The notes below the pieces were generated by a model that saw only the letters and a list, made by a program, of their open reading frames with translations, had not been told where the DNA came from and did not search any database. DNA of 64,000 nucleotides from contig NZ_RAPO01000002.1 in the NCBI RefSeq assembly GCF_003610195.1, forward strand, positions 1,178,001 to 1,242,000, in the 5' to 3' direction. A program made the position numbers and the translations under genes. This DNA comes from Halopiger aswanensis. GTDB lineage: Archaea > Halobacteriota > Halobacteria > Halobacteriales > Natrialbaceae. Shown here piece by piece: positions 1 to 64,000 of the stretch (the first letter of the stretch is position 1; each line of letters opens with the position of its first letter).

Positions 1-2
1 TC

Positions 3-1415
3 GGGCTAACCGCGGAGAACCTCGACGCCGGCGCCGTCAGTGACGACGGACAGGTCGATCAGGACCGACTCACGGAACTCGAGACTGCCATCCGGGAGGA
101 CTTAGGCGTCGACAGACAGAACATGAGCATCTCCGTCAACGACGACGGCACGGTGTCTGCCGAAGTGTTCACCCGGGACGTCACCAAAGCGGAGTTCGCA
201 GGCGTCCTGCAAGATCAGGGAATCGACGTCACCGAAGACGACATCCGCAACGGCGTCACGGAACAGACGCGCAACCAGTTGGTCCAGACGATTCAGGATA
301 AGATCAACGCGGCGGGTCTCTCCGGCGGGAACGTCTACGTAGAGGACCGCGTCGGCGAGGGCAATTACATCGTGACTGAGGTGCCCAATATGGCCCCCAG
401 CGAACTGCGGGAACTCCTCTCCGAGCGCGGGACCGTCGAACTCTGGGCCTACTATCCGGCCGAGAACGGCACGCACACGAACGAAACGATCCTCCTCGGC
501 GAGAATATCGTCAATGTCGATCCGCCGACGCAGCGCGAACGCGGCTCCGGCTATCAGGTACCGGTCCAGGTTAGCGAGGAGGCCGCACCCGGCTTCCAGT
601 CGCGGCTGAACGAACTCGGGTTCACGGGCGTCGGCCAGGGCCAGTGTAATATTCGCGGTGACGGGCAAGGGGTCAACTTCAACCACGAGGGGTCCCAGTA
701 CTGTCTGATCACCGTCGTCGACGGTGAACCCGTCGACGCACACAGTATGGGGCCGCGCCTGGCCGACAACATGCAATCAGGCACCTGGCAGGACGATCCG
801 AGCTTCTTCATGGGCACGCCGACCTACGAAGAGGCTCAGTCGCTGTCGATCAACCTCCGCGCCGGGGCGCTTCCCGCACCGCTCGATTTCAACAACGAGC
901 AGGTCTACTCGCTCCAGCCGTCCCTCGCGGATCAGTTCAAGCTCTACTCGCTGTTCATCGGCCTCCTGTCGGTAGTGGCCGTCAGCGGCGTCGTCTTCCT
1001 TCGGTACCGGGACCCGAAGGTCGCCGCGCCGATGATCCTGACCGCGACGGCCGAGGTGGCCATCCTGCTCGGCTTCGTGGCGGCGATACGCATGCCGATC
1101 GACCTCTCTCACGTCGCCGGGTTCATCGCCGTCATCGGGACCGGGGTCGACGACCTGGTGATCATCGCCGACGAGGTGATGGACGAGGGCGACGTCAGCT
1201 CCCAGCGGGTGTTCGAATCCCGCTTCCGCAAGGCCTTCTGGGTCATCGGCGCCGCAGCGGCGACGACGATCATCGCGCTGTCGCCGCTGGCCGTCCTCAG
1301 CCTGGGCGACCTGCGCGGGTTCGCCATCATCACGATCCTCGGCGTGCTGATCGGGGTGCTCATCACCCGGCCCGCTTACGGTGACATCCTTCAGCGGCTG
1401 CTGACGGACAAGTAA
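3..1415 (+). CDS. secD: Protein-export membrane protein SecD, 5'-truncated by the window edge
   Basis: The frame is open from base 3 (the first ATG at 123 is internal), so the true start lies upstream of the window. The visible part contains most of the extracellular P1-type domain, then five hydrophobic segments at the C-terminus, beginning LYSLFIGLLSVVAVSG and ending near LITRPAYGD. The fourth-to-last segment carries the GTGVDDLVIIADE motif of the RND/SecD fold. SecD with SecF uses the ion gradient to help pull proteins across the membrane; in haloarchaea secF usually precedes secD, which would place secF just outside the window. Ordinary chromosomal gene; confident in the family. Confidence 0.95.
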   Translation, partial: GLTAENLDAGAVSDDGQVDQDRLTELETAIREDLGVDRQNMSISVNDDGTVSAEVFTRDVTKAEFAGVLQDQGIDVTEDDIRNGVTEQTRNQLVQTIQDKINAAGLSGGNVYVEDRVGEGNYIVTEVPNMAPSELRELLSERGTVELWAYYPAENGTHTNETILLGENIVNVDPPTQRERGSGYQVPVQVSEEAAPGFQSRLNELGFTGVGQGQCNIRGDGQGVNFNHEGSQYCLITVVDGEPVDAHSMGPRLADNMQSGTWQDDPSFFMGTPTYEEAQSLSINLRAGALPAPLDFNNEQVYSLQPSLADQFKLYSLFIGLLSVVAVSGVVFLRYRDPKVAAPMILTATAEVAILLGFVAAIRMPIDLSHVAGFIAVIGTGVDDLVIIADEVMDEGDVSSQRVFESRFRKAFWVIGAAAATTIIALSPLAVLSLGDLRGFAIITILGVLIGVLITRPAYGDILQRLLTDK

Positions 1416-1542
1416 CCGCTGGACGAGGCGCTTTCCGCAGAGCGCTACTCGAGCCGTCGTCTCTACAGTTTTCGCACCGCCGATGGAGAACAGTCCGGGT
1501 TCTGCGTTCGATACTCGTCGCTTCTCGCTCAGTAGACGTCAG

Positions 1543-1644
1543 TCACGATCGACAGCGCGGACACCAATCTACGGTGCCGTCGTCGCCGTGTGCGCGCACG
1601 AAGTCGAGCGAAACAGGGGTGTTGCAGTTCGTACAGACCGGCAT
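1543..1644 (-). CDS. Tiny zinc-ribbon protein (33 aa)
   Basis: A 33-residue protein starting MPVCTNCNTPV and ending near DWCPRCRS. It has two Cys pairs (C-x2-C at residues 4-7 and C-x2-C at 28-31) spaced for one zinc ribbon. It resembles the very small haloarchaeal zinc-ribbon proteins grouped as DUF7563, which share the pattern 'MP-C-x2-C-x-DF-R...CP-C'. The start was chosen at 1644 because the family begins directly at MP-C; the longer frame upstream is composition noise. Function unknown; such proteins may bind nucleic acid or a partner protein. Shorter than many relatives, so the C-terminus may be clipped. Confidence 0.65.
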   Translation of the reverse strand: MPVCTNCNTPVSLDFVRAHGDDGTVDWCPRCRS

Positions 1645-1753
1645 ACCAATTGCGGGAATACAGCGATGGCAAAAAGCGGCCGACCTGCCGTTGCAGGTCG
1701 AAGCAGGGTCGCGGCGCTGTCGCCACCGACTACAAGCAGCACTTCCCGGGCTG

Positions 1754-1987
1754 CTACCAGTCGATCGCGTAGTAGCCGAACGCAGCCAGGCCGGCGATAC
1801 TTCCGACCGTGGCCAGGCCGGCAGTGATCGTCCCGGCGACGGACCGCGAGAGACCGATCGAGACGAGTAGATCGGTCCCGCCGGCCAGCAGGGCAACGAC
1901 GGCGAAAGCGGGAATGCCGAGCACGAGAAGCAAGAGCAGTCGGCCGAACAACACGTCCACGAACGCACCCACGATCGATCGAAGCAT
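1754..1987 (-). CDS. Small membrane protein, 77 aa, function unknown
   Basis: The protein is almost entirely hydrophobic, with two predicted membrane spans (about residues 14-37 and 48-72) separated by a short loop with SIGLSRS. It starts at MLRSIVGAF and ends GYYAIDW. The codon pattern fits the neighbours and no overlapping frame is better. It stands alone between the zinc-ribbon gene and rnhB, all on the minus strand. No recognisable domain; probably an integral membrane protein of the haloarchaeal hypothetical class. Confidence 0.6.
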   Translation of the reverse strand: MLRSIVGAFVDVLFGRLLLLLVLGIPAFAVVALLAGGTDLLVSIGLSRSVAGTITAGLATVGSIAGLAAFGYYAIDW

Positions 1988-2054
1988 AGCCCTACGATCC
2001 TACCACCGGATTGAAAAGTTTTCGAACAGTAAAATTATCCGAAGCGTCGGATCG

Positions 2055-2741
2055 TCAGAACTGCTCGAGGCCGGTCTGTTGGGCCGCCGCGAGCACGTCC
2101 TCGCAGGTCGACCACGACTCGCGGGCGAAGGGCGGCAACTCGCCGTGCTCGTCGACGTACGACTCGAGGAACTCGCGCGTGGTCGGATCGCTCGGGTAGC
2201 CGCTGCCGATGTCGCCGTACTCGTCGGCGATGGCGTCGATGTGGGCGTCGCGTTCGACCTTGGCGACGATGCTGGCCGCGCCGACCACTTTCGAGTCGTC
2301 GTCGGCGCCGTGGCGGGCGTCGATCTCGAGGGTCGCGTCAGGATCTCGCTCAATCTCGAGCGCGGACGCGCAGGCGTCGGTGACGCGGCGCGCGAACCGG
2401 TCGGCATCGGTGTCGCAGGCGTCACAGAGGCCGGCGATTTTGTCGCCGGAATCGGGGACGGCGGTCGCGATCGCCTCGGCGTGGGCCTGCACGGTCAGCG
2501 AGTTCATGTCCGTCTCCGGATCGTCGATCAACTCGGGCGGGATCTCGGCGACGCCGACGCCGATCCGGTCGTTCGCGCGGATCGTCGCCGCGAGTTCCTC
2601 CCGGCGCGCCGGCGCGAGTCGCTTCGAATCCGCGATCCCCTCCGGAAGCGCGTCGAGGTCGGGGTCCTCGAGGTGGACGGCCGCGGCGAACATCGACCCG
2701 AGAGCGGGCCCCTTGCCGGCTTCGTCGACGCCGAATGGCAT
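2055..2741 (-). CDS. rnhB: Ribonuclease HII
   Basis: A 228-residue RNase HII that cuts the RNA strand of RNA/DNA hybrids and removes misincorporated ribonucleotides. The N-terminus MPFGVDEAGKGP holds the metal-binding Asp6-Glu7 pair. Further landmarks are ADSKRL (family DSK motif) and VVGAASIVAKVERD, the conserved AASIxAKxxRD block. The start at 2741 puts the DEAGKGP motif at the usual position near residue 6; the open frame continues far upstream only because the opposite strand carries a long GC-rich gene. Divergently transcribed from the S9 peptidase across a 114-base gap. Confidence 0.95.
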   Translation of the reverse strand: MPFGVDEAGKGPALGSMFAAAVHLEDPDLDALPEGIADSKRLAPARREELAATIRANDRIGVGVAEIPPELIDDPETDMNSLTVQAHAEAIATAVPDSGDKIAGLCDACDTDADRFARRVTDACASALEIERDPDATLEIDARHGADDDSKVVGAASIVAKVERDAHIDAIADEYGDIGSGYPSDPTTREFLESYVDEHGELPPFARESWSTCEDVLAAAQQTGLEQF

Positions 2742-2855
2742 ACCACGATGTGCGGACGGGCGTCGAAATAACCGTTGTGACTCCGGGTTGCCGCGGCGAG
2801 CCGTCACGGACGACAGTCGCACACCACCCTGACGTTCATATGATAACGCGCTGAA

Positions 2856-5003
2856 ATGAGTGGTATGGCTGCAGCCGAACTGCCGCTCGAGGCGTTCTAC
2901 GATCTCACGCGTATTACGGACCTCGCGGTCTCGCCCGACGGTGATCGGGTCGCGTTCACCGCGACCGAGTACGACCAGCACGAGGACGAGTCCGTCGCCT
3001 CGCTGTTCGTCGTCCCGACCGACGGGAGCCGCGAGCCCCACCGGCTGACGACCGTCGCGGGCGCCTCGAGTCCGGCCTGGAGCCCCTCGGGCGAGGAACT
3101 GGCGTTCCTCGCTGCACGCGAGACTGACGTCGAGCGACGAGTGGGCTGGCAGCGAGATGAGGAGGAAGACGGCGAGGATGCAGACGCTGACGACGGCTCC
3201 GACGAACCGGATAGCGACACCGGCGACGACGGCAACAACGGCGCGGACGACGAACCGAAACCGCAGGTGTGGACCTTCGACCTCGTTCGCGGCGGCGACG
3301 CCCGTCAGGAGACCGACCGCGAGGAGGGCGTCTCGGGGTTCGACTGGTCGCCCGACGGCGACCGGTTCGTCGTCGCCGCGCGCGACCCGACCGACGAGGA
3401 ACAGGAGCAACTCGAGCAGCGCCGCGAGGGCGGGCCGATCGAGACGACGCGGCTCCAGCACAAGGTCGACGGCGTCGGCTGGACGGACGAGGTGACGACC
3501 TACCTGTTCGTCGTCGACCGCGACTCCGGCGAAACCGAGCGCCTCGACGACGCCTACGGCGGCGGATCCTTCCAGGACCTGTACGGGATGGACCCGACCT
3601 GGGGCCCCGACGACCGCATCGCCTTCACCTCGTGTCGGCTCGAGCACCCCGACGACACGCACGTCCGGGACGTCTACGCGATCGATCCCGACGGCGACGG
3701 ACTCGAGCGCCGGACCGACGGCGAGTTGCTCTGTACGGGTCTCAGTTGGCGGGACGACGGGGCGCTCGGTTTCGTCGGCAAGGATCCGGACGACTGGGTG
3801 CGCCCGGCGGCGGCGTTCGTCCACGACGGCGAACGGGTGCGGTCGCTGACGGCGTCGCTCGATCGGACCGTCGCCCAGCAGGGCGGGGTCAATTGGGTCG
3901 CCGACGATCTCTACGCGCTCGTCGGCGACGAGTCGCGGACGCGGCTGGTTCGCGCGACCGACGACGGAGACGACGGCACCGTCGAGCGCACCTTCGAGGC
4001 GCAGGGCGACGACCGCGCCATCGCCGCGTTCGAGGTGTCCGCGGACGGCTCGACCGCCGCGCTCGCGTTTTCTGATCCTCGAGAGGGACTGGACGTCTAC
4101 GCCGTTGCCGTCGACGACCTCGCTGCCGCCGACCGGCCCGATTCGCTGCGACGCCTCTCGCGGGTCAATGCCGCCCTCACCGACGAGTATCCGATGCCGA
4201 CCGTCCGGCGCGTCGAGTGGGAGTCGGACGGCTGGACGATCGACGGCGTCCTCTACCACGATCCGGACGTCGACCTCGATGCCGACGACCCCGAGCCGCT
4301 CGTGGTCGCGATCCACGGCGGCCCGCTGTCGTACGACGAGCCGGTGTTCCGGTTCGCACACGCCGCGCTGACGAGCCGCGGCTACGTCGTCTTCCGGCCG
4401 AACTACCGCGGCGGCGCGTCTCGCGGACGGGCGTTCGCCGAGGAATTGTACGGCCAGTGGGGCACGGTCGAAGTCGAGGACATCGTCGCCGGCGTCGACG
4501 CGCTCGCCGACCGCGGCTGGGTCGACCCGGATCGCGTCTTCGGCTACGGGTTCTCCTACGGCGGGATCGCGCAGGGCTACCTCGTGACGCAGACGGACCT
4601 GTTGACCGCAGCGGTGCCCGAACACGGCATCTACGACCTTCGGTCCGCGTTCGGCACCGACGACTCCCACAACTGGCTGGAAACGGAGTTCGGCCTCCCG
4701 TGGGAGAACCCCGACGCCTACGACGACGCGTCGGCGCTCCTCGAGGCGGACGCGATCGACACGCCGCTGCTGGTCGTGGCCGGCGGCGAGGACTGGCGCT
4801 GTCCGCCCTCGCAGTCGGAACAGCTCTACGTCGCCGCGCGGAAGCAAGACGTCGACGCGAAACTCGTCGTCTATCCCGACGAACACCACAACATCGGCGA
4901 TCCGGATCGGGCGATCGACCGCCTCGAGCGGCTGCTGGAGTGGTACGAGCGACACGATCCGGCGCTCGAGGAGTCGGGCGGCTCCGAATCGAAGACCGAA
5001 TAA
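2856..5003 (+). CDS. S9-family serine peptidase (prolyl oligopeptidase / acylaminoacyl-peptidase type)
   Basis: A 715-residue cytoplasmic peptidase. Residues 1 to about 430 are a beta-propeller with repeated TolB/WD40-like blades (WSPSGEELAF, WSPDGDRFVV), and residues 430-700 are an alpha/beta hydrolase. The nucleophile is Ser567 in GYGFSYGG, followed by Asp646 in GGEDWRCPP and His677 or His678 in DEHHNIGDP, in the right order. A stretch of about 35 acidic residues (around 105-138) is inserted between early blades, a halophilic loop. Likely cleaves short peptides or acyl-amino acids. ATG at 2856 gives MSGMAA; the second Met is also possible. Convergent with pus10, with only 7 bases between the stop codons. 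Confidence 0.93.
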   Translation: MSGMAAAELPLEAFYDLTRITDLAVSPDGDRVAFTATEYDQHEDESVASLFVVPTDGSREPHRLTTVAGASSPAWSPSGEELAFLAARETDVERRVGWQRDEEEDGEDADADDGSDEPDSDTGDDGNNGADDEPKPQVWTFDLVRGGDARQETDREEGVSGFDWSPDGDRFVVAARDPTDEEQEQLEQRREGGPIETTRLQHKVDGVGWTDEVTTYLFVVDRDSGETERLDDAYGGGSFQDLYGMDPTWGPDDRIAFTSCRLEHPDDTHVRDVYAIDPDGDGLERRTDGELLCTGLSWRDDGALGFVGKDPDDWVRPAAAFVHDGERVRSLTASLDRTVAQQGGVNWVADDLYALVGDESRTRLVRATDDGDDGTVERTFEAQGDDRAIAAFEVSADGSTAALAFSDPREGLDVYAVAVDDLAAADRPDSLRRLSRVNAALTDEYPMPTVRRVEWESDGWTIDGVLYHDPDVDLDADDPEPLVVAIHGGPLSYDEPVFRFAHAALTSRGYVVFRPNYRGGASRGRAFAEELYGQWGTVEVEDIVAGVDALADRGWVDPDRVFGYGFSYGGIAQGYLVTQTDLLTAAVPEHGIYDLRSAFGTDDSHNWLETEFGLPWENPDAYDDASALLEADAIDTPLLVVAGGEDWRCPPSQSEQLYVAARKQDVDAKLVVYPDEHHNIGDPDRAIDRLERLLEWYERHDPALEESGGSESKTE

Positions 5004-5010
5004 GAGGAGG

Positions 5011-6366
5011 TTAGGCGTCGTCTTCGCGGGGCTCGTCCCGGAAGTACTCCTCGAGTTCGAAGGGTTCGTCCTCACCCTCGACGCCGGTGACGTCCAGCGC
5101 GGTCACCTCGGCGTCGGTGCCGACCAGGCCAGCCAGGCTCGGCTCCGTGCGGCCGTCGTCGCTGCTGATGAGTTCCTTGACGTAGAGGCCCCCCTCGCCG
5201 TGGAGTCGGACCTCCGCTTCGGTCGGCTCGAGCAGGTCGCCCTCGATGTCGTAGACCGTGCGCTCGCGGGTGAGACTCGCCCGCCGGTGGTCGACGCGCT
5301 GGGGCGTGTCCTGCTGGACGGTCGTGCCGGCGAGTTCATCGAGCGCGGCGTCGAAGGTGTCCTCGTCGACCGGTTCGGCGAATTCGACGTCCGCCCGGTA
5401 GCGTTTGCTCGCGTCGTGTTCCTTCACGCGCTCGACCATCTCGTAGGTCGCGAGTCGTAGCCCCTCGACCTCGACGCTGCCGTCGGCGGCGTCGTTGATC
5501 TCGCGCTCGAGTTCGGCGGGATCCGGATCGCGCACGCGGGGGCGCTTGACCTCGAGGACGAACGGGCGGCCCTCGCCGAGCATGCGGGCGTCGACGTCCT
5601 CGCGGCCGGCGCCGTGGAAGGTGCCCTCGTCGCCGTCCATGGCCGCGACGACGTGGGGTCTGACGGTCTGCTCGACGCTGGTGTCGTACATGTAGCCCGA
5701 GCCGCCGCAGTAGTCGCAGGGTTCCTCGCCCTCGTCGCCCAGTTGGACGCCGCTGCCGCCGCACTCGCGGCAGGACCACTCGGTCTGGGGAATGTCGCGC
5801 TCGAGTTTGCGGTAGCGGCCGTAGACGAACGCCGGGTTGATCTGGACGTCGACCGCGTGGCTCGTGACGCTCTCGTCGGCCGCGAGGTCGAGCGGGTCGA
5901 ACGCCTCGAGGTCGATGACCGCGAGCACGTCGGGCCGGTCGAAGTCGACCTCGGCACCAGTTTTGGCGCCGACGCGACGGCCGACCTCGCGGTTCAGTTC
6001 GCGCTTGAGCGACTCGCCGGCGTCGGGCTCGAGACCCGCGTCCTCCCGCAGCAGGCGCTCGTTCTCCTCGGCCAGCGGCGGGACGCGGGTCCCGACCTGA
6101 TAGGTCTCGAAGTCGACCCCCTCGAGGGCGTCGACGATGGTGTCGGCGATGGCGTCGAAGGCGCCGCAGTAGCCCTCGCAGACCCAGCAGTCGGCGGGGT
6201 CTGTCGGGTCGAAATCGGCGTCGTCCTCGAGGGCGATGGTCGTCCGCAGCGCCCGGCCGCGCTCCCCGTTGGTCAGGCCGAAGCTCCGGTCGGCGAAGGG
6301 GCGGCCGAGACAGGAGTCGCAGAGGGCGCCCGTCGCGAGCAGCGCGCGGGCGTCGTCCGTGATCAT
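5011..6366 (-). CDS. pus10: tRNA pseudouridine synthase Pus10 (positions 54/55)
   Basis: A 451-residue archaeal Pus10, which makes pseudouridine at tRNA positions 54 and 55. The start MITDDARALLATGALCDSCLGRPF gives the N-terminal zinc site (CDSC and CWVCEGYC), and a THUMP-containing region follows. The middle carries a second set of Cys pairs, CRECGGSG and CDYCGGSGY, with more residues between them than in compact archaeal relatives. The catalytic block GAGREDVDARMLGEG contains the Asp of the pseudouridine synthase fold. The frame stays open well upstream of 6366, but the family N-terminus fits this Met exactly. Its product at U54 is the substrate of TrmY, encoded 3 kb away. Confidence 0.95.
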   Translation of the reverse strand: MITDDARALLATGALCDSCLGRPFADRSFGLTNGERGRALRTTIALEDDADFDPTDPADCWVCEGYCGAFDAIADTIVDALEGVDFETYQVGTRVPPLAEENERLLREDAGLEPDAGESLKRELNREVGRRVGAKTGAEVDFDRPDVLAVIDLEAFDPLDLAADESVTSHAVDVQINPAFVYGRYRKLERDIPQTEWSCRECGGSGVQLGDEGEEPCDYCGGSGYMYDTSVEQTVRPHVVAAMDGDEGTFHGAGREDVDARMLGEGRPFVLEVKRPRVRDPDPAELEREINDAADGSVEVEGLRLATYEMVERVKEHDASKRYRADVEFAEPVDEDTFDAALDELAGTTVQQDTPQRVDHRRASLTRERTVYDIEGDLLEPTEAEVRLHGEGGLYVKELISSDDGRTEPSLAGLVGTDAEVTALDVTGVEGEDEPFELEEYFRDEPREDDA

Positions 6367-6537
6367 ACCCGAACCGTCGAGCGTCGCGGGTAACACGTTT
6401 TCCCTTCGTCGGTCGGCGGCGCGCCGGCACTCGAGCGGTCGCCGTCGGGACTCGAGCCGGCCGCGCGAGCGGGATTCGACAGTCGGCCGCCGGGAACAGC
6501 CGGGGCGTTCAAATGGGTAGGGTCCTAGCCGTCGGCT

Positions 6538-7653
6538 ATGGATACCGATCGCTGCGCTCGACGGCGCGTCCTCGCTGCGGCCGGCGCCGGCCTCCTCGGC
6601 GCCGTCGCCGGCTGTTCGGAGCCGAGCGGGACCTCGTCGATCGAGGGCGGCTCGACGCACGATATCGATCGCGACAACGTCGCGGACGGCTCGACGTACA
6701 CCGACGTCTACGAGTCGATCATCGACTCGGTGACGCAGGTCCGGGTCTTCGGCGTCGAGGACCCGCTCACGCAGGCGGAAGGTCGCGGCCAGGGCTCGGG
6801 CTTCCTCTACGACGACTCGCACGTCGTCACGAACGAACACGTCGTCGCCGGCGGCGAGGCGGCCGACCTGCAGTACATCAACGGCGACTGGACCGGCACC
6901 CGCCTCGTCGGTACGGACTACTTCAGCGACCTGGCGGTCCTCGAGGTCGATCACGTGCCCGACGCCGCGACGCCACTCTCGCTCGCCGACGCGCGCCCCG
7001 CCGTCGGCCAGCAGGTGCTCGCGATCGGCAACCCCTACGGCCTCGAGGGGTCGATGTCCCAGGGGATCGTCAGCGGCGTGGAGCGAACGCTCGACTCGGG
7101 GCGGCAGTTCTCGTTCCCGGACGTCGTCCAGACTGACGCCGCGCTCAACCCCGGCAACAGCGGCGGACCGCTGGTGGACCTCGACGGGAACGTCGTCGGC
7201 GTCGTCAACGCCGGCGTCAACGGCGCGGACAACATCGGCTTCGCGATCTCGGCGCAGTTGGCCGACCGCGTCGTTCCCGCGCTCATCGACGACGGGGAGT
7301 ACGAGCACTCCTACATGGGCATCGGACTGCGCTCGGTGGATCGGCTCGTCGCGGAGGAGAACCGCCTCGAGGAGGCGACCGGCGTCATCGTCAGCCGAGT
7401 GGTCGACGGCGGCCCGGCCGACGGCGTCCTCGAAGAGGCGGATGGGACCGTCCGCCGGCGGGGCGAACCGATCCCCGTCGGCGGCGACGTTATCTTCGAA
7501 CTGGACGGTAAGCCGATTCCGGACCGGCACGCGCTCTCACGATTCCTCGCTCTCGAGACGAGTCCCGGCGAGACGATCGACATCCGACTGTGGCGCAACG
7601 GCGCCGAGACGCAGGAGTCGCTGACGCTCGGGACGCGAACGCCGCCGGAGTAA
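6538..7653 (+). CDS. HtrA/DegP-like serine protease, Tat-exported lipoprotein
   Basis: A 371-residue trypsin-fold protease with a C-terminal PDZ domain. The N-terminus has a twin-arginine patch (CARRRVLAAAG) and a lipobox ending VAGC near residue 22, so it is probably exported folded by Tat and anchored by lipid. The catalytic triad is visible: His101 in TNEHVV, Asp131 in FSDLAVL and Ser208 in PGNSGGPL. The PDZ region (about residues 260-365) includes GVIVSRVVDGGPA and the GD-VI-ELDGKPI segment. Probable role: quality control or processing of proteins at the cell surface. Divergent from pus10; no operon partner. Confidence 0.94.
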   Translation: MDTDRCARRRVLAAAGAGLLGAVAGCSEPSGTSSIEGGSTHDIDRDNVADGSTYTDVYESIIDSVTQVRVFGVEDPLTQAEGRGQGSGFLYDDSHVVTNEHVVAGGEAADLQYINGDWTGTRLVGTDYFSDLAVLEVDHVPDAATPLSLADARPAVGQQVLAIGNPYGLEGSMSQGIVSGVERTLDSGRQFSFPDVVQTDAALNPGNSGGPLVDLDGNVVGVVNAGVNGADNIGFAISAQLADRVVPALIDDGEYEHSYMGIGLRSVDRLVAEENRLEEATGVIVSRVVDGGPADGVLEEADGTVRRRGEPIPVGGDVIFELDGKPIPDRHALSRFLALETSPGETIDIRLWRNGAETQESLTLGTRTPPE

Positions 7654-7911
7654 GGGAGGGGGTAGAGCGTCATTTCGGTTCGAGGCGCTGTCTCAACCCG
7701 TCCGTGACTGTAAGGAGTCGTTTCCGCCGCATCCGGACTGTAGCTCGTTCGTACAGGTCACCGCCGATTAACTTCTTTTTCAGCCGATGAAAGCGGCCGA
7801 ATCGAACCGTGGAACTGCGCTACTGCAACCGTTCGCCCCGTTAAGAACTCGATAACTATGGGGGAGCGACCACGACGAACGGACGGCGAACCCGACCGTC
7901 GCCTGTCCCCC

Positions 7912-8112
7912 ATGAGCTCCGATATCGATACCGACTCCCGATCGGCTCCGACCGCGTCGTCGTCGATCGCCCTCGAGTGCGTCGTCATCGAGAACGAGGA
8001 CGCCCCCAACGAGTGTGCGGTCTATCCGCGAGACGCGGACAAAGACGAACTGATGACGACCTGGATCACCGCCCACGACGACGCGTTCGTCGAACTCGAG
8101 TCGATGCGCTGA
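7912..8112 (+). CDS. DUF7511-type small haloarchaeal protein
   Basis: A 66-residue protein whose second half, running from LECVVIENEDAPNEC through AVYPRDADKDELMTTWI, matches the conserved pattern of haloarchaeal DUF7511 proteins. ATG at 7912 (MSSDIDTD) is preferred over the in-frame ATG at 7858, because the earlier part is Arg-rich and unlike the family. A membrane protein gene follows only 4 bases after the stop, so the two are probably co-transcribed. Function unknown; no transmembrane segment or signal. Confidence 0.75.
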   Translation: MSSDIDTDSRSAPTASSSIALECVVIENEDAPNECAVYPRDADKDELMTTWITAHDDAFVELESMR

Positions 8113-8116
8113 GCCC

Positions 8117-8323
8117 ATGACCGTGCACCTCGGCAGCGTCGTCAGCGCGCTGGGCTTTTGGGTCGGGGCCCTCTTCCCGATCGCGTACCTCCCCGTCTTC
8201 GTGGCCGGGATCGACTCGCTGGGCCGGCTCTCGCTGTTCCTCGGTCTCGTCGCGATCAACGTGCTCGCGCTGGTAGTCGGGCACGATTATCCGGCCTCGC
8301 GCACGAACGAGCGGCGCGGGTGA
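8117..8323 (+). CDS. Small membrane protein, 68 aa
   Basis: Two hydrophobic spans (about residues 6-30 and 36-56) followed by a short charged tail, HDYPASRTNERRG. It begins 4 bases after the DUF7511-type gene and is probably translated from the same message. No known domain is recognised. The tight coupling suggests the two small proteins work together, but that is inference from position only. Confidence 0.65.
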   Translation: MTVHLGSVVSALGFWVGALFPIAYLPVFVAGIDSLGRLSLFLGLVAINVLALVVGHDYPASRTNERRG

Positions 8324-8423
8324 ACGCAGGGTCGGCTCCGAAGCGCAAGCATCGACTCGCGTCCGCACCGATCGCTCGGGGTCGATCGATCGCTGCGAAA
8401 AATCGACGTCGCGAACCTCCCGA

Positions 8424-8603
8424 TCAGGACGTCGTCCACACCTGCGCCCGCGGCGTGCCGCACTCGGCGCAGACGACCGCGTCCTTGTCCTTGTAGACGT
8501 CGCGCTCGAGTTCGCCGCCGCAGGACGGACACGAGCGTCCCTCGAGAATCGCGAGTACGGCCCCGCCGTCCTGCTGTTCCGCCGTCGACTGTGATTTCGC
8601 CAT
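8424..8603 (-). CDS. Small zinc-finger protein (HVO_A0556-like), 59 aa
   Basis: Starts MAKSQSTAEQQDG and carries a core of CPSCGGELE and VVCAECGTP, two C-x2-C knuckles 16 residues apart, which form one zinc ribbon. The N-terminal MAKSQ and the LEGRSCP segment fit the small haloarchaeal zinc-finger family named after HVO_A0556. The Met at 8603 was chosen over an upstream one at 8681 because the family N-terminus begins there. Role unknown, possibly nucleic-acid or protein binding. Confidence 0.72.
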   Translation of the reverse strand: MAKSQSTAEQQDGGAVLAILEGRSCPSCGGELERDVYKDKDAVVCAECGTPRAQVWTTS

Positions 8604-8711
8604 ATCAGTACCGCCGCCCGGATCGGGGGAAACGGTTCGCCATGGCTGTGCAAGACCGCTACGTGTCTCGAGTCGAAGCACCTATTTCCCGGTCCCGAAA
8701 ACCCCCGTTGA

Positions 8712-9272
8712 ATGTGGCCCTGGGGACACCTCGCCGTCGCGTACCTGTTATACACCGCCTACGCGCACCGCCGGTTCGATCGCCCGCCGCTCGCCCTGCC
8801 GGCGCTCGCGGTCGCCGTCGGCTCGCAGTTCCCCGATCTCATCGATAAGCCGTTCGCGTGGAACTTCGACGTGCTCCCCGGCGGGCGGACGCTCACGCAC
8901 TCGCTGCTGTTCGGTGCCGTCCTCTCGGTGCTCGTCCTCGCCGCTGCGGACCGGTTCGAGCGCCGCGACGTCGGCGTCGGCTTCCTGATCGGGCACTACT
9001 CGCATCTCGTCGCGGATATCCCACCGAGCGTCCTGCGCGGCGACCTCTCGGGTACCGAGTACTTCCTCTGGCCGGTGCTCGAGCCGCCGGCCGAGGACCC
9101 CGTCGCCGGCTTGCTGGACGCGATTCTCCACTACTACGAGCTGGGCCCCTACGAAATCGTGCAGTTCGGCCTGTTCGCGATCGGCGCTCTCGTCTGGTAC
9201 CGGGACGGCATGCCCGGGCTCGCGTACGTGCTGGGGCTGCCCCGTCGCGCGCTTCAGGCGGCGACGTCCTGA
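8712..9272 (+). CDS. Membrane-bound metal-dependent hydrolase (YdjM/DUF457-like)
   Basis: A 186-residue integral membrane protein with the landmarks of the YdjM/DUF457 family: an early His in WGHLAVAY, GSQFPDLIDKP with a metal-binding Asp, GGRTLTHSLLFG with Thr-His-Ser, and GHYSHLVADIP. Together these His/Asp residues look like a metal site at the membrane face. Four to five hydrophobic spans are visible. Substrate unknown; some relatives are linked to membrane lipids. ATG at 8712 directly precedes the family's usual WPWGHLAVAY beginning. Confidence 0.85.
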   Translation: MWPWGHLAVAYLLYTAYAHRRFDRPPLALPALAVAVGSQFPDLIDKPFAWNFDVLPGGRTLTHSLLFGAVLSVLVLAAADRFERRDVGVGFLIGHYSHLVADIPPSVLRGDLSGTEYFLWPVLEPPAEDPVAGLLDAILHYYELGPYEIVQFGLFAIGALVWYRDGMPGLAYVLGLPRRALQAATS

Positions 9273-9391
9273 GTCGCAGCGGCCGACTCGAGGCGCTCGA
9301 GCCCTGGAAACGGCCACTCGAGGCGACAGGTGCGGGCAAAACGGCAATCGGAAACCGTGGCGGCTATCCCTCCGGTCCCCCTCCCTTCGCT

Positions 9392-9994
9392 ATGCGCCAG
9401 TTCGTACTCCTCGGTCACGACGTGCTGACCGAGCCCGACTTCTCGCTGGACGACCTCGCGAGCGGAGCCGGCCGCCTCGACGCGCTCTGTCGGTCGATCA
9501 CCGCCTCCTTCGTCACCTCCCACGGCATCCGCGAGGACGTTTGCACCCACCTGATCGCGCAGGACGAACTCACGATAACCTTCGACGGAAGCGAGCTGCG
9601 GCGGCTCAACCCCGACGAGCGAAGCACCGCCGCGCTCGTCCGGAAGGCTCTCGAGCACCGCGACGAGGCCATCGGCGCGTTGCCTGCGGAGCCGAGCCCC
9701 GGCATCGAGGTCTACCGCCGCGGGTTCGAAGGAACGCTCGAGGAAATCGCCGACGACGGCCCGGTCGTCCAGTTGCACGAGGACGGCGACGCCGTGACGG
9801 ACGTAGCTGCGTCAGAGCTTGCGGACGGGGTTTTCGTGCTCTCCGATCATCGGGACTTTACTGACGAGGAGGAAGGCCTGCTCGAGGACGCGGTCGACCA
9901 GCGGCTCCGCCTGGGGCCGGAACTGTTGCACGCGGATCAGGCGATCACGATCGCGCACCACTATCTGGACACGGACGGCTACGAGAAATTTTAG
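9392..9994 (+). CDS. trmY: tRNA (pseudouridine54-N1)-methyltransferase TrmY
   Basis: A 200-residue SPOUT-class methyltransferase that converts pseudouridine-54 in the tRNA T-loop to N1-methylpseudouridine using SAM. It begins MRQFVLLGHDVLTEPDFSL, the characteristic TrmY N-terminus, and has DELTITFDGSELRRLNPDERS and, near the C-terminus, SDHRDFTDEEEGLL followed by LGPELLHADQAI, which form the SPOUT knot region. The ATG at 9392 is the only plausible start. Pus10, which makes the substrate nucleoside, lies in the same window, although the genes are not in one operon. Confidence 0.95.
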   Translation: MRQFVLLGHDVLTEPDFSLDDLASGAGRLDALCRSITASFVTSHGIREDVCTHLIAQDELTITFDGSELRRLNPDERSTAALVRKALEHRDEAIGALPAEPSPGIEVYRRGFEGTLEEIADDGPVVQLHEDGDAVTDVAASELADGVFVLSDHRDFTDEEEGLLEDAVDQRLRLGPELLHADQAITIAHHYLDTDGYEKF

Positions 9995-10094
9995 GGTGCC
10001 AGCGGGTCGTATGAGAGTGATCGAATCGCACGCCTGCGGCCCGACGATGCGCTTTCGGAAGCGTTAAACGATCGGACGCTCACTATCCGAGTGC

Positions 10095-10167
10095 GGGCCG
10101 GTGGGGTAGCTTGGTATCCTTCGGCCTTCGGGTGGCCGTAACCGCAGTTCGAATCTGCGCCGGCCCA
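10095..10167 (+). tRNA. tRNA-Pro (anticodon CGG)
   Basis: A 73-nt cloverleaf. The 7-bp acceptor stem is GGGCCGG/CCGGCCC with discriminator A; the D-arm is GGG...CCT with a GG in the loop; the anticodon stem is CGGCC/GGCCG around loop TTCGGGT, giving anticodon CGG; the variable loop is 4 nt; the T-arm is CGCAG/CTGCG with loop TTCGAAT. The 3' CCA is not encoded. A run of four T follows at 10169-10172, a plausible terminator. The anticodon reads the proline codon CCG. Confidence 0.95.
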
Positions 10168-10168
10168 C

Positions 10169-10172
10169 TTTT
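10169..10172 (+). terminator. T-run after tRNA-Pro
   Basis: Four T residues begin 2 bases after the discriminator base. Short T-runs without a hairpin are the usual archaeal transcription stop signal, so this probably ends the tRNA transcript. Confidence 0.45.
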
Positions 10173-10320
10173 CCCGCATTTCACGACGACGAGCGATGCG
10201 TGGCGCGGTAGCGTCACGGCAACGCGAACGGCGAAGCCGTGAGCGAAGCGAGCGGTCTTCGATGCGGGGAAATGGACCCAAGCAGATTCGAATCAGGGAG
10301 GAGCTTCGCTCCGACCGTGG

Positions 10321-10340
10321 TTCGAATCTGCGACGACCGA
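10321..10340 (+). repeat. Imperfect copy of the tRNA-Pro 3' end (possible attachment-site remnant)
   Basis: Bases 10321-10340 match 10148-10167, the T-loop through the discriminator of tRNA-Pro, at 17 of 20 positions, with the first 12 (TTCGAATCTGCG) identical. It lies 2 bases from the stop codon of the lower-GC glycosyltransferase. Integrative elements often leave such 3'-end copies, but no integrase is present and both copies sit on the same side of the glycosyltransferase, so this is only suggestive. Confidence 0.4.
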
Positions 10341-10342
10341 CC

Positions 10343-11545
10343 TTACTGACTCTTCGTCATCGGTTCTTCCCGTTCTTCACCTCTCGGTTGTTCGTCGGTA
10401 TCGACCCCTCTGTCGAGTATCGCATCACGTACCACCTCGTCCGTAACGCTGGTGGGTGGCACTTTCGGCGTAACCTCGAAGGTGCTAGTCGGTCGAACAA
10501 TCGCCCAGAACGCACCTGCCGCGTGGAGTATCGCAACGACTGGAAGCGTGAGAAACAATCCAAGGAGCACTCGGAATCGTTCTGCATAGTACCAGTAGCC
10601 GAGGAATCCCCACGCGAAGAGGCAGACAACCTGAACGAGGATCCCGAGTTGATAGATACCCGGAAGGAAAACGACTGAAACAGGCGTCACTGCCGGAACC
10701 AGAAGTAGTGGAGAGAGCACCACGAGTCCCCACGCGGCGTTCCGGAGAAGCGACAGCGCTCGGTACCGCCTGGGCAGCAAATGTGAGTCGAGCGCCGCCC
10801 CCGAGATCCATCGCCGCCGTTGTGTGATCATAGCGCGTATCGAGGGCGGAGCCTGATTGAGTAACTTTACCGGCAACACTGCCATTTCGCGATCCGGGTC
10901 GGCAAACGCACGCCAGATAAAATTCGTGTCCTCCGTGACCGTCGGAACATCCCAGGTAACCTCGTTTTCTACGTTGGCTTTGACGGCGAAGCCACCGCCC
11001 CAAGCATATAGCGGATAGCAAAAGCGGGGGAACGTTCGTTGTTCAATTTGAAAGCCCATCCGGAATATTTCTGCAAAATAACACAGCCACGACCCGGTTC
11101 GGACCGGTCGCTCCATCAACTGAACGACATCGACGTCGGGGAACGGAGGCAGTGACGGGACGATGGTATCTTCATCGAGATAGAGAACGAATTCCTCGTC
11201 TACCGGAGCGTTTCGACGCGCCCACTCGACCGCTCTGGCCTTCCGTCTGGCTTCGCAGGTAAACTCCTCGGGAACGACGTGAACGGTCGCACCGTCGACA
11301 TCGATCTCTCGTTCGGCAATCACTTGAACACCTCCAAGCCCGTCGGGAAGCGAATCCACGGTTCCCTGAACGACGTCCTGGGCGTCGATCGTGAGAACTC
11401 GAGCGTGAATTTCTGAGTGGTCGTACTCACCCGGACGTTTTCGTGCCTGTCCAACGACGAGTACTTCGATAATCCAAATCGCCGTTGCGGCGAAGAAGAT
11501 CACGAGAACAGTCCAAGCGATTACCGAATATACAGTGTCGAGCAA
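10343..11545 (-). CDS. Family 2 glycosyltransferase, membrane-bound
   Basis: A 400-residue enzyme with an N-terminal membrane anchor (residues 3-31), a GT-A catalytic domain (about 45-250) and two to four C-terminal spans (about 270-370). Catalytic landmarks are YLDEDT (the D-x-D nucleotide-sugar/metal motif), TEDTNF, and QRRRWISG, the QxxRW-type motif of processive GT2 enzymes. It probably adds or polymerises sugar at the membrane, for example an exopolysaccharide or surface glycan. GC content is visibly lower than in the flanks and the gene lies just past a tRNA, so it may have been acquired. No other glycan genes adjoin it. Confidence 0.88.
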   Translation of the reverse strand: MLDTVYSVIAWTVLVIFFAATAIWIIEVLVVGQARKRPGEYDHSEIHARVLTIDAQDVVQGTVDSLPDGLGGVQVIAEREIDVDGATVHVVPEEFTCEARRKARAVEWARRNAPVDEEFVLYLDEDTIVPSLPPFPDVDVVQLMERPVRTGSWLCYFAEIFRMGFQIEQRTFPRFCYPLYAWGGGFAVKANVENEVTWDVPTVTEDTNFIWRAFADPDREMAVLPVKLLNQAPPSIRAMITQRRRWISGAALDSHLLPRRYRALSLLRNAAWGLVVLSPLLLVPAVTPVSVVFLPGIYQLGILVQVVCLFAWGFLGYWYYAERFRVLLGLFLTLPVVAILHAAGAFWAIVRPTSTFEVTPKVPPTSVTDEVVRDAILDRGVDTDEQPRGEEREEPMTKSQ

Positions 11546-11795
11546 AATAATACACCTAACCCACCATTCGTTTCGACTCCATCTAGATATAGCTATTTTG
11601 ATATCCCACGAATTACCGACATTCGTACGCTCTATCCGAAGGGCAGAGCTGTATACGACAGTATGGGCGCTGCGGGTGACGCAGAGTTCACTCCACTACA
11701 CCTACCAGGAGCGAAGGGACACGAGGTAGCGATGCGGTACTCGGGAACTGAACGGTACGAGACGGAACCAGATCTCTCCTGAAAGGGATGTTACA

Positions 11796-11807
11796 GTAAC
11801 TTTATCC
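11796..11807 (+). promoter_or_regulatory. Probable TATA region of the GH4 gene
   Basis: The stretch around TAACTTTATCC lies 25-36 bases before the ATG at 11832, the spacing expected for a leaderless or nearly leaderless haloarchaeal transcript. Seen by eye only. Confidence 0.4.
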
Positions 11808-11831
11808 CGACAATGGGTGACAGACGTTAGC

Positions 11832-13139
11832 ATGACAAATATCGCGTTCATCGGCGCCGGCAGCATGGTCTTCGCGAAGAACCTCGTGGGCGATATCCTC
11901 TCCTTCGAAGCCCTAAACGACAGCACCATCTCGCTGATGGACATCGACGAGCACCGCCTCGAGCAAACTGCCGAAGTCGCAACTGCCATGGTCGAAAACG
12001 GCCGCGTCGACGCGACGATCGAGGCCACGACCGATCGGCGCGAAGCGCTCGAGGGGGCCGACTACGTCCTGAACATGATCAACGTCGGCGGCACCGAGCC
12101 GTTCGAGAACGAGATCCGCATCCCCGAGAAGTACGGCGTCGAGCAGGCGATCGGCGACACGCTCGGCCCCGGCGGGATCTTCCGCGGACTCCGGACGATT
12201 CCGACGATGCTCGAGATCGCCGCGGACATGGAAGAACTGTGCCCCGACGCGCTCCTGCTGAACTACACCAACCCGATGGCGATCGTCTGCTGGGCGATGG
12301 ACGAGGCGACCGATATCGAGACCGTCGGCCTCTGTCACAGCGTTCCCCACACCGCCGAAGCGATCGCCGAGTACGTCGGCGTCCCGAGCGAGGAACTCGA
12401 GTACTGGGTCGCCGGCATCAACCACATGGCCTGGTTCCTCGAGTGCGAGTGGCAGGGCGAGGACGTCTATCCGATGCTCGAGGACGCGATGGCGGACGAC
12501 GAGACCTACGAGAAGGACGCCGTCCGGTTCGAACTCCTGAAACACTTCGGCGCGTTCGTCACCGAGTCGAGCCACCACAACTCGGAGTACCACCCCTACT
12601 TCCGCACCGATCCGGCGCTGATCGAGGAGTTGACCGGCACGAACTACGCCGAACGGATGCCGACCGCGACCTACCTCGAGGGCTGGAAGACCCGCTCCGC
12701 GGAGCGCGACGACGCGCTGGCGGACGTCGACCCCGCTGACGTCGAAATCGAGCGCTCCGAGGAGTACGCCTCGCGGCTGATCCACTCGCTCGAGACCGAC
12801 ACGCCCCGGCGACTCAACCTGAACGTTCCCAACGGCCCCGGACACATTCAGAACCTCGAGAACGACGCCTGCGTCGAGGTCCCGTGTCTGGTCGACGGGA
12901 CGGGCGTCCACCCCTGCTCCGTCGGCGAGCTCCCGCCGCAACTGGCCGCGCTCAACCGCACGAACGTGAACGTCCAGCGACTGGCTGTGAAGGGTGCGCT
13001 CGAGGGCGACCGCGAGGCGGTTCACCAAGCGGTCAAACTCGATCCGCTCACCGCGGCCGAACTCTCGCTCGACGAGATCCACGAGATGACCGAGGAGTTG
13101 CTCGCGGCGAACGAGGCGTACCTGCCCGCGTTGAACTGA
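11832..13139 (+). CDS. GH4-family alpha-galactosidase/alpha-glucosidase
   Basis: A 435-residue glycoside hydrolase of family 4, the NAD- and Mn-dependent family that cleaves by an oxidation-elimination route. MTNIAFIGAGSMVFAKNLVG is the Rossmann NAD site. NYTNPMAIV is the family NPM block, and Cys168 (LCHSVPH) with His198 (GINHMAWF) are the expected metal ligands. A GTG at 11817 could add five residues, but ATG at 11832 fits the family N-terminus. The following genes degrade galactonate, which favours an alpha-galactosidase (MelA-like) over an alpha-glucosidase. No signal peptide, so it is cytoplasmic and needs an imported galactoside. Confidence 0.9.
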   Translation: MTNIAFIGAGSMVFAKNLVGDILSFEALNDSTISLMDIDEHRLEQTAEVATAMVENGRVDATIEATTDRREALEGADYVLNMINVGGTEPFENEIRIPEKYGVEQAIGDTLGPGGIFRGLRTIPTMLEIAADMEELCPDALLLNYTNPMAIVCWAMDEATDIETVGLCHSVPHTAEAIAEYVGVPSEELEYWVAGINHMAWFLECEWQGEDVYPMLEDAMADDETYEKDAVRFELLKHFGAFVTESSHHNSEYHPYFRTDPALIEELTGTNYAERMPTATYLEGWKTRSAERDDALADVDPADVEIERSEEYASRLIHSLETDTPRRLNLNVPNGPGHIQNLENDACVEVPCLVDGTGVHPCSVGELPPQLAALNRTNVNVQRLAVKGALEGDREAVHQAVKLDPLTAAELSLDEIHEMTEELLAANEAYLPALN

Positions 13140-13247
13140 TCGCTCGAGCGGTGACCGGTTCGGCTTCCGGCGGTTCGGCGACTCGAGCGCCGATGCCGGT
13201 TCACGCGCCGTCCCGTGCGCCATCGAACCGCGGGCGTGAGACGGTAT

Positions 13248-13260
13248 CACTATATATCGA
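13248..13260 (+). promoter_or_regulatory. TATA box of the galactonate dehydratase gene
   Basis: CACTATATATCGA ends 18 bases before the ATG at 13279, with the TATATA core centred about 25 bases before it. This is a strong archaeal TATA box for a leaderless message, showing that the gene has its own promoter rather than depending on the upstream GH4 gene. Confidence 0.6.
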
Positions 13261-13278
13261 GGTGCAGGATGGACGCGT

Positions 13279-14460
13279 ATGTCAACCGACTCCGACGGCG
13301 ATTCGGCCGACCGAATCGTCGACTACGAACTGTTCGAGGTGCCGCCCCGTTGGCTGTTTCTGAAGGTCACGACCGCCGACGGCACCGTCGGCTGGGGCGA
13401 ACCCGTCGTCGAGGGCCGCGCGAAGACCGTCCGCGCCGCCGTCGAGGAACTGATGGAGAACTACCTGCTCGGCAAGGACCCCTCGAGGATCGAGCACCAC
13501 TGGCAGCGCCTCTACCGCGGCGGCTTCTACCGCGGCGGCCCCGTCCTGATGAGCGCCATCGCGGGCATCGATCAGGCCCTGTGGGACATCAAGGGCAAGC
13601 AGTACGGCCTCCCGGTCTACGAACTGCTGGGCGGTGCGGCCTGCGACCGCATCCGCGTCTACCAGTGGATCGGCGGCGACCGGCCCGCCGACGTCGGCGA
13701 GGCGGCCGCCGAAAAGGTCGACGCCGGCTTCACCGCGCTGAAGATGAACGCCACCCCTGAGATGCGCCGGATTGACAACCCCGCAGCCGTCGAGGCGGCC
13801 CAGAAACGGCTCGCCGAGGTTCGGAACGCCGTCGGCGACGAGGTCGACATCGGCGTCGACTTCCACGGCCGCGTCTCCAAGTCGATGGCCAAGCGACTCG
13901 TGGAAGCGCTCGAGCCCTACGAGCCGTTCTTCGTCGAGGAGCCGGTCCTGCCGGAGCACAACGACGCGCTCCCCGAAATCGCCCAGCACACGACGATCCC
14001 GATCGCCACGGGCGAACGCATGTTCTCCCGGTGGGATTTCAAGTCGCTGTTCGAGCAGGGCGTGGTCGACCTGATCCAGCCGGACCTCTCCCACGCCGGC
14101 GGCATCACCGAGGTCAAGAAGATCGCCAGCATGGCCGAAGCCTACGACGTCGCCATCGCGCCCCACTGCCCGCTCGGGCCGATCGCGCTGGCCTCGTGCA
14201 TCCAGGTCGACGCCTGTACGCCGAACACGCTCATCCAGGAGCAGAGTCTGGACATCCACTACAACGAGACCAGCGACGTGCTCGACTACCTCGCCGACCC
14301 CTCGGTCTTCGAGTACGAGGACGGCTACGTGGACCTGCCCGACGAGCCGGGACTGGGCATCGAGGTCGACGAGGAAGTCGTTCGCGAGCGCGCCGAACAG
14401 GAGGTCAACTGGCACAACCCGGTCTGGGAGCACGACGACGGCAGCGTCGCCGAGTGGTAG
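13279..14460 (+). CDS. dgoD: D-galactonate dehydratase family protein (enolase superfamily)
   Basis: A 393-residue mandelate-racemase/enolase superfamily enzyme, close in length to DgoD. It begins with a haloarchaeal extension, then DYELFEVPPRWLFLKV. Metal ligands appear in order: Asp in GVDFHGRV, Glu in FFVEEPVLPE and Glu in TGERMFSRW. The catalytic His lies in APHCPLGPIALA. The reaction removes water from D-galactonate to give 2-keto-3-deoxygalactonate (KDGal). It precedes the kinase and opposes the aldolase that would finish the pathway. Related dehydratases for gluconate or other sugar acids share these motifs, so exact specificity is inferred from context. Confidence 0.88.
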   Translation: MSTDSDGDSADRIVDYELFEVPPRWLFLKVTTADGTVGWGEPVVEGRAKTVRAAVEELMENYLLGKDPSRIEHHWQRLYRGGFYRGGPVLMSAIAGIDQALWDIKGKQYGLPVYELLGGAACDRIRVYQWIGGDRPADVGEAAAEKVDAGFTALKMNATPEMRRIDNPAAVEAAQKRLAEVRNAVGDEVDIGVDFHGRVSKSMAKRLVEALEPYEPFFVEEPVLPEHNDALPEIAQHTTIPIATGERMFSRWDFKSLFEQGVVDLIQPDLSHAGGITEVKKIASMAEAYDVAIAPHCPLGPIALASCIQVDACTPNTLIQEQSLDIHYNETSDVLDYLADPSVFEYEDGYVDLPDEPGLGIEVDEEVVRERAEQEVNWHNPVWEHDDGSVAEW

Positions 14461-14563
14461 CGGACGGACGTCTCGGCTTCACGACGCCTCGAGCCGAGAT
14501 CTCGTCTCTGTTTTCGGGTTCGAATCGAGCGGAACCCTCGCTAAATCCGACGGTACCGTGAAC

Positions 14564-14573
14564 ACCTATATGC
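14564..14573 (+). promoter_or_regulatory. Probable TATA box of the KDG/KDGal kinase gene
   Basis: ACCTATATGC ends 22 bases before the ATG at 14596, consistent with a short-leader or leaderless archaeal transcript. Confidence 0.45.
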
Positions 14574-14595
14574 GAGAGTTCGAAACGAACGAGCA

Positions 14596-15561
14596 ATGTC
14601 ATCGCTGCTGACGTTCGGCGAAACGATGCTGCGGCTCTCGCCGACCCCCGGCGACCGCCTCGAGACGGCCCGACAACTGGACTTCCGCACCGCCGGCGCC
14701 GAGAGCAACGTCGCGATCGCGGCCTCGAACCTCGGCCTCGAGGCGACGTGGGCCTCCAAACTCCCGGACTCGCCGCTCGGGCGCCGAGTCACGCGAGAAG
14801 TGCAGAGCCACGGCGTCGAGACCAACGTCGCCTGGGACGACGACGGACGCCAGGGCGCCTATTTCATCGAACAGGGCGGCCAGCCGCGGGGCACGAACGT
14901 CATCTACGACCGCGCGGACGCGGCGGTCCAGACTGCGACGCCCGACGAGTTGACCGACGGGATCGACCTCGAGTCCGTCGACGCCCTCTACACGAGCGGG
15001 ATCACCCCCGCGCTCTCCGACCGCCTCGAAGAGACGACCGAAACCCTCCTCGAGCGCGCGCAGGACGCGGGCGCAACGACCGTCTTCGACCTCAACTACC
15101 GCTCGAAGCTCTGGTCGCCCGCCGAGGCGCGAGCCTGCTGCGAGGGCCTCCTCGAGTCGGTCGATATCCCGGTCGTCGCGGCCCGCGATGCTCGCTCGGT
15201 CCTCGAGTTGTCTGGCAGCGACGAGGAGATCGCGGAGGAGATCGCGACGACCTACGACGCCGACGTGGTCGTCGTGACCCAGGGCGAAGACGGTGCGCTC
15301 GCCCTCGAGGCCGACGGGACCGTCCGCGATCAGCCGGCGTTCCCGGCGGAGACGACCGACCCGATCGGCACCGGGGACGCCTTCGTCGGCGGCTTCCTCG
15401 CGAGCTACCTCGCGGGCGAGGACCGCGACGTAGCCGACGCGCTCGAGTACGGCTCGGCGACGGCGGCCCTGAAGCGCACGATCAACGGCGACCTCGCCGT
15501 GCTCACGCCCGACGAGGTCGAGGGCGTGATCGACGACGCCGACGGCGGAATCGACCGCTAA
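14596..15561 (+). CDS. kdgK: 2-keto-3-deoxygluconate/galactonate kinase (PfkB family)
   Basis: A 321-residue PfkB-family sugar kinase. It starts MSSLLTFGETMLRLSP, with the substrate-binding GETMLRL, then TAGAESNVAIAASNLG. The PfkB signature near the C-terminus is DPIGTGDAFVGGFLA with the catalytic base Asp261. Expected reaction: ATP-dependent phosphorylation of KDG or KDGal to the 6-phospho form. The position between galactonate dehydratase and a KDPG/KDPGal aldolase supports a role in galactose degradation as well as the semi-phosphorylative Entner-Doudoroff route. Convergent with the aldolase gene. Confidence 0.9.
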   Translation: MSSLLTFGETMLRLSPTPGDRLETARQLDFRTAGAESNVAIAASNLGLEATWASKLPDSPLGRRVTREVQSHGVETNVAWDDDGRQGAYFIEQGGQPRGTNVIYDRADAAVQTATPDELTDGIDLESVDALYTSGITPALSDRLEETTETLLERAQDAGATTVFDLNYRSKLWSPAEARACCEGLLESVDIPVVAARDARSVLELSGSDEEIAEEIATTYDADVVVVTQGEDGALALEADGTVRDQPAFPAETTDPIGTGDAFVGGFLASYLAGEDRDVADALEYGSATAALKRTINGDLAVLTPDEVEGVIDDADGGIDR

Positions 15562-15597
15562 CGCGGCGAAAAGAGCGATTTTCGAACCGACGCGGCG

Positions 15598-16251
15598 CTA
15601 CTGCGAGCGCGCCGCTTCGACGGCCTCGACGAACTCGGCCGCGTGCTCGCGGACCTGGTCCATGTCGCCGGCCTCGATCGCGTCGTAGTCGACGATCGCG
15701 CTGCCGGCGCCGACCGCGATCGCGCCAGCGTCGAAGAAGTCGTCGACGTTCTCGGGCGAGACGCCGCCGGTCGGCATGACGTCGACGTCGCCGAGCGGGC
15801 CCTGCAAGGCGCCGATGTGGCCCGGTCCGACGGTCGTCGCGGGGAACATCTTCAGCATGTCCGCGCCGGCTTCCATCGCCGTCACGGCCTCGGTCGGCGT
15901 CATCACGCCCGGAATCGAGAGCGCGCCCTGCCGGTTGCAGAGCTCGATCATCTCCGGGTTGCAGTCGGGCGCGAGGACGAACTCCGCGCCGGCGTCGATG
16001 ACCGACTGGGCCGTCGGCGCGTCCAGCACCGTTCCGGCGCCGATGACGGCGTCCGTGTCGGCCAGTTCGCGGTCGACGGCCGCGATCTTCTCGCTCGCGC
16101 GCTTCCCGTCGGCGGTCACCTCGAGCGCGGTGACGCCGGCCTCGTGAATAGCCGTCGCCACGTCGGTGATCTGGTCCTCGTCGATGCCCCGCAGTACCGC
16201 GACGACACCGCTGTCAACGATCCGTTCTCTGACGGCGTTTGCCTCGGCCAT
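15598..16251 (-). CDS. 2-keto-3-deoxy-6-phosphogluconate/galactonate aldolase
   Basis: A 217-residue class I aldolase of the KDPG/KDPGal family, splitting the 6-phospho-2-keto-3-deoxy acid into pyruvate and glyceraldehyde 3-phosphate. The Schiff-base Lys134 sits in DMLKMFPATT, Glu44 in ALEVTADGK is the expected general acid/base, and GAGTVLD and PTGGVSPENV are family motifs. The residue that is Arg four positions after the Glu in the E. coli enzyme is Asp48 here, so phosphate or acid binding may differ. The start at 16251 (MAEANAVRERI) matches the family. It converges with the kinase gene and is read from its own promoter. Confidence 0.9.
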   Translation of the reverse strand: MAEANAVRERIVDSGVVAVLRGIDEDQITDVATAIHEAGVTALEVTADGKRASEKIAAVDRELADTDAVIGAGTVLDAPTAQSVIDAGAEFVLAPDCNPEMIELCNRQGALSIPGVMTPTEAVTAMEAGADMLKMFPATTVGPGHIGALQGPLGDVDVMPTGGVSPENVDDFFDAGAIAVGAGSAIVDYDAIEAGDMDQVREHAAEFVEAVEAARSQ

Positions 16252-16436
16252 GGCGGGAGTTGGCGTATCACCCCCTTTATGGCTTCGAAACTGCGGACTC
16301 GTTGGCGGCCAGCTCGGCGGTGATCTGCTCGGCGGCGGCCGATTCGCTGTCCGTCGACGCCCAGCTCCTCGAGCGCGCCGCTCGAGCGGGTACGAAAACG
16401 CGGGAGGGAATCTACGTCGCTCGCCGTTCGCCCGTC

Positions 16437-16832
16437 TCAGGGGTTGATGACGCGATCCGGCCGGATCCGCAGGATAACCCGCTCGGTCTGGATCGGGTTC
16501 GGATACTCGTCCTCGCCCATGTAGCGCTGGGCGAGTTCGTCGATGTGCTCGCGGGCACCCTCGGTCGTAATCTCGTCGACCTCGCCGATGATCGAGAGGT
16601 GCTGATACGGGTTGTCCGGATCGACCATGCTGATGCCGACGCCGGGGTTTTTCTGCACGTTGCGCTCCTTCTGGCGGCCGCGCTCGGTGTTGACGAGTAT
16701 CCGATTGTCGTCGGCGTCGTAGTCGATCCAGACCGGCGTGACGTGGGGCAGTCCCTCGTCGGTCAGCGTCGCGACGTGCGCGAACGTTTCCTTCTCGAAC
16801 AGGTCGTGAAACTCCTCGGGAATGGCAGCCAT
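16437..16832 (-). CDS. PPOX-class F420-dependent oxidoreductase
   Basis: A 131-residue split-barrel flavin/deazaflavin-binding protein. It begins MAAIPEEFHDLFEKETFAHVATL, with GLPHVTPVWIDYD and ILVNTERGRQKERNVQKNPGV following, the typical pyridoxamine-phosphate-oxidase-like barrel with the R-K-x-RN motif of F420-binding members. Substrate unknown. The downstream Met at 16832 was preferred to 16862 because the upstream residues (MWRGKTSRRT) are not family-like. Confidence 0.87.
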   Translation of the reverse strand: MAAIPEEFHDLFEKETFAHVATLTDEGLPHVTPVWIDYDADDNRILVNTERGRQKERNVQKNPGVGISMVDPDNPYQHLSIIGEVDEITTEGAREHIDELAQRYMGEDEYPNPIQTERVILRIRPDRVINP

Positions 16833-16922
16833 AGTGCGGCGGGAGGTTTTCCCGCGCCACACTTCTGTCTAGGGCCTACACTCGGTGGGTCTCGGCGGGC
16901 GCTGAGAAGCCGTCCCGCTGGG

Positions 16923-17309
16923 TCAGAGATCCTGCAGCCGAATCCCGTCCTGGACCAGCCGCGCGTTGCGCTCGCGCTCGAGGTGCTCGGCGAGTTCCTC
17001 GTGGTCGTACAGTTGGGCGACTACATCCGCGTACAGCGTCCGCCACGTGAGCGCGTAGATCGGCGACTGCCCCCACGCGCGCAGTTCGGGCACCAGTTCG
17101 TCGTAGGTCTCGTAGCGCTCCTCGAACCGGTCGATCGCCTCGAGCACGCGGCCGGCCGCCTCGCGGTCGTCGTCGGCTGCTTCGATCGCCTGGTTGAGCT
17201 TCTCTTCCCAACTCGCGACCGCCTGCTGCATGTCCGCCGCGGCGGCCTCGTCGTCGTCGGGCAGTCGCTCGAGCAGCGGTTGCGGAACGCCGAGTGAAAT
17301 GTCTTCCAT
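16923..17309 (-). CDS. Conserved hypothetical protein, helical, 128 aa
   Basis: The protein is acidic and predicted mostly helical: MEDISLGVPQPLLERLPDD, then a long Ala/Glu/Asp-rich stretch, then SPIYALTWRTLYADVVAQLYD and a charged helix LERERNARLVQDG. No known domain recognised. ATG at 17309 is preferred, since an extension to 17330 would need a GTG start. It lies between the F420 oxidoreductase and the transducer, all on the minus strand but with gaps, so no operon is evident. Confidence 0.6.
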   Translation of the reverse strand: MEDISLGVPQPLLERLPDDDEAAAADMQQAVASWEEKLNQAIEAADDDREAAGRVLEAIDRFEERYETYDELVPELRAWGQSPIYALTWRTLYADVVAQLYDHEELAEHLERERNARLVQDGIRLQDL

Positions 17310-17367
17310 GCCAAAGGGTAGCGCGGCCACCGAAAAGAAACCTGAGGTCCCGGACGGCGCGGAACGG

Positions 17368-19797
17368 CTACTGCGGCGCGACCGTCGTCGACTCGTCGTT
17401 CGCGCGACCGGCGCCGTCGGTCTCCGACGTCTCGAACCGATCCAGCCGCGACGAGAGCGTCGCGGCCTGCTCCGCGAGGTCGCCGACGCTCTCGGAGACC
17501 TGCGTCAGCGAGGCGGTCTGCTCCTCGGCCGCCGCCGAGACGCTCTCGGCCTCGCTGGCGGACTCCTCGCTGCTGCTGGCGACGTCGTCGACCGCGGTGA
17601 CGACCTCCGCCGTGGAATCGGCCTGATCCTCCGTCGCCGCGGAGATCTCCTGGACGCCCTCGTTCGTCTCGTCGGCGTACTCCGCGATCTCCTCGAGCGA
17701 TTCGACGGCCGGCCTGACGGTCTCGGTCCCCTGCTGGACCCGCTCGCTCGTCTCCTCGACGACGTTGACGGACTGGTCGGTCCGCTCGCGGATCGTCTCG
17801 ATGCGGTCCTCGATCTCCGCTGCCGCCTCCTTCGCGTCGGCCGAGAGGCTCTTGACCTCGTTCGCGACGACGGCGAACCCGTCGCCCTCCCCGCCGGCGT
17901 CGGCCGCCTCGATCGAGGCGTTCAGCGCCAGCAGGCTCGTCTGGTCGGCGATCTCCGCGATCGCGTCGACGAGTTCGTCGACCTGTTCGACCTCCGCCTC
18001 GAGCGAGCGGATCGTCTCGACGGCGTACTCGGCGTCGCTCTCGACGGCGGTCATCTCGTCGATCGCCCGCTCCGCGGCCTCGCTGCCGCGCTGGCTCGCC
18101 TCGACCGTCCGCTCGGCCGCGGTCGCCACGTTGGTCGCCGTCGACGCGATCTCCTCGGTGCTCGCCGAGAGGTCCGACATCTCCGACTCGATCGTCTGGA
18201 GTTGGACGCTCTGGGTCTCGGCGACCTCCGAAATCTGCTGGACGGATTCGGCGACCTGCTCGCTTGCGGTCCGGACCTGTTCGCTCGAGGCCGTGACCTC
18301 CTCGCTCTGGGCCGCGACGTCGACGGCGAACTGCTTGACCTCCTCGACCGCGCGCTCGATCTCGGCGAGCATCGCGTTGAACTCCTCGCCGATCGCGCGC
18401 ATCTGCTCGTTGTCGGTGTCGACGGTCGCCCGGACGGTCAGGTCGCCGTCCGCGGCGGCCCGCATCGTCTCGCTGTACTGGTCGGCCGTCCGCTCGAGTT
18501 CTTCGGTCACCTCGGCCATCCGCTCGCGCTCGGCTTCGGCGTCGGCCTGCGCTTCCTCGGCTTCCGCCTGCGCGCGTTCGGCCTCTTCCTGCGCGGCCTC
18601 GGCGTCCTCCTTGGCCTCCCTGGCCTCGGTGATCTGCGCGTTGAGCGTCGTCCGCATCTCGTCGAACGCCCGGTAAAGGCGACCGACCTCGTCGATCCGA
18701 TCCGTCTCGAGGTCGACGGTCAGGTCGCCATCTTCCATCCGCTGGGCGCGGTTGCGCAGGTCCTGCAGCGGCGTCACGGTCTGTCGCGCGAGGACGAGCC
18801 CGCCCAGCACCAGCGCGACCAGTCCCGTCCCGATGATCGCCAGCAGACTCTTCCCGACGGCGCTGCTCGCGGCGAACGCCTGTTCGGTCGGGACCGTCGT
18901 GACCGCGACCCAGTCGTTGTCCGCCGTCGCCCCGTAGGCGGTGACGAGGTCGCCGTCCCGCTCGAATCGCGTCCCGTCGCGGACGGTGCCGAGTTCCTCG
19001 ACGATCTGCTCGTCCGGATCGCCCTCGAGATCGCTGCTCGCGAGGACGGTCCGGCCCTCGGTGTCGACGATCATCGTCTCCTGATCCTCGTGGAGCTGGC
19101 GGAGTCCGTCGACCCGATACTCGATCGTCCCGACGACGACCGCGATCCGCGCCTCGTCGCCTGCGACGGGGCTGGCGAACGAAATCACCTGGTCGTCGAG
19201 CGTGCCGTCCCGATAGGCCGTCTCCGACTGCCAGACGTCGTTGGCCGCCGTCAGATCGACGCCCGGTTCGATCTCGGTCCAGGGCTCGTCGACGCTGCCG
19301 AGCGACTGGCCGCGAAGTTCGCCGTTCGTGCTGGTCAGTACCTGATCGTTATTCGTGTCGACGACGTGGATCGCACGGATGTCGACCGGTAACGCGGCCT
19401 GGGACTGAATCACGTGCGCTTCGGTCGTCTCCGCGTCGGTCCCGGCTAACTCGGACGACGAGGAGAGCGACCGCGTGTGCGACTCCATCGAAATCGTCCA
19501 CTCGTTGATCGAGTCGGCGTGCATGTCGACCGTCGCCGTCAGCTGCTGTTCGGCGTCGCGCTCGACGGTCCGCTCGGCGTCGACGTAGCCGGCTGCGCCG
19601 ACGGCCGAGAGAACCACGATGATCGCGACGACCGAGATGACGAACTTCGCGCGGTAGCTCCCCCGAACCACCGACGGCACGAGCGGCTGGACGCGCCGCT
19701 CGAGGCTCGAGACGAACCGGTCGATCGAGCCGGATTCGGTTCCGGAGTCCGCCGTAGCGTCGGATTCGGCGCGATCGCCGGCGGGATCGTCGCTCAT
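17368..19797 (-). CDS. Haloarchaeal transducer (methyl-accepting chemotaxis protein)
   Basis: An 809-residue chemoreceptor. Spans lie at about residues 51-71 and 322-342 and enclose an extracellular sensor (about 72-320) of Cache-like character. Next come HAMP (about 342-395), a long Glu/Ala coiled coil (395-440) and a second HAMP-like segment (around 450-500). The signalling domain contains the hairpin-tip sequence LNASIEAADAGGEGDGFAVV followed by ANEVKSLS. The C-terminus ends DESTTVAPQ. It overlaps the upstream substrate-binding protein gene by 4 bases, the arrangement of BasB-BasT and CosB-CosT in Halobacterium, so it probably signals through ligand-loaded lipoprotein to CheA. Confidence 0.93.
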   Translation of the reverse strand: MSDDPAGDRAESDATADSGTESGSIDRFVSSLERRVQPLVPSVVRGSYRAKFVISVVAIIVVLSAVGAAGYVDAERTVERDAEQQLTATVDMHADSINEWTISMESHTRSLSSSSELAGTDAETTEAHVIQSQAALPVDIRAIHVVDTNNDQVLTSTNGELRGQSLGSVDEPWTEIEPGVDLTAANDVWQSETAYRDGTLDDQVISFASPVAGDEARIAVVVGTIEYRVDGLRQLHEDQETMIVDTEGRTVLASSDLEGDPDEQIVEELGTVRDGTRFERDGDLVTAYGATADNDWVAVTTVPTEQAFAASSAVGKSLLAIIGTGLVALVLGGLVLARQTVTPLQDLRNRAQRMEDGDLTVDLETDRIDEVGRLYRAFDEMRTTLNAQITEAREAKEDAEAAQEEAERAQAEAEEAQADAEAERERMAEVTEELERTADQYSETMRAAADGDLTVRATVDTDNEQMRAIGEEFNAMLAEIERAVEEVKQFAVDVAAQSEEVTASSEQVRTASEQVAESVQQISEVAETQSVQLQTIESEMSDLSASTEEIASTATNVATAAERTVEASQRGSEAAERAIDEMTAVESDAEYAVETIRSLEAEVEQVDELVDAIAEIADQTSLLALNASIEAADAGGEGDGFAVVANEVKSLSADAKEAAAEIEDRIETIRERTDQSVNVVEETSERVQQGTETVRPAVESLEEIAEYADETNEGVQEISAATEDQADSTAEVVTAVDDVASSSEESASEAESVSAAAEEQTASLTQVSESVGDLAEQAATLSSRLDRFETSETDGAGRANDESTTVAPQ

Positions 19798-21038
19798 CGG
19801 GCCACCTCCTCGGGCGTCCGCTCGTCGATAACGTCGATCCCGTCGCTGCCGAAGGTGAAGTACTCGTACTCGACCGAGCCGCCGTCGCCGTTCTCGTCGA
19901 ACTCGATCTCGCCGGCGGCGCCCCGGTACTGAACCGGCTCGCCGGCCGCCGCACGTTCGATTCCCGCGGCGAGGTCGCCCGGAAGAACCGCCTCGCCCTC
20001 GCCGGACGTGACCTCGCGCATCCGCGCCGCGATAGCGGCGCCGTCGTTCGCCCCTGCAGCGGCGTTCGCCAGCAGGATCGTCGCCGCGGCGTCGTAGCAG
20101 TTCGCCGCGAACAGGCCCGGATCGGCGCCGTACTCGTCGCGGTACAGCGAGACGAACGCGTCGCGACCGGGTCCGTTCGACCGCGGGGCCGTCCCGTAGA
20201 CGTCGGTCATCGAGTGATCGACGCCCTCGAGAACCGCCTCGTCCTGCAGCCCGTCGCTGACGAATAGAATCTCGTCGCCGGCGTGGTCGCTGTAGTACTC
20301 CTCGAGCACCGGAATCCCGCTCTCGGGGTAACAGATCAGGAACAGGATGTCGGGATCGTCCGACAGCGCCTCGGACAGCGGGTCCGCGTACGACTCGCCT
20401 GGCGTGAACGACACCTGGTGCTGGATCTCGCCGTCGAACGACGCCGAGAACGCGCCCGAGAGCTGTCGGCCGTAGTCGCCCGCGGCGTACAGCGTCGCCG
20501 CCGAGTCGGCGCCGTGTTCGATGACCGCAAGTCGCGCCGCGATGACGGCCTGCAGCGAGTCGTCGGGTGCCGTGCGGAACGAGTAGCCCCGATCGTTCAG
20601 GATCGACATCGTCGGGGTCGTACTCGCCGGGGAACAGGAGACGACTTCGGACGGAATCGTCGCCTGCTGGGTCATCTGCAGCGTCACGTCCGATCCCGCC
20701 GCGCCGACGATGGCCGGATACGACTCGTCGGCCAGTTCAGCGGCGGCGTCGACCGCCGCGGACGGCGACGTTTCCGAATCGGCGACCGTATGGTCGATTT
20801 CGACCTCGATCTCGGACGCTTCGAGTTCGGTTGCCGGTAACGCCGCGCCGTTCGTCAGCGTCTCGCCGAACGACTCGAGTTCGCCGGACAGCGGCAGTAC
20901 GGCGCCGTAGCGAAGCGTCCGGTCGGACAGTGCCGGCCGATCGCTGCCGTCGTCGTCCGCGCTACACCCGGCAACGACCGTCGTCGCACCGCCGGCGAGC
21001 GCTGCGAGGTACTGCCGTCGCGATGGGTCGTCTCTCAT
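19794..21038 (-). CDS. Leu/Ile/Val-type substrate-binding lipoprotein, transducer partner
   Basis: A 414-residue periplasmic-binding-protein-like lipoprotein of the branched-chain amino acid receptor class. The N-terminus has an RR pair (DPSRRQYLAALAGG) and lipobox VVAGC at about residue 25. The mature domain begins LRYGAVLPLSGELESFGETL and contains AIVGAAGSDVTLQM, the usual ligand-binding strand region. No permease or ATPase genes adjoin it; the next gene is the transducer, overlapping by ATGA. A chemotaxis rather than import role is therefore likely. A GGAGG at 21045-21049 precedes the ATG by six bases, a Shine-Dalgarno site, unusual among the mostly leaderless genes here. Confidence 0.9.
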   Translation of the reverse strand: MRDDPSRRQYLAALAGGATTVVAGCSADDDGSDRPALSDRTLRYGAVLPLSGELESFGETLTNGAALPATELEASEIEVEIDHTVADSETSPSAAVDAAAELADESYPAIVGAAGSDVTLQMTQQATIPSEVVSCSPASTTPTMSILNDRGYSFRTAPDDSLQAVIAARLAVIEHGADSAATLYAAGDYGRQLSGAFSASFDGEIQHQVSFTPGESYADPLSEALSDDPDILFLICYPESGIPVLEEYYSDHAGDEILFVSDGLQDEAVLEGVDHSMTDVYGTAPRSNGPGRDAFVSLYRDEYGADPGLFAANCYDAAATILLANAAAGANDGAAIAARMREVTSGEGEAVLPGDLAAGIERAAAGEPVQYRGAAGEIEFDENGDGGSVEYEYFTFGSDGIDVIDERTPEEVAR

Positions 21039-22292
21039 CGTCTCCCTCCAGGAATAGGTACAATGATCGCACTCCTCGTCCAGTCCATGGTCAACCGTCT
21101 GCAGTCGCGATTTTCAACGTTTTGGCCATTTGGGTGGATGGTTACCCAGTCACGCTCCCATAATACGGAATATGTTGTCCGAATGTCCGGATAGTATAAT
21201 GAATTTCCACGAGTGGCGTTACCACGAGGTTTGCGGTTCAGTCGAGTATCGACGTGGATGCAGGACCGTGAGTGGACGAAAATCCGGCGGTGCCGACGAT
21301 CAATCGGTCGAACTGGGTTTGTTCGCCCGATCAAATTCGATGCGGCCTGGGGAGCGGAAGGTGGCGATTCCATATCGCATTATGAGGTTTATGTGCTCGC
21401 CGATGGCGGAGCGCCAGTACAGCGACAGAGCAACCCGACAGGGCGTCAGGCGGCTGTACGACCTCAATCCGGCGCTCGTCGGTGATGACACAGTGCTCGA
21501 GGCGGGTGCATATCGCGCCGCAAGCGAGTCGACTCGAGATCGTGCCGGGAGGCTACGTCGAACGCAGCCGCCGAGAGACTTCAACGGTGGCACTACCTGT
21601 AATCAGCGCTGGCACTGACCGGTGACCTACGTACCGGGCCTGTCGGGCTCAGTGATGACTCACATCGTGAGCGCACTCGAGAGTATCTGCCCGGTTCGCG
21701 TCTCAGGCGGGAAGAACCGTGGCAGCGGCTCGTCCCTCACGATAGGCAACGGCCGTATCCGGCTGGTCGAACCAGATGAACGGCCGTCGGACGGTGGATC
21801 AGCTCGAGCAGCGCATCGAGGATGACACCGAGTCCAAGTCCGTGGGAGACCCAGCCAGTTCGGGACTGGAGCGCCGTCCAGTGTCACAATTCGGTCAGAC
21901 GGTTCGCTCGAGCAGCCGGTACTCCAGCGGTTGATCGATCAGGTGCAACTGCGACGAAGCGGTCGCGGACGAGATGTCGTTCGCGCGAACGCGGATACCG
22001 CCGACAGCGCGGTGAGTACGTCTGCTTGTCCGGCGTTCGAAAGCGACGAGCGGCCACTGGTAAACCCTATAACGAGATATAAAATCTTGCTGTACTGTCT
22101 CGATCGGCACAACGTGAAACGTCGACGAGTTCCGTTACTGCCGGATCAGTCGGGGGCGAACCGTCCCGGTTCCCAGCGAGGAACTTGACGGTCGGTCAAA
22201 GATACAGTTCGAGCAGCCTGAAACAGTCCTCGCGTGATGTTTTGAGCATTACATTTATACTCGACAGCGGACTTGTGAGTAGCAATCGATTC
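21039..22292. other. 1.25-kb interval without a supported gene
   Basis: Lower GC than the surroundings and broken by stop codons in all frames. The longest open stretches (for example 21130-21618 on plus) lack haloarchaeal acidic composition and any motif I know. The left end holds the promoter and Shine-Dalgarno site of the binding-lipoprotein gene, and the right end the promoter of the sensor kinase. The middle may be a decayed gene or a remnant of an inserted element, but no terminal repeats were found. Confidence 0.4.
22251..22260 (+). promoter_or_regulatory. Probable TATA box of the sensor operon
   Basis: ACATTTATAC, with TTTATA at 22254-22259, lies about 35 bases before the ATG at 22293. 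It would give a very short leader for the three-gene sensor operon. Confidence 0.45.
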
Positions 22293-25200
22293 ATGGAAAC
22301 CTCCGATCCCTCACCAGGCCGCCTTCGGTCCCGCGTCCGGCAACAGGAGGTCGTCGCCGAACTCGGGCAGCAGGCCCTCGAGACGGGCGATGTCGACCGG
22401 TTGCGCCGCGACGCGGTCGACGGCGTTCGAACGCAACTCGAGGTCGCCTACTGCGGCGTCTTCGAGGTGAGCGACCCCGAAACGCTGCGGCTGCGATCGG
22501 AAAGCGGGCGGGAGACGCTCGCGGTCGGCCCGACGGCGTCGGCCGAACCGGACTCGTTGCTGGGCCGAGCACTCGCCACCGACGACCCGATCGTCGAACA
22601 CTCGCCGAGCGAGGCGGAAATCGGCGTGGTAGCGTGTCCCGAAAGTGATATCGAGACCGGTCTCGCCGTGGCCATCGGCCCTCGGGAGGAGCCGTGGGGC
22701 GCGCTCGGCGTCTATACGACCGAGCGTCGTGAGTTCGCAGCCGATACGCGCGAGTTCGTCAAAAGCGTCGCCGCCGTGCTCGCGTCGGCGATCGAAAACG
22801 CAGAAACTGAACGACGGCTCCGCGAGGAAGCCGCGCTGAACGATCGAATCGTCGAGACCAGTCCCGTCGGGATCGTCGTCACCGACGTAGACGGCACCGT
22901 CCGGTTCGCTAACGAGCGCGCCGAAACGATCACGGGCCGGGACCGGAGCGACCTCGTCGACCGCCCGCTCGCTGCGGGGTGGGACCCCGTCGACGACGAT
23001 GGCGAACCGCTGTCGAACCGTCAATTACCCGTCGCCCGGGTGCTCGAGACCGGCGAGCCGGTCTGGGACGTCGAGTTCGGCATCCGAACGCCGGCCGGGG
23101 AGCGGGTCTGGATCGCGGCGAACGCCGCGCCGATGACCGCCGGCGACGCGTACACCGGCGTCGTCACGACCTTCGAGGACGTCACGGACGAACGTCACCA
23201 TCGGCGCGAGAGTCGGCACATCTACCGGGCGCTCGAGACCGCGAGCGAGGGGATCAGCCTGCTCGACGAGGACGATCAGTTCACGTACGTCAATCAGGCC
23301 TACGCCGAGATGTACGGCTACGAGCCCGAGGAGATGATCGGCGAACACTGGGGGATCCTGTATCCGGACGGCGCGGCCGAGGAGGCTAACGAGGAGATCG
23401 AGGCCGAACTGGCAGAAACGGGGACGTGGTCGGGCGAAACGATCGGCCTGCGACGCGACGGGACGGAGTTCGTCGAGGACCACTACCTCGCACGTGTCGG
23501 CGACGGCGGCCTGGTGTGTGTCGTTCAGGACGTCACCGACGAGCGCCGGATCGAGGCCGAACTGCGCGACGAGCGGGCGCTGAAGGAACAGATCGTCGAG
23601 ACCAGCCCCGTCGGGATCACCGTCATCGACACCGACGGGGACCTGCGCTTCGCGAACGACCGCGCGGCGGATATTCTGGGGTGCGACCGCGAGGCGATCG
23701 CCGGACTCTCGAGCGACGACTCCGACTGGGAGGTGCGAGACGCGGACGGACGGCTGCTGTCGGCGGCCGAACGGCCCTTCGACCGGGTTATCTCCTCGGG
23801 CGAGGCGCTGTTCGACGTCGAGTTGCGGCTTCGCCATCCCGACGGCCGGGAACGGTGGCTCTCGATCAACGGGGCGCCGCTGCGGGCCGACGAGACCGCG
23901 GACGTCGTTCCCGATCTGGAGTCCACCGCGGAGACGGACACAGCAGCGGGCGAGGACGCCGCCGAGGTAACCGGCGGCGTCTTCACCATCGAAGATATCA
24001 CCGAACAGAAACGCCTCGAGAACGAACTCGAGGCGACGTTCAACCGGATCTCGGACGCGTTCATCGGGCTCGATTCGGACTGGACGATCACGTACGCCAA
24101 CGACCGTGCGGAGACGCTGATCGACGCGGCCGGCGAGGGGATCGTCGGGTGCGACCTCTCGGCGGCGTTCCCGACGGCGGACGAGTCGACGTTCGAGGCG
24201 GACCTCCGGGAGGCGATGAACCGGCAGGAACCGACGTCGATCGAGGAGTACGTTCCCGCCCTCGAGACCTGGTTCGAGATCCACGTCTACCCCTCGCCGA
24301 CGGGGCTGTCGGTCTACTTCCGGGACGTGACCGAGCGCAAGGAGATGGAGCGAGAGCGTCGGGCGACCAACCGGACGCTCCAGCGGCTGTACGCGATCAC
24401 CGCCGACGGCGATCGCTCCTTCGACGAGAAAATCGACGAACTTCTCTCGCTGGGCCGGGAGCGGCTGGGACTCGAGACCGGGTTCTTGGCCGCGATCGAT
24501 CCCGAAAGTGAGCGGTTCGAAGTGACCCACGCTGACGGCGAGGATCCGCGGCTCCAGCCGGGGTCGACGTCGCCGCTCGCTGAGACGTACTGCCAGCAGA
24601 CAATCCAGACGGACGGGCTGCTCGCCTTTACCGACCGGCCGACGGAGCACGTCGACGACCGCGCGTACGAGGCGTGGGACCTCGACTGCTACCTCGGCGG
24701 ACAGATCACGGTCGACGGCGACCGCTACGGGACGCTCTGTTTCGTCGACGACGAACCGCGGTCGACGCCGTTTACGCGGGCCGAGAAGTCCTTCGTCGAA
24801 CTCGTGACCCAGTGGGTCAGCTACGAACTCGAGCGCCGGCGCCACCAGCGCCACCTCGAGGAGTCCGAACGCCGGTACCGGACGCTGGTCGAGCAGTTCC
24901 CGAACGGGCTCGTCGCGCTGTTCGACGATGAGCTGCGGTACACGCTCGGCGGGGGGCAGGCGCTCGAGGAGATCGATCTCTCAGTTTCGGAGTTCGTCGG
25001 GCAGACGGTCACGGAGCGATACGAGGGGGAGACCCGCGAACAGTTCGAATCGAACTTCCGGGCCGCGCTGGACGGCGAGCAGCGGACCTTCGAGTTCCAA
25101 CTCCACGAGCGGGAGTGGCTCGCGTACGCGGTGCCGGTCGAGGACAGCCGCGGGGAGGTCTTCGCCGGCATGCTGATGGTACAGGACATCACCGAGCGCG

Positions 25201-26339
25201 TCGAGACCGAGCGCCAGCTCCGGGAGCGCGAGCGGCGCCTCGAGCAGTTCAAGCGCTACACCGACGACGTGCTGGACGCGATCGACGACGTCTTCTACGT
25301 CATCGACGAGGACGGCACCGTCCAGCGCTGGAACGAGAGCCTGCGCGCGCTGACGGGCCTGTCCGACGACGAACTCGAGGGGATCAATGCGCTCGAGTTC
25401 TTCGAGGGGGAGGACGAGGAACGAGTCGCGGCGGCGATCGACGAGGTCTTCGAGACGGGGAGTGCGCGCCTCGAGGCCGAGGTCGAACCGGAACCCGGCG
25501 GCCAGGCCGTCCCCTACGAGTTCGTCGCGAGCGCGCTCGAGGACCCCTCGGGCGAGCCGGTCCTGACCGGGATCGGGCGGGACATCAGCGAACGGCGGGA
25601 GCACGAGCGCCGACTCGAGGCCCTCGTCGACGACCTCGAGGAATCGAACGAGCGCTTGGAGCAGTTCGCCTACGCCGCCTCCCACGACCTCCAGGAGCCG
25701 CTCCGGATGATCTCGAGCTACCTCACGCTGCTCGAGCGACGCTATGCGGACGATCTCGACGACGACGCCCACGAGTTCATCGAGTTCGCGGTCGACGGCG
25801 CCACCCGGATGCAGGAGATGATCGACGGACTCCTCCAGTACTCGCGGGTCGACACGCAGGGGCAGTCGTTCCAGCCCGTCGAGGTCGACGAGGTGGTCAC
25901 AGACGTCTGTACGGATCTCGAGATGCGGATCGAGGAGACCGGTGCCGAAATCGACGTCGGCGGCCTCCCGGAGGTACACGGCGACCCCGGCCAGTTACGG
26001 CAACTGTTCCAGAATTTGATCGATAACGCGATCACCTACTCGGGTGAGGAGACACCACGTATATCCGTATTCGCGGAGAAGAGAGAAGCAACGTGGGTCA
26101 TTTCAGTTCGCGACCAGGGGATCGGGATCGATCCGGACGACGTCGACCGGATCTTTCGCGTGTTCGATCGGTTGCACAGCGTCGAGGAGTACGACGGGAC
26201 CGGGATCGGGCTCGCGCTCTGCCAGCGGATCGCCGAGCGCCACGGCGGCACGATTCGGGTCGATTCCGACCCCGGCGAGGGATCGACGTTCTCGGTACAC
26301 CTACCGACGCGAGCCGAACGAGAGGACGACAATGAGTGA
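22293..26339 (+). CDS. Soluble multi-PAS/GAF sensor histidine kinase
   Basis: A 1348-residue cytoplasmic histidine kinase with no membrane span. Approximate order: GAF (37-190), PAS (198-315, [11 protein letters not shown]), PAS (318-437, [12 protein letters not shown]), PAS (440-590, [11 protein letters not shown]), PAS (590-705), GAF (715-865), PAS (870-980), PAS (1000-1110), HisKA with phospho-acceptor His1131 in ASHDLQEP, and an ATPase domain with [17 protein letters not shown] and GTGIGLAL boxes. The ATG at 22293 ([10 protein letters not shown]) is preferred because the 36 codons before it overlap the promoter. Two receiver genes follow with ATG/stop overlaps, giving a compact relay. Signal unknown; PAS/GAF domains often sense light, redox state or oxygen. 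Confidence 0.93.
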
Positions 26340-26793
26340 ATCACGACGCAACCAACCGGAGCCGGCACAGATTCTGCTCGTCGAGGACAACCCCGGCGAC
26401 GTCCGACTGACCGAGGAGGCGTTCAAACAGGGCCGGATCGAGAACGACCTCCACGTCGTCTCCGACGGAACCGAAGCCCTCGAGTTTCTCACCCAGCGCG
26501 GCGAGTTCGGCGACGCGCCGCGGCCGGATCTCGTGTTGCTGGACCTCAACCTGCCCCGAACGGACGGGGAGGAGGTCCTCGAGGAACTCAAGAACGATCC
26601 GGAACTGCGATCGATCCCGGTGATCGTCCTGACGAGTTCGCGAGCCAACGAAGATATCGCTCGCTCGTACGAACTGCACGCGAACGCCTACCTCACGAAG
26701 CCGGTCGACCCGGACGAGTTCATCGAGACCGTCCGCGCGTTCGAGAAGTTCTGGTTCTCCGTCGTGCGGCTCCCCCCGGAGGTCGAATCATGA
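26332..26793 (+). CDS. Single-domain response regulator (receiver only)
   Basis: A 153-residue CheY-like receiver of the Rcp1/haloarchaeal type. Acidic pocket in [12 protein letters not shown], phospho-acceptor Asp71 in [12 protein letters not shown], Thr in [10 protein letters not shown], Lys in [12 protein letters not shown]. There is no output domain, so it acts by protein contact, perhaps passing phosphate from the kinase to another regulator. It overlaps the kinase gene by 8 bases and the next gene by 4, so translation is coupled. Confidence 0.93.
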
Positions 26794-28571
26794 GCGAAAG
26801 CGACGCGTACACGTCTAACGGCGACGACGAGACTGAGACCGAGACTGAGACTGATACCGAGACCGCGGCCGACCGAGACGGCACCGGCGACGCGGCACTA
26901 GCCGGTCGCGGCCCGGCATCCGAATCCGACGAAACGCTTCGCATCCTCCTGATCGAGGACAACCCCGGCGACGCGCGCCTGATCGAGGAGATGCTCAAGG
27001 ACACCGAGGAGCTCGCCCAGCGAGTCAGCTCCGACGAAGCCGCGGGCCGGACGCCCGATATCACCCGCGAGACGCGCCTCGAGGACGGCCTCGCGACGCT
27101 CGAGGCGGAGGCGACCGACGTCGTGTTGCTCGACCTGAACCTCCCCGACAGCGCCGGCCTCGAGACGCTCGAGGCGGTCCACGAGGAGAGCGAGACGACG
27201 CCGATCGTCGTCCTGACGGGCGTCCGCGACCAGCAGGTCGGCGTGCAGGCGATCCAGCGAGGCGCCCAGGACTTCCTCGTCAAAGACGAGGTGACGAGCG
27301 AACTCCTCGTCCGGACGATCCACCACGCGATCGAGCGGGCCCGCCAAGAGTACGAACGGCGGCGCCAGCGCGACCAACTCGAGGCGCTGAACCGGCTCAA
27401 TCGGATCGGCCACGACATCACGCACGCGGTGATCACGACCGAGACGCAGGCCGAACTCGAGCAGCGCGTCTGCGACCGCCTCGTCGAGTCCGACGCCTAC
27501 CGGTTCGCCTGGATCGGCGGCGTCAATCCGGGCAGCGATCAGGTCGTCCCCAAGGCCGCGGCCGGCGTCGAAGAGGGCTACCTCGAGACCGTCGACATCA
27601 GTGTCGCCGAGGACGATCCGAGCGGGCAGGGACCGTCCGGAAAGGCGATCCGGACGGGCGAGGTCCAGATCACGAACGACATTCAGACGGATAGCGGGTT
27701 CGAGCCGTGGCGCGAGGAAGCGAACGAGCGAGGCTACCGCTCCTCGGCCGCGATCCCCATCGTTCACGAGGACCTCGTCTACGGCGTCCTGAACATCTAC
27801 GCCGAATCGCCGCGGGCGTTTACGGCGCCGGAACAGGAGATCCTCTCGCGAATCGGCGACATCATCGCCCACGCGATCACGGCGATCGAACGGCGCGACG
27901 CCCTCGTCAGCGACGCCGTCGTCGAACTCGAGTTCCGGGTCGAATCGATGGCCGAAGAACTCGTCTCCCTTTCCGCGACCGAATCCTGTACGATCGAGAT
28001 CGAGCAACTCGTCCAGGGCGACGAGACGCTGCTGGTCTACGGCTCGGCGACCGGCGTCTCCCAGGACGAGTTCGAGGAGACCGTCGCCGAAACCGATGGG
28101 ATCGACGACGTGCGCTTCCTCGCGGCCAGACGCGACGAATTCGAGTTCGAACTCGTGGCGCCGACCGCCATCTCGCTGTTCGAGACGATCGCGACCCACG
28201 GCGGACGCGTCGAGTCGGCGACGATCACCGACGGCGAGTTCCGCTTCGTCGTCGAACTCCCGCGGGGCCGCGACACGCGCCAGATGATCGAACTCATCAA
28301 GGACGAACAGTCCGACGTCACCTACCTCGCCCAGCGCACTACCGAGCGCAGCGAACCCAGCGGTGCGAGTTCCGCGTCGGTCCTCGAGGAAGATCTCACC
28401 GAAAAGCAACGGGCGGCCCTCGAGACGGCCTACTTCGCGGGCTACTTCGACTGGCCTCGCGAGAGTACGGGCGAGGAGATCGCGGATCGGCTGGGAATCG
28501 CGCCCGCGACCTTCAACCAGCATCTCCGGACGGCAGAGCGGAAGTTCTTCGATTCGGTGCTCGGCGAGTAA
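26790..28571 (+). CDS. Receiver-GAF-bacterio-opsin-activator HTH regulator
   Basis: A 593-residue regulator. It has an acidic Glu/Thr-rich N-terminus (1-48), a receiver domain (about 50-185, [12 protein letters not shown] and [12 protein letters not shown]), a coiled segment, a GAF domain (about 205-390), the bacterio-opsin-activator (BAT) region (about 395-520) and a C-terminal HTH_10 domain beginning [20 protein letters not shown]. This is the likely output of the operon, turning the kinase signal into transcription. The target promoters are unknown. The first codons overlap the preceding receiver gene. Confidence 0.93.
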
Positions 28572-28577
28572 GGCACG

Positions 28578-28583
28578 TTTTTT
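28578..28583 (+). terminator. T6 terminator of the sensor operon
   Basis: Six consecutive T begin 6 bases after the stop codon of the HTH regulator, a typical archaeal T-run terminator. The converging gene ends at 28602. Confidence 0.5.
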
Positions 28584-28601
28584 CGTCGTTCTCTCCGTCG
28601 G

Positions 28602-29621
28602 TCAGAGCCCGACGCCCTCCGCAAGCAACTCGTGCGAGCGGACGACGTCCTCGTGCTCGGCGATCGTATTCTGCACGACCACGCTATCGACGGCGACGCG
28701 ATCCGTAAGCTGCTCGAGCAGCGCCGAAAGCGTCTCCGGACTCCCCGAAATCGAGCGCGACCACTCGCCCTCGGGGAGCGGGTTCGGCGTCGGCTCCGGC
28801 ACGCCGCCGAGTTCGTCGATCGCGGCCTCGACGGTCGGCGGCGAGCCGACCTCGCCGCGTTGCAGCCGCCTGTAGGTCGCCTCGGCCGTCGCCCGCTGTC
28901 GGGCCGCTTCCTGATCGGTCTCGGCGCAGGCGACGTTGATCGCGAGCATGCCCTGGGGGCTGTCCGGTCCCGCACCGACGTCCGAGGGCACGAAGTGCTC
29001 GCGGTACGTCTCGAAGGCCCGTTCGGCGAGATTCGGGCGGATGAACGCGGCGAAGCAGTACCGAAGGCCCAGTTTGCCCGCGATCTCGGCGCTCGAGGGG
29101 CTCGAGCCGAGGACCCACGCCTCGGGAACGTCGTCGGCCGAGCGGGGAAGCGAGATGTCGGCATAGGGGTGGTCCTCGGGGAAGCCGTCGTAGAGGTGGC
29201 TCACCGTCGCCTCGATCTTCTCGGCGTGGTCCTCGTCGGGATTCTGCTTGTGTCGGTCGGTCCCCAGCGCCTGATCAACTGCGGGGATGCCGGTCGCGCG
29301 GCCGAGGCCGAGGTCGACCCGCCCGGGCGCCATCGCGTCGAGCGACGCGAACGTTTCGGCGACCTTGAACGGCTGATAGTGGTTGAGCAGCACCGTCCCG
29401 GAGCCGATCCGTATCTCGTCGGTTTCGGCCGCGAGGTGGGCGATCAACGTCTCCGGCGTCGTGCTCGCGATGTGGTCGGCCATGCCGTGGTGTTCGGCCA
29501 CCCAGAATCGGTCGTAGCCGAGGTCTTCGGCCCGCCGGGCGAGATCGGTCGTGTTCGCGTACGCGTCGGTCGCGGTCCCGTCCTGCGGAACGGGTGCGAG
29601 ATCGACGATCGAGAGGTCCAT
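28602..29621 (-). CDS. LLM-class flavin/F420-dependent oxidoreductase
   Basis: A 339-residue TIM-barrel oxidoreductase of the luciferase-like monooxygenase class. It starts MDLSIVDLAPVPQDGTA, and the conserved RFWVAEHHGM and IGSGTVLLNHYQP segments identify the group related to bacterial YhbW/luciferase-alpha. The Met at 29621 fits the family, since upstream residues are Arg-rich and unlike it. Substrate unknown; archaeal members often use F420 or FMN. Stands alone between the sensor operon and the HdeD-like gene. Confidence 0.88.
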   Translation of the reverse strand: MDLSIVDLAPVPQDGTATDAYANTTDLARRAEDLGYDRFWVAEHHGMADHIASTTPETLIAHLAAETDEIRIGSGTVLLNHYQPFKVAETFASLDAMAPGRVDLGLGRATGIPAVDQALGTDRHKQNPDEDHAEKIEATVSHLYDGFPEDHPYADISLPRSADDVPEAWVLGSSPSSAEIAGKLGLRYCFAAFIRPNLAERAFETYREHFVPSDVGAGPDSPQGMLAINVACAETDQEAARQRATAEATYRRLQRGEVGSPPTVEAAIDELGGVPEPTPNPLPEGEWSRSISGSPETLSALLEQLTDRVAVDSVVVQNTIAEHEDVVRSHELLAEGVGL

Positions 29622-29715
29622 ACCGGCCGTCGGAATCCCGGCCCCAATAATCCGTTCGTCGCGGCGCCGGTTGCCGTCGCTCGAGGATCCTCGAGACATG
29701 CACAATAAAAGAAAG

Positions 29716-30312
29716 TTAGGCGCTGCGCGGTTCGGCCGCGGGCGGCGTCGACTCGTCGACGCGACGGCCCGAGATCGCGACGATACCCATCGAGAGGCCG
29801 GTCATGAACAGGCTGACGCCGACGAGGAGGCCGATCGCCCACGAGGCGGTGGCCGGGAAGCCGACCCAGAGGAGGCCGGCGAGGACCAGCGAGATGACGC
29901 CGCTGGCGACGATCGAAGTGCGTCCTGGCTGGCCGGCCATGCGCAGCCCCATCCACAGTTCCGCGACGCCGTCGGCCAGCAGGTAGCCCACTAACACGAG
30001 CGTCAGAGTCACGAGGCCGACGACCGGGTTCATGAAGGCGATAAGGCCGGCGAGGATCGCCACGACGGCGAGGGCTGCCTGCCAGATGCGTCCGCGCCAT
30101 CCGCGGGCCGTAACGGCGTGTGCACCGTGGACGACGCCGCTCAGCACGAGGAGGGCGCCGAAACCCATCGTCAGCGAGAGACCGGTCGCGAGCGGAAACG
30201 CGATCGCGAGGAGGCCGAGGAGGCCGACGACGGCACCCGCTATCGCGAGCGTGCGCCAGCCGTGTGCGAGAGAGTAGCCGTACGATTCGCCGTCAGTTGT
30301 CATCGAGTTCAT
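29716..30312 (-). CDS. HdeD/DUF308-family membrane protein
   Basis: A 198-residue protein with six hydrophobic spans and short loops, for example LAIAGAVVGLLGLLAIAFPL and GVISLVLAGLLWVGFP, the repeated two-helix pattern of DUF308 (HdeD, acid resistance in enterobacteria). The C-terminal tail is soluble and acidic (RRVDESTPPAAEPRSA). ATG at 30312 is preferred; a GTG at 30321 and an ATG at 30303 are alternatives. Divergent from dpsA. In haloarchaea its function is untested. Confidence 0.85.
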   Translation of the reverse strand: MNSMTTDGESYGYSLAHGWRTLAIAGAVVGLLGLLAIAFPLATGLSLTMGFGALLVLSGVVHGAHAVTARGWRGRIWQAALAVVAILAGLIAFMNPVVGLVTLTLVLVGYLLADGVAELWMGLRMAGQPGRTSIVASGVISLVLAGLLWVGFPATASWAIGLLVGVSLFMTGLSMGIVAISGRRVDESTPPAAEPRSA

Positions 30313-30622
30313 TTGACTCACCGGTAATAGCTACGCCGTCCGAGGAGATAAAACGAGTATACGGTTTGACAGTAGATCGCGGTTTCGGACCGGTCAGCGG
30401 ACGGGAGCGACCGTCTCGAGGCCGGTAGCCGTGTTTCTCCGCATTCGTCGATTCTCACGCACCGATCGAGAGTAAATCAAATAACGATATATCGAATCAT
30501 CCGATCGGCGACAAACGCCGACCCGATCGCGCACGTCGTTCGCGGCGCAGGTTTAGGTCGTGCGAAAAATTATAAGAATATTGAAAAGTTATAAGAGGGT
30601 ACGGACCCAAGCTGTAGTTGTC
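30313..30622. other. Divergent promoter region of the HdeD-like gene and dpsA
   Basis: No gene is seen here. On the dpsA side it contains a half-site TTTAGG at 30552-30557, identical to the arms of the palindromes near the DtxR-type gene, and two TATA-like blocks. The rest shows no repeat or hairpin of note. Confidence 0.5.
30569..30595 (+). promoter_or_regulatory. Twin TATA-like elements before dpsA
   Basis: TTATAAG occurs at 30570-30576 and GTTATAAG at 30588-30595, 19-20 bases apart. The second is about 30 bases before the ATG at 30623 and is the likely working TATA box for a leaderless transcript. The first might serve an alternative start. Confidence 0.55.
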
Positions 30623-31168
30623 ATGAACACGCAGAAGACCGTCCAACAGGAGGCCGGCACCGTCGAGGAGAACGCACTGCGACTCGAGCCCGAGAAGGCC
30701 GAACAGATCGTCGAGGCGCTGAACCGCGACCTCGCGGACGCGTACGTCCTCTACCACCAGCTTCACAAGCACCACTGGAACGTCGAAGGCGCCGAGTTCC
30801 TCGACATCCACGTCTTCCTCCAGGAAGTCTACGAGGACGTCGAGGAAGCCGCCGACGACGTCGCCGAGCGGCTGCAGGCCCTGGGCGGCGTTCCGCACGC
30901 CAACATGACGACGCTCGCCGAGAAGGCGACCGTCGAACCCGAGGACGAAGACGTCTACGACATCCGCACCTCGCTGGCGAACGACCTCGAGATGATGGGC
31001 GACATCATCGAGAGCTACCGCGAGCACATCGAACTCGCCGAAGGACTGGGCGACCACGCGACGTCTCAGATGCTGCGCGAACAGCTCGAGACCATCGAGG
31101 AACACGCCCACCACATCGAGCACTACCTCGAGGACGATACGCTCGTGCTCGAGTCGGCGACCCACTAA
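30623..31168 (+). CDS. dpsA: DNA-protecting ferritin-like protein DpsA
   Basis: A 181-residue Dps-family ferritin that stores iron and protects DNA from Fenton damage. It begins MNTQKTVQQEAGTVEENALRL, and the four-helix core holds LYHQLHKHHWNVEG with the ferroxidase His, followed by FLDIHVFLQEVYEDVEEAADD. The C-terminus is His-rich (EEHAHHIEHYLEDD). ATG at 30623 is the DpsA start; in-frame sequence upstream is promoter. A T-run at 31196-31200 may end the transcript. A half-palindrome 66 bases upstream and a nearby DtxR-type regulator suggest iron control, as known for DpsA in Halobacterium. Confidence 0.95.
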   Translation: MNTQKTVQQEAGTVEENALRLEPEKAEQIVEALNRDLADAYVLYHQLHKHHWNVEGAEFLDIHVFLQEVYEDVEEAADDVAERLQALGGVPHANMTTLAEKATVEPEDEDVYDIRTSLANDLEMMGDIIESYREHIELAEGLGDHATSQMLREQLETIEEHAHHIEHYLEDDTLVLESATH

Positions 31169-31195
31169 CGCTACCGGTTCTCGCGCTGCAACCAG

Positions 31196-31200
31196 TTTTT
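31196..31200 (+). terminator. T-run after dpsA
   Basis: Five T about 28 bases past the stop codon, with TTTT again shortly after. Plausible archaeal terminator of the dpsA message. Confidence 0.4.
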
Positions 31201-31273
31201 CTGCCGTTTTCGATCGGATCAGACGGAAAGACCTGAGGATATCACTGACTGCCGAACAGGCACAGTAACGCCG

Positions 31274-31456
31274 CTACCGAGAGACGTCGATCGTCGTATC
31301 GCTCGCGATCCAGCCCTCGGTGTTGTCCGCCTCGATGAAGATCGTCTGCCCCGGACGGCTCTCACAGATCGAGATGTCGGGAACGGTCCGTTCATCAGCT
31401 GGACCGTCTCGATCCTGAGCGTCGTCCGTGTCGTGTGGTCGGGTAGCGTTCGTCAT
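31274..31456 (-). CDS. Small acidic haloarchaeal protein, 60 aa, under a DtxR-type box
   Basis: The N-terminal half is disordered and acidic (TRPHDTDDAQDRDGPADE) and the C-terminal half structured: DISICESRPGQTIFIEADN then EGWIASDTTIDVSR. The W-I-x-S-D ending resembles short haloarchaeal proteins of the DUF7331 type, but I am not sure of the family. A perfect palindrome TTTAGG-N4-CCTAAA lies 9 to 24 bases before the start codon, where a bound repressor would block transcription. It is probably iron- or manganese-regulated. Function unknown. Confidence 0.62.
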   Translation of the reverse strand: MTNATRPHDTDDAQDRDGPADERTVPDISICESRPGQTIFIEADNTEGWIASDTTIDVSR

Positions 31457-31464
31457 TGCGAGTG

Positions 31465-31480
31465 TTTAGGTGGGCCTAAA
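31465..31480. promoter_or_regulatory. DtxR-type palindrome 1 (TTTAGG-N4-CCTAAA)
   Basis: TTTAGGTGGGCCTAAA, a perfect inverted repeat in its arms, 9 bases upstream of the small acidic gene. It matches the general form of IdeR/DtxR/SirR operators. Confidence 0.7.
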
Positions 31481-31556
31481 ACAAAAGCGTATGGGTCGTC
31501 GCCGTAGATTGCGAGCCGATCGCTGCAATCGGCCGGACACGGCGGAGACGGTGGTG

Positions 31557-31967
31557 TCAGGACCCCTCGAGGGGCGACTGAACTACGTCGTCGTCGATCG
31601 ACTCGGCAGCGTCGCCCTCGAGCAGCGTCTCGGCGACCCGCTCGGTGACGACGGGACTGACGCTGCCGGCGAGTTCCAGCGCCTCCGCCTCGGGGTTCTC
31701 GAGGTCGAGCACCTCGCGGAAGAACTGCGACAGCACGGCGTACGTTTCGTACAGTTCTTCGGCCGTCTCCCGGCCCTCCGCTGTGAGCGTCGCGCCCTCG
31801 TAGGGTTCGTACTCGAGGAGCCCTCGCGTCTCGAGTCGCTGGAGCATCTCGGTCGCGGCCGCTGGGGACCGGTCGAGTGCGTCGGCGACGTGGCCCGGCG
31901 AGACCGGCTCGCTCCGGGTTCTCGAGGCGCGATAGATGACGAGCAGGTACTGGGATTCACTCGTCAT
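31557..31967 (-). CDS. DtxR-family metal-dependent regulator (compact)
   Basis: A 136-residue regulator. The winged helix (residues 1-65) includes YLLVIYRASRTRSEPVSPGHV, ALDRSPAAATEMLQRLETRG and LLEYEPYEGATLTAEG, the DtxR DNA-binding pattern. The dimerisation/metal region (65-120) has the family's LSQFFREVLDL block. It lacks the C-terminal FeoA/SH3 domain of full DtxR. The Cys/His metal ligands are poorly conserved (no Cys at all), so metal sensing may differ from classical IdeR. It probably binds the TTTAGG palindromes on both sides. Resembles haloarchaeal SirR/Idr-type regulators. Confidence 0.85.
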   Translation of the reverse strand: MTSESQYLLVIYRASRTRSEPVSPGHVADALDRSPAAATEMLQRLETRGLLEYEPYEGATLTAEGRETAEELYETYAVLSQFFREVLDLENPEAEALELAGSVSPVVTERVAETLLEGDAAESIDDDVVQSPLEGS

Positions 31968-32138
31968 GCGACCCCGCGGCGGTACTCGATGCTGGTTCGG
32001 GAGTATCGGTGCGGGAGTCGGCCTCGCGAACGGGAACGCGTCCGAGCGTAACGCGCTCGTCGGTCCGCACGATGTCGGCGGTCAGAACGGCGCCCGACGC
32101 CGTGGCTACTGTCCGTCACAGGAGCGCCTTCCATGTGA

Positions 32139-32154
32139 TTTAGGCACCCCTAAA
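32139..32154. promoter_or_regulatory. DtxR-type palindrome 2
   Basis: TTTAGGCACCCCTAAA, with identical arms TTTAGG and CCTAAA and a 4-base spacer, as in palindrome 1. Confidence 0.7.
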
Positions 32155-32174
32155 CAACCAAAGTAGTTTCGGAT

Positions 32175-32190
32175 TTTAGGCCACCCTAAA
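32175..32190. promoter_or_regulatory. DtxR-type palindrome 3
   Basis: TTTAGGCCACCCTAAA, same arms and spacer, 36 bp centre-to-centre from palindrome 2. Confidence 0.7.
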
Positions 32191-32293
32191 CCACCGGTGT
32201 TCGATAGCGGTGATGTTGTCGAACGCATGACGCGACGTCGCCAAGCCGATAACCAACGAAACGACGAGGGTGCTCGAGCGAGAACGAACGGGC

Positions 32294-32440
32294 GTGACCG
32301 GGAGCGAAGAGAGAGCCGACGGGGACGCGGACGGAAGCGGGCAAGACCGCCAAGAACGGCGTAAGTGCGATCTCTGCGGCGCGGACGTACCCGCGGCGAG
32401 CTATCACGAACATCTGCTCAAGGAGTGTCCGGGGCGGTGA
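32294..32440 (+). CDS. Small zinc-finger protein, GTG start, 48 aa
   Basis: Missed if only ATG starts are considered. From GTG at 32294 the frame reads (M)TGSEERADGDADGSGQDRQE, then RRKCDLCGADVPAASYHEH and LLKECPGR, then stop. The core has C-x2-C near the middle and His-x-His with a final Cys, a C2H2/C2HC-like single finger. An in-frame GTG at 32270 would add eight residues. The acidic N-terminus is typical of haloarchaeal soluble proteins. Two DtxR-type palindromes lie 80-155 bases upstream. Role unknown; possibly a metal-responsive small protein. Confidence 0.62.
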   Translation: MTGSEERADGDADGSGQDRQERRKCDLCGADVPAASYHEHLLKECPGR

Positions 32441-32461
32441 CCGAACCGACGTTCGAAGACG

Positions 32462-34213
32462 CTACTTCTCCTCGACGTGGCGCACTTCGGCCGCGATGCC
32501 GCGCGTACTTTCGGCCATCTCCCGGCCGAACATCTCGGCGCGGCCGACGGCGAAGGCCCTCGGCCCCTCGACGATGACCTCGTCGCCGACGCGGATGTCT
32601 TCGTCGGCGTCGACGACGCCCGGCGCGAGCACGCTACCGTGGGGGACGAAGCCGTCGATCTCGACGCGCTTGACCGGCGCGTCGCTCTCGAGCCAGCGGC
32701 GCGCGCCCTCGAGCGTAAAGGAGAGGGTGCCGTACTGCGGCACCATCGTCGCGAGTTGCTCGTCGTCGCCGTCCCGAACCTGGATCTTCGGGTAGCGACT
32801 CGTCGTCTGGATGTCCTCGAAGAGGTCGTCGCCGGCGCCGTCGCCGAGCAGGTAGTCCGCGATGGCGCGGACGGTGTTGTGCTCGCGCTCGCGCTTGGAG
32901 TACTTGAGTTCGCCCGACAGCGCCGTTCCGAGGTTCGAGAGGGACTCGTCGTCGGTCGGGTGCTCCGCGACGGTGTAGGTGATATCGAGCTCGAGTTCGT
33001 CCTCGACGCGCTCGACGATGTCGCGGTAGCCCTCGTCCGGAACGTGGGCGATGATTTCGGGGTACTCGTTGCGCTCGAGGTAGCGTCGCAGCACCTCGCT
33101 GACGAACCGCTTCTCGTCTTCGGACCAGCGGCCGGTGACGACGGTGTCGTAGTGTTGAGCCGGGTAGGTCGTCTCGAGTTCCTGCGGGACGACGCCGATC
33201 GGCGAGGTCATCGAGACGAGGTGGGCGCGCCACTGGATGATGTCGTGGAACTGCCGGTGGCTCTGGGACTCGCTGTAGGGCTTGGTGGCCGAGCAGGGCA
33301 CCAGCACGAGCGGGTTGTCGAAGCGGTTGCGGTACCTCGTGGTCACGCGGTCGGCGAAGCGCTGGATCTCGACGCGCCGGAGGGTGTCCTCGGTCGCCGC
33401 CGAAATCTGGGCGTCCCGGAGGATGGGCGTGCGCTCCTCGAGGTACCCCCACTGGTCGTCCAGTTCCCGCATGGCGGCGGTGAGCCACTGGTCGTGGCGG
33501 GCCTGGCCCTCGACGTAATCGCGAAGCCGGCCGTCCCGAATCCGCCGGCGGACGATCGCCAGTTCCGACTCGAGGGCGTTGCGGTTGTGCTCGGCGCAGT
33601 CCTCGCGGGTGAACTCCTCGCGGGGTTGCTGGCATGCGGGGCAGTTACAGGGCAGTTCCTCGAGGTCCTCGAGGAAGTAGGCCTCGTCGGTGGTGAGATA
33701 GCGCCCCTCCGTCCCCTTCACGACGGCCGCCGTCGCGTCGAAGATGTCGACGCCGACGTAGGCCAGCAGGGCGACGTTGCGCGGCGTCGCGACGCCCGAG
33801 AACAGCAAGGCGGTGTCGGTCGGGATCTCCTCGCGGACGTTCACGACGGTCTCGACCAGCGCCGCGCCGTGGCCCATCGCGGACTGGACGTCCGAGACGG
33901 CGTAGGCGTCGGTGCCGTGATCGTCGACGTGGTCGCTCGAGACGACGGCGACGCTGGGGTAGTCGACGTCGGGGTAGTCGACGGCGAAGGATTCCTGCAC
34001 TTCGTCGGCGGTGCCGCCGGGGAACGCGCGGTGCGGAAGGACGGTGAGTTTCGAGTCGTCACCCTCGGGGATCTCGCGAGAGTTGCTCCACAGCGAGCCC
34101 GCGTCCTCGAGCAGGTCGTCGACGAGCGCGGGGGTCGTGTGGGACTCAGTGAGTCGCAACTCGCCCACGCGCGCGGCCCCGTCGCGCTCGTGTACTTCGA
34201 AATACTCGGTCAT
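32462..34213 (-). CDS. arcS: Archaeosine synthase ArcS
   Basis: A 583-residue enzyme that acts after TgtA on preQ0-modified position 15 of tRNA to complete archaeosine. The N-terminal half resembles TgtA with a Zn site (CNCPACQQP) but lacks transglycosylase activity in the family. The diagnostic PCSATKPYSESQSHRQFH segment lies in the middle, and a C-terminal PUA RNA-binding domain (about residues 505-580) contains VEIDGFVPHGSVLAPGV. The Met at 34213 fits the family. Its partner TgtA is encoded 3.6 kb upstream on the same strand, with antiporter and regulator genes in between. Confidence 0.93.
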   Translation of the reverse strand: MTEYFEVHERDGAARVGELRLTESHTTPALVDDLLEDAGSLWSNSREIPEGDDSKLTVLPHRAFPGGTADEVQESFAVDYPDVDYPSVAVVSSDHVDDHGTDAYAVSDVQSAMGHGAALVETVVNVREEIPTDTALLFSGVATPRNVALLAYVGVDIFDATAAVVKGTEGRYLTTDEAYFLEDLEELPCNCPACQQPREEFTREDCAEHNRNALESELAIVRRRIRDGRLRDYVEGQARHDQWLTAAMRELDDQWGYLEERTPILRDAQISAATEDTLRRVEIQRFADRVTTRYRNRFDNPLVLVPCSATKPYSESQSHRQFHDIIQWRAHLVSMTSPIGVVPQELETTYPAQHYDTVVTGRWSEDEKRFVSEVLRRYLERNEYPEIIAHVPDEGYRDIVERVEDELELDITYTVAEHPTDDESLSNLGTALSGELKYSKREREHNTVRAIADYLLGDGAGDDLFEDIQTTSRYPKIQVRDGDDEQLATMVPQYGTLSFTLEGARRWLESDAPVKRVEIDGFVPHGSVLAPGVVDADEDIRVGDEVIVEGPRAFAVGRAEMFGREMAESTRGIAAEVRHVEEK

Positions 34214-34277
34214 ACCCGAACTGGGTGGGGGAACGCGAAAGAGGCTGTCGGTCGCGTCCGACGGCGGCTACAACCGC

Positions 34278-36038
34278 TCACCCGCCGAACGTCGCGAAGA
34301 CGAAGACCAGCCCCAGGTAGGCGACGACGATCCCGACTGCGACGAGGGGAATCGTCTCGAGGACGCCGTAGGAGCCGTTGCCGATCGAGCGGTCGCGCCG
34401 GGTCGCGGCGTCGCCGCTCGCGGGTTCGGTATCGACGCCGCCGTCGATCTCGTCGGTCGTCGGCATCACCTCGGGCAGCCCCTTCCGGTTCGCGTCCCAT
34501 TTGTTGAGCGCGACTACCGCGACCGCGGTCGCGATGAACGCGAACGGCAGCAGGACGAACGGCGACGTGAGTCCGATGCCGTACAGCAGGAGCGTCACGA
34601 CCGTGATGCCCGCGGCGGTACACGCGAACGGAATCTGCGTGTTGACGTGGTCGATGTGGTCCGACCCCGCGAAGATCGAGGACATCACCGTCGTGTCGCT
34701 GATCGGCGAGCAGTGGTCGCCCCAGATAGCGCCGCCGAACAGGACCCCGAGGACGACCGGCAGGATCGACGCGTCGGCGAGTTCGTACCCCAGCGGAATC
34801 GCCAGCGGCGTCAGGATGGCCATCGTCCCCCACGAGGTGCCGGTCGTGAACGCGACGAACATCGCCGCGGCGAAGATCAGGATCGGGAGGAAGGAGCCGG
34901 GGACGCCGCTCCCGACGAGCACGTCGACGATGAAGTCGGCGGTGCCGACCTGATCGGCGGCGTGGCCGATCGCCCACGCGAGGACGATGATCGCGACGGC
35001 GATCATCATCGTCTTGAAGCCGTCGATGATCGTATCGCTGGCCTCCTCGAGGCTCATCGTCCGGAACGCAAGCGCGCCGGCCATCCCGACGACCATGAAC
35101 GCGAACGCGCCGTAGAGCAGGCCGAGCGCGACGTCGGTCTCCTGGAAGGCGGTCGCGACGTCGACGCCGGGCTCGTGGCCGCCGCCGAGCCACCACATCG
35201 CGACCAGCCCGACGACCAGCAGCGCCAGAATCGGCGCGAAGAAGTTAACCAGCGTCGGGTTCTGCTCGCTCGGCTCGCCGACGTCGCTCGAGACGTCCGA
35301 CAGCGGCGTCGCGTCCTCGCGGATCGTCTCCTTCCGGCTGCGGGCGCGCCACTCGGCGTCGAGCATGGGGCCGTAGAACCGCTGGGTGATCGCGATGAAC
35401 CCGACCATGAAGAAGGCGAGCAGACAGTAGATGTTCCACGGGATGCTCTGGAGGAACAGGCCGAACGCCGACAGTCCGAGGTCGTCGAGGGTGACGCGGG
35501 CGGCCTCGAAGCCGACGATGATCATCGAGACCTGGTAGCCGATCCAGTTCGAGACCGGGCCGAACGTGGTCACGGGCGAGGTCGTGGAGTCGAGGGCGTA
35601 CGCGTGCATCTCGCGGGAGCTGTAGTTGTCTTCGGCGAGTTCCCGCGTCGCGTTGCCGGTGACGATGGTGCTCGTGTACGAGTCGAAGAAGATGAAGATC
35701 CCGATGAGCCACGTCAGGATCTGGGAGTCTCGAGCCGTGTTCACGCGGTGGCCGATCCAGTTCTGCAGCGCGATGACGCCGCCGGAGCGGTAGATGAAGG
35801 CCGCGCCGGCGCCCATGAACAGGATCAGGATGAGGAACCGCGTGTCGAACGGATCGCGGACGACCTCGACGATCCAGTCGATCGACAGGGCCGTCGCGGC
35901 GATCGGATTCCAGCCGGCGACCATCAACGCGCCGATCCAAACGCCTGCGAACAGCGACACCAGCACCTGCCGCGTGTACATCGCGAGTCCGATCGCGAGC
36001 AGCGGCGGTGCCAGCGCTAGTACACCGTATTCCGACAT
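34278..36038 (-). CDS. NhaC-family Na+/H+ antiporter
   Basis: A 586-residue membrane protein with about 12 hydrophobic spans. Family landmarks are FFDSYTSTIVTGNATREL, TGTSWGTMAILTPLAIPL and FGGAIWGDHCSPISDTTVMS, the GDxCSPxSDT motif of the NhaC group. Acidic cytoplasmic loops lie near residues 235-260 and 530-560. Expels Na+ in exchange for protons, important for salt and pH balance. Possibly regulated on its own: TTTTTAGAGGGACATAATAAG lies just upstream on the plus reading, an AT-rich promoter zone. It sits between arcS and a TRAM protein. Confidence 0.9.
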   Translation of the reverse strand: MSEYGVLALAPPLLAIGLAMYTRQVLVSLFAGVWIGALMVAGWNPIAATALSIDWIVEVVRDPFDTRFLILILFMGAGAAFIYRSGGVIALQNWIGHRVNTARDSQILTWLIGIFIFFDSYTSTIVTGNATRELAEDNYSSREMHAYALDSTTSPVTTFGPVSNWIGYQVSMIIVGFEAARVTLDDLGLSAFGLFLQSIPWNIYCLLAFFMVGFIAITQRFYGPMLDAEWRARSRKETIREDATPLSDVSSDVGEPSEQNPTLVNFFAPILALLVVGLVAMWWLGGGHEPGVDVATAFQETDVALGLLYGAFAFMVVGMAGALAFRTMSLEEASDTIIDGFKTMMIAVAIIVLAWAIGHAADQVGTADFIVDVLVGSGVPGSFLPILIFAAAMFVAFTTGTSWGTMAILTPLAIPLGYELADASILPVVLGVLFGGAIWGDHCSPISDTTVMSSIFAGSDHIDHVNTQIPFACTAAGITVVTLLLYGIGLTSPFVLLPFAFIATAVAVVALNKWDANRKGLPEVMPTTDEIDGGVDTEPASGDAATRRDRSIGNGSYGVLETIPLVAVGIVVAYLGLVFVFATFGG

Positions 36039-36221
36039 ACGATCCGTGATTTTTAGAGGGACATAATAAGTGTGTGGTGTGTTGGCTAGCGAGAGTTTGA
36101 CAAGTCAGTTCGCGGTGCCGCCGAGACGGCGTACCGCGTTGGCAGCGCTCGAGGGCAGAAGGGAACGTGAAGACCGAGAGAAAGACGGCAGCGAACGGAC
36201 GTAACCGACCACACCGTCGGA

Positions 36222-36584
36222 TCAGGCAGTCTCGAGGAACCGCGCCGTCGCCGACGTGTGCCCGCGGTTGAACGAGAGGATCTTGATCTCGATCACGTCG
36301 CCCGCCGCGACGCTCGAGGGGACGTCCTCGACGAAGACGACGAACCCCTCGATCTTGCAGACGGCGTGACGATCACCGGAGTGGTGCTCGGTGAACTCGT
36401 GGACGGCGACCGCTTCCACGTCGCCGATGTCGACCGGCGGCTCGCGCTCCTGAGCCTCGCGGTGGCGTCGCCACGATTTGAGGCGGTCCGTCGACCGGAG
36501 CCCGCCGACGACGCGGGGCAGGAGCCACGTCGCAACGACGAGGGCGACGACAAGCACGAGGACGGCAGCCACGAGCCCGAGCAT
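36222..36584 (-). CDS. Membrane-anchored TRAM-domain protein
   Basis: A 120-residue protein with an N-terminal span (residues 2-24, LGLVAAVLVLVVALVVATW) and a C-terminal TRAM domain (about 55-120) with VHEFTEHHSGDRHAVCKIEGFV and DVIEIKILSFNRGHTSA pieces. TRAM domains bind RNA, often tRNA, and small archaeal TRAM proteins act as RNA chaperones. The membrane anchor is unusual for them. An alternative start further upstream is possible, but the region before 36584 is Thr/Arg-rich. Divergent from the Lrp gene. Confidence 0.83.
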   Translation of the reverse strand: MLGLVAAVLVLVVALVVATWLLPRVVGGLRSTDRLKSWRRHREAQEREPPVDIGDVEAVAVHEFTEHHSGDRHAVCKIEGFVVFVEDVPSSVAAGDVIEIKILSFNRGHTSATARFLETA

Positions 36585-36710
36585 CGTTCTCGTGCGTGTC
36601 AGAGAGCCCCACCACCTTGGACGTTCTGATCCGTTGGCTGGACCCGGCTGGCGGTATCGCTCACAGCCGACGAACCAAAAGCGCTTCTCGCTGGACGAAA
36701 AACGGAGCCT

Positions 36711-37184
36711 ATGGGGTTCGAACTCGACGATATCGATAGGGGGATCCTCCATCGACTGCAGGACGACGCGCGACACACGACGGCGGCCGATATCGCCGGC
36801 GAGGTCGGCGTGACCGCCAACACCGTCCGGAACCGGATTCAGCGCCTCGAGGAGGCGGGCGTGATCGCCGGCTACGTACCGCTGATCGACTACGAGCAGA
36901 CCGAGAAATCGATGCACATGGTGGTCCAGTGTACGGTGCCGATCCACGAGCGCGGCGAGGCGGCCGCGACGGCCCTCGAGTTCGACGGCGTCGTCGCGGT
37001 CCGCGAACTCATGACCGGCGACCGGAACCTACGGATCGACCTCGTCGCGGCGGATACCGACGAGATCACGGCGATCGTCAGTCGACTCCAGCGGGCCGGA
37101 ATCGACGTCAGCGAGGAGGAACTCCTCAAAGCCGAATATCGACAGCCGTTCGATCACTTCGGCGCGGATACGGTCGAGGAGTAG
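36711..37184 (+). CDS. Lrp/AsnC-family transcriptional regulator
   Basis: A 157-residue regulator. An N-terminal HTH (residues 4-60: LDDIDRGILHRLQDDARHTT and VTANTVRNRIQRLEEAGVI) is followed by the RAM/ligand-binding half with MVVQCTVPIHERGEAA and the MTGDRNLRIDLVA segment. Lrp proteins of this form often bind amino acids and control nearby metabolic or tRNA genes. Divergent from the TRAM protein, which may be one target; inferred from position only. Confidence 0.9.
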   Translation: MGFELDDIDRGILHRLQDDARHTTAADIAGEVGVTANTVRNRIQRLEEAGVIAGYVPLIDYEQTEKSMHMVVQCTVPIHERGEAAATALEFDGVVAVRELMTGDRNLRIDLVAADTDEITAIVSRLQRAGIDVSEEELLKAEYRQPFDHFGADTVEE

Positions 37185-37338
37185 GACAGCGTTCGGGAGT
37201 GTTGCTCGAGGTGAGACGATCGAGGACCATCGAAACGCCGAACGGTCCCGGGTGGTATTACGAACGATATTGCATTATAGATTCGGAAAACGAAACTAGA
37301 TCGAGAAATTTCGACTCAAAGTGAGAATGCCCGCTATC

Positions 37339-37348
37339 CTTTTATGTG
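37339..37348 (+). promoter_or_regulatory. Probable TATA box of the HalOD1 gene
   Basis: CCTTTTATGT ends 20 bases before the GTG start at 37369, the spacing of leaderless haloarchaeal genes. The preceding 100 bases are AT-rich. Confidence 0.5.
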
Positions 37349-37368
37349 CCGGAGCGTTTGAGTAGATC

Positions 37369-37707
37369 GTGAATCACTCATCTATCGGTTCGACTGACGG
37401 CGGCTTCGAGGAGCCCGTGAGCATCACTGTCATCACGGCAGTCGCGGCACGGCGCGGCGTCGAACCGACGGCACTGCCGCCCTTATACGAGTGGATCGAT
37501 CCGGATGCCCTCGATTCGCTGTTCGAGCCGACTCGAAGGGGCGGTCCGCGAGGTGGCCGGGTCTCGTTCGTCTACGATGAGCACGATATCGTCGTCGCGT
37601 TCGACGACGGCCTCGAGATCACGATCGACGGAACGACGGCCGAGATCACCGCAGCCGAACCGGCGGCGCCAGTCCTCGAGTCGGACGAGTTCCGGTCCGG
37701 CGTCTAA
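37369..37707 (+). CDS. HalOD1 output-domain protein
   Basis: A 112-residue haloarchaeal HalOD1 domain, found alone or as the output of two-component regulators. Core: SITVITAVAARRGVEPTALP, then LPPLYEWIDPDALDSLFEP and VSFVYDEHDIVVAFDDGLEI, the regular HalOD1 order. The start codon is GTG at 37369. Its molecular role is not known; such stand-alone forms are common and numerous in haloarchaea. Sits between the Lrp gene and tgtA. Confidence 0.85.
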   Translation: MNHSSIGSTDGGFEEPVSITVITAVAARRGVEPTALPPLYEWIDPDALDSLFEPTRRGGPRGGRVSFVYDEHDIVVAFDDGLEITIDGTTAEITAAEPAAPVLESDEFRSGV

Positions 37708-37821
37708 CGCCGACTCACCCCGCCACCCGCCGTCAGTTCCGCCGACGTCGGTTCGGCCCTGCGGATGCGAATACGTCTCTTTCGTTTTTCGGCTCGACCG
37801 TGAGCGGCTGTGCTGGCGCCG

Positions 37822-39297
37822 TTACGCCCCTGTAAGATCGATCAGGTCGACCGAGTCGGGAACGCGCTCGAGGACGTCGGCCGGCCAGCCGCGGTGTGCG
37901 AGCGCGAGATCGGTGTCGGGGTTCGCCGCGGCGAGTTTGGCGACGCCGTCGGCGGCGGCCGCCTGTGCCGCACGATCGGTCCGTGCAGGCACTTCGGCGG
38001 TGAGCGGGTAGCTCTTCGAGAGCGCCCGCGGGAACGGGCCGAAAGGCGGTTCGACCCGCCAGGAGTCGTCGTACTGGTCGCCCCGCGGCGCGTCCCCCTC
38101 CGTGAGCAGGAGCGAGTCCGGCACCGAGAGCCGCTCGAGGCGCTCGTGGTGCCGGAGAACCTCGGGACGGCGCGCGCTCTCGTGGGAGACGTGGAAGAAC
38201 GCGCCCTTCGAGACGGGATCGGACCGCTCGAGTTGCGCGGCGTGGTCGAGCAGCGTCCGGTAGCCGTCGAGCATCGTCGGGTGGGCGCGGGCGCGCTGCT
38301 CGACGAGTTCGAGGAGGTTGCCGGCGCGGATGGCCTGTTTGACGCGGCGGATCTCCTCGAAGGTGACGTGGAGGTTGTGCGCGGCGAGTTCCTCCTCGCG
38401 AGCGCGGTCGGGCAGCGCGCGGAGGTCGTCGGGCGAGTGCTCGGTGCAGACCGGACAGGAACAGGGCAGGTACTCGAGGTCCTCGAGTTGGCGGGTTCCG
38501 CGGACGGTGAGGTAGCGGTCGTCGCGAGCGTACAGCGCGTAGGCCGCGGAGTCGAACAGGTCACAGCCCATCGCGACGCCGAGCGCGAACATCATGGGGT
38601 GGCCGGCGCCGAAGAGGTGGACCGGCGCGTCGGCGCCCAGGCCGCGCTTGGCGGCGGCGACGACGTCGACCATGTCGTCGTACCGGTAATCGTTCATCAG
38701 CGGGACGACCGCACCGACGGGGAAGACGTCGAGGGCCGTCGCGTCGGCGTGGCGGCCGGCCTCCTCGCGGAGGTCGGGGTAGGTCGATCCCTGGACCGGC
38801 GCGGTAACCAGCATGTCGCCGGTGTCGACGGTTTCGGCGACCTCGAGTCGTTCCTGCGTGGTCGCGAGTTCGTCCTCGGCGCGCTCGCGGTCGACGTCCG
38901 GCGGCGTCGGAATGTCGACCGGCGTGCCGATGTCCGAGCCGATCCGGTGCTGGAACTCGAGGATCTCCTCGGTGGTGACGTCGATCTCGCCGTACTCCGA
39001 CAGCTGGAACGAGCCGGAGTCGGTCATGATCGCGCCGGGGAAATCCAGCACCTCGTGGAGGCCGTCCTCGAGGGCCCGCTCGCGGACGTCCTCCGTTCCG
39101 TGGATGATGTAGGAGTTCGTGATGAGAATCTCGGCGCCGAACTCCTCGGCCATGCGGCGCGGACTGATCGTGTCTAAGTTTGGGTTGATCACCGGCAGCA
39201 GGGCCGGCGTCTCGACGGTGACGTCCGCGCGGGGAACGGTGAGTTCGCCGATTCGCCCGCCGGCGTCGGTGTCCCGGATCTCGAAGCACTCGCGCAT
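37822..39297 (-). CDS. tgtA: Archaeal tRNA-guanine(15) transglycosylase TgtA
   Basis: A 491-residue enzyme that swaps guanine-15 of tRNA for preQ0, the first step to archaeosine. The start [19 protein letters not shown] and [15 protein letters not shown], with Asp93 in the substrate-binding loop, identify it. The nucleophile region [20 protein letters not shown] and the zinc site CSCPVC are present. It ends in the C-terminal region [14 protein letters not shown] and lacks a long PUA tail (about 490 residues, usual for haloarchaea). Works with ArcS. Confidence 0.94.
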
Positions 39298-39631
39298 CGG
39301 CCGTCCGTTGGCGGGGCCGACGTAAGTCAGTGCAGGTTTCGACCGACCGTCCGGTCGCCGTCCGGTTGGTGTCAGTTCGCGATAGTCGGGCAGCTGATCG
39401 CGCGGTAAATATTCCGTTTTCCGGCGGTTTCAGCCCTCGAGCAGCAATCGCAGGCACAATCCGGATTTGCTAGGCGATCGGAACGGATGTCGAGTTCGAT
39501 TACGGTCATCGATCCCGATACGGTGAAACGCCGATTAGCGACCGTTGCAGGATTCAAACTGGCTGTTTCTTCGGGACAAGCCCGTAACAGTCACCTCGTT
39601 TTAGCCGTCCGACGGCGGTAGCACCGGGTGC
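39298..39631. other. Intergenic region before the pentad-repeat gene pair
   Basis: No convincing gene. A minus-strand frame at 39372-39509 could encode 45 residues with a Cys cluster (DCACDCC), but it has no other support. The right end, 39582-39607, is nearly identical to 41257-41282 before the second paralogue. Confidence 0.45.
39582..39607 (+). repeat. Duplicated promoter element, copy 1
   Basis: A 26-base block containing CGTAACAGTCACC and CGTTTTAGCCG, 25 of 26 identical to 41257-41282. TTTTAG lies about 30 bases before the ATG and may be the TATA box. Confidence 0.7.
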
Positions 39632-40987
39632 ATGGTTTCACGATCACAGCAACTCGGTGTGGTCTTCATGGCACTGCTAGTCGCCATCTCGGGGGGTCCC
39701 GCCCTCGCAGGTGCGACAACAACAGCCGACGACGCCGAGGCGGGAGACGTGAGCGCAACGCTCGAAAACGTACAGGTCGAAACCCTCGATCTCGATAACG
39801 TGACGGTCGAGAACGCGACGATCGAGGAGCTGAACGTCGAGGAGTTCGACGCCGACACGTCCGAACTCGAGGACGAGCTCGACGCCGGTGGCGAGAACGA
39901 GACCGACGCGGCCGACGATAACGAAACTGACAACGAAACCGCGTCCGCCGGCGAGGAAGTGACGATATCCGACATCCAGCTCGAACAGCTCGAACTCGAG
40001 AACGTCTCGATCGAGGAACTCGAGCAGGACGGCGATAACGAGACCGACGCTGCCGACGACAACGAGACTGATGTTGCTGTCGACGAAGACGACAACGAAA
40101 CTGACGTCGCCGTCGACGAGGATGAGAACGAGACCGACGTCGCCGTCGACGAGGAGGACAACGAAACGGACGCAACCGACAACGAGAGCAGTCAACAGAG
40201 TCTGATCGACGAGGGCACGAGCGAGCTCACCGTCCAGGAGCTCACCATCGAGACGATGGACGTCGAGCAGCTTTCGATCGACGAGATCACCGTCGAGGAC
40301 GGCACGGGCACCGACGAGATGGCGGACAACGAGAGCGACGATAACGAGACGGACGTCACTCTCGACGAAGACGACAACGAAACGGACGTCGCTATCGACG
40401 ATGACGACAACGAGACGAACGTCAGCGTCGATGAAGACGATAACGAGACCGACGCGACCAACGAGAGCAGCAGCGAGCAGCAGTTCGAGGAGCTGACCAT
40501 CGAACAGTTCGACGTCGACGAGATCAGCATCGACTCGATGACGGTCCAGCAGGTCGAGGAAGGAACCGCGGCTGACGATGGTTCGGACGGTCTCGACAAC
40601 GAGACGGACGATAACGAGACGAACGTTAGCGTCGACGACGACAACGAGACCGACGTCGCCATCGATGAGGACGACAACGAGTCCGAAACGGAAACGATGA
40701 CCGACGACGCGGACAACGAGACCGCGTCCGACGGCGAGACTGAGACCGTCTCGCAGGCGTCCGCGTCCATGATCGAGATCGGCAACGCGACCACCGACAC
40801 GCTGACGCTCGGCGACGCCGCCGACCTCGAGAACATCGGACAGACCGACGACACTGAGACGAACGATACCGAGACGGACGTCGGGATGGACGACGAAGAC
40901 GACAACGACACCGAGACGACGAACGACAGCGAGCTCGGTGACGACGACAACGAGAGCGACACCGAGCTGGCCGCCATCCTGCACTGA
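39632..40987 (+). CDS. Exported sequon-rich pentad-repeat protein, copy 1
   Basis: A 451-residue exported protein. Sec-type signal (residues 1-27, GVVFMALLVAISGGPALAG). Five short modules follow a five-residue rhythm of hydrophobic-x-hydrophobic-x-x: about 44-73, 110-131 (TISDIQLEQLELENVSIEEL), 198-223 (TVQELTIETMDVEQLSIDEI), 286-309 and 378-402. Between them lie acidic linkers made largely of DDNETD units. I count about 30 N-x-S/T sequons, mostly NET, so heavy N-glycosylation is possible. No lipobox and no PGF-CTERM-like tail. It may be a small solenoid held by glycosylated spacers, in the cell surface or matrix. Not a family I recognise. A paralogue follows. Confidence 0.8.
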   Translation: MVSRSQQLGVVFMALLVAISGGPALAGATTTADDAEAGDVSATLENVQVETLDLDNVTVENATIEELNVEEFDADTSELEDELDAGGENETDAADDNETDNETASAGEEVTISDIQLEQLELENVSIEELEQDGDNETDAADDNETDVAVDEDDNETDVAVDEDENETDVAVDEEDNETDATDNESSQQSLIDEGTSELTVQELTIETMDVEQLSIDEITVEDGTGTDEMADNESDDNETDVTLDEDDNETDVAIDDDDNETNVSVDEDDNETDATNESSSEQQFEELTIEQFDVDEISIDSMTVQQVEEGTAADDGSDGLDNETDDNETNVSVDDDNETDVAIDEDDNESETETMTDDADNETASDGETETVSQASASMIEIGNATTDTLTLGDAADLENIGQTDDTETNDTETDVGMDDEDDNDTETTNDSELGDDDNESDTELAAILH

Positions 40988-41307
40988 TCGCCCGGTCGTT
41001 CACGCGGGACAACGCACGCGACCGGTCGGTCGGTCGACTGGTCACCCGGCTATCTTTTTCGACGCGTACTGTCGCCCCAGTAAAATATTGTTTTCTGAGG
41101 AGTTCTATAAGGCGGTAGCGGTCGCAGGCAGAACGCTGAGGGCGCTCGAACGAACGTTCAAACTCGCCGTTCGAGACACTCATCGAAACGGAAACGAGGA
41201 ACGGACGATTAGGGCGCTTCGGGCGGATTCTAACGCCGTGTTTCTGCGAGATAACGCCGTAACAGTCGCCTCGTTTTAGCCGGGATACGCCGGTAGGAAG
41301 GTAGTGC
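40988..41307. other. Spacer between the paralogues
   Basis: 320 bases with no supported gene. Its last part duplicates the promoter of copy 1. The middle is lower in GC, with AATATTGTTTTCTGAGGAG near 41084. No transposon ends found. Confidence 0.45.
41257..41282 (+). repeat. Duplicated promoter element, copy 2
   Basis: Matches 39582-39607 at 25 of 26 bases and lies at the same distance from its start codon (25 versus 24 bases), so the duplication that made the gene pair included the promoter. Confidence 0.7.
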
Positions 41308-42513
41308 ATGGTTGCACGATCGCACAAAATCGGTGTAGTATTCGCGGCGCTGATGGTTGCCCTTTCATTTTCGGGGGGTTCCGCCCTCGTCGGTGCGACG
41401 ACAGGGACAACCGCGACTGCGAACGACGCTGAAACGGGAGACGTGAGCGCGACGCTCGAAAACGTACAGGTCGACGTTCTCGAACTGGAGAACGTTACCG
41501 TCGAGAACGCGACGATCGAGGAGTTGAACGTCGAGCAACTCAACGCCAGTACGGAGCAACTCCAGCAGGAGCTCAACGCGAGCGAGGACGGCAACGAAAC
41601 GAACGCAACTGACAACGAGACGAACGCGACGACCGGCAACGAAACGAACGCCACCGGAGAGAGCGTGACGCTTTCCGGCATCGAGATCGAGCAGCTCGCG
41701 TTCGAGAACGTCTCGTTCGAAGAGCTCGAGCTGGATAGCGGTGAAATGGCGGCTGACAACGCGACGGACGACAACGAAACCGACGACAACGAAACTGACG
41801 ACAACGAGACCGGCATGACCGCCGGCGACATGAACGAAAGCAGCGGGCAGGATCTGATCGAGGAAGACACGAACGAGCTCGCGGTCCAAGAGCTCACCAT
41901 CGAGACGATGGACGTCCAGGAGATGTCCGTCGAAAGCCTCGAGGTTGAGGAAGGTGGCGGCATTCTCGGCCAGATCGGCGACTTCATCGGCGGCATCTTC
42001 GGCGGCGACGGAGACGGCGGCGGTGACGAGAACCAGAGCGGCAACGAGACGAACGCGACCGCCGGCAACGAATCCGCACAGGAGATCGACGAGCTCACGA
42101 TCGAGCAGTTCGACGTCGACGAGGTCGTGATCGACCAGATGTCGATCCAGAGCCTGCAGGAAGGTGACGCGGCTGCCGGCAACGAGACGGCCACCGAGAA
42201 CGAGACTGGCATGGAGTCCGAGAACGAGACGGCCAACGAGACCGAGATGGACACCGAGATGGACACCACGAGCGGCGAAACCATCTCGCAGGCCTCCTCG
42301 GCACACGTCGGCATCGAAACCCTCGAGGCCCAGAACATGACCATCGAGGATCCGAGCGACCTCGAGGACGTGACGGCGAGCAACGAGACGAGCGGAAACG
42401 CGACGGACGAGAACGCGACCGGCGAGAACGAGACCGGCAACGAGTCGGCCAACGAAAGTGAAGAAGTCGGTGGCGTAGACAGCGCGAGCGACGATGAAGA
42501 GGCCGGACAGTAA
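41308..42513 (+). CDS. Exported sequon-rich pentad-repeat protein, copy 2
   Basis: A 401-residue paralogue of the preceding gene, with a Sec-type signal (GVVFAALMVALSFSGGSALV). The same five modules occur in the same order: about 50-79 (LENVTVENATIEELNVEQL), 119-142, 190-214 (LAVQELTIETMDVQEMSVES), 260-284 (DELTIEQFDVDEVVIDQMSI) and 330-354. Linkers are shorter and richer in Asn-Ala-Thr; I count about 31 sequons. Unlike copy 1 it has a Gly-rich hydrophobic insert after module 3 (GGGILGQIGDFIGGIFGG), perhaps a membrane-touching or assembly segment. Function unknown; shared modules with diverged linkers suggest the modules are the working part. Confidence 0.8.
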   Translation: MVARSHKIGVVFAALMVALSFSGGSALVGATTGTTATANDAETGDVSATLENVQVDVLELENVTVENATIEELNVEQLNASTEQLQQELNASEDGNETNATDNETNATTGNETNATGESVTLSGIEIEQLAFENVSFEELELDSGEMAADNATDDNETDDNETDDNETGMTAGDMNESSGQDLIEEDTNELAVQELTIETMDVQEMSVESLEVEEGGGILGQIGDFIGGIFGGDGDGGGDENQSGNETNATAGNESAQEIDELTIEQFDVDEVVIDQMSIQSLQEGDAAAGNETATENETGMESENETANETEMDTEMDTTSGETISQASSAHVGIETLEAQNMTIEDPSDLEDVTASNETSGNATDENATGENETGNESANESEEVGGVDSASDDEEAGQ

Positions 42514-42785
42514 TCGATCGCTCGAGTAGGCTAACCGGCGAATCGCTGACCGCTCCCGAGCGGTCATACCGAGGACTCGATCATTTTTGCAGTCCGTCGT
42601 GCGAAGGCGCGCAGCAGCGCCGTAACTATAGTCGACGGACCGACTGTGGACACCGTGGACACTCCCGGCGTTGATGTGGCTAACTGAGCGACCGCAACGG
42701 CGAGCGTGGAAGTCGACGGGCACCGACGACCGAAGCGCTCGAAAAGAGCGGCCGTCGCAGAACCAGAACCGAACCTGGCCGAAGA

Positions 42786-43340
42786 TTACGCCGTCGCCTC
42801 GAGCAACTGGTAGTACGACAGCGCGAGTACCGTGCGGCCGTCGCGGATCTCGCCGTCGCGGACGGCTGCGAGCAGGTCGTCGAACGCCAGCGGCGTCACT
42901 CTGATGCTCTCGTTGTGATCGAGTTGCTGGTCCGCGCTCGGCCGACAGCCGCGGGCGACGAAGAAGTGGACCACCGAGTCGGCGATGCCGTTGGCCGGCT
43001 CGACGGTCACCAGCGGCTCCAACTCGTCGGCTTCGTGGCCGGTTTCCTCGCGGAGTTCGCGTCGGGCGGCCGCCTCGAGGTCGTCGTCCTCGGGTTCGGT
43101 GCCGCCGACGGGGAGGCTGCGGTTGACCCGGTCGACGGCCTGGCGCCACTCCTCGATGCAGACGACGTCCCCGTCGGGCGTGAACGGAAGGATGGAGACG
43201 CTTTCGGGCTCGGAGACGTAATCGAAGTCGGTTTCGGTCCCGTCGGGGAGGCGAACGGACTCGTTAACGACGTCGAACCCCGGACAGGAGTAGACGACGT
43301 CCTGCTCGAGGGTGTCCCAGGCGAGCGGATCCGATGACAT
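42786..43340 (-). CDS. NUDIX hydrolase (ADP-ribose pyrophosphatase-like)
   Basis: A 184-residue Nudix enzyme. The Nudix box runs from Gly80 to His102, GGTEPEDDDLEAAARREL then REETGH; the first Glu of the consensus is Asp86 here, while the metal-binding R-E-L-x-E-E core is intact. EEWRQAVDRVNRSLPVGG before the box is the pattern of ADP-ribose/nucleotide-sugar pyrophosphatases. Start at 43340 (MSSDPLAWDTLEQ). Substrate unproven. Confidence 0.9.
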   Translation of the reverse strand: MSSDPLAWDTLEQDVVYSCPGFDVVNESVRLPDGTETDFDYVSEPESVSILPFTPDGDVVCIEEWRQAVDRVNRSLPVGGTEPEDDDLEAAARRELREETGHEADELEPLVTVEPANGIADSVVHFFVARGCRPSADQQLDHNESIRVTPLAFDDLLAAVRDGEIRDGRTVLALSYYQLLEATA

Positions 43341-43524
43341 ACCGACCCGTACGGACGGTGGGCTGAAAAACGACCCGTCACGGAACGGACCGGTATGGAC
43401 CGGAATCCGTCCCGGTTAGCGGACCATATTCGCCCTACGTACCGCGTTCTCGGTCGCGGTCGGGACGTACCAGCTCTATAACAAAGCCACAGATCGGTGA
43501 ACGTTAGGACTCAGAGGGTGATCC

Positions 43525-43800
43525 ATGGATCAACTAACTGGATTCCAGCGTGACTTGCTGTACGTCATCGCAGGGAAAGACCGTCCATCAGGACAAGAGA
43601 TTCTCGACGACATCAACCGCTACATCGATCAGCCGGTGACCCACGGCCGGCTGTATCCGAACCTCGACACGCTCGTCGAGAAGGAACTCGTCGAGAAGGG
43701 CCAACTCGATCGACGGACGAACTACTACGCGCTGACCCCGAAGGGCCGGCGCGTACTCGAGCAGCGCCAGGAGTGGGTCGACCAGTACGTCGACGTCTAA
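43525..43800 (+). CDS. PadR-family transcriptional regulator
   Basis: A 91-residue winged-helix protein. It starts MDQLTGFQRDLLYVIAGKD, with PSGQEILDDINRYIDQPVTH, GRLYPNLDTLVEKELVEKG and TNYYALTPKGRRVLEQR, the complete haloarchaeal PadR-like pattern. It has only a short C-terminal dimerisation helix. Haloarchaeal genomes carry many copies; the target is unknown. Divergent from the Nudix gene. Confidence 0.92.
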   Translation: MDQLTGFQRDLLYVIAGKDRPSGQEILDDINRYIDQPVTHGRLYPNLDTLVEKELVEKGQLDRRTNYYALTPKGRRVLEQRQEWVDQYVDV

Positions 43801-44363
43801 CTCCTGGTTTTCGGCGCTATTCTGACCGGTTCCGGTGCAGTGGTCGATGTAGAGACGGCGGCCTCCTGACGCTCGTTAGTTCTCAGGAGGGGGACAGGAG
43901 TCGCACCTCTCGAGTGCGGTGGAGCTGTCGGTCGTCACTATCGTCGATCGAGAGCACGACGGACGATCTCGTCGAGCGCAAACGACCGGTGGCTCGAGCC
44001 GTCACCCAATCCGTGTCGGTGGTCCCGCAATCGATAGCAGTGGTAGTGGTGGTAGTGAGGACGGGCGCGGTAAGATGGATGGCGAGCGGGGACGGCAGTG
44101 CTGACTCGTTGCTGCATCCGTCATCGTCGGACTCGAGTACGAAACCAGAGCAGTCCGATTGCGGATGCAGTGAGACCGGTCCGTAGGGTGAGCGAACCAG
44201 CAGAAAAGGCCCCCTACAACCGACCGTAGCGACTGTATGTCGCGGTTTATGCAGGGGCAAACGGCACAGAGCGCTCCGGGAGCGCGACAGGGGCCGTGTT
44301 ACCGAAAGAAGGCGCCGTCAGTGTGGCAGCGCAGCGTCAGCGACGGGTGACGGACAGCACCGG
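43801..44363. other. 563-base interval without a supported gene
   Basis: Frames here are short and lack haloarchaeal acidic bias. A perfect 8-bp hairpin CCTCCTGA...TCAGGAGG (43862-43869 with 43883-43890, 13-base loop) lies 61 bases past the PadR stop and may limit read-through, although no T-run follows. GTGGTAGTGG repeats near 44039-44056 are simple sequence. Confidence 0.45.
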
Positions 44364-45887
44364 TCAGTAGTCGCTGTCGTCGCTCTCGTTGGTCACTGAC
44401 TCGTTGTCGACGTCCGACTCGTTGCCGACGTCCGACTCGTTGCCGACGTCCGACTCGTTGCCGACGTCCGACTCGTTGCCGACGTCCGAATCGTCGTCAA
44501 GCGCGGATTCGGACTCAGTATCCGCGTCGTCGGCGTCCTCGTCGTCACCCATCGGCTCTTCGTCCATCTCCTCGGCCGAGTCGTCATCGACGTCGTCGGC
44601 GTCGTTCGCATCCATCGTCCCGTCGAGGAGGATGGTCGTGTCGAACGAGCGGTCGTCCTCGTCGGCCGATCCGTCGTCCGACTCGTCGCTGCTGCCGAGG
44701 TCCGAATCGGTCTCGGTCCCGTTGTCGTCGTCCGTTTCGTTGCCGATGCCCGCGGTTTCGTTACCGGCGTCGTCAGTCCCGTTGGCGTCGACATCGGCTT
44801 CCTCGTCGGATGCGTCGCCGCCGAGGTCGTCGGCCGGCTCGAGGTAGCCGATCGCGTAGATCGTGTAGCCCTGCCCCCGGTCGACCTCGAGGTCGACGGA
44901 GGCGACGGGTTCGGGGTCCTCGGTGCCGATCGCGTCGGACTCACCGTCCGCATCGCCAGCCTCGTCGTCGCTGGCGTTGAGGCCGGACTCGTCGTCGCTG
45001 GCGTTGAGGCCGGACTCGTCGTCGCCGTCGGCTTCCATGCCACCGATGACGGGGCCGTCCACGTCGGCGGCGTCGTAGATATCGAGCGTCACGTCGCCGG
45101 CGGAAACGCCGATGTATCCGGACGGTTCGGTGTACCCGACATCCTCGAAGAGCACCTGCCCGGAATCGACGGCGACGGCGACGTTCGGGGCGTCCGGCGA
45201 GGCGTGGACCAGTCGGACCTGGCCGGCGTCCTCGCCCTTGATCGCGTTGTCGACCTCTTCCTCGGGTCGGTCGACCAGCAGGAGGACGTCGAACGTGCCC
45301 GTCTCCCCGAGCGGGTCCTCGTCAGCGGCGCCCTCGTCGTCGGGCTCGACGACCTCGTCGTCCGTAGCGTTGTCGTCGCCGTCCGTTTCGTTGGCGACCG
45401 ACTCGTTGCCGTAGTCGCCGGCCTCGGAGTCGGTGCTATTGTCGTCGCTATCGGACGAGAGAGCGTCACCTTCGTCAGCGCCGAGGCCGCCCGCCTCGTC
45501 CTCGAGTTCGAGTTCGCCGATCGCGGCGGCCGTGTAGTAGCCCGAGCCGACGTTGATCTGCTGTTCGTAGACGACGGCTTCCTCGTCGCCCGCGGCCGTT
45601 ATCGTCAGGGTATACGTGCCCGGGATGATCTCGAGATACGGCGAGACGTCGTCGTACGCGACGTCCGTGAGGATTTGCTGGTCGTTAACGTAGACGTCCA
45701 CCTCGGGCGCGTCGGGCGAGAAGTGGGCGACGCGGATCGCGCCCGTCTCCTCGTCCTCGTCGGCCTGTGCGGATTCGTCTCGCTCGTCGTCCTCGTGCTG
45801 GTTGACCGCGAGGACCGAGTTCGAGAGGGCCGATCCTGCGCCGACTACGCCGATCGTCTTGATGGTCGAGCGTCGTGAGAGTGTCAT
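44364..45887 (-). CDS. Tat-exported DUF4397 protein with sequon repeats
   Basis: A 507-residue exported protein. The N-terminus MTLSRRSTIKTIGVVGAG is a Tat signal without lipobox. The first DUF4397 domain (about 48-127) has IRVAHFSPDAPEVDVYVNDQ; the second (about 222-420) has VRLVHASPDAPNVAVAVDSG and YTIYAIGYLEP. Acidic Asp/Ser/Asn-rich stretches interrupt the second domain around residues 285-325 and 355-412 and form the C-terminal third, which ends in DVGNES repeats. Many N-x-S/T sequons (NES, NET, NAS). Probably a secreted or S-layer-associated protein; DUF4397 is a beta-sandwich of unknown role. Confidence 0.87.
   Translation of the reverse strand: MTLSRRSTIKTIGVVGAGSALSNSVLAVNQHEDDERDESAQADEDEETGAIRVAHFSPDAPEVDVYVNDQQILTDVAYDDVSPYLEIIPGTYTLTITAAGDEEAVVYEQQINVGSGYYTAAAIGELELEDEAGGLGADEGDALSSDSDDNSTDSEAGDYGNESVANETDGDDNATDDEVVEPDDEGAADEDPLGETGTFDVLLLVDRPEEEVDNAIKGEDAGQVRLVHASPDAPNVAVAVDSGQVLFEDVGYTEPSGYIGVSAGDVTLDIYDAADVDGPVIGGMEADGDDESGLNASDDESGLNASDDEAGDADGESDAIGTEDPEPVASVDLEVDRGQGYTIYAIGYLEPADDLGGDASDEEADVDANGTDDAGNETAGIGNETDDDNGTETDSDLGSSDESDDGSADEDDRSFDTTILLDGTMDANDADDVDDDSAEEMDEEPMGDDEDADDADTESESALDDDSDVGNESDVGNESDVGNESDVGNESDVDNESVTNESDDSDY
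44409..44493 (-). repeat. 18-bp tandem repeat inside the DUF4397 gene
   Basis: Four perfect copies of GACGTCCGACTCGTTGCC (plus-strand reading) at 44409-44480 and a partial fifth to 44493. In the protein this gives DVGNES units, each with one sequon. Identity at the DNA level suggests recent expansion by slippage or unequal exchange. Confidence 0.9.
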
Positions 45888-46234
45888 ACGGCAGTCGGAA
45901 CCGGGGGTCTCGAGACGAAAAACAGGCCAGTCAGTTACCCTGATTGTCGGCTCGTTTATTCAGTCCGGCTCAGCGTAGCGGTCTCGTAACGGATCGAAAC
46001 GCCAACCTACGCACGAATATGGGGACGTTTGGCGCACGAGCCGTGGCCGACGGAATCGGCAGTGGCCCGTGCCACCCCGGGGTGACGGTACAGCCACACT
46101 AGCGTGTCACAGCGGTGGCACCAATCGAGCGGAGACAGGCAGCGGGCAGACGATAGCGCTGGAACTCGAGAGCCAGGCGGAGCTAAGCGAGTTGTCTGAT
46201 AGCACGACACAATCGAGAGCAGCGACACGAGGGC
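45888..46234. other. 347-base interval, no supported gene
   Basis: The left part is the promoter region of the DUF4397 gene (read leftward). A minus-strand frame at 46007-46228 has several Cys/His but no conserved pattern and an unlikely composition. Nothing else seen. Confidence 0.4.
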
Positions 46235-46477
46235 TCAGCCGCGCACCTCCGCGTCGACGGCGGTCCGAACGACGCGAGCGAGGCCGAGCGTAGCGACGAA
46301 CGTTCCGGCGAGCACGAGGAGCACGAACAGCACGACACCGAGACCGACCGCACCGAGATTCGAGTAGGCGAACAGCGGCGCGGTAACCGTCTGGGCCAGC
46401 GCGATCACGAGCAGGCCCGCTGCGATGCGGATCGACGCGCGCCAGTAGGCGCCGTATTCGTCCGGCGAGAGTTCCAT
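46235..46477 (-). CDS. Small membrane protein, two spans, 80 aa
   Basis: Starts MELSPDEYGAYWRASIRIAA, with hydrophobic spans at about residues 15-37 and 41-66 and a charged end RTAVDAEVRG. The first 15 residues look like a soluble cap seen in haloarchaeal small membrane proteins. The Met at 46477 was preferred over 46504. No function recognised. Upstream of it, and read the same way, is truA. Confidence 0.62.
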   Translation of the reverse strand: MELSPDEYGAYWRASIRIAAGLLVIALAQTVTAPLFAYSNLGAVGLGVVLFVLLVLAGTFVATLGLARVVRTAVDAEVRG

Positions 46478-46521
46478 GCGCCGTCGTGTGAACCCCGCCG
46501 TCAAAAACGCTCGTGTCTCGA

Positions 46522-47352
46522 CTACTCGTTCGGCCGGTCGACGCCCCGAACGCCGGCCGCGATATCGCCGGCGACCCGCGCCGTCGTTTGGCGGTCGATC
46601 CGCCGCGTCTCGAACACGTCGTGAGCGCTCTCGGCTGCCTGCTCGTCGATCTCGAACTCGAGGTCCGGATAGTCGACGCCGGTCAACACGAGCGGCTCCG
46701 GCGGCGCGGGCGGAATCCCCTCGTGGCCCGGCAGTGACTCGGACGCCAGCGCTCGGTCGACGGCCTCGAGCGACGCCTCGCCGGTGCCAACGCGACGGGC
46801 GAGCGAAACGAGTCGTCGGACCAGTTCGCGAGCGAAGCCGTCCGCCGTCACGGTGATGACGAGGTAGTCACCGTCGCGGGTCGCCTCGAGCGCCGGCGCC
46901 CGCTCCGTATTGTGTTCGTCCGGCGTGAGATTGTGGAAGTCGTGCGGGCCGGAGAGGGCGTCGCAGGCCGCGACGAAGCGGTCGTCGTCGACGCTCGAGG
47001 GCGGGGCGTGGAGGTGGTAGGTGTACTCCCGACGAGTCGCGTGGTGAGTCGCGTGGAAGCCGTCGGGCGCCGCCGCCGCTGCCCACGCGCGGACGTCGGC
47101 GGGGAGTTCGCCGTTCAGCGCCCGCGGTGTGAGCCAGTCGGGCGCTTCGAAGGCGATCGTCTGGGCGAGCGCCGAGACGCCCCGATCGGTGCGGCCGGCG
47201 GCGGCGTAGCCGGCGGGTTTGTCGGCGTCCGCGTCGAGCACCTCGAGCGAGCGCAGGGCGTCGAAGACGGCGTCCTCGACGGTCGGGACGTCGGGCTGGC
47301 GCTGGAACCCGTAGTAGTCGGTGCCGTCGTAGGCGAGCCGGAACGCGCGCAT
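46522..47352 (-). CDS. truA: tRNA pseudouridine synthase TruA
   Basis: A 276-residue enzyme making pseudouridine at tRNA positions 38-40. MRAFRLAYDGTDYYGFQRQP is the family start, the catalytic Asp56 lies in GRTDRGVSA, and ATRREYTYHLH and DGFARELVRRLV are conserved. An ATG three codons upstream (47361) is possible. It is the fifth tRNA-modification gene in this window. The C-terminal region includes VDYPDLEFEID. Confidence 0.94.
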   Translation of the reverse strand: MRAFRLAYDGTDYYGFQRQPDVPTVEDAVFDALRSLEVLDADADKPAGYAAAGRTDRGVSALAQTIAFEAPDWLTPRALNGELPADVRAWAAAAAPDGFHATHHATRREYTYHLHAPPSSVDDDRFVAACDALSGPHDFHNLTPDEHNTERAPALEATRDGDYLVITVTADGFARELVRRLVSLARRVGTGEASLEAVDRALASESLPGHEGIPPAPPEPLVLTGVDYPDLEFEIDEQAAESAHDVFETRRIDRQTTARVAGDIAAGVRGVDRPNE

Positions 47353-47441
47353 CGAGGCCATCGGTGGATACCTCGAGCCACGGGCGGTGACGTGTTAGGG
47401 GCGTCGAACTCGAATGCGAGCGCCGTTCGGCGGGCGAGGTA

Positions 47442-47804
47442 TCAGGACTGCTCCTGAGTCGTCTCTCGATCGTCGTCCGTAATATCGGCGATCCAACTCA
47501 GCGCGGCCATCGCCTGCGGGAAGCCGGCCGTCGGAATCGAGAGCACGGCGACCTGTTTGAGCGCCTCGGGCGGGATATCCTCCTCGAGGCCGCGCCGGAC
47601 GTGGGAGTGGACGGCGCCTTCCGATTGGACGGCGACGGCCATCCCGAGTTTGACGAGGCGCTTCGTCTCGTCGTCGATCGGCCCGGCTTCGGCGGCGGCC
47701 GCGCCGAGGTCGGCGTAGGCGTCCCAGACGTCCGGGTACTCCGCGGCGAGGTCGCCGGCAGTTGCGGGCAGTTCCTCCGCTGGATTCTCGAGGTCGTCTG
47801 CCAT
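47442..47804 (-). CDS. Carboxymuconolactone-decarboxylase-like protein lacking the Cys pair
   Basis: A 120-residue all-helical AhpD/CMD-like protein. It starts MADDLENPAEELPATAGDLA, with DDETKRLVKLGMAVAVQSEG, AVHSHVRRGLEEDIPPEALK and VAVLSIPTAGFPQAMAALSW. Peroxidase-type members have C-x2-C before the conserved His; here the site reads AVHSHV, with no cysteine anywhere. A thiol-peroxidase role is therefore unlikely. Perhaps a decarboxylase or a binding protein. Confidence 0.8.
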   Translation of the reverse strand: MADDLENPAEELPATAGDLAAEYPDVWDAYADLGAAAAEAGPIDDETKRLVKLGMAVAVQSEGAVHSHVRRGLEEDIPPEALKQVAVLSIPTAGFPQAMAALSWIADITDDDRETTQEQS

Positions 47805-47910
47805 AGCGGTGGCGACGACACCGCGGGTGACGTTAATGGTTGGCGGGTCGCGCGGACACCCGTCACCTCCCGCCCGGCGGTTTATTGGCGGCGACCTCCG
47901 ACGATTCCCT

Positions 47911-48879
47911 ATGACGACGCGCCCGGTGCTGATCGACACGGACCCCGGCTGCGACGACGCCGTCGCGCTCCTGCTGGCCCTCGAGAACGCCGCCCTCGAG
48001 GTCGTCGGGCTGACGACCGTCCACGGGAACGCGTCGGTCGCGGAGACGACGGCGAACGCCCGCGGGATCCTCGAGTTGATCGATCGGACCGGCGTGCCGA
48101 TCGCGGCGGGCGCGGACCGGCCGCTGAACGTCCCGCTCGAGACGGCCGAAGAGATCCACGGCGAGGGCGGCATTCGGGGCGAGCTGCCGGAGCCGAGTCC
48201 GGCGACGCAGCCAGCCGACGTCCACGCCGCGCAGTTCATCGTCGAACAGGCGCGAGCGCACGACGGCGACCTCGCGCTGGCGGCGATCGGCCCGCTGACG
48301 AACGTGGCGCTGGCCCACGCCCTCGAGCCGGACCTCCCCGACCTGCTCGACGAACTGATCGTCATGGGCGGGGCCGCGTTCGCGCAGGGCAACGTCACGC
48401 CGCTGGCGGAGGCGAACTTTCACGCCGATCCGCACGCGGCTCGGCGGGTCGTCCGGGACTGCGAACCGACGCTGGTCGGACTCGACGTGACGACGCAGGC
48501 CACCGTCCCGCCGGATCTTCTCGAGTCGCTTTCGGAGTCCCGGGACGGCCCGCTCGCGCAGTCGATCGACGAGTGGCTCACCTACTACGACACGGCCCAT
48601 CGCGACCGGTACGGGATCGAGTCGGCGGCGCTGCACGACGCGCTCGCGGTCGCCGGACTGATCGACGGGGATCTTCTCGAGACCGAGTCGTCTCCGCTCG
48701 AGGTCGGCGCCGACGGCGACCTCGCTAGGGGCGCGCTGGCGGTCGATTCCCACGGCGTTACGGACGCGCCGCCGAACGGAGCCGTGGCGCTCGAGGCTGA
48801 CTACGAGCGCTTTCGCGAACTGGTTGTCGAGTCGCTCGAGCGGTACCTACGGTGCGCCAACGCGGAAGCGACGGGATAG
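47911..48879 (+). CDS. Nucleoside hydrolase
   Basis: A 322-residue inosine-uridine-preferring nucleoside hydrolase family enzyme that cuts the N-glycosidic bond of ribonucleosides. MTTRPVLIDTDPGCDDAVAL gives the calcium-binding DTDPGCDD cluster. VVGLTTVHGN and LALAAIGPLTNVALA are family motifs, and ESAALHDALAVA supplies the later His-Asp. ATG at 47911 matches the family start. It stands divergent from the CMD gene. Likely nucleoside salvage. Confidence 0.93.
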   Translation: MTTRPVLIDTDPGCDDAVALLLALENAALEVVGLTTVHGNASVAETTANARGILELIDRTGVPIAAGADRPLNVPLETAEEIHGEGGIRGELPEPSPATQPADVHAAQFIVEQARAHDGDLALAAIGPLTNVALAHALEPDLPDLLDELIVMGGAAFAQGNVTPLAEANFHADPHAARRVVRDCEPTLVGLDVTTQATVPPDLLESLSESRDGPLAQSIDEWLTYYDTAHRDRYGIESAALHDALAVAGLIDGDLLETESSPLEVGADGDLARGALAVDSHGVTDAPPNGAVALEADYERFRELVVESLERYLRCANAEATG

Positions 48880-48897
48880 CGTCGCGACCGGCGGCGC

Positions 48898-50274
48898 TCA
48901 GCGTCGGCCGTCCTCCGTCCACGGGTGCGCATCGTCCACGTCGTTCGGCAGCACGGGTTCCTCGAGGAGCGGATCGCCGGTCGCCGCCATCCAGTCCCCC
49001 AACTCTCTTCGGAGACGCTCGTGTACCTCCGCGACCGCAGGGTCGTCCGAGCCGTCGTCCGCGATCAGGTTCTCCCGCTCGAGCGGATCGTTCTCGAGGT
49101 CGTACAGTTCCTCGTGGGATCGCTGCTCGTCGTAGAACTCGTCGCGGACCTCGCGGCCGGCGTCGCTGCAGTAGATGTCGTTCGTCAGGTAGACGTCCGG
49201 GAGGTTCCAGAAATTCCGGATGTACTTCCAGCGGTCGGTTCTGATCGCTCGGACCGGGTTGTAGCGGTCGTGCCAGGTCATGCCGGCGAAGATTCGATCG
49301 CGGGGCTCGTACGTCCCGTCCTCGAACAGGAGCGAGGCGAAACTCTCGCCGGCGATCTCCTTCTCGGGCTGGGGCGCGTCCGCGATCTCGAGCAGGGTCG
49401 CGAAGACGTCGACGTTGCTCACGAGGGCGTCCTCGACCCGCCCGCCGTCGAACCCGTCCGGATAGCGAACCGCGAACGCGGCCTCGATCCCGGGATCGAA
49501 ACAGGTCCCCTTAGCCCGGGGCATCGCGAGCCCGTGTTCGGTCGTGAAGACGACGAGCGTCTCGTCGGTCAGCCCCGCGTCCTCGAGCGCGTCGAGGACG
49601 CTCCCGACGCCGTCGTCGATCGCTCCGACCATCCCCTGGATCTGGGAAATGTCGGACCGGATACCGGGGTCGTCCGGGAGGAACGCGAGCGGGTCGACGT
49701 CGTCGGGATCGGGCGTGTCGTAGCGGTCGTCCGCGAAGCCGAACCCGTCGGCCTCCTCCATGCGGTGGACCTCGAAGAAACCGATGGAGGCGAAAAACGG
49801 TGTCTCGAGGTCACCGGCCGCCAGCGTGTCGGCGAAGTCGTCGGCGACCTCTCGAGCGCGGGCCGACTCGTGGACGGACGGCGGTCCGTCCGTGGTCAGG
49901 GAGTTCTCCGAGTGAATCCGGTCGTAGCCCAGCCGGTCGGGGTACTCGGTGATGTGCTGGAGTCCGAAGAGGTGGGTCTCGTACCCCGCCGCGCCGAGCA
50001 GTTCGGGAAGCAGCTGCTCGTCCTCGTCGATCTCCCAGCCGGCGTGTGCGAGCCCCAGCATCCCGTTCTGGTGAGGGTGGCGCCCGGTCATCAGACTCGA
50101 GCGGCTCGGCGAACACTGGGGCGCGGTCACGAAGTGGCGATCGAACCGGACGCCGTCGGCCGCGAACGCGTCGATCCGGGGCGTGTCGACGGCCGCGCCG
50201 TAACAGCCCACGTACTTTCCGAGGTCGTGGCAGTGAATCAGAACGACGTTGGGCTGTTGCTGGGGCTGAGCCAT
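48898..50274 (-). CDS. Sulfatase with formylglycine Cys (type I)
   Basis: A 458-residue sulfatase of the alkaline-phosphatase superfamily. Cys54 in APQCSPSRSSLMTGRHP is the C-x-P-S-R site that is converted to formylglycine. Metal-binding parts include HCHDLGKYVGC near the start and VVFTTEHGLAMPRAKG. No signal peptide at 50274 (MAQPQQQPNVVLIHCH), so it may be cytoplasmic. Substrate unknown; it may free sulfate from sulfated sugars or esters. No formylglycine-generating enzyme gene is in the window. Divergent from a second sulfatase-family gene. Confidence 0.92.
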   Translation of the reverse strand: MAQPQQQPNVVLIHCHDLGKYVGCYGAAVDTPRIDAFAADGVRFDRHFVTAPQCSPSRSSLMTGRHPHQNGMLGLAHAGWEIDEDEQLLPELLGAAGYETHLFGLQHITEYPDRLGYDRIHSENSLTTDGPPSVHESARAREVADDFADTLAAGDLETPFFASIGFFEVHRMEEADGFGFADDRYDTPDPDDVDPLAFLPDDPGIRSDISQIQGMVGAIDDGVGSVLDALEDAGLTDETLVVFTTEHGLAMPRAKGTCFDPGIEAAFAVRYPDGFDGGRVEDALVSNVDVFATLLEIADAPQPEKEIAGESFASLLFEDGTYEPRDRIFAGMTWHDRYNPVRAIRTDRWKYIRNFWNLPDVYLTNDIYCSDAGREVRDEFYDEQRSHEELYDLENDPLERENLIADDGSDDPAVAEVHERLRRELGDWMAATGDPLLEEPVLPNDVDDAHPWTEDGRR

Positions 50275-50369
50275 GAGGAATTGGATGTAACTGCATCCAC
50301 AGTAACCCCCTTTCCCCGGCATATTCGGGGCGGGTGGCCTTCCCCGCGAGGGGCGAACGTCTATCAGGT

Positions 50370-51866
50370 ATGGACGAGTCTAACGGAAGTGAATCGACGT
50401 CACATTCGACCGTTCAGAACGTCGTTCTCGTCGTTCTCGATACGGCCCGGGCGAAAAGTATCGGCGAGCGGACGACTCCGACGCTGTCTCGACTCGCGGC
50501 GGAGGGAACCGCCTTCGACAACGCCTTCGCGGCCGCGCCGTGGACGCTGCCGTCCCACGCCTCGATGTTTACCGGGACCTACCCGTCCGAGCACGGGACC
50601 CACGGCGATCACCTCTTTCTCGACGACGAGCTCCGGACCCTCCCCGAAGCGTTCGCCGAGAACGGCGTTCAGACGATCGGCGTTTCGAACAACACCTGGA
50701 TCACCGAGGAGTTCGGTTTCGACCGCGGGTTCGACGATCTCCGCAAGGGCTGGCAGTACATCCAGTCCGACGCGGACATGGGCGCCGTCGTCCGCGGCGA
50801 GGACCTCCGGGAGAAGCTCGCCGCGACCCGCGAGCGGCTGTTCGACGGCAATCCGGCCGTCAACGCGGCCAACATCCTCTACAGCGAGGTCTTCCAGCCC
50901 GCCGGCGACGACGGCTCCGATCGCTCGACGACCTGGATCCGCAACTGGCTTACCGAGCGGGACGACGAGCCCTTCTTTCTGTTCTGTAACTTCATCGAAC
51001 CCCACGTCGAGTACGATCCGCCCCGCGAGTACGCCGCCGAGTTCCTCCCCGACGGCGCGAGCTACGAGGAAGCGACGTCGATCAGGCAGGATCCCCGCGC
51101 CTACGACTGCGAGGATTACGACATCTCCGAGCGGGAGTTCGCCATGCTGCGCGGGCTCTATCGAGCCGAACTCGCCTACGTCGACGACCAGATCGCCGCG
51201 CTCCGGTCGGCTCTCGAGGAAGCCGGCGAGTGGGAGGATACCCTGTTCGTGGTCTGTGGCGACCACGGCGAACACGTCGGCGAGCACGGCTTCTTCGGTC
51301 ACCAGTACAACCTCTACGACACGCTGATCAACGTCCCGCTGGTGCTCCACGGCGGCCCGTTCACCGACGGCGGTCGCCGGCGAGAGTTAGTCCAGCTGAT
51401 CGACCTGCCCGACACACTGCTCGAGACGGCCGGCATCGACGATCCGGAGCTGCGCGAGCAGAGTTCGGGTCGATCGCTCCACCCCGAGTCCGACGCCGAG
51501 CGTCGCGAGGCCGTCTTCGCGGAGTACGCCGCTCCGCAGCCCTCGATCGAGCGCCTCGAGGCGCGCTTCGGGGAGATTCCGGATCGGGTCCGCGAGTACG
51601 ACCGCCGACTGCGCGCCGTCCGGACCCGCGAGTACAAGTACGTCCGCGGGGACGACGGTTTCGAGCGCCTGCACCACCTCGAGACCGATCCGCGAGAACA
51701 AACTGACGTCTCGGACGCCGAACCCGACGTCGTCGAGCGAATGCGCGAGCACCTCGAGAGCCGATTCGAGCCGCTCACGAAACCGGACGCGGACGAGGCG
51801 GGGACCGAAGACGTCGACATCCGGGAGGGGACGAAGGATCGGCTGGCCGATTTAGGCTACCTCTGA
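50370..51866 (+). CDS. Sulfatase-like hydrolase/transferase with Thr instead of Cys
   Basis: A 498-residue alkaline-phosphatase-superfamily protein. At the nucleophile position it has Thr59 in APWTLPSHASMFTGTYPS, where type I sulfatases have Cys or Ser followed by P-S-R. The metal-binding VVLDTARAKSIG and VVCGDHGEHVGEHGFFGHQ segments are intact. A Thr nucleophile is known in phosphoethanolamine and lipoteichoic-acid transferases, so this may transfer or hydrolyse a phosphate ester rather than a sulfate. No signal or spans. The start ATG at 50370 follows a plausible promoter; a farther Met at 50334 would overlap it. Confidence 0.88.
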   Translation: MDESNGSESTSHSTVQNVVLVVLDTARAKSIGERTTPTLSRLAAEGTAFDNAFAAAPWTLPSHASMFTGTYPSEHGTHGDHLFLDDELRTLPEAFAENGVQTIGVSNNTWITEEFGFDRGFDDLRKGWQYIQSDADMGAVVRGEDLREKLAATRERLFDGNPAVNAANILYSEVFQPAGDDGSDRSTTWIRNWLTERDDEPFFLFCNFIEPHVEYDPPREYAAEFLPDGASYEEATSIRQDPRAYDCEDYDISEREFAMLRGLYRAELAYVDDQIAALRSALEEAGEWEDTLFVVCGDHGEHVGEHGFFGHQYNLYDTLINVPLVLHGGPFTDGGRRRELVQLIDLPDTLLETAGIDDPELREQSSGRSLHPESDAERREAVFAEYAAPQPSIERLEARFGEIPDRVREYDRRLRAVRTREYKYVRGDDGFERLHHLETDPREQTDVSDAEPDVVERMREHLESRFEPLTKPDADEAGTEDVDIREGTKDRLADLGYL

Positions 51867-51967
51867 GGGGCCGACGGGCGCCCAATTGAGCTCGAAATCC
51901 GACGCCAGTATCAAGCGGACAGTCGTGCAGGCGGGGATCTTTCCGGCACCCCTTGCAACCCGGTCCC

Positions 51968-52255
51968 GTGTCTTCCGTTCCCACGACTACATCGGCGTTT
52001 CCGACCCAGCGGACGTACGACCGATCGACCGGTGAGTTGACGATCGCCGTCGACGCCCTCCCGGCGTCGATCGACGACGTGACCGTCGCGGTCGGCTCGA
52101 GTCGGCTCCGGATCCGCATCGAGCACCACGGCCGCGTCTACGATCGGACGGAGACGCCGCCGCGGGCCGACCGCGCGTTCGCGTCCGACGGGACGGCCGT
52201 CTACAACAACGGCGTTCTTACCGTCACCGTCGCGACGACGCGGGACTCGCGGTAG
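51968..52255 (+). CDS. Hsp20-like small protein, GTG start
   Basis: 95 residues with an alpha-crystallin-like beta pattern: TYDRSTGELTIAVDALPAS, then DDVTVAVGSSRLRIRIEHHG and the ending YNNGVLTVTVATTRDSR, which mirrors the GVL-V-hydrophobic end of Hsp20 domains. It resembles the haloarchaeal DUF7127/Hsp20-like group. GTG at 51968 is preferred over TTG at 51953. Possibly a small chaperone. Stands between the Thr-type sulfatase and the propeller protein. Confidence 0.65.
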   Translation: MSSVPTTTSAFPTQRTYDRSTGELTIAVDALPASIDDVTVAVGSSRLRIRIEHHGRVYDRTETPPRADRAFASDGTAVYNNGVLTVTVATTRDSR

Positions 52256-52406
52256 CGCTCGAGCGCCGGTGTAAGAACACGCGCCGAGCGACGACCCGCT
52301 CGAGCGGAGCTGGGGGTCGCGCTCGCCTGCAGCACGCTTTTGGCCGCGAGTCCGGGAGAATGCGTGCACACAGCAGACAGCAGCGTCTACGACGCTTTCA
52401 CTCGCC

Positions 52407-53858
52407 ATGTCCACGCACGAGGGCAACTCGGCGGTCGCCGACGACGGGTTCGTCCCCTTCTTTCGCCGCTACACGAAGACGTGGGTCCACGCCGTCGCGA
52501 CGGCCGGGCTTACGGCGTTCGGGACGCTGACGTTCGTCAACCGCTGGTTCGCCGTCCTCGCGCTCGGCTCCTACGTCGTGCCGCCCGTAGTGCTCTACCT
52601 CTCTGGCGGGCTCGGCGCGACTCGAGACAACCGACCGCACAGCGAACGGGCCGACGACGGTGGAAGTACCGGCGCCCAATCAGCCGCTGAACGGAGATCC
52701 GACCGGGACCGCGAGGAACCATCGCTCGAGGAATCCCCCTCTGCCGGCAAGCGCGATGTCGAGGCCCGTCAAACCGAAGAAATCGAGAGCGAGAGAGCGA
52801 GCGCCGACGAGACCGCGACTGCATCCGCCGAATCCGAGACCGAAGCGCCGCCGGCAACCGACGACCCGCGGGCGTCAAACGAAACGCCCGCTCGAGGCGA
52901 CGAAGATGGCGAAGACGCCGACGAACACGACGGGGAGTGGCGACCCGTCGACGTCCCGGCGACCGAAACGCTGTTCGACGCGGTCGTCACCGAGGCCGGC
53001 GACGCGTACGCGGTCGGCAGCGGCGGCTGCGTCGTCGCGGACCGCGGGCAGGGGTGGACGACCGTCCTCGAGGCCGGCCCCGCCGCGCAGGACAACGACC
53101 TGCGGGGTATCGACGCAACCGCCGACGGCGAAGCGGTATGGGTCGCCGGCGACAGCGGCGCGGTCGGCCGGATCGACGCCGAGACGGGCCGCCACACCGA
53201 TCACACGGCGCCCGCCGATCTGACCGACAACCTGCTCGGGCTCGCCGTCGGCGGATCGGCCGGCGACGAGACCGTGTTACTGATCAACGGCTCCGGCGCG
53301 GTGCTCAGGGGCCGGTACGCAGGCGGAAGCAACGCCGGAAGCGACGGGGCGCCTCTCGAGTGGGACGAGCCGGTCAAACCCGGCAGCGGCTCCAGCCTGG
53401 CGGGCATCGCGCTCGCCGACGACGCGGTCGGCTACTGCTGCGACACCAACGACGGCGTCTTCGAGACCACGGACGGCGGCCGGTCGTTCGCTCGAATCGG
53501 CCTCGAGGGCGCCGACGGGACGCTCGAGGATATCGCGACGGGCGGCCCGGACGACTGTCTGGTGAGCGCGGACGACGGCGTCGTCCACCGGTATGGCGGC
53601 GCGTCAGGAACAGGAACAGGAACGGGAACGTGGACGCCCGAACGGGTCGCGGACGTCGCACTACCGGGGCTCGCGCGCCGCGGGAATCGGACGGTCGCCT
53701 GCGGCGCTGACGGCGCGATCCACGAGCGCACCGCGGAGACGGCGTCGTGGGAGCGGATCGAAACCGACGCAGATGCGACGCTGCTGGGCGTTTCGATCGG
53801 CGCCGACCGCGCCGTCGCCGTCGGCGAGGAGGGAACGGTGCTCGAGCGGCGGTTCTAA
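52407..53858 (+). CDS. Membrane-anchored beta-propeller protein (Ycf48/BNR-like)
   Basis: 483 residues. N-terminal part (1-65) with two spans (VHAVATAGLTAFGTLTFV and WFAVLALGSYVVPPVVLYLS); a disordered Glu/Ala/Thr-rich linker (66-170); then six or seven propeller blades of the form AVGSGGCVVADRGQGWTTV, AGDSGAVGRID, NDGVFETTDGGRSFARIG, ending VGEEGTVLERRF. The blades resemble the photosystem-assembly factor Ycf48/BNR class. A short SGTGTGTGTW tract reflects a hexamer-like DNA repeat near 53608. Function unknown; perhaps a scaffold for a membrane complex. Confidence 0.82.
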   Translation: MSTHEGNSAVADDGFVPFFRRYTKTWVHAVATAGLTAFGTLTFVNRWFAVLALGSYVVPPVVLYLSGGLGATRDNRPHSERADDGGSTGAQSAAERRSDRDREEPSLEESPSAGKRDVEARQTEEIESERASADETATASAESETEAPPATDDPRASNETPARGDEDGEDADEHDGEWRPVDVPATETLFDAVVTEAGDAYAVGSGGCVVADRGQGWTTVLEAGPAAQDNDLRGIDATADGEAVWVAGDSGAVGRIDAETGRHTDHTAPADLTDNLLGLAVGGSAGDETVLLINGSGAVLRGRYAGGSNAGSDGAPLEWDEPVKPGSGSSLAGIALADDAVGYCCDTNDGVFETTDGGRSFARIGLEGADGTLEDIATGGPDDCLVSADDGVVHRYGGASGTGTGTGTWTPERVADVALPGLARRGNRTVACGADGAIHERTAETASWERIETDADATLLGVSIGADRAVAVGEEGTVLERRF

Positions 53859-53879
53859 TCGTCGGAGACTGGCGGGAGA

Positions 53880-54407
53880 TCACTCGGCCTCGAGGGACAG
53901 CGTCGCGTCGCAATCGGGACACTCGAAGTCGACATCCTCGCGACGCGAGATGCGCATGTTGTCGCGGCCGCAGTCCGGACAGTCGACGCTCCGGTCGTCC
54001 AGCACCGGAATCTGTGAGATGCGAACGTCCTCGCTTTCGCGGGGTGCGCCGAGCGCGAGTGCGACCAGTTGCTCGTCGGCGGCGTTGCGGCCGGACTGGA
54101 ACTCGCCCGGCGCGAATCGAATGGCCTCGTTTTCGCCGACGGCGACCTCTCGGGTTTCAGGTTCGGAGTCGGATTCGGATGCAACCCCACCGATCTCGAA
54201 CGTCGCCTCCCCCTCGAGCACGACGAACACCTCCTCCTGATCCGCGTGAGCGTGGACGGAGCCGCTGAACCGCTCGCCGGGTTCGAGAACGTACCGGACG
54301 ATCGCGACGTGGTCGGCGTTCAGCGGCGCGGCGATATCGCGCCGGTCAGTGTGCAACTCCTCGTCGTCGGGCTCGGGCTCGAGGTCGTCGATCGAGACGG
54401 TCTCCAT
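53880..54407 (-). CDS. Cupin fused to a C-terminal zinc ribbon
   Basis: A 175-residue protein. A cupin barrel (about residues 30-125) with HADQEEVFVVLEGEATFEIG and a second strand set, then DVRISQIPVLDDRSVDCPDC and FECPDCDATLSLEAE forming a C-x2-C/C-x2-C zinc ribbon (about 142-170). The pattern G-x-H-x-H is reduced to VHAHADQEE. The fusion suggests a nucleic-acid or protein-binding role added to a small-molecule sensor. Divergent from the aldolase gene. Confidence 0.87.
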   Translation of the reverse strand: METVSIDDLEPEPDDEELHTDRRDIAAPLNADHVAIVRYVLEPGERFSGSVHAHADQEEVFVVLEGEATFEIGGVASESDSEPETREVAVGENEAIRFAPGEFQSGRNAADEQLVALALGAPRESEDVRISQIPVLDDRSVDCPDCGRDNMRISRREDVDFECPDCDATLSLEAE

Positions 54408-54503
54408 AGGCGGCGTTCACCGTCGCCGCGCAAAGTCGTTCGGCCGCCGGAACGCTGCCGACGCCGCTGGAAGGTTTATTGACGGGGGTATCGACGACCC
54501 TAC

Positions 54504-55295
54504 ATGGCGATGTCACCGCGAACGAACGTACTCCGACAGACCCTCGAGGCCGACGAGGTCGCGCTCGGCGTCCTCGAGAACACCTACTCCCCGACGCTGG
54601 TCGAGTTCTACGGCGAACTCGGCCTCGATTTCGTCTGGATCGACCTCGAGCACGCCGGCCCGAGTCCGTTCGACGGCGGGCGCATGGAGGAGTTGCTCCG
54701 AGCGGCGGACGTTTCCGGCACGGAACTGCTCGTGCGCCTGCCCGAGCCCGATCCGGGGATGGTCCGGAAGACGCTGGACGCGGGCGCCCGAAACGTGTTC
54801 GTCTCGCGGATCGAGACGGCCGAGGAGGTCCGGCGGGCCGTCGAGGCCGCGCGGTTCACCTACGACGGCGAACCCGGCAAGCGCGGCTTCGCCGCGCCCC
54901 GCGCGAGTCGGTGGGGGACGACCGACGATTACGCGGCGACGGAAGACGAGGAGATCGTCGTCGGCGTCACGATCGAGAACCCGACGGCGGTCGAGAACCT
55001 CGAGGAGATTCTGTCGGTCCCCGAACTCGGCTTCGTCTTCGCCGGCCCGCTCGACCTCGCGGTCTCGACGGGCCATCCCGGCGAGCCGACCCACGACGAC
55101 GTCGAGGAACACGTCGACGAGATCCGCGAGCGGGCGCTCGAGGCCGGCGTCCCCCTCGGCGGGCTCGGATTCGGCATGGACGACGTCAACGAGAAGGCCG
55201 AAGCGGGCTACCAGATCCTGAATCTGGGGAGCACGACTGGCGCGCTGCAGGGCGTCGTCCGTTCGTGGTTCAACGAGTACGAGGGCGAACGGTAG
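54504..55295 (+). CDS. HpcH/HpaI-family class II aldolase
   Basis: A 263-residue aldolase of the 2,4-dihydroxyhept-2-ene-1,7-dioate aldolase family, which splits or joins 2-keto acids with pyruvate. The active-site residues are in place: His50 in IDLEHAGPSP, Arg79 in LLVRLPEPD, Glu158 in VTIENPTAV and Asp184 in AGPLDLAVSTGHPG. Substrate unknown; in haloarchaea such enzymes may serve sugar-acid breakdown. ATG at 54504 or 54510 possible. Not linked to the galactose cluster. Confidence 0.9.
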   Translation: MAMSPRTNVLRQTLEADEVALGVLENTYSPTLVEFYGELGLDFVWIDLEHAGPSPFDGGRMEELLRAADVSGTELLVRLPEPDPGMVRKTLDAGARNVFVSRIETAEEVRRAVEAARFTYDGEPGKRGFAAPRASRWGTTDDYAATEDEEIVVGVTIENPTAVENLEEILSVPELGFVFAGPLDLAVSTGHPGEPTHDDVEEHVDEIRERALEAGVPLGGLGFGMDDVNEKAEAGYQILNLGSTTGALQGVVRSWFNEYEGER

Positions 55296-55383
55296 CGGGC
55301 GGTCGCCGGACGACGGCGAATCGGACTCGAGCGCTCGAGCGGTCCCGTCACGCCTTTTCCCGTTCGGAGACTCACACTCGGAT

Positions 55384-56865
55384 ATGCTCCACGGCGAGGG
55401 GTTCTGGCTCGTCCGCTTCCTGTTCCAGCGGGGACTCGCCCTGCTGTACCTGCTGGCCTTCCTCGTCGCCGCCTTCCAGTTCCGGCCGCTGGCCGGCGAG
55501 AACGGCCTGCTGCCCCTCGAGCGGTACGTCGAGGGCGTCTCGTTCCGGGATCGGCCGAGCCTCTTCTATTTTTATCCGAGCGACCGGGTCATCGGTCTCG
55601 CGGCCTGGACCGGCGTCGCGCTCTCTGTGCTGGCGCTGCTGGCCGCGCCGTACTGGCCGATCGTGCCCGACGCCTACGCGACGCCCGCCTCGATGGTGCT
55701 GTGGGCCGCGCTGTGGGCGCTGTACCTCTCGTTCGTCAACGCCGGGCAGGTCTTCTACGGCTACGGCTGGGAGTCGATGCTGCTCGAGACCGGCTTCCTG
55801 GCGGTCTTTCTGGGCGCCGGGAGCGCGGCGCCGCCGGTCGTCGTGCTCGTCCTCCTCCAGTGGGTGCTCTTTCGCAATATGTTCGGCGCGGGGCTGATCA
55901 AGCTCCGCGGGGACGAGTGCTGGCGCGACCTGAGTTGCATGGACTACCACTACGAGACTCAGCCGATTCCGAACCCACTCAGCTGGTTCGCCCACCACCT
56001 TCCGGATCGGTTCCACCGCGTAGAGACGTTCGGGAACCACGTCGTCGAGCTCCTGATCCCGTTTCTCTACTTCGCGCCCCAGCCCTGGTCGTCCGTTGCG
56101 GGCGCCGCAACGATCGGCTTCATGGGCTGGCTCGTGCTCACCGGTAACTTCGCGTGGCTGAACGCGCTCACGATCGTCCTCGCCGTCGCGACCTTCAGCG
56201 ACGGCGTCCTCGAGGCCGTGTTCCTACTCCAGCAGCCGATCGCCGCACCCGAGGCGACCGCGACGCCCCTGTACCTCGAGGTGCTTTCGATCCTGCTCGC
56301 GGTGTTCGTCCTCGCGCTGAGCGTGCGACCGGCGCGGAACATGCTCTCGCGGAGCCAGACGATGAACACGGCGTTCGATCCGCTGCATTTGGTCAACACC
56401 TACGGCGCGTTCGGCTCGATCACCCGCGACCGCTACGAGGTCGTGATCGAGGGGACGACCGACGACGAAATTAGCGAGGACACCGAGTGGCGCGAGTATC
56501 GGTTCAAGGGGAAGCCGACCGACCCCGAGCGCCGGCCGCCTCAGATCGCCCCCTACCACCTGCGGCTCGACTGGCAGCTCTGGTTCGCCGCGATGAGCCC
56601 GTCGCCGCGGCGCCCGTGGTTTCTGCGCCTGCTCGAGAAGCTGCTCGAGGGCGACGACGCCGTACGGGGACTACTCGCCGCGGATCCGTTCGCGGAGACG
56701 GGCGAGACGCCCGAATACGTGCGCGCAATTCGCTACCGCTATCGGTACACGACGCCCGAGGAACGGGCCGAAACCGGACGCTGGTGGCACCGAGAGCGCG
56801 TCGGCATCTACGTCTCCGCGGTTTCGTCGTCCGAGGTGCGACTGCGCCGACGGCCGCTTCGGTGA
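55384..56865 (+). CDS. Lipase maturation factor family protein (LMF1-like)
   Basis: 493 residues with about 9-10 membrane spans. Family landmarks: FLFQRGLALLYLLAFLVAA, FVNAGQVFYGYGWESMLLET, LLQWVLFRNMFGAGLIKLRGD, then CWRDLSCMDYHYETQPIPNP. The soluble C-terminal region (about 330-493) has AFDPLHLVNTYGAFGSITRDRYE and the FKGKPTDPERRPPQIAPYHLR segment conserved in LMF1/LMF2. In animals it helps lipases fold; in haloarchaea its role is unknown. Good full-length match of pattern. Confidence 0.92.
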   Translation: MLHGEGFWLVRFLFQRGLALLYLLAFLVAAFQFRPLAGENGLLPLERYVEGVSFRDRPSLFYFYPSDRVIGLAAWTGVALSVLALLAAPYWPIVPDAYATPASMVLWAALWALYLSFVNAGQVFYGYGWESMLLETGFLAVFLGAGSAAPPVVVLVLLQWVLFRNMFGAGLIKLRGDECWRDLSCMDYHYETQPIPNPLSWFAHHLPDRFHRVETFGNHVVELLIPFLYFAPQPWSSVAGAATIGFMGWLVLTGNFAWLNALTIVLAVATFSDGVLEAVFLLQQPIAAPEATATPLYLEVLSILLAVFVLALSVRPARNMLSRSQTMNTAFDPLHLVNTYGAFGSITRDRYEVVIEGTTDDEISEDTEWREYRFKGKPTDPERRPPQIAPYHLRLDWQLWFAAMSPSPRRPWFLRLLEKLLEGDDAVRGLLAADPFAETGETPEYVRAIRYRYRYTTPEERAETGRWWHRERVGIYVSAVSSSEVRLRRRPLR

Positions 56866-57151
56866 TCGGCGAGCGTCGTTCGCAGCGTGTCGCGACTCGA
56901 GCCGCCTCGAGACCCGGAATCGTCATCGAATCTACGTGTAGGTCCGAATTGATACCCGACAGTAGAGCGCTAAGGCGCAGCGGCGTCGAGCACCGGTAGT
57001 GTGCGGTTGAACGGGACTGCAAAGCGGGCCGCTACGGAACGTAGCCATCGAGTATCAGGCCGGTGAAACGCACCGGAAAATCGTACAGGCGGCTTATCAG
57101 TCGGCAACGCGCCCATTTCTTACATTGTGAGTTGCCGTATCGACGGGTCGG

Positions 57152-58063
57152 ATGAAACGACGACGCGTCGTACAACTGACAGCATTGGGCGGACTCACAC
57201 TCCCGCTGGCCGGCTGCACCAACGAAGCGGCCGAGGACGACGGGAACGAAACGGACAACGAGACCGACACCGACACGGAGACGTCCGCGGACGGAAACGG
57301 CGATAGCGAGGATGACGAGGATGGGGAGGACGACGAGTCCACGGACGAACCCGAGGATCAGGAGTTCTCCGGGAGCGGGAACGAGGCCATCGAGGACGTC
57401 TCCATCGAGGGCGGCCTCACCGTCATCGACGCAACGTACGAGCGCAGTAGTGACGAAGGCGATGATGGGGAGGCCGATGATAACGAGAGCGAGGACGGTG
57501 ACGACGAGTTCGAAGTCCGGCTCATTCCCGAAGAACGCCTCGCCGAAGACGATCAAGACGGCTCCGATACCGACGACGAGCGAAACGCGACGGACGACGA
57601 GGCGGAAACCGATACCGACGACGCGGAGGCCGCGGACGACGAATCTGAAGACGAGCCGGAGCCCGTCGTGTTCGTCAAATCGGAGTTCGTCGACTCGTCG
57701 GGCGAGTACGAGGGGCAGACGGCCCACCCCGTCGTCGAGGGGACGTACGTCCTCAGCGTCGTCGCCGACGGCGATTGGGAAGTGACGATCAGCCAGCCGC
57801 GCGACGAGAGCGGCGAGGAGCCGCCGATCTCCGTCGACGGCTCCGGCAACGAAGTCCACGGGCCGTTCGAATTCGACGGTTCGCACCAGCCGTCCGGCGA
57901 GTACGACGGGGAGCGGGTCATCGCCGATATCTACCCGATATCGGACGATCCCATCTTCGTGTTCCACGAGAACAGCATCGAGAACCCCTCCGAGTTCGAG
58001 TTCGAGGGCGTCGGCTACCTCTCGGTCAAGTCCGACGGCGAGTGGACGGTCGAGATCGAGTAG
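57152..58063 (+). CDS. Lipoprotein with acidic linkers and duplicated beta domain
   Basis: 303 residues. Signal MKRRRVVQLTALGGLTLPLA with lipobox LAGC (Cys22). Residues 25-75 are acidic, with NETDNETDTDTET. Two related beta regions follow: about 75-200, interrupted by an acidic insert at 143-173, with VFVKSEFVDSSGEYEGQTAH then YVLSVVADGDWEVTISQP; and about 200-303, with ISVDGSGNEVHGPFEFDGSH and YLSVKSDGEWTVEIE. The repeated ending 'G-W-V-I' marks the duplication. Likely a lipid-anchored surface protein. A T-run at 58086-58091 may end it. Confidence 0.85.
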   Translation: MKRRRVVQLTALGGLTLPLAGCTNEAAEDDGNETDNETDTDTETSADGNGDSEDDEDGEDDESTDEPEDQEFSGSGNEAIEDVSIEGGLTVIDATYERSSDEGDDGEADDNESEDGDDEFEVRLIPEERLAEDDQDGSDTDDERNATDDEAETDTDDAEAADDESEDEPEPVVFVKSEFVDSSGEYEGQTAHPVVEGTYVLSVVADGDWEVTISQPRDESGEEPPISVDGSGNEVHGPFEFDGSHQPSGEYDGERVIADIYPISDDPIFVFHENSIENPSEFEFEGVGYLSVKSDGEWTVEIE

Positions 58064-58085
58064 CCGCTATACCTACTCGAGGCCA

Positions 58086-58091
58086 TTTTTT
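58086..58091 (+). terminator. T6 terminator after the lipoprotein gene
   Basis: Six T about 23 bases after the stop codon, in the convergent gap before the DCC gene. Confidence 0.45.
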
Positions 58092-58139
58092 GGGTGTGCG
58101 CTCGAGTGTAGACCGGAAGGTAGACCGATCCACCGGGAG

Positions 58140-58553
58140 TCACCGCTCGTCGTTCGATTCGGACTCCGACTCCCGCCTCGCCGGCGGCGTCTTCGAGACG
58201 AGACGGCCCCACAGATCGCGGTTGTCCGCGACCCAGCGGTAGCCGGTCTCGCGGAGACGGCCGTAATCCTCGAAGTTGCGGACGAAATCGATTACGTCGC
58301 GGACGCCGCCGCCTTCGACGCGGGCGAGCGTCTCCTCGATCGAGGCGCCACAGGAGTAGACGCCCTCGTCGGTCACCAGGTGCGAACACGCCTCGTAGTG
58401 TTCGGGCAGTTGCTCGCGCAGTTCGGGCGTGAGGTCGCTGAAGCCGACGATACGGATGTCGTTCGTTCGGTCGTCGAAGTACTCGGCCCACCACGTACAG
58501 AAGCCGCAGTCGTCGTCGTAGACGAGCGTTGCTTCGGCATCGGATTCGGCCAT
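58140..58553 (-). CDS. DCC-family thiol-disulfide oxidoreductase-like protein (DUF393)
   Basis: A 137-residue protein. LVYDDDCGFCTWWAEYF holds the DxDCxxC motif with Cys16-x2-Cys19, the DCC signature. LTPELREQLPEHYEAC and LVTDEGVYSCGASIEETLA are typical later segments. Start at 58553 (MAESDAEATL). Probable thioredoxin-like fold; the partner is unknown. Confidence 0.88.
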   Translation of the reverse strand: MAESDAEATLVYDDDCGFCTWWAEYFDDRTNDIRIVGFSDLTPELREQLPEHYEACSHLVTDEGVYSCGASIEETLARVEGGGVRDVIDFVRNFEDYGRLRETGYRWVADNRDLWGRLVSKTPPARRESESESNDER

Positions 58554-58665
58554 GGGCGGATACACGGGCCGCGGACACAAACGCTTGACTTCGATTTAAC
58601 GAGTCCCGACGCGTTCACCGACCGGACCACCGACCTACTTGGACCGCCCTCGAGAAGGCACTCGT

Positions 58666-58839
58666 ATGGAGCGGTTCGTGCAGTTGATCGTCGCCGGCGG
58701 GCTCGCCCTGGTCGCCGGCCTCTGGCTCGCTGCGCTTTTCGCTCGCGGCTCGGCCGTCTGGATTTCGGGAGTCGGTCTCGCGCTACTCGGCGCCGCGAGC
58801 GTCTTCGCCGGAATCGGCAGCGAACTCGAGTACGGGTGA
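58666..58839 (+). CDS. Small membrane protein, 57 aa
   Basis: MERFVQLIVAGGLALVAGLW followed by a second hydrophobic run (AVWISGVGLALLGAASVFAG) and a short acidic tail. Two spans. ATG at 58666 follows closely after the divergent DCC gene start region. No function recognised. Confidence 0.6.
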   Translation: MERFVQLIVAGGLALVAGLWLAALFARGSAVWISGVGLALLGAASVFAGIGSELEYG

Positions 58840-58869
58840 GCGTTCGATTGAGTAAGTGGCCCGGTGCCC

Positions 58870-59148
58870 TCAGCCGCCGGGCCGTCTGAACGTGTAGCTC
58901 ACGTCGTCGCCCTCGACCGTGAGCGAGCCCGCTTCGTGGTCGACGACGAGGTCGACCGGTCCGTCTCGCTCGAAGTCGTGTAACGGCATGCTGGTGCTGA
59001 CGCGTCCAGTCCGGGAAATTTCGACGTGTGCGGATCCGAATTCGACCCGGATTCGCTCGCCGTCGGCGGTCACGTCGCCGGGTTCGCCGAACCGACGCAG
59101 CTGCTCGCGGACGGCGTCCCAATCGCTGAGGTGTACGCGCACTCCCAT
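58870..59148 (-). CDS. Conserved haloarchaeal protein, beta-rich, 92 aa
   Basis: Begins MGVRVHLSDWDAVREQLRRF, then DVTADGERIRVEFGSAHVEI, STSMPLHDFERDGPVDLVVD and DDVSYTFRRPGG. Alternating hydrophobic pattern suggests a small beta barrel or sandwich. No named domain recognised. The start at 59148 is preferred over 59175. Convergent with the small membrane protein. Confidence 0.65.
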   Translation of the reverse strand: MGVRVHLSDWDAVREQLRRFGEPGDVTADGERIRVEFGSAHVEISRTGRVSTSMPLHDFERDGPVDLVVDHEAGSLTVEGDDVSYTFRRPGG

Positions 59149-59268
59149 ATGGACCGAGACGATGCGTGGAGACAATAATCCCCGATGCCCGACGGAGAGG
59201 AGTCTCGGCCGACTCCGAACCGATCTGCCGCCGGAACATTATTGTGCGGTGTGACGAATCGAGGAGCC

Positions 59269-60516
59269 ATGAGCAGCGCGGCCCGGTCGCTGTCGGAACC
59301 GCAAGTGCTGGCCCACACCAAGCGGCGGCTCTTCCCGGACGATACCGACGACGCGGCGCCCTCGTACGTCGTCGCTGACACGCAGTTCTCGCAGAACGAG
59401 TGGCTGCCCGGCCAACCCATCGAACCGGCGATCCGCGACCGGCTCGCTCCGTTCAACCACGTCGAGATCGGCGGCGGCTTTCCCGATCTCGTTGGCGTGC
59501 GCGACCTCGAGTCCGAACTGGTCGCCGTCGAGCGGGTCGGCGACGAGCCGCCGCTGATCGCCATCGAGGCGAAAGGCGACACCAGCAGCGGCGTCGACAC
59601 GGAACTCGGGATCGTACAGGCGTACGATCGGCTCCACGAGGCCAACGCGGCGTACTTCGCCGCACCGATCGACACGATCGCGGAGACGGACCGTACGCTC
59701 GCGCGGGAACTGAACGTCGGCGTGCTCGGCGTCGACGCGACCGGCGAGGTCGAGGTGCTCGAGACCGCGCGGGTGGTCGGCAATCGGACGTCGACCGAGG
59801 CGACGGCGCTTCGCTTCCAGGCCGGCGCGCAGGGCGTGGCCGACGCCTCGTTCGGGCTGAACCATCCGAAGAACTACCTCGGCTATCCGCTGGCGCACTA
59901 CGCCGACGGCGATACCGCGGGGTTGCTGTCGGCGTACGACGTCGTGAGCGCGGTCGACGCGGCCAAGCAGGGGGCCGCGTTTCTGGGACTGATCGAGGAC
60001 GGCCCGCGCGTCGAACTGACCTCGCTCGGCCAGGAGGTCGTCCGGTTCGCGACGGCCCGCTACGGATCCGTCGAGTCGGCGCTCGCGGAGTTCGAGGAGT
60101 GGTACGGATCGCCGAAGCGGTTCGTCGACCTCGCGCCGCAGTGGGGACAGCTCGCCCGACGCGTCGTGTTCGAGTATCCGGCCACGGAGCTGCTGGTGAC
60201 GGAACTGCAGCACATGCACGAGGACGGGATTCCGGAGCCGTCGCTCGTGGACGTCGTCGAGTACCTCCACGAATTACATCCGACCTTCACCGTCGAACTG
60301 TTCGTCCGCGGCGACGACGATGTTCGAAGCCGCGTGCTGACCGAAGACGGGGAGTTGCGGCGGGCGGCGCTCGAGGACGGCGCGGTCTACCACTCGCCGA
60401 CGGTGTTCCAGTTGAAGGCGATGCTGTACCACACCGGCATTTTGACGGAGCGCGGGAAGGAGCCCAGTCGGCTCGAGCCGCTCGAGGACGCGTGGGCGCT
60501 TCGGGAGCCGGTGTAG
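59269..60516 (+). CDS. Putative PD-(D/E)XK-fold nuclease-like protein with C-terminal winged helices
   Basis: 415 residues. The N-terminal domain reads FNHVEIGGGFPDLVGVRDLE then LIAIEAKGDTSSG: Asp73 in PDLVG and Glu100-x-Lys102 match the PD-(D/E)XK nuclease core, and Gln117 in GIVQAYDRLHEANAAYFAAP fits the Q-x3-Y helix of RecB/Hjc-like members. The C-terminal half (about 215-415) looks like one or two winged helices (VELTSLGQEVVRFATARYGS; LMTE-like ends). Start ATG at 59269. It ends facing an HNH-nuclease gene. Perhaps a restriction-related or DNA-repair nuclease; activity is not shown. Confidence 0.68.
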   Translation: MSSAARSLSEPQVLAHTKRRLFPDDTDDAAPSYVVADTQFSQNEWLPGQPIEPAIRDRLAPFNHVEIGGGFPDLVGVRDLESELVAVERVGDEPPLIAIEAKGDTSSGVDTELGIVQAYDRLHEANAAYFAAPIDTIAETDRTLARELNVGVLGVDATGEVEVLETARVVGNRTSTEATALRFQAGAQGVADASFGLNHPKNYLGYPLAHYADGDTAGLLSAYDVVSAVDAAKQGAAFLGLIEDGPRVELTSLGQEVVRFATARYGSVESALAEFEEWYGSPKRFVDLAPQWGQLARRVVFEYPATELLVTELQHMHEDGIPEPSLVDVVEYLHELHPTFTVELFVRGDDDVRSRVLTEDGELRRAALEDGAVYHSPTVFQLKAMLYHTGILTERGKEPSRLEPLEDAWALREPV

Positions 60517-60552
60517 TCCGGTCCGATCCAGCATCCGACGAGAGCCAGGGAG

Positions 60553-61995
60553 CTACTCGAATCCGTGTCGTTCTCGGTGTGCAGCGAGGAATGCTGCGTG
60601 CGGGCGTTTATCCTCGTCGGCGGGGAGTTGCAGCGGCTCGTCCTCGAGCGCGGCGAACTCCTCGTAGCCCTCGAGGTCCGGCCGGTCGGCGACCAGTACG
60701 CGGTAGTCGTCCGCAATCGCCAGCCAGCCGGCGTCGAACGCCCAGTGGTGGAGCCGACAGAGGGCGAGTCCGTTCCGGACGGCGTCGCGGCCGTTCTCGC
60801 GCTTCGGGTAGATGTGCGCGGCCTCGATATCGCGCGTGCCGTCCGGTGCCTCTCGCGAGGTGCCGCAGATCGCACAGCGGTGCTCGTACGCTGATTTGAC
60901 TTCAGTTCGGAAGGCGCTCGAGCGGACGCGCCGTTGAACGGTCGTATACTCCTCGTCGTCGTCAGTCAGCGGCGGTTCATCGGTATCGTCGTCCACGTCT
61001 TCGGTGACCGATTCCGTAAGCGCCTCGAACGCTGCCGGGTGCTCGAGGTCGAGCCGTTCCATCGTGAACTCGTATACCATGCGGCCGTCTCGAGAGACGT
61101 ACTCGGCGTCGACGACGTCGACCAGGCCCTCGTATCGGAGTTCGTCGCGGTCCGCGGGGTGGTAGAAGAAGTAGACGGGGACGGTCGATCGATCGGCTTG
61201 CTCGACGAGCGCGTTGTTCGCGGCCGTCGGGCGCTGGTCGCCCTTTTCGGGCAGTCCCTCACCGATGTAGGTGAACCGCTCGTCGGCGAGGTCGTCGCCG
61301 TACGGCCCATCTTCGCGGGCTTTGACGACGATGAATTCGAGGTCGCCGTTCTCGTCCGTTCGGGGGTTGATTCCCTTGATGTACGCGCCGAAGTTCGTAC
61401 CGAGCGCCGCCTCGAGTTCGGACTGCGTGTAGAACTCGCCGCGCTCGAGATCGGGAGCGTCGGCCGTACGACGGCGGGCCAGTTCTCGCCCGGCGTCGGT
61501 GAGCGAGTTCAGGCCGTCGGATCGGTCGACGTAGCCGAGGCTCTGCAGCCAGCCGCGGTGTTGTGCGGGGCCGGAGGAATCGTTCCAGTCGACCTCGGCG
61601 TGCTCGGATTCGATCGCGTCACCCAACTCGGCGTCCGTCTCCGGGCCGTCGAGGAGTTCCTCGAGAAGCGTGTCGAACCCGCGAACGTGCTCCGCGAGGA
61701 GTTCGTAGAGCACCGCGGGATCAGTCTCGGAGAGCCACGCCATGCCGCGCTGGGTGAGTCGAACGCGGTCGGGGTCGCGCTCGATCTCGAGCAGTTCGAT
61801 GCCCTCGAGAAACGTGAGTCGGCGCCGAATCCCGTCGTCGCTGGTCGCCCGTGTGTTCGATTCGAGCCAGTCGATCGCCGCCGCTTCGGACGGGGATTCC
61901 GCGAGGACGAATTTGCAGAAGCGCTCGAGGACGTCGGTGTAGTTCCCCGCGCCGCCGAAGAATCGAACCGCGATGGTGCGTTTTCCTCCTCCCAT
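60553..61995 (-). CDS. HNH endonuclease with winged-helix and possible SRA/PUA-like region
   Basis: 480 residues. Two winged-helix-like segments at about 18-90 (VRLTQRGMAWLSE) and 95-175 (LNSLTDAGRELARRR). A beta-rich region at about 185-318 with YIKGINPRTDENGDLEFIVV, FTYIGEGLPEKGDQRPTAAN and VPVYFFYHPADRDELRYEGL reminds me of SRA/PUA-like modified-base readers. The HNH domain (about 365-420) has CAICGTS, Cys374-x2-Cys377, IEAAHIYPKREN with His394, Asn408 in VRNGLALCRLHHWAFDAGW and the final Cys413/His416. This order is like type IV (modification-dependent) restriction enzymes. TATA box at 62029-62040. Confidence 0.82.
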   Translation of the reverse strand: MGGGKRTIAVRFFGGAGNYTDVLERFCKFVLAESPSEAAAIDWLESNTRATSDDGIRRRLTFLEGIELLEIERDPDRVRLTQRGMAWLSETDPAVLYELLAEHVRGFDTLLEELLDGPETDAELGDAIESEHAEVDWNDSSGPAQHRGWLQSLGYVDRSDGLNSLTDAGRELARRRTADAPDLERGEFYTQSELEAALGTNFGAYIKGINPRTDENGDLEFIVVKAREDGPYGDDLADERFTYIGEGLPEKGDQRPTAANNALVEQADRSTVPVYFFYHPADRDELRYEGLVDVVDAEYVSRDGRMVYEFTMERLDLEHPAAFEALTESVTEDVDDDTDEPPLTDDDEEYTTVQRRVRSSAFRTEVKSAYEHRCAICGTSREAPDGTRDIEAAHIYPKRENGRDAVRNGLALCRLHHWAFDAGWLAIADDYRVLVADRPDLEGYEEFAALEDEPLQLPADEDKRPHAAFLAAHRERHGFE

Positions 61996-62028
61996 CCGTG
62001 TTGATACTCGTCCCGTGTGTGGGGGTTC

Positions 62029-62040
62029 GTATAAAATACG
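62029..62040 (-). promoter_or_regulatory. TATA box of the HNH gene
   Basis: GTATAAAATACG, read TTTATA-like on the minus strand, about 35-45 bases before the ATG at 61995. Confidence 0.5.
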
Positions 62041-62072
62041 TGGTAACTAGCGAGGGGAGACTGATTTGGAGT

Positions 62073-62116
62073 GATGAGAGTGGAGTGGTGAGAGGATGAG
62101 AGTGGAGTGGTGAGAG
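62073..62116. repeat. 22-bp perfect direct repeat
   Basis: Two adjacent copies (62073-62094 and 62095-62116) beginning GATGAGAGTGGAGTGG. Purine-biased on the plus strand. Not related to the 20-bp element. Confidence 0.85.
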
Positions 62117-62157
62117 ATCGAACCGCCGTGCACCGCCTCCAATCGTCGCTTGTGAGA

Positions 62158-62177
62158 ACACACCACCGCTGCAAGTG
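62158..62177 (+). repeat. Origin-type 20-bp element, copy 1
   Basis: ACACCACCGCTGCAAGTGAA; 18 of 20 matches to the consensus ACACCACTGTTGCAAGTGAA. Confidence 0.7.
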
Positions 62178-62221
62178 AATTGTGATTCAGACACAAATAC
62201 ACAAGTACGCGCGACCGATCC

Positions 62222-62241
62222 CCACCACTCGTTCATGTGAA
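62222..62241 (+). repeat. Origin-type 20-bp element, degenerate copy 2
   Basis: CCACCACTCGTTCATGTGAA; about 15 of 20 matches, 6 bases before copy 3. Confidence 0.45.
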
Positions 62242-62247
62242 CGACCC

Positions 62248-62267
62248 ACACCACCGATGCACGTGAA
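62248..62267 (+). repeat. Origin-type 20-bp element, copy 3
   Basis: ACACCACCGATGCACGTGAA; 17 of 20 matches, followed by ACT as in the extended motif. Confidence 0.65.
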
Positions 62268-62381
62268 ACTCGAGTCGAGTCCGCGCGGGGGGAACGCGGT
62301 CCGTCCTCGAGTCCGATTGACTCGAGACGGGGAACTCAGCCTCGAGACGTGGAAATTCGGTGCATCGAGACCCCTTCGGAG

Positions 62382-62401
62382 ACACCACTGTTGCAAGTGA
62401 A
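62382..62401 (+). repeat. Origin-type 20-bp element, copy 4 (consensus)
   Basis: ACACCACTGTTGCAAGTGAA. It faces an inverted copy 29 bases away. Confidence 0.75.
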
Positions 62402-62430
62402 GACCGAAGACAGCGTGGCAGTACGTCCCG

Positions 62431-62450
62431 TTCACTCGAAAGAGTGGTGT
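62431..62450 (-). repeat. Origin-type 20-bp element, inverted copy 5
   Basis: Read on minus: ACACCACTCTTTCGAGTGAA, 17 of 20 matches. It lies 15 bases past the stop codon of orc1/cdc6. Confidence 0.65.
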
Positions 62451-62465
62451 GGCAACGGGGCCGAC

Positions 62466-63692
62466 TCAGGCGACCCCGTTCATCCGGGCGATGTCGCGAA
62501 TCGTCTCGATCTCGTCGTCGAGGTAGAGCACGTCCGCCATCGCGTCCACGGCGCTCGAGAAGGGAACGTCGAGTTCGTAGCTGTAGTAGTTGCCCCGAGA
62601 GCCGCTGCGATTTTCCTTCGCGGAGAGGATGCCGAGCATCCGGAGGTCCGAGAGGTGGTTGTGCACCGAGCGCTGGGCGAGCGAGTCAGTGCCGGAGGAC
62701 TCGCAGAGCGTCTCGTACTCCTGATAGAGTTCCCGCGTCCGGCAGGGCGTCGACTCCTTGGCCGCCTTCGAGACGACCGCCAGCAGGGCGAGGCGACCGT
62801 GGGTCGTCAGTTCCCGCATCCCCTCCTCGACGCGTTCCTGCTCGAGTTTGGAGCGGGCCTGATCGACGTGGTCCTCGCGGATGATCTCGTCGTCGTTGTT
62901 CTCCGCGACTTCGCCCGCGAGCCGGAGCAAGTCGAGCGCCTGCCGTGCGCTCCCGCTGTCGCGGGCCGCGAGTGCGGCACAGAGATTGAGGACGCCGGTC
63001 TCACAGGCGTCCTCGGCGATGGCGACCTCGGCTCGAGACTCGAGGATGTTGGTCAGTTCGTCGGCCTCGTAGGGCGGAAACTGCAGTTCGCGCTCGCAGA
63101 GGGTGTCCTGCACCCGCGGATCGAGCTGCTCGCGGAACTTGAAGTCGTTGCTGATCCCGATGAGGCCGACCTTCGTCGCCTCGAGGTAGCCGTTCGAGCG
63201 GGCGCGGGGGAGTTCGTAGAGCAGTTCGTCGCGGTCGCCGATCGAGTCGATCTCGTCCAAGACGATGACGACCGTGCCGCCGAGCGCCTCGAGTTCGCTG
63301 TAGAGTTTCTTGAAGACGGTCTGTTGGGGGTAGCCCGTCGTACTGATTTCGGCGCCGTCGGGGCGGAGGGTGTTGACGAGTTCGATCGCGACCTGGTAGG
63401 AGGAGTTCAGGGTCTTGCAGTTGACGCTAAGAACGGAGAGATCGACGTCGTCGTACTCGGTGACGTCCTCCTGCAGAACGTCGAGGAGGTATTCGGTGAC
63501 CGCGGTCTTCCCGACGCCGGTGTTCCCGTAGAGAAAGATGTTGTTCGGTTCCCAGCCGTCGATGATGGGCTGGAGCGCGTCCATGTAGGCCTCGATCTCC
63601 TCGTCCCGTTCTTCGATCCGTTCGGGCTGATACGACTCCCCCAGGGCGTCCTTGTTTCTGAAGATGTTCTGCTTCCGCTCGAACCGAGGCAT
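62466..63692 (-). CDS. orc1/cdc6: Orc1/Cdc6 replication initiator
   Basis: A 408-residue AAA+ initiator. It begins MPRFERKQNIFRNKDALGES, with YQPERIEERDEEIEAYMDAL as usual for haloarchaeal Orc. Walker A is FLYGNTGVGKTAV, Walker B is VVIVLDEIDSIGD, and sensor 1 GLIGISND follows. Arg-rich sensor 2 lies in DSGSARQALDLLR. The C-terminal winged helix (about 315-400) has AQRSVHNHLSDLRMLGILSA. A TATA-like ACTATTTAAAACC at 63713-63725 precedes the start by about 21 bases. Repeats on both sides mark it as the initiator of an adjacent origin. Which of the several haloarchaeal Orc groups it belongs to cannot be told here. Confidence 0.95.
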   Translation of the reverse strand: MPRFERKQNIFRNKDALGESYQPERIEERDEEIEAYMDALQPIIDGWEPNNIFLYGNTGVGKTAVTEYLLDVLQEDVTEYDDVDLSVLSVNCKTLNSSYQVAIELVNTLRPDGAEISTTGYPQQTVFKKLYSELEALGGTVVIVLDEIDSIGDRDELLYELPRARSNGYLEATKVGLIGISNDFKFREQLDPRVQDTLCERELQFPPYEADELTNILESRAEVAIAEDACETGVLNLCAALAARDSGSARQALDLLRLAGEVAENNDDEIIREDHVDQARSKLEQERVEEGMRELTTHGRLALLAVVSKAAKESTPCRTRELYQEYETLCESSGTDSLAQRSVHNHLSDLRMLGILSAKENRSGSRGNYYSYELDVPFSSAVDAMADVLYLDDEIETIRDIARMNGVA

Positions 63693-63729
63693 ACCCCTAC
63701 CAAGAGAGAAGTACTATTTAAAACCACTT

Positions 63730-63749
63730 TTTCATCTGATGCAAGTGAA
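63730..63749 (+). repeat. Origin-type 20-bp element, degenerate copy 6
   Basis: TTTCATCTGATGCAAGTGAA; the 3' half matches perfectly (15 of 20 overall), 7 bases before copy 7. Confidence 0.45.
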
Positions 63750-63756
63750 CTCAGAC

Positions 63757-63776
63757 ACACCACTGTTTCACGTGAA
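63757..63776 (+). repeat. Origin-type 20-bp element, copy 7
   Basis: ACACCACTGTTTCACGTGAA; 18 of 20 matches, preceded by CAGAC as at copy 8. Confidence 0.7.
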
Positions 63777-63968
63777 GCTAGTATTCGAGGGACTAGAAGG
63801 AAGAGCAGTCCACGATTTCATCTAAAACGCTGACAAATCCTCGAGAGTGGCCAAACTGTCGAATTAGGCCATACTGGCGCCATATCGTGGCCTTCACCAG
63901 TTTCGATAGATCGTCGACCGACCGTCGAACTACCGTCTCCCCCGCTCCCCTACCCACCGTCACACAGT

Positions 63969-63988
63969 TTCACTTGCAACGGTGGTGT
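63969..63988 (-). repeat. Origin-type 20-bp element, inverted copy 8
   Basis: On minus: ACACCACCGTTGCAAGTGAA, 19 of 20 matches, with the extended flanks CAGAC before and ACTG after, as in copy 7. Confidence 0.75.
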
Positions 63989-64000
63989 GTCTGGGATGGT

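Follow-up and report, generated by a model that had tools for sequence, protein, structure and literature searches.

Pentapeptide repeat proteins (the PF00805/PF13599 clan) fold as a right-handed quadrilateral beta helix, and loops inserted between their coils are known, as in QnrB1 and Rfr23 (PMC8145042). Halomucin of Haloquadratum walsbyi has been proposed to hold water round the cell (PMC4378361). In the window, the whole 64,000-nucleotide stretch of Halopiger aswanensis DNA analysed here, two tandem genes, A and B, encode proteins with likenesses to both. A preliminary description of this DNA had pictured a pair of exported proteins that share five modules and their order; both open reading frames are as described there, and each begins with a Sec-type signal peptide. 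Cleavage of A would occur near ALAGA/T, and the cleavage position in B is likewise a prediction.

39632..40987, + strand: gene A, encoding P0001 (451 aa), an acidic exported protein of five modules that carries 30 sequons
39632..39712, + strand: Sec-type signal peptide of A, seen in the sequence and kept among homologues
41308..42513, + strand: gene B, encoding P0002 (401 aa), an acidic exported protein of five modules that carries 31 sequons
41308..41397, + strand: Sec-type signal peptide of B, seen in the sequence
37822..39297, - strand: tgtA, encoding tRNA guanosine(15) transglycosylase, a conserved gene flanking A, outside the system
42786..43340, - strand: NUDIX hydrolase gene, conserved neighbour on the B side, outside the system

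Across the 41 loci examined, tgtA lies nearby in 36 and the NUDIX gene in 33, and the order tgtA, A, B, NUDIX is the ancestral arrangement. The pair is split in genus g15, where A lies with tgtA and B with the NUDIX gene (L041 and L046 against L040, L042 and L045). When the modules are placed in a tree, 15 A copies group as a single clade (support 0.93), which indicates that the A/B pair goes back to one old duplication. Both archaeosine genes, arcS (window 32462-34213, - strand) and tgtA, lie less than 7 kb apart, and this neighbourhood is conserved across many Natrialbaceae.

Homologues were found in 99 of the 125 Natrialbaceae genomes, spread over 26 of the 29 genera, including Natrinema, Natrialba, Haloterrigena, Natronorubrum, Natronococcus and Halopiger, and divergent relatives with the same five modules occur in at least four other haloarchaeal families of the order. 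A search of the genome contigs with P0002 by itself confirmed no relative, and the profile search succeeded; weak matches, possibly driven by linker composition or an extra Ig-like domain, were left uncounted. The expectation that other species would show the same module order together with signal peptides was borne out by these searches. Neither P0001 nor P0002 has a match in Pfam or NCBIfam, and literature searches returned no description of the family, consistent with the earlier view that the design has no named family; a group present in most Natrialbaceae, with relatives across the haloarchaea, is without a model in either database. Plasmids and phages gave no family match, so a mobile origin was rejected, and the family is old and chromosomal. 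In one copy (G103:C6:72126-75436) a frameshift has probably broken the gene into open frames of 246 and 189 aa.

The modules of A were delimited by homologue alignment and period-five analysis, and those of B by alignment, with the corresponding AlphaFold2 (AF2) strand given by residue.

39755..39856, + strand: module 1 of A
39956..40024, + strand: module 2 of A
40211..40300, + strand: module 3 of A
40484..40558, + strand: module 4 of A
40745..40825, + strand: module 5 of A
41446..41547, + strand: module 1 of B (predicted strand 62-81)
41662..41730, + strand: module 2 of B (predicted strand 119-137)
41869..41949, + strand: module 3 of B (predicted strand 190-213)
41953..42006, + strand: amphipathic segment GGGILGQIGDFIGGIFGG of B, after module 3 (predicted helix 219-226)
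42079..42162, + strand: module 4 of B (predicted strand 257-285)
42271..42351, + strand: module 5 of B (predicted strand 323-346)

Hydrophobic residues in the modules recur at a lag of five (z = 8.6 for A and 8.1 for B) and of ten (z = 7.3 and 6.8), with lags 1, 4, 6 and 9 strongly negative, so that the five-residue rhythm first noted in this DNA is upheld statistically. The unit is h-x-h-x-x, with Leu, Val or Met at position 1 and Ile or Val at position 3, and each window module consists of 4-6 contiguous units, with linkers between modules. In an alignment of 58 homologues the five modules match column by column and their order is fixed; conserved module residues include T69, I70, T197-E199 and T264. 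The amphipathic segment, GILxxIxDFxxGLF, is conserved in B copies and absent from A copies, and similar segments occur in relatives from family f4. Additionally, 30 of 68 homologues carry a short hydrophobic C-terminal tail beyond the acidic tract, compared with 2% of internal windows. The preliminary description was silent on the amphipathic segment and these tails, as it was on the duplicated promoter and the sequon-free orthologues described below.

The mature proteins lack Lys, Arg, Cys and Trp altogether, with a calculated charge at pH 7 of about -165 (A) and -103 (B). Proteins without Lys or Arg would be missed by trypsin-based proteomics. Inspection of the translated sequences revealed no PGF-CTERM, lipobox Cys or C-terminal transmembrane segment, leaving neither protein with a predicted surface anchor.

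Between the modules, the linkers are encoded by DNA tandem repeats of 15, 18, 24 and 33 bp, all multiples of three, as exemplified by one linker of A.

40055..40172, + strand: NET-rich linker of A, built of 33-bp DNA repeats (DDNETDVAVDE units)

Modules had been described as more constant than linkers, and indels agree: 13 close pairs have 275 gap positions in linkers and 10 in modules, although linker alignments are uncertain. The dN/dS ratio (0.26 in modules, 0.30 in linkers) does not set the modules apart; module dN is lower but so is dS, and the case for module constraint is thus made from indels and alignment, not from dN/dS.

N-x-S/T sequons number 30 in A and 31 in B, matching the original count of about 30 per protein and far above 2000 shuffles (mean about 6.5, maximum 15). 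Close pairs retain 560 of 591 sequon asparagines (95%) and 86 of 109 others (79%), figures that are indicative, as the aligner favours Asn-Asn matches. Across the extracted homologues, however, sequon number ranges from 0 to 46 and D+E content from 18 to 57%, the two being inversely related (Spearman -0.87, partly a matter of composition). The sequon linkers built into the original picture are hence non-random and conserved where present, but sequons do not define the family, many orthologues having 0-5.

Linker chemistry differs by lineage, being NET-rich, bare Asp/Glu or Thr-rich, and linkers are sometimes nearly absent; they appear interchangeable in chemistry. Relatives from family f17 have Thr-rich ETTTAAAEETT linkers, and in one of these (L140) modules 1-3 are almost contiguous. 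Three other f17 relatives (L227:2683-3705, L228:2181-2906 and L229:2725-3498) are compact exported proteins of 241-340 aa in which the period-five sequence is almost unbroken, with few linkers and no Pfam pentapeptide match. Relatives from family f5 (L139:3733-5232, L204, L205 and L213) carry a helical-looking insert of ~100 residues instead of the module 4-5 linker, followed by a C-terminal Ig-like (CARDB/NEW3-like) domain.

The oligosaccharyltransferase gene aglB is present in the window genome, its product matching TIGR04154 above the cut-off (E = 2.2e-265), and among 12 genomes, with both pH niches represented, 11 contain an AglB that scores above the curated threshold; it is also recorded for Nab. 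magadii (PMC3403918). A and B share with AglB-type N-glycoproteins an export signal, sequons and AglB in the genome.

Within the Natrialbaceae, linker type tracks pH niche, with niche labels assigned by taxon and partly checked, and not from measured pH optima. The checks covered soda-brine MAGs at pH 9.5-10.2 (PMC4766312), Natrialba magadii (PMC3403918), Natronococcus amylolyticus, Natrarchaeobius and Natronobiforma (PMC9726719), and, through titles in PMC8530250, Natronorubrum bangense and Natronorubrum texcoconense. Among 67 proteins encoded by named genomes, the 40 of haloalkaliphiles show median values of 0.2 sequons per 100 aa and 47% D+E, and the 27 of other species 6.6 sequons and 28% D+E (Mann-Whitney p = 7e-12 for sequon density, the species not being independent). 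Neutrophiles hold 673 sequons where composition predicts 154, and alkaliphiles 59 where it predicts 74; 87% of asparagines lie within sequons in the former and 6.5%, the chance level, in the latter. Asn content is 8.7% versus 5.7%. Plain avoidance of Asn by alkaliphiles was dropped as an explanation, their 5.7% being retained outside sequons.

The contrast is also seen within genera: Natrialba asiatica has 17 sequons while N. hulunbeirensis and N. chahannaoensis have 0-1, and Halobiforma haloterrestris has 11 in each protein while H. nitratireducens has 2 and 0. Both paralogues of a genome agree in linker type although they diverged before the genera did, and the module tree implies about nine switches between the high and low sequon states, so the niche pattern is not one event. 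Exceptions under alkaliphile labels are Natronoglomus (11 sequons) and Halostagnicola A-GB9-2 (10). Such niche-linked gain and loss provides a direct natural test of the role of N-glycans at the archaeal surface, and of whether high pH disfavours them. A neighbouring DUF4397 protein (PF14344; window 44364-45887, - strand), exported with a Tat-like signal and bearing NES/Asp-rich linkers, has 16 sequons here versus 0-4 in alkaliphile homologues; given this similar trend, the switch may be general to secreted proteins or low-complexity segments.

Upstream of both genes lies the same motif.

39584..39605, + strand: family promoter motif GTAACAGTC-N4-CGTTTTAGC before gene A, exact, with conserved spacing
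41259..41280, + strand: family promoter motif before gene B, exact, with conserved spacing

In many genera, the sequences preceding A and B copies have in common the pattern ...AAC....TTTC..CGAGATAAT.CCGTAACAGTCGCCTCGTTTTAGCC; for 64 of 68 copies, the last base of its GTTTTA lies 28-29 nt ahead of the start codon. The haloarchaeal TATA element is TTWT (PMC4983044), and the spacing of GTTTTA fits a TATA element whose transcript would be leaderless, or nearly so. The exact 22-bp pattern GTAACAGTCNNNNCGTTTTAGC occurs 74 times in 63 of the 125 genomes, and its reversed control 0 times; 73 of these sites lie 26-83 nt before the start of a family gene, 66 of them at 27 or 28. The remaining site (L239, G015:C1:2367761) falls between the NUDIX gene and tgtA, where there is no family gene, and we read it as a relic promoter left by gene loss or relocation. 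In the window genome, the mismatch-free motif occurs only before the two family genes. A wider regulon was considered and rejected: the genome adds one site with one mismatch, and otherwise weak matches near the control level. Relatives in other families have a related element, AACRGYY-N5-GTTTAT. A and B are probably co-regulated, from near-identical promoters with a family-specific upstream element, and a promoter element of a single family makes a clean bait for an archaeal regulator.

The beta solenoid hinted at earlier stays a plausible candidate. The AF2 model of P0002 (58 sequences) contains five strands whose block pLDDT reaches 92, against values under 50 for the linkers, and has a pTM of 0.51; that of L226, a short-linker relative (44 sequences), has five strands with pLDDT up to 94 and a pTM of 0.59. 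Overall, module pLDDT is 80-94, the modules being confidently predicted as beta structure and the linkers as disordered. Foldseek returned no significant match for either model against the PDB (E < 0.001) and none against viral structures, and its weak beta-helix matches were not taken as evidence; searching PDB sequences likewise yielded no match with E under 0.01. With these pTM values and no Foldseek match, a single stacked core stays a hypothesis. Sub-threshold matches to Pentapeptide_4 (PF13599) occur in 17 of 44 relatives (E < 0.1), the best two reaching E = 1.9e-4 and 2.5e-4 with scores of 21.5-21.8 bits, where the cut-off is 38. Of 1044 units, 104 (10%) fit the updated pentapeptide consensus at all five positions and 285 at four or more; the centre residue is Ile in 39%, Val in 38%, Leu in 14% and Phe in 5%. 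Taken as models, the modules plausibly form a pentapeptide-like solenoid, and the near-contiguous modules 1-3 of L140 suggest that the ancestor may have had the contiguous units expected of pentapeptide repeat proteins.

We propose, tentatively and at somewhat less than an even chance, that a stacked beta-solenoid-like core with disordered anionic linker bristles forms a hydrated cell coat. After Sec export of each protein, the five modules would adopt beta structure and, most probably, stack into one small core to which each contributes roughly one turn (20-25 residues); the near-contiguous modules of L140 and the compact L227-L229 suggest that linkers are dispensable and that the modules form one unit. 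The disordered linkers, variable in length and almost without positive charge, would loop out between coils as bristles. These we take to be the functional surface: hydrated and strongly anionic, they would serve as a coat or spacer at the S-layer, either on it or beneath it. In neutral brines the NET-repeat linkers could be glycosylated by AglB, and in soda-lake lineages bare Asp/Glu stands at the corresponding positions. The broader scheme, in which a constant folded core has its polyanion swapped by pH niche (N-glycan versus carboxylate), in step between paralogues and under a near-exclusive promoter, we hold with the same reserve, a little short of evenly balanced. The family, its module order, export signals, promoter, linker switch and sequon conservation were established computationally.

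Alternatively, the modules might be beads on a string that fold only with modules of other chains, so that beta contacts between modules would cross-link the proteins into an extracellular matrix polymer, as the preliminary description had suggested, and the linkers would act as elastic, glycosylated spacers. Long disordered linkers do part the modules, the hydrophobic C-terminal tail of 30/68 homologues could serve as a donor strand, and the A/B pair could be a heteropolymer; we nevertheless consider this unlikely, since modules are nearly contiguous in L140, L226 and L227-L229, AF2 places them as a monomer (at moderate pTM), and there are always five non-identical modules in fixed order, whereas polymer-type repeats vary in number. 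Improbable to a similar degree is a role in ligand binding or adhesion, in which a solenoid face or the amphipathic segment would attach to the S-layer, to a lipid or to some partner, while the linkers would be no more than tails for solubility in high salt. The strongly conserved module residues, the GILxxIxDFxxGLF segment of B copies with its f4 counterparts and the Ig-like domain of some relatives would suit such binding, but linkers whose sequons are gained and lost by niche in both paralogues are not neutral tails, A copies lack the amphipathic segment, and no binding-site family was detected.

The in-frame tandem repeats and indels by which linkers vary (275 versus 10 gap positions) would also be expected of a surface decoy or shield, in which abundant acidic or glycan material keeps haloviruses and proteases from the cell and changes under pathogen pressure; a linker dN/dS of about 0.30 does not indicate diversifying selection, and niche explains most linker variation, making this a very unlikely reading. 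Finally, G+C-rich repetitive DNA can leave several frames open, but the idea of spurious frames, or of acidic low-complexity sequence without common function, is refuted by the conservation of modules and promoter over about 26 genera, in which the spacing is fixed and signal peptides and synteny are kept.

The anionic coat that we favour can be set beside described systems. Like halomucin, A and B are secreted haloarchaeal proteins; by description, halomucin has 9159 residues and mucin-like BLAST matches, whereas members of this family have about 400 aa and five short beta modules. With the S-layer glycoprotein and other AglB substrates the family shares export, acidity, an abundance of N-x-S/T in neutrophiles and the presence of AglB. 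It differs from them in that its sequences show neither an S-layer family match nor an anchor of the PGF-CTERM or transmembrane kind, and in that its sequons are nearly gone in alkaliphile orthologues. The DUF4397 neighbour is likewise exported, with acidic linkers and fewer sequons in alkaliphiles, but has an unrelated domain and a Tat-like signal.

Pentapeptide repeat proteins are comparable in their period of five with two inward-type hydrophobics, here at positions 1 and 3, in turns of 20-25 residues, near the 20-residue Rfr coil, and in the below-cut-off PF13599 matches of linker-poor relatives. In contrast to the Leu/Phe of pentapeptide repeats, position 3 is Ile/Val (77%) and position 1 mostly large, as if the sizes were swapped; the window proteins have at most about six contiguous units with long acidic linkers between them, and neither a Pfam pentapeptide match for P0001 or P0002 nor a Foldseek match was obtained. 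Perhaps, then, the family works as pentapeptide solenoids do without being classed among them.

What the first reader, a model, noticed from the sequence alone, without database searches (positions are those of the whole stretch)
62158..63988. Eight copies of a 20-bp element around orc1/cdc6: probable replication origin
ACACCACTGTTGCAAGTGAA and close variants occur on both sides of the initiator gene. Six are on the plus strand and two are inverted, giving inward-facing pairs at 62382/62431 and 63757/63969. The element is longer where it is strongest (CAGACACACCAC...GTGAAACT). Origin recognition boxes in haloarchaea are repeats of this kind next to their cognate orc gene, but this consensus does not look like the oriC1-type box with its G-rich end that I remember, so it may belong to a different Orc specificity group.
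Basis: partly seen in the sequence, partly recalled or inferred. Interest (0 to 1): 0.7.

Follow-up and report, generated by a model that had tools for sequence, protein, structure and literature searches.

The report
Plasmid-type replication origin beside orc gene
A salt-loving archaeon carries, on both sides of a replication-initiator gene, a set of short DNA repeats that accompany this initiator across dozens of species and plasmids, so this is almost certainly a replication origin of a known general kind with its own recognition sequence, though whether it fires in this chromosome is untested.

Summary
All consensus-quality copies of the 20-bp element in a 4.87-Mb genome lie within 1.83 kb around one orc1/cdc6 gene (62466-63692, minus strand). 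Of the eight copies, six lie on the plus strand and two are inverted; the eighth (63730-63749) matches only in its right half. The element travels with this Orc. Of 292 haloarchaeal genomes, 57 of 58 with the orthologue have two or more exact-pattern copies, against 5 of 234 without it. Orthologues from several families share one layout: an inverted pair about 200 bp apart upstream of orc in an AT-richer stretch, and a one-plus-several array downstream. Fourteen paralogous Orc loci in the same genome lack the element, and many have other repeats. The family also sits on complete circular plasmids. Best reading: a haloarchaeal orc-adjacent origin with its own Orc/ORB specificity, possibly with a downstream titration or autoregulation array. 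On the opposite strand the box (TTCACTTGCAACRGTGGTGT) resembles the oriC1 ORB, with an interrupted G-rich end. No GC-skew switch is seen here, although one is seen at oriC1, so activity in this chromosome is unproven: it may be weak, dormant or recently acquired. It is a new member of a known kind.

The parts
62466..63692 (-). orc1/cdc6 initiator gene, 408 aa (AAA+, Cdc6 lid, C-terminal winged helix)
   Evidence: Pfam Cdc6_lid 2.2e-24 and Cdc6_C 1.6e-22; TIGR02928 471 bits; nearest solved structures S. solfataricus Cdc6-1 2qby_A 4.5e-70 and 2v1u_A 1.7e-64
63969..63988 (-). ORB, outer member of the upstream inverted pair (ACACCACCGTTGCAAGTGAA)
   Evidence: counterpart near -290 in most orthologues
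63757..63776 (+). ORB, inner member of the upstream inverted pair (ACACCACTGTTTCACGTGAA)
   Evidence: counterpart near -84 to -92 in most orthologues
63777..63968 (.). interval between the upstream pair, AT-enriched; candidate unwinding region
   Evidence: 47% AT in the stretch tested (-270 to -69 from orc) against 36% in orc; AT higher than in orc in nearly all orthologues
   Evidence: de novo 18-mer search; block conserved in the four Natrinema-group loci printed
63721..63740 (+). degenerate box (AAACCACTTTTTCATCTGAT, 3 mismatches) overlapping the half box and touching the TATA-like element
   Evidence: at -48 in WIN, L036-L038, L048
63715..63723 (-). archaeal TATA-like element TTTTAAATA, centre about 27 bp before the orc ATG; suggests a leaderless transcript
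   Evidence: sequence; TTTAAATA retained in L032, L034, L035, L036; promoter function inferred
62431..62450 (-). downstream box (ACACCACTCTTTCGAGTGAA), faces the next
62382..62401 (+). downstream box (ACACCACTGTTGCAAGTGAA)
62248..62267 (+). downstream box (ACACCACCGATGCACGTGAA)
62222..62241 (+). downstream degenerate box (CCACCACTCGTTCATGTGAA)
   Evidence: (+225)
62160..62179 (+). downstream box (ACACCACCGCTGCAAGTGAA)
61996..62465 (.). downstream intergenic region holding the five-box array; candidate initiator-titration region
   Evidence: positions; function by analogy with oriC2D (PMC3936714)

Best explanation
This is an orc1/cdc6-adjacent replication origin of a haloarchaeon. The 20-bp element is the origin recognition box (ORB) of the Orc protein encoded between its copies. 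Most likely mechanism: Orc binds the upstream inverted pair (63757/63969, about 200 bp apart, GTGAA ends facing inward) and helps open the AT-richer stretch between them, where MCM is loaded. The five-box array downstream of orc binds further Orc and so buffers initiation, as described for oriC2D of Haloarcula hispanica. Boxes next to the orc TATA-like element probably also let Orc regulate its own leaderless gene. Shown here: the boxes, their tight linkage to this Orc clade, the conserved layout, and their absence at paralogous Orc loci. Inferred: binding, unwinding, titration and autoregulation. How often the origin fires in this chromosome is open.
For: Genome-wide clustering in two genomes: all perfect matches lie at the orc in the own genome and in a second genome of the genus, where it sits on a 3.67-Mb contig. 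Linkage to the Orc clade: in 292 genomes, 2 or more exact copies in 57/58 with the Orc against 5/234 without (Fisher p about 1.5e-53, genomes not independent). Two of those five have a truncated remnant of the same orc beside the boxes. Architecture: upstream + at about -290 and - at about -88, downstream one + then tandem - boxes, from Natrinema to Haloplanus, Halorubrum, Haloarcula and Halalkalicoccus. De novo words: ACCAC-8-GTGAA in at least 3 copies in 21/23 loci, shuffles at most 1. Paralogous Orc loci in the same genome lack the element and many have other repeats; boxes change with Orc divergence, e.g. GTGTT at 54% identity. Family members on complete circular plasmids, including 41-kb pJCM16430-01, where it is the only Orc and the boxes occur only around it. 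Inter-pair DNA is AT-enriched.
Against: No GC-skew sign change at this orc in 400 kb of either genome, whereas the same measure peaks 6 kb from the oriC1 orc. In G001 the locus lies about 40 kb from a local skew minimum, terminus-like rather than origin-like. The long uninterrupted G-string stressed for haloarchaeal ORBs is missing. No binding, ARS or replication-profile data exist for this locus. Skew on two plasmids of the family gives no clear origin signal.
Confidence: 0.86

Rival explanations
1. A silent or dormant origin: boxes and Orc form a competent origin, kept with the gene, that rarely fires in this chromosome because oriC1 and others dominate. (A sub-case of the best explanation; its confidence overlaps with it.)
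For: No skew switch here while oriC1 shows one. Ori-associated Orcs without ARS activity, and dormant origins, are documented in H. hispanica and Hfx. mediterranei (PMC3528665, PMC4595724).
Against: Boxes are strongly conserved across the Natrinema group at a syntenic chromosomal site, which suggests continued use. Skew is a weak, long-term signal.
Confidence: 0.4
2. The boxes are only operators: Orc binds them to autoregulate its own gene and neighbours, without origin function.
For: Half and degenerate boxes lie next to the orc TATA-like element (63715-63723).
Against: The outer upstream box about 290 bp away and the downstream array are not needed for an operator. The same module sits on circular plasmids, in one case as the only Orc.
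Confidence: 0.08
3. The element is a binding site of some other protein or a mobile repeat that happens to lie beside orc.
For: A few clusters occur without an Orc of this clade (G018, G282, G100).
Against: 57/58 against 5/234 association; no scattering through the genome; all 66 viral-contig hits are single copies.
Confidence: 0.03

Closest known systems
Haloarchaeal orc/cdc6-adjacent origins (Wu et al. 2012, PMC3528665), non-oriC1 families
   Same: ORB repeats in the intergenic regions beside one orc gene, inverted pair, family-specific box linked to family-specific Orc, on chromosomes and plasmids
   Different: G-rich end interrupted (GGTGGTGT). The sequence logos and supplementary list could not be read, so I cannot say under which label this family appears. 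Its H. marismortui pNG500, H. turkmenica pHTUR04 and H. jeotgali plasmid 2 members lie on plasmids where that paper scored every Orc as origin-associated
oriC1 of haloarchaea
   Same: Inverted boxes with C-rich ends outward and TGGA/GTGAA ends inward; core T-C-A-TTG-AAC shared on the opposite strand
   Different: Different Orc (42% identical over part of the protein; 568 aa), different box, long G-string at oriC1, skew switch at oriC1 only
oriC2/oriC2D of Haloarcula hispanica (PMC3936714)
   Same: Origin upstream of orc plus a box-rich region just downstream
   Different: oriC2D has 11 boxes in 722 bp and was shown to repress oriC2; here five boxes and no test; whether the Orcs belong together was not established

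Membership tests
haloarchaeal orc-adjacent replication origin | repeated ORB-like boxes in the intergenic regions directly adjacent to orc1/cdc6 | tested here: met
haloarchaeal orc-adjacent replication origin | inverted box pair flanking an AT-rich stretch | tested here: met
   63757+/63969-, 47% AT against 36% in orc; modest enrichment
haloarchaeal orc-adjacent replication origin | box specific to the adjacent Orc family | tested here: met
haloarchaeal orc-adjacent replication origin | halophile G-string at the end of the box | tested here: inconclusive
   interrupted GGTGGTGT on the opposite strand instead of a run of G
haloarchaeal orc-adjacent replication origin | autonomous replication, marker-frequency peak, Orc binding | not testable with these tools
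   needs experiments
haloarchaeal orc-adjacent replication origin | strand-composition switch at the origin (supportive sign, not part of the definition) | tested here: not met
   no GC-skew sign change, control positive
oriC1 | oriC1-type Orc and canonical ORB with long G-string | tested here: not met
   the oriC1-type locus is at C3:502634 with CTCCAGTTGAAACGAAGGGGTGGGG boxes
oriCa family (Wu 2012) | Orc at least 80% identical to Halobacterium orc10 | tested here: inconclusive
   H. salinarum DSM 3754 best intact hit 50%; strains R1/NRC-1 not searched
oriC2/oriC2D-type negative control | box-rich region downstream of orc that lowers origin activity | not testable with these tools
   downstream array present; effect untested

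The most novel reading that the evidence does not exclude
A plasmid-type origin was captured next to gnd in the chromosome of the Natrinema group and kept there, boxes intact, as a low-activity origin restrained by its own downstream box array, without leaving a strand-composition footprint.
Probability: 0.3. Interest if true: 0.5.

Novelty: new member of a known kind. Interest (0 to 1): 0.33.

Why it matters
It gives a clean Orc/ORB specificity pair (Orc clade plus ACACCAC-N5-CANGTGAA) whose presence can be predicted from either partner in hundreds of genomes, and a graded series of boxes as the Orc diverges. That makes the recognition code of archaeal initiators, and the question why conserved secondary origins are kept in haloarchaeal chromosomes, testable.

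Tried and rejected
Literature search for the motif letters: the 20 of 193 papers listed were unrelated. Viral collection: 66 single-copy hits, no clusters, so not a viral element. GC skew on two plasmids: no clear extremum at orc. Matching the J7 vectors of PMC5350488 to this locus: J7 oriC7/oriC8 flank a gap of exactly 1227 bp, the length of this gene, but the flank lengths do not fit the N. gari box positions and J7 could not be fetched; left open. Rejected: scattered repeat; oriC1 membership. Bacterial promoter and terminator scan: nothing, as expected for an archaeon. No structure was predicted; it would not have decided between the readings.

Full report
Observation. ACACCACTGTTGCAAGTGAA has six copies within three mismatches in the window, all at 62160-63988, with 0.00 expected. 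A degenerate form searched in the whole 4.87-Mb genome has five perfect matches, all here; a sixth and seventh local copy have two and three mismatches, and the seven other sites (2-3 mismatches) are scattered.

The gene between them. 62466-63692 on the minus strand encodes a 408-aa Orc1/Cdc6 protein, whose nearest solved relatives are S. solfataricus Cdc6-1 (2qby) and 2v1u. The genome has 17 Cdc6-lid matches. Fourteen other Orc loci were read: none has the element within two mismatches. Many have their own repeats, among them an oriC1-type pair at L070; the weakest show little more than chance repeats.

Linkage across species. Orthologues from 36 loci of named genomes and from plasmids were scanned. 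From about 72% identity upward nearly all carry the boxes in one layout: upstream a + box near -290 and a - box near -88 from the orc start, downstream one + box followed by several - boxes. Haladaptatus and Haloarchaeobius shift most boxes upstream. Without any prior pattern, the word ACCAC-8-GTGAA appears in three or more copies in 21 of 23 dereplicated loci, shuffles at most one. In a survey of 292 genomes of the class, 58 have the Orc. Two or more exact copies of the pattern occur in 57 of those 58 and in 5 of the 234 others (counted by hand from the tables; Fisher p about 1.5e-53; genomes are related, so the p-value is nominal). Two of the five have a truncated remnant of this orc beside the boxes.

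Boxes follow Orc divergence. At 54% identity (Halarchaeum) the box ends in GTGTT rather than GTGAA. At 52% (Natronorubrum) it is ACCACCGATTCAAACGTT and at 58% (Halorubrum pR1SE2) ACCCCACCGTGTCGAGTG; at 43% no resemblance is found. The left ACCAC part changes less than the right part. From established knowledge of archaeal Orc-DNA structures, the winged helix reads one part of the box and the AAA+ domain the G-rich end; assigning the halves here is inference.

Relation to oriC1. The opposite strand of the consensus is TTCACTTGCAACRGTGGTGT. The oriC1 box of the same genome reads CTCCAGTTGAAACGAAGGGGTGGGG. They share T-C-A-TTG-AAC in register and a G-rich end that is interrupted here. In both, the G-rich ends face out and the other ends face in. 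The Orc and the G-string do differ. The alignment was made by eye and not tested statistically.

Where it lives. In the own genome the locus lies on a 1.43-Mb contig beside genes that read as gnd, dCTP deaminase and aconitase (names by inspection). gnd is upstream of orc in every Natrinema-group locus with enough flank. In the second genome of the genus it is on a 3.67-Mb contig. Elsewhere it is often on plasmids: pNG500, pHTUR04, pNATPE01, H. jeotgali plasmid 2, pNYT2, pJCM16430-01. On the 41-kb circle pJCM16430-01 it is the only Orc, accompanied by ParA, and boxes occur only around it. That plasmid also encodes a protein with an NrS-1 polymerase helix-bundle domain, so another replication protein is not excluded there.

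Skew. In 400 kb around the locus, GC skew does not change sign at orc in either genome. At the oriC1 orc of the second genome the cumulative skew peaks 6 kb away. So this origin has left no strand-composition footprint: it may be weak, dormant, recently placed, or used too evenly with others.

Mechanism. Best supported: Orc binds the upstream inverted pair and opens the AT-richer DNA between (47% against 36% AT). The downstream five-box array may titrate Orc as oriC2D does for Cdc6E in H. hispanica, where 11 boxes in 722 bp lower oriC2 activity (PMC3936714). A TATA-like TTTTAAATA at 63715-63723, about 27 bp before the ATG, suggests a leaderless orc transcript, and half or degenerate boxes abut it, so autoregulation is plausible. 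None of these steps was tested.

Known kind. Wu et al. 2012 (PMC3528665) predicted 102 such origins in 15 haloarchaea, each Orc family with its own ORB. The H. marismortui pNG500, H. turkmenica pHTUR04 and H. jeotgali plasmid 2 homologues of this Orc lie on replicons where all Orcs were scored as origin-associated (table), so the family was probably in their set. I could not read their logos. It is filed as a new member of a known kind.

Noticed in passing
L206 (G282:C15) 3572+ / 3770-: A perfect inverted box pair with the family's 200-bp spacing but no Orc of this clade in the genome (best 38% identity); possibly an origin whose orc was lost.
   Followed up: partly
L207 (G018:C1) 3514-4309: Five perfect boxes (TTCACGTGAA type, ++ --- inward) with no Orc nearby, just before a GDP-mannose-dehydratase/epimerase-like gene; the genome has a 56% Orc elsewhere with one box about 1.2 kb upstream.
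   Followed up: partly
L208 (G069:C1) 3737-4126; L210 (G217:C16) 3817-4672: Boxes beside truncated C-terminal remnants of the same orc (78 and 247 residues), i.e. decaying copies of the origin.
   Followed up: partly
G000:C2:1026402-1086401 (outside the window): About 60 kb of markedly lower GC (0.49-0.53 against 0.65-0.68), with two diverged short Cdc6-lid genes; probably an integrated element.
   Followed up: no
window 60553-61995 (-): HNH protein related to phosphorothioated-DNA-dependent restriction enzymes (below the family cut-off) directly beyond the downstream array; no match found beside the orc in Natrinema hispanicum CDM_6.
   Followed up: partly
L049: A contig labelled Mollicutes MAG carries this haloarchaeal orc and boxes; it looks mis-binned.
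   Followed up: no
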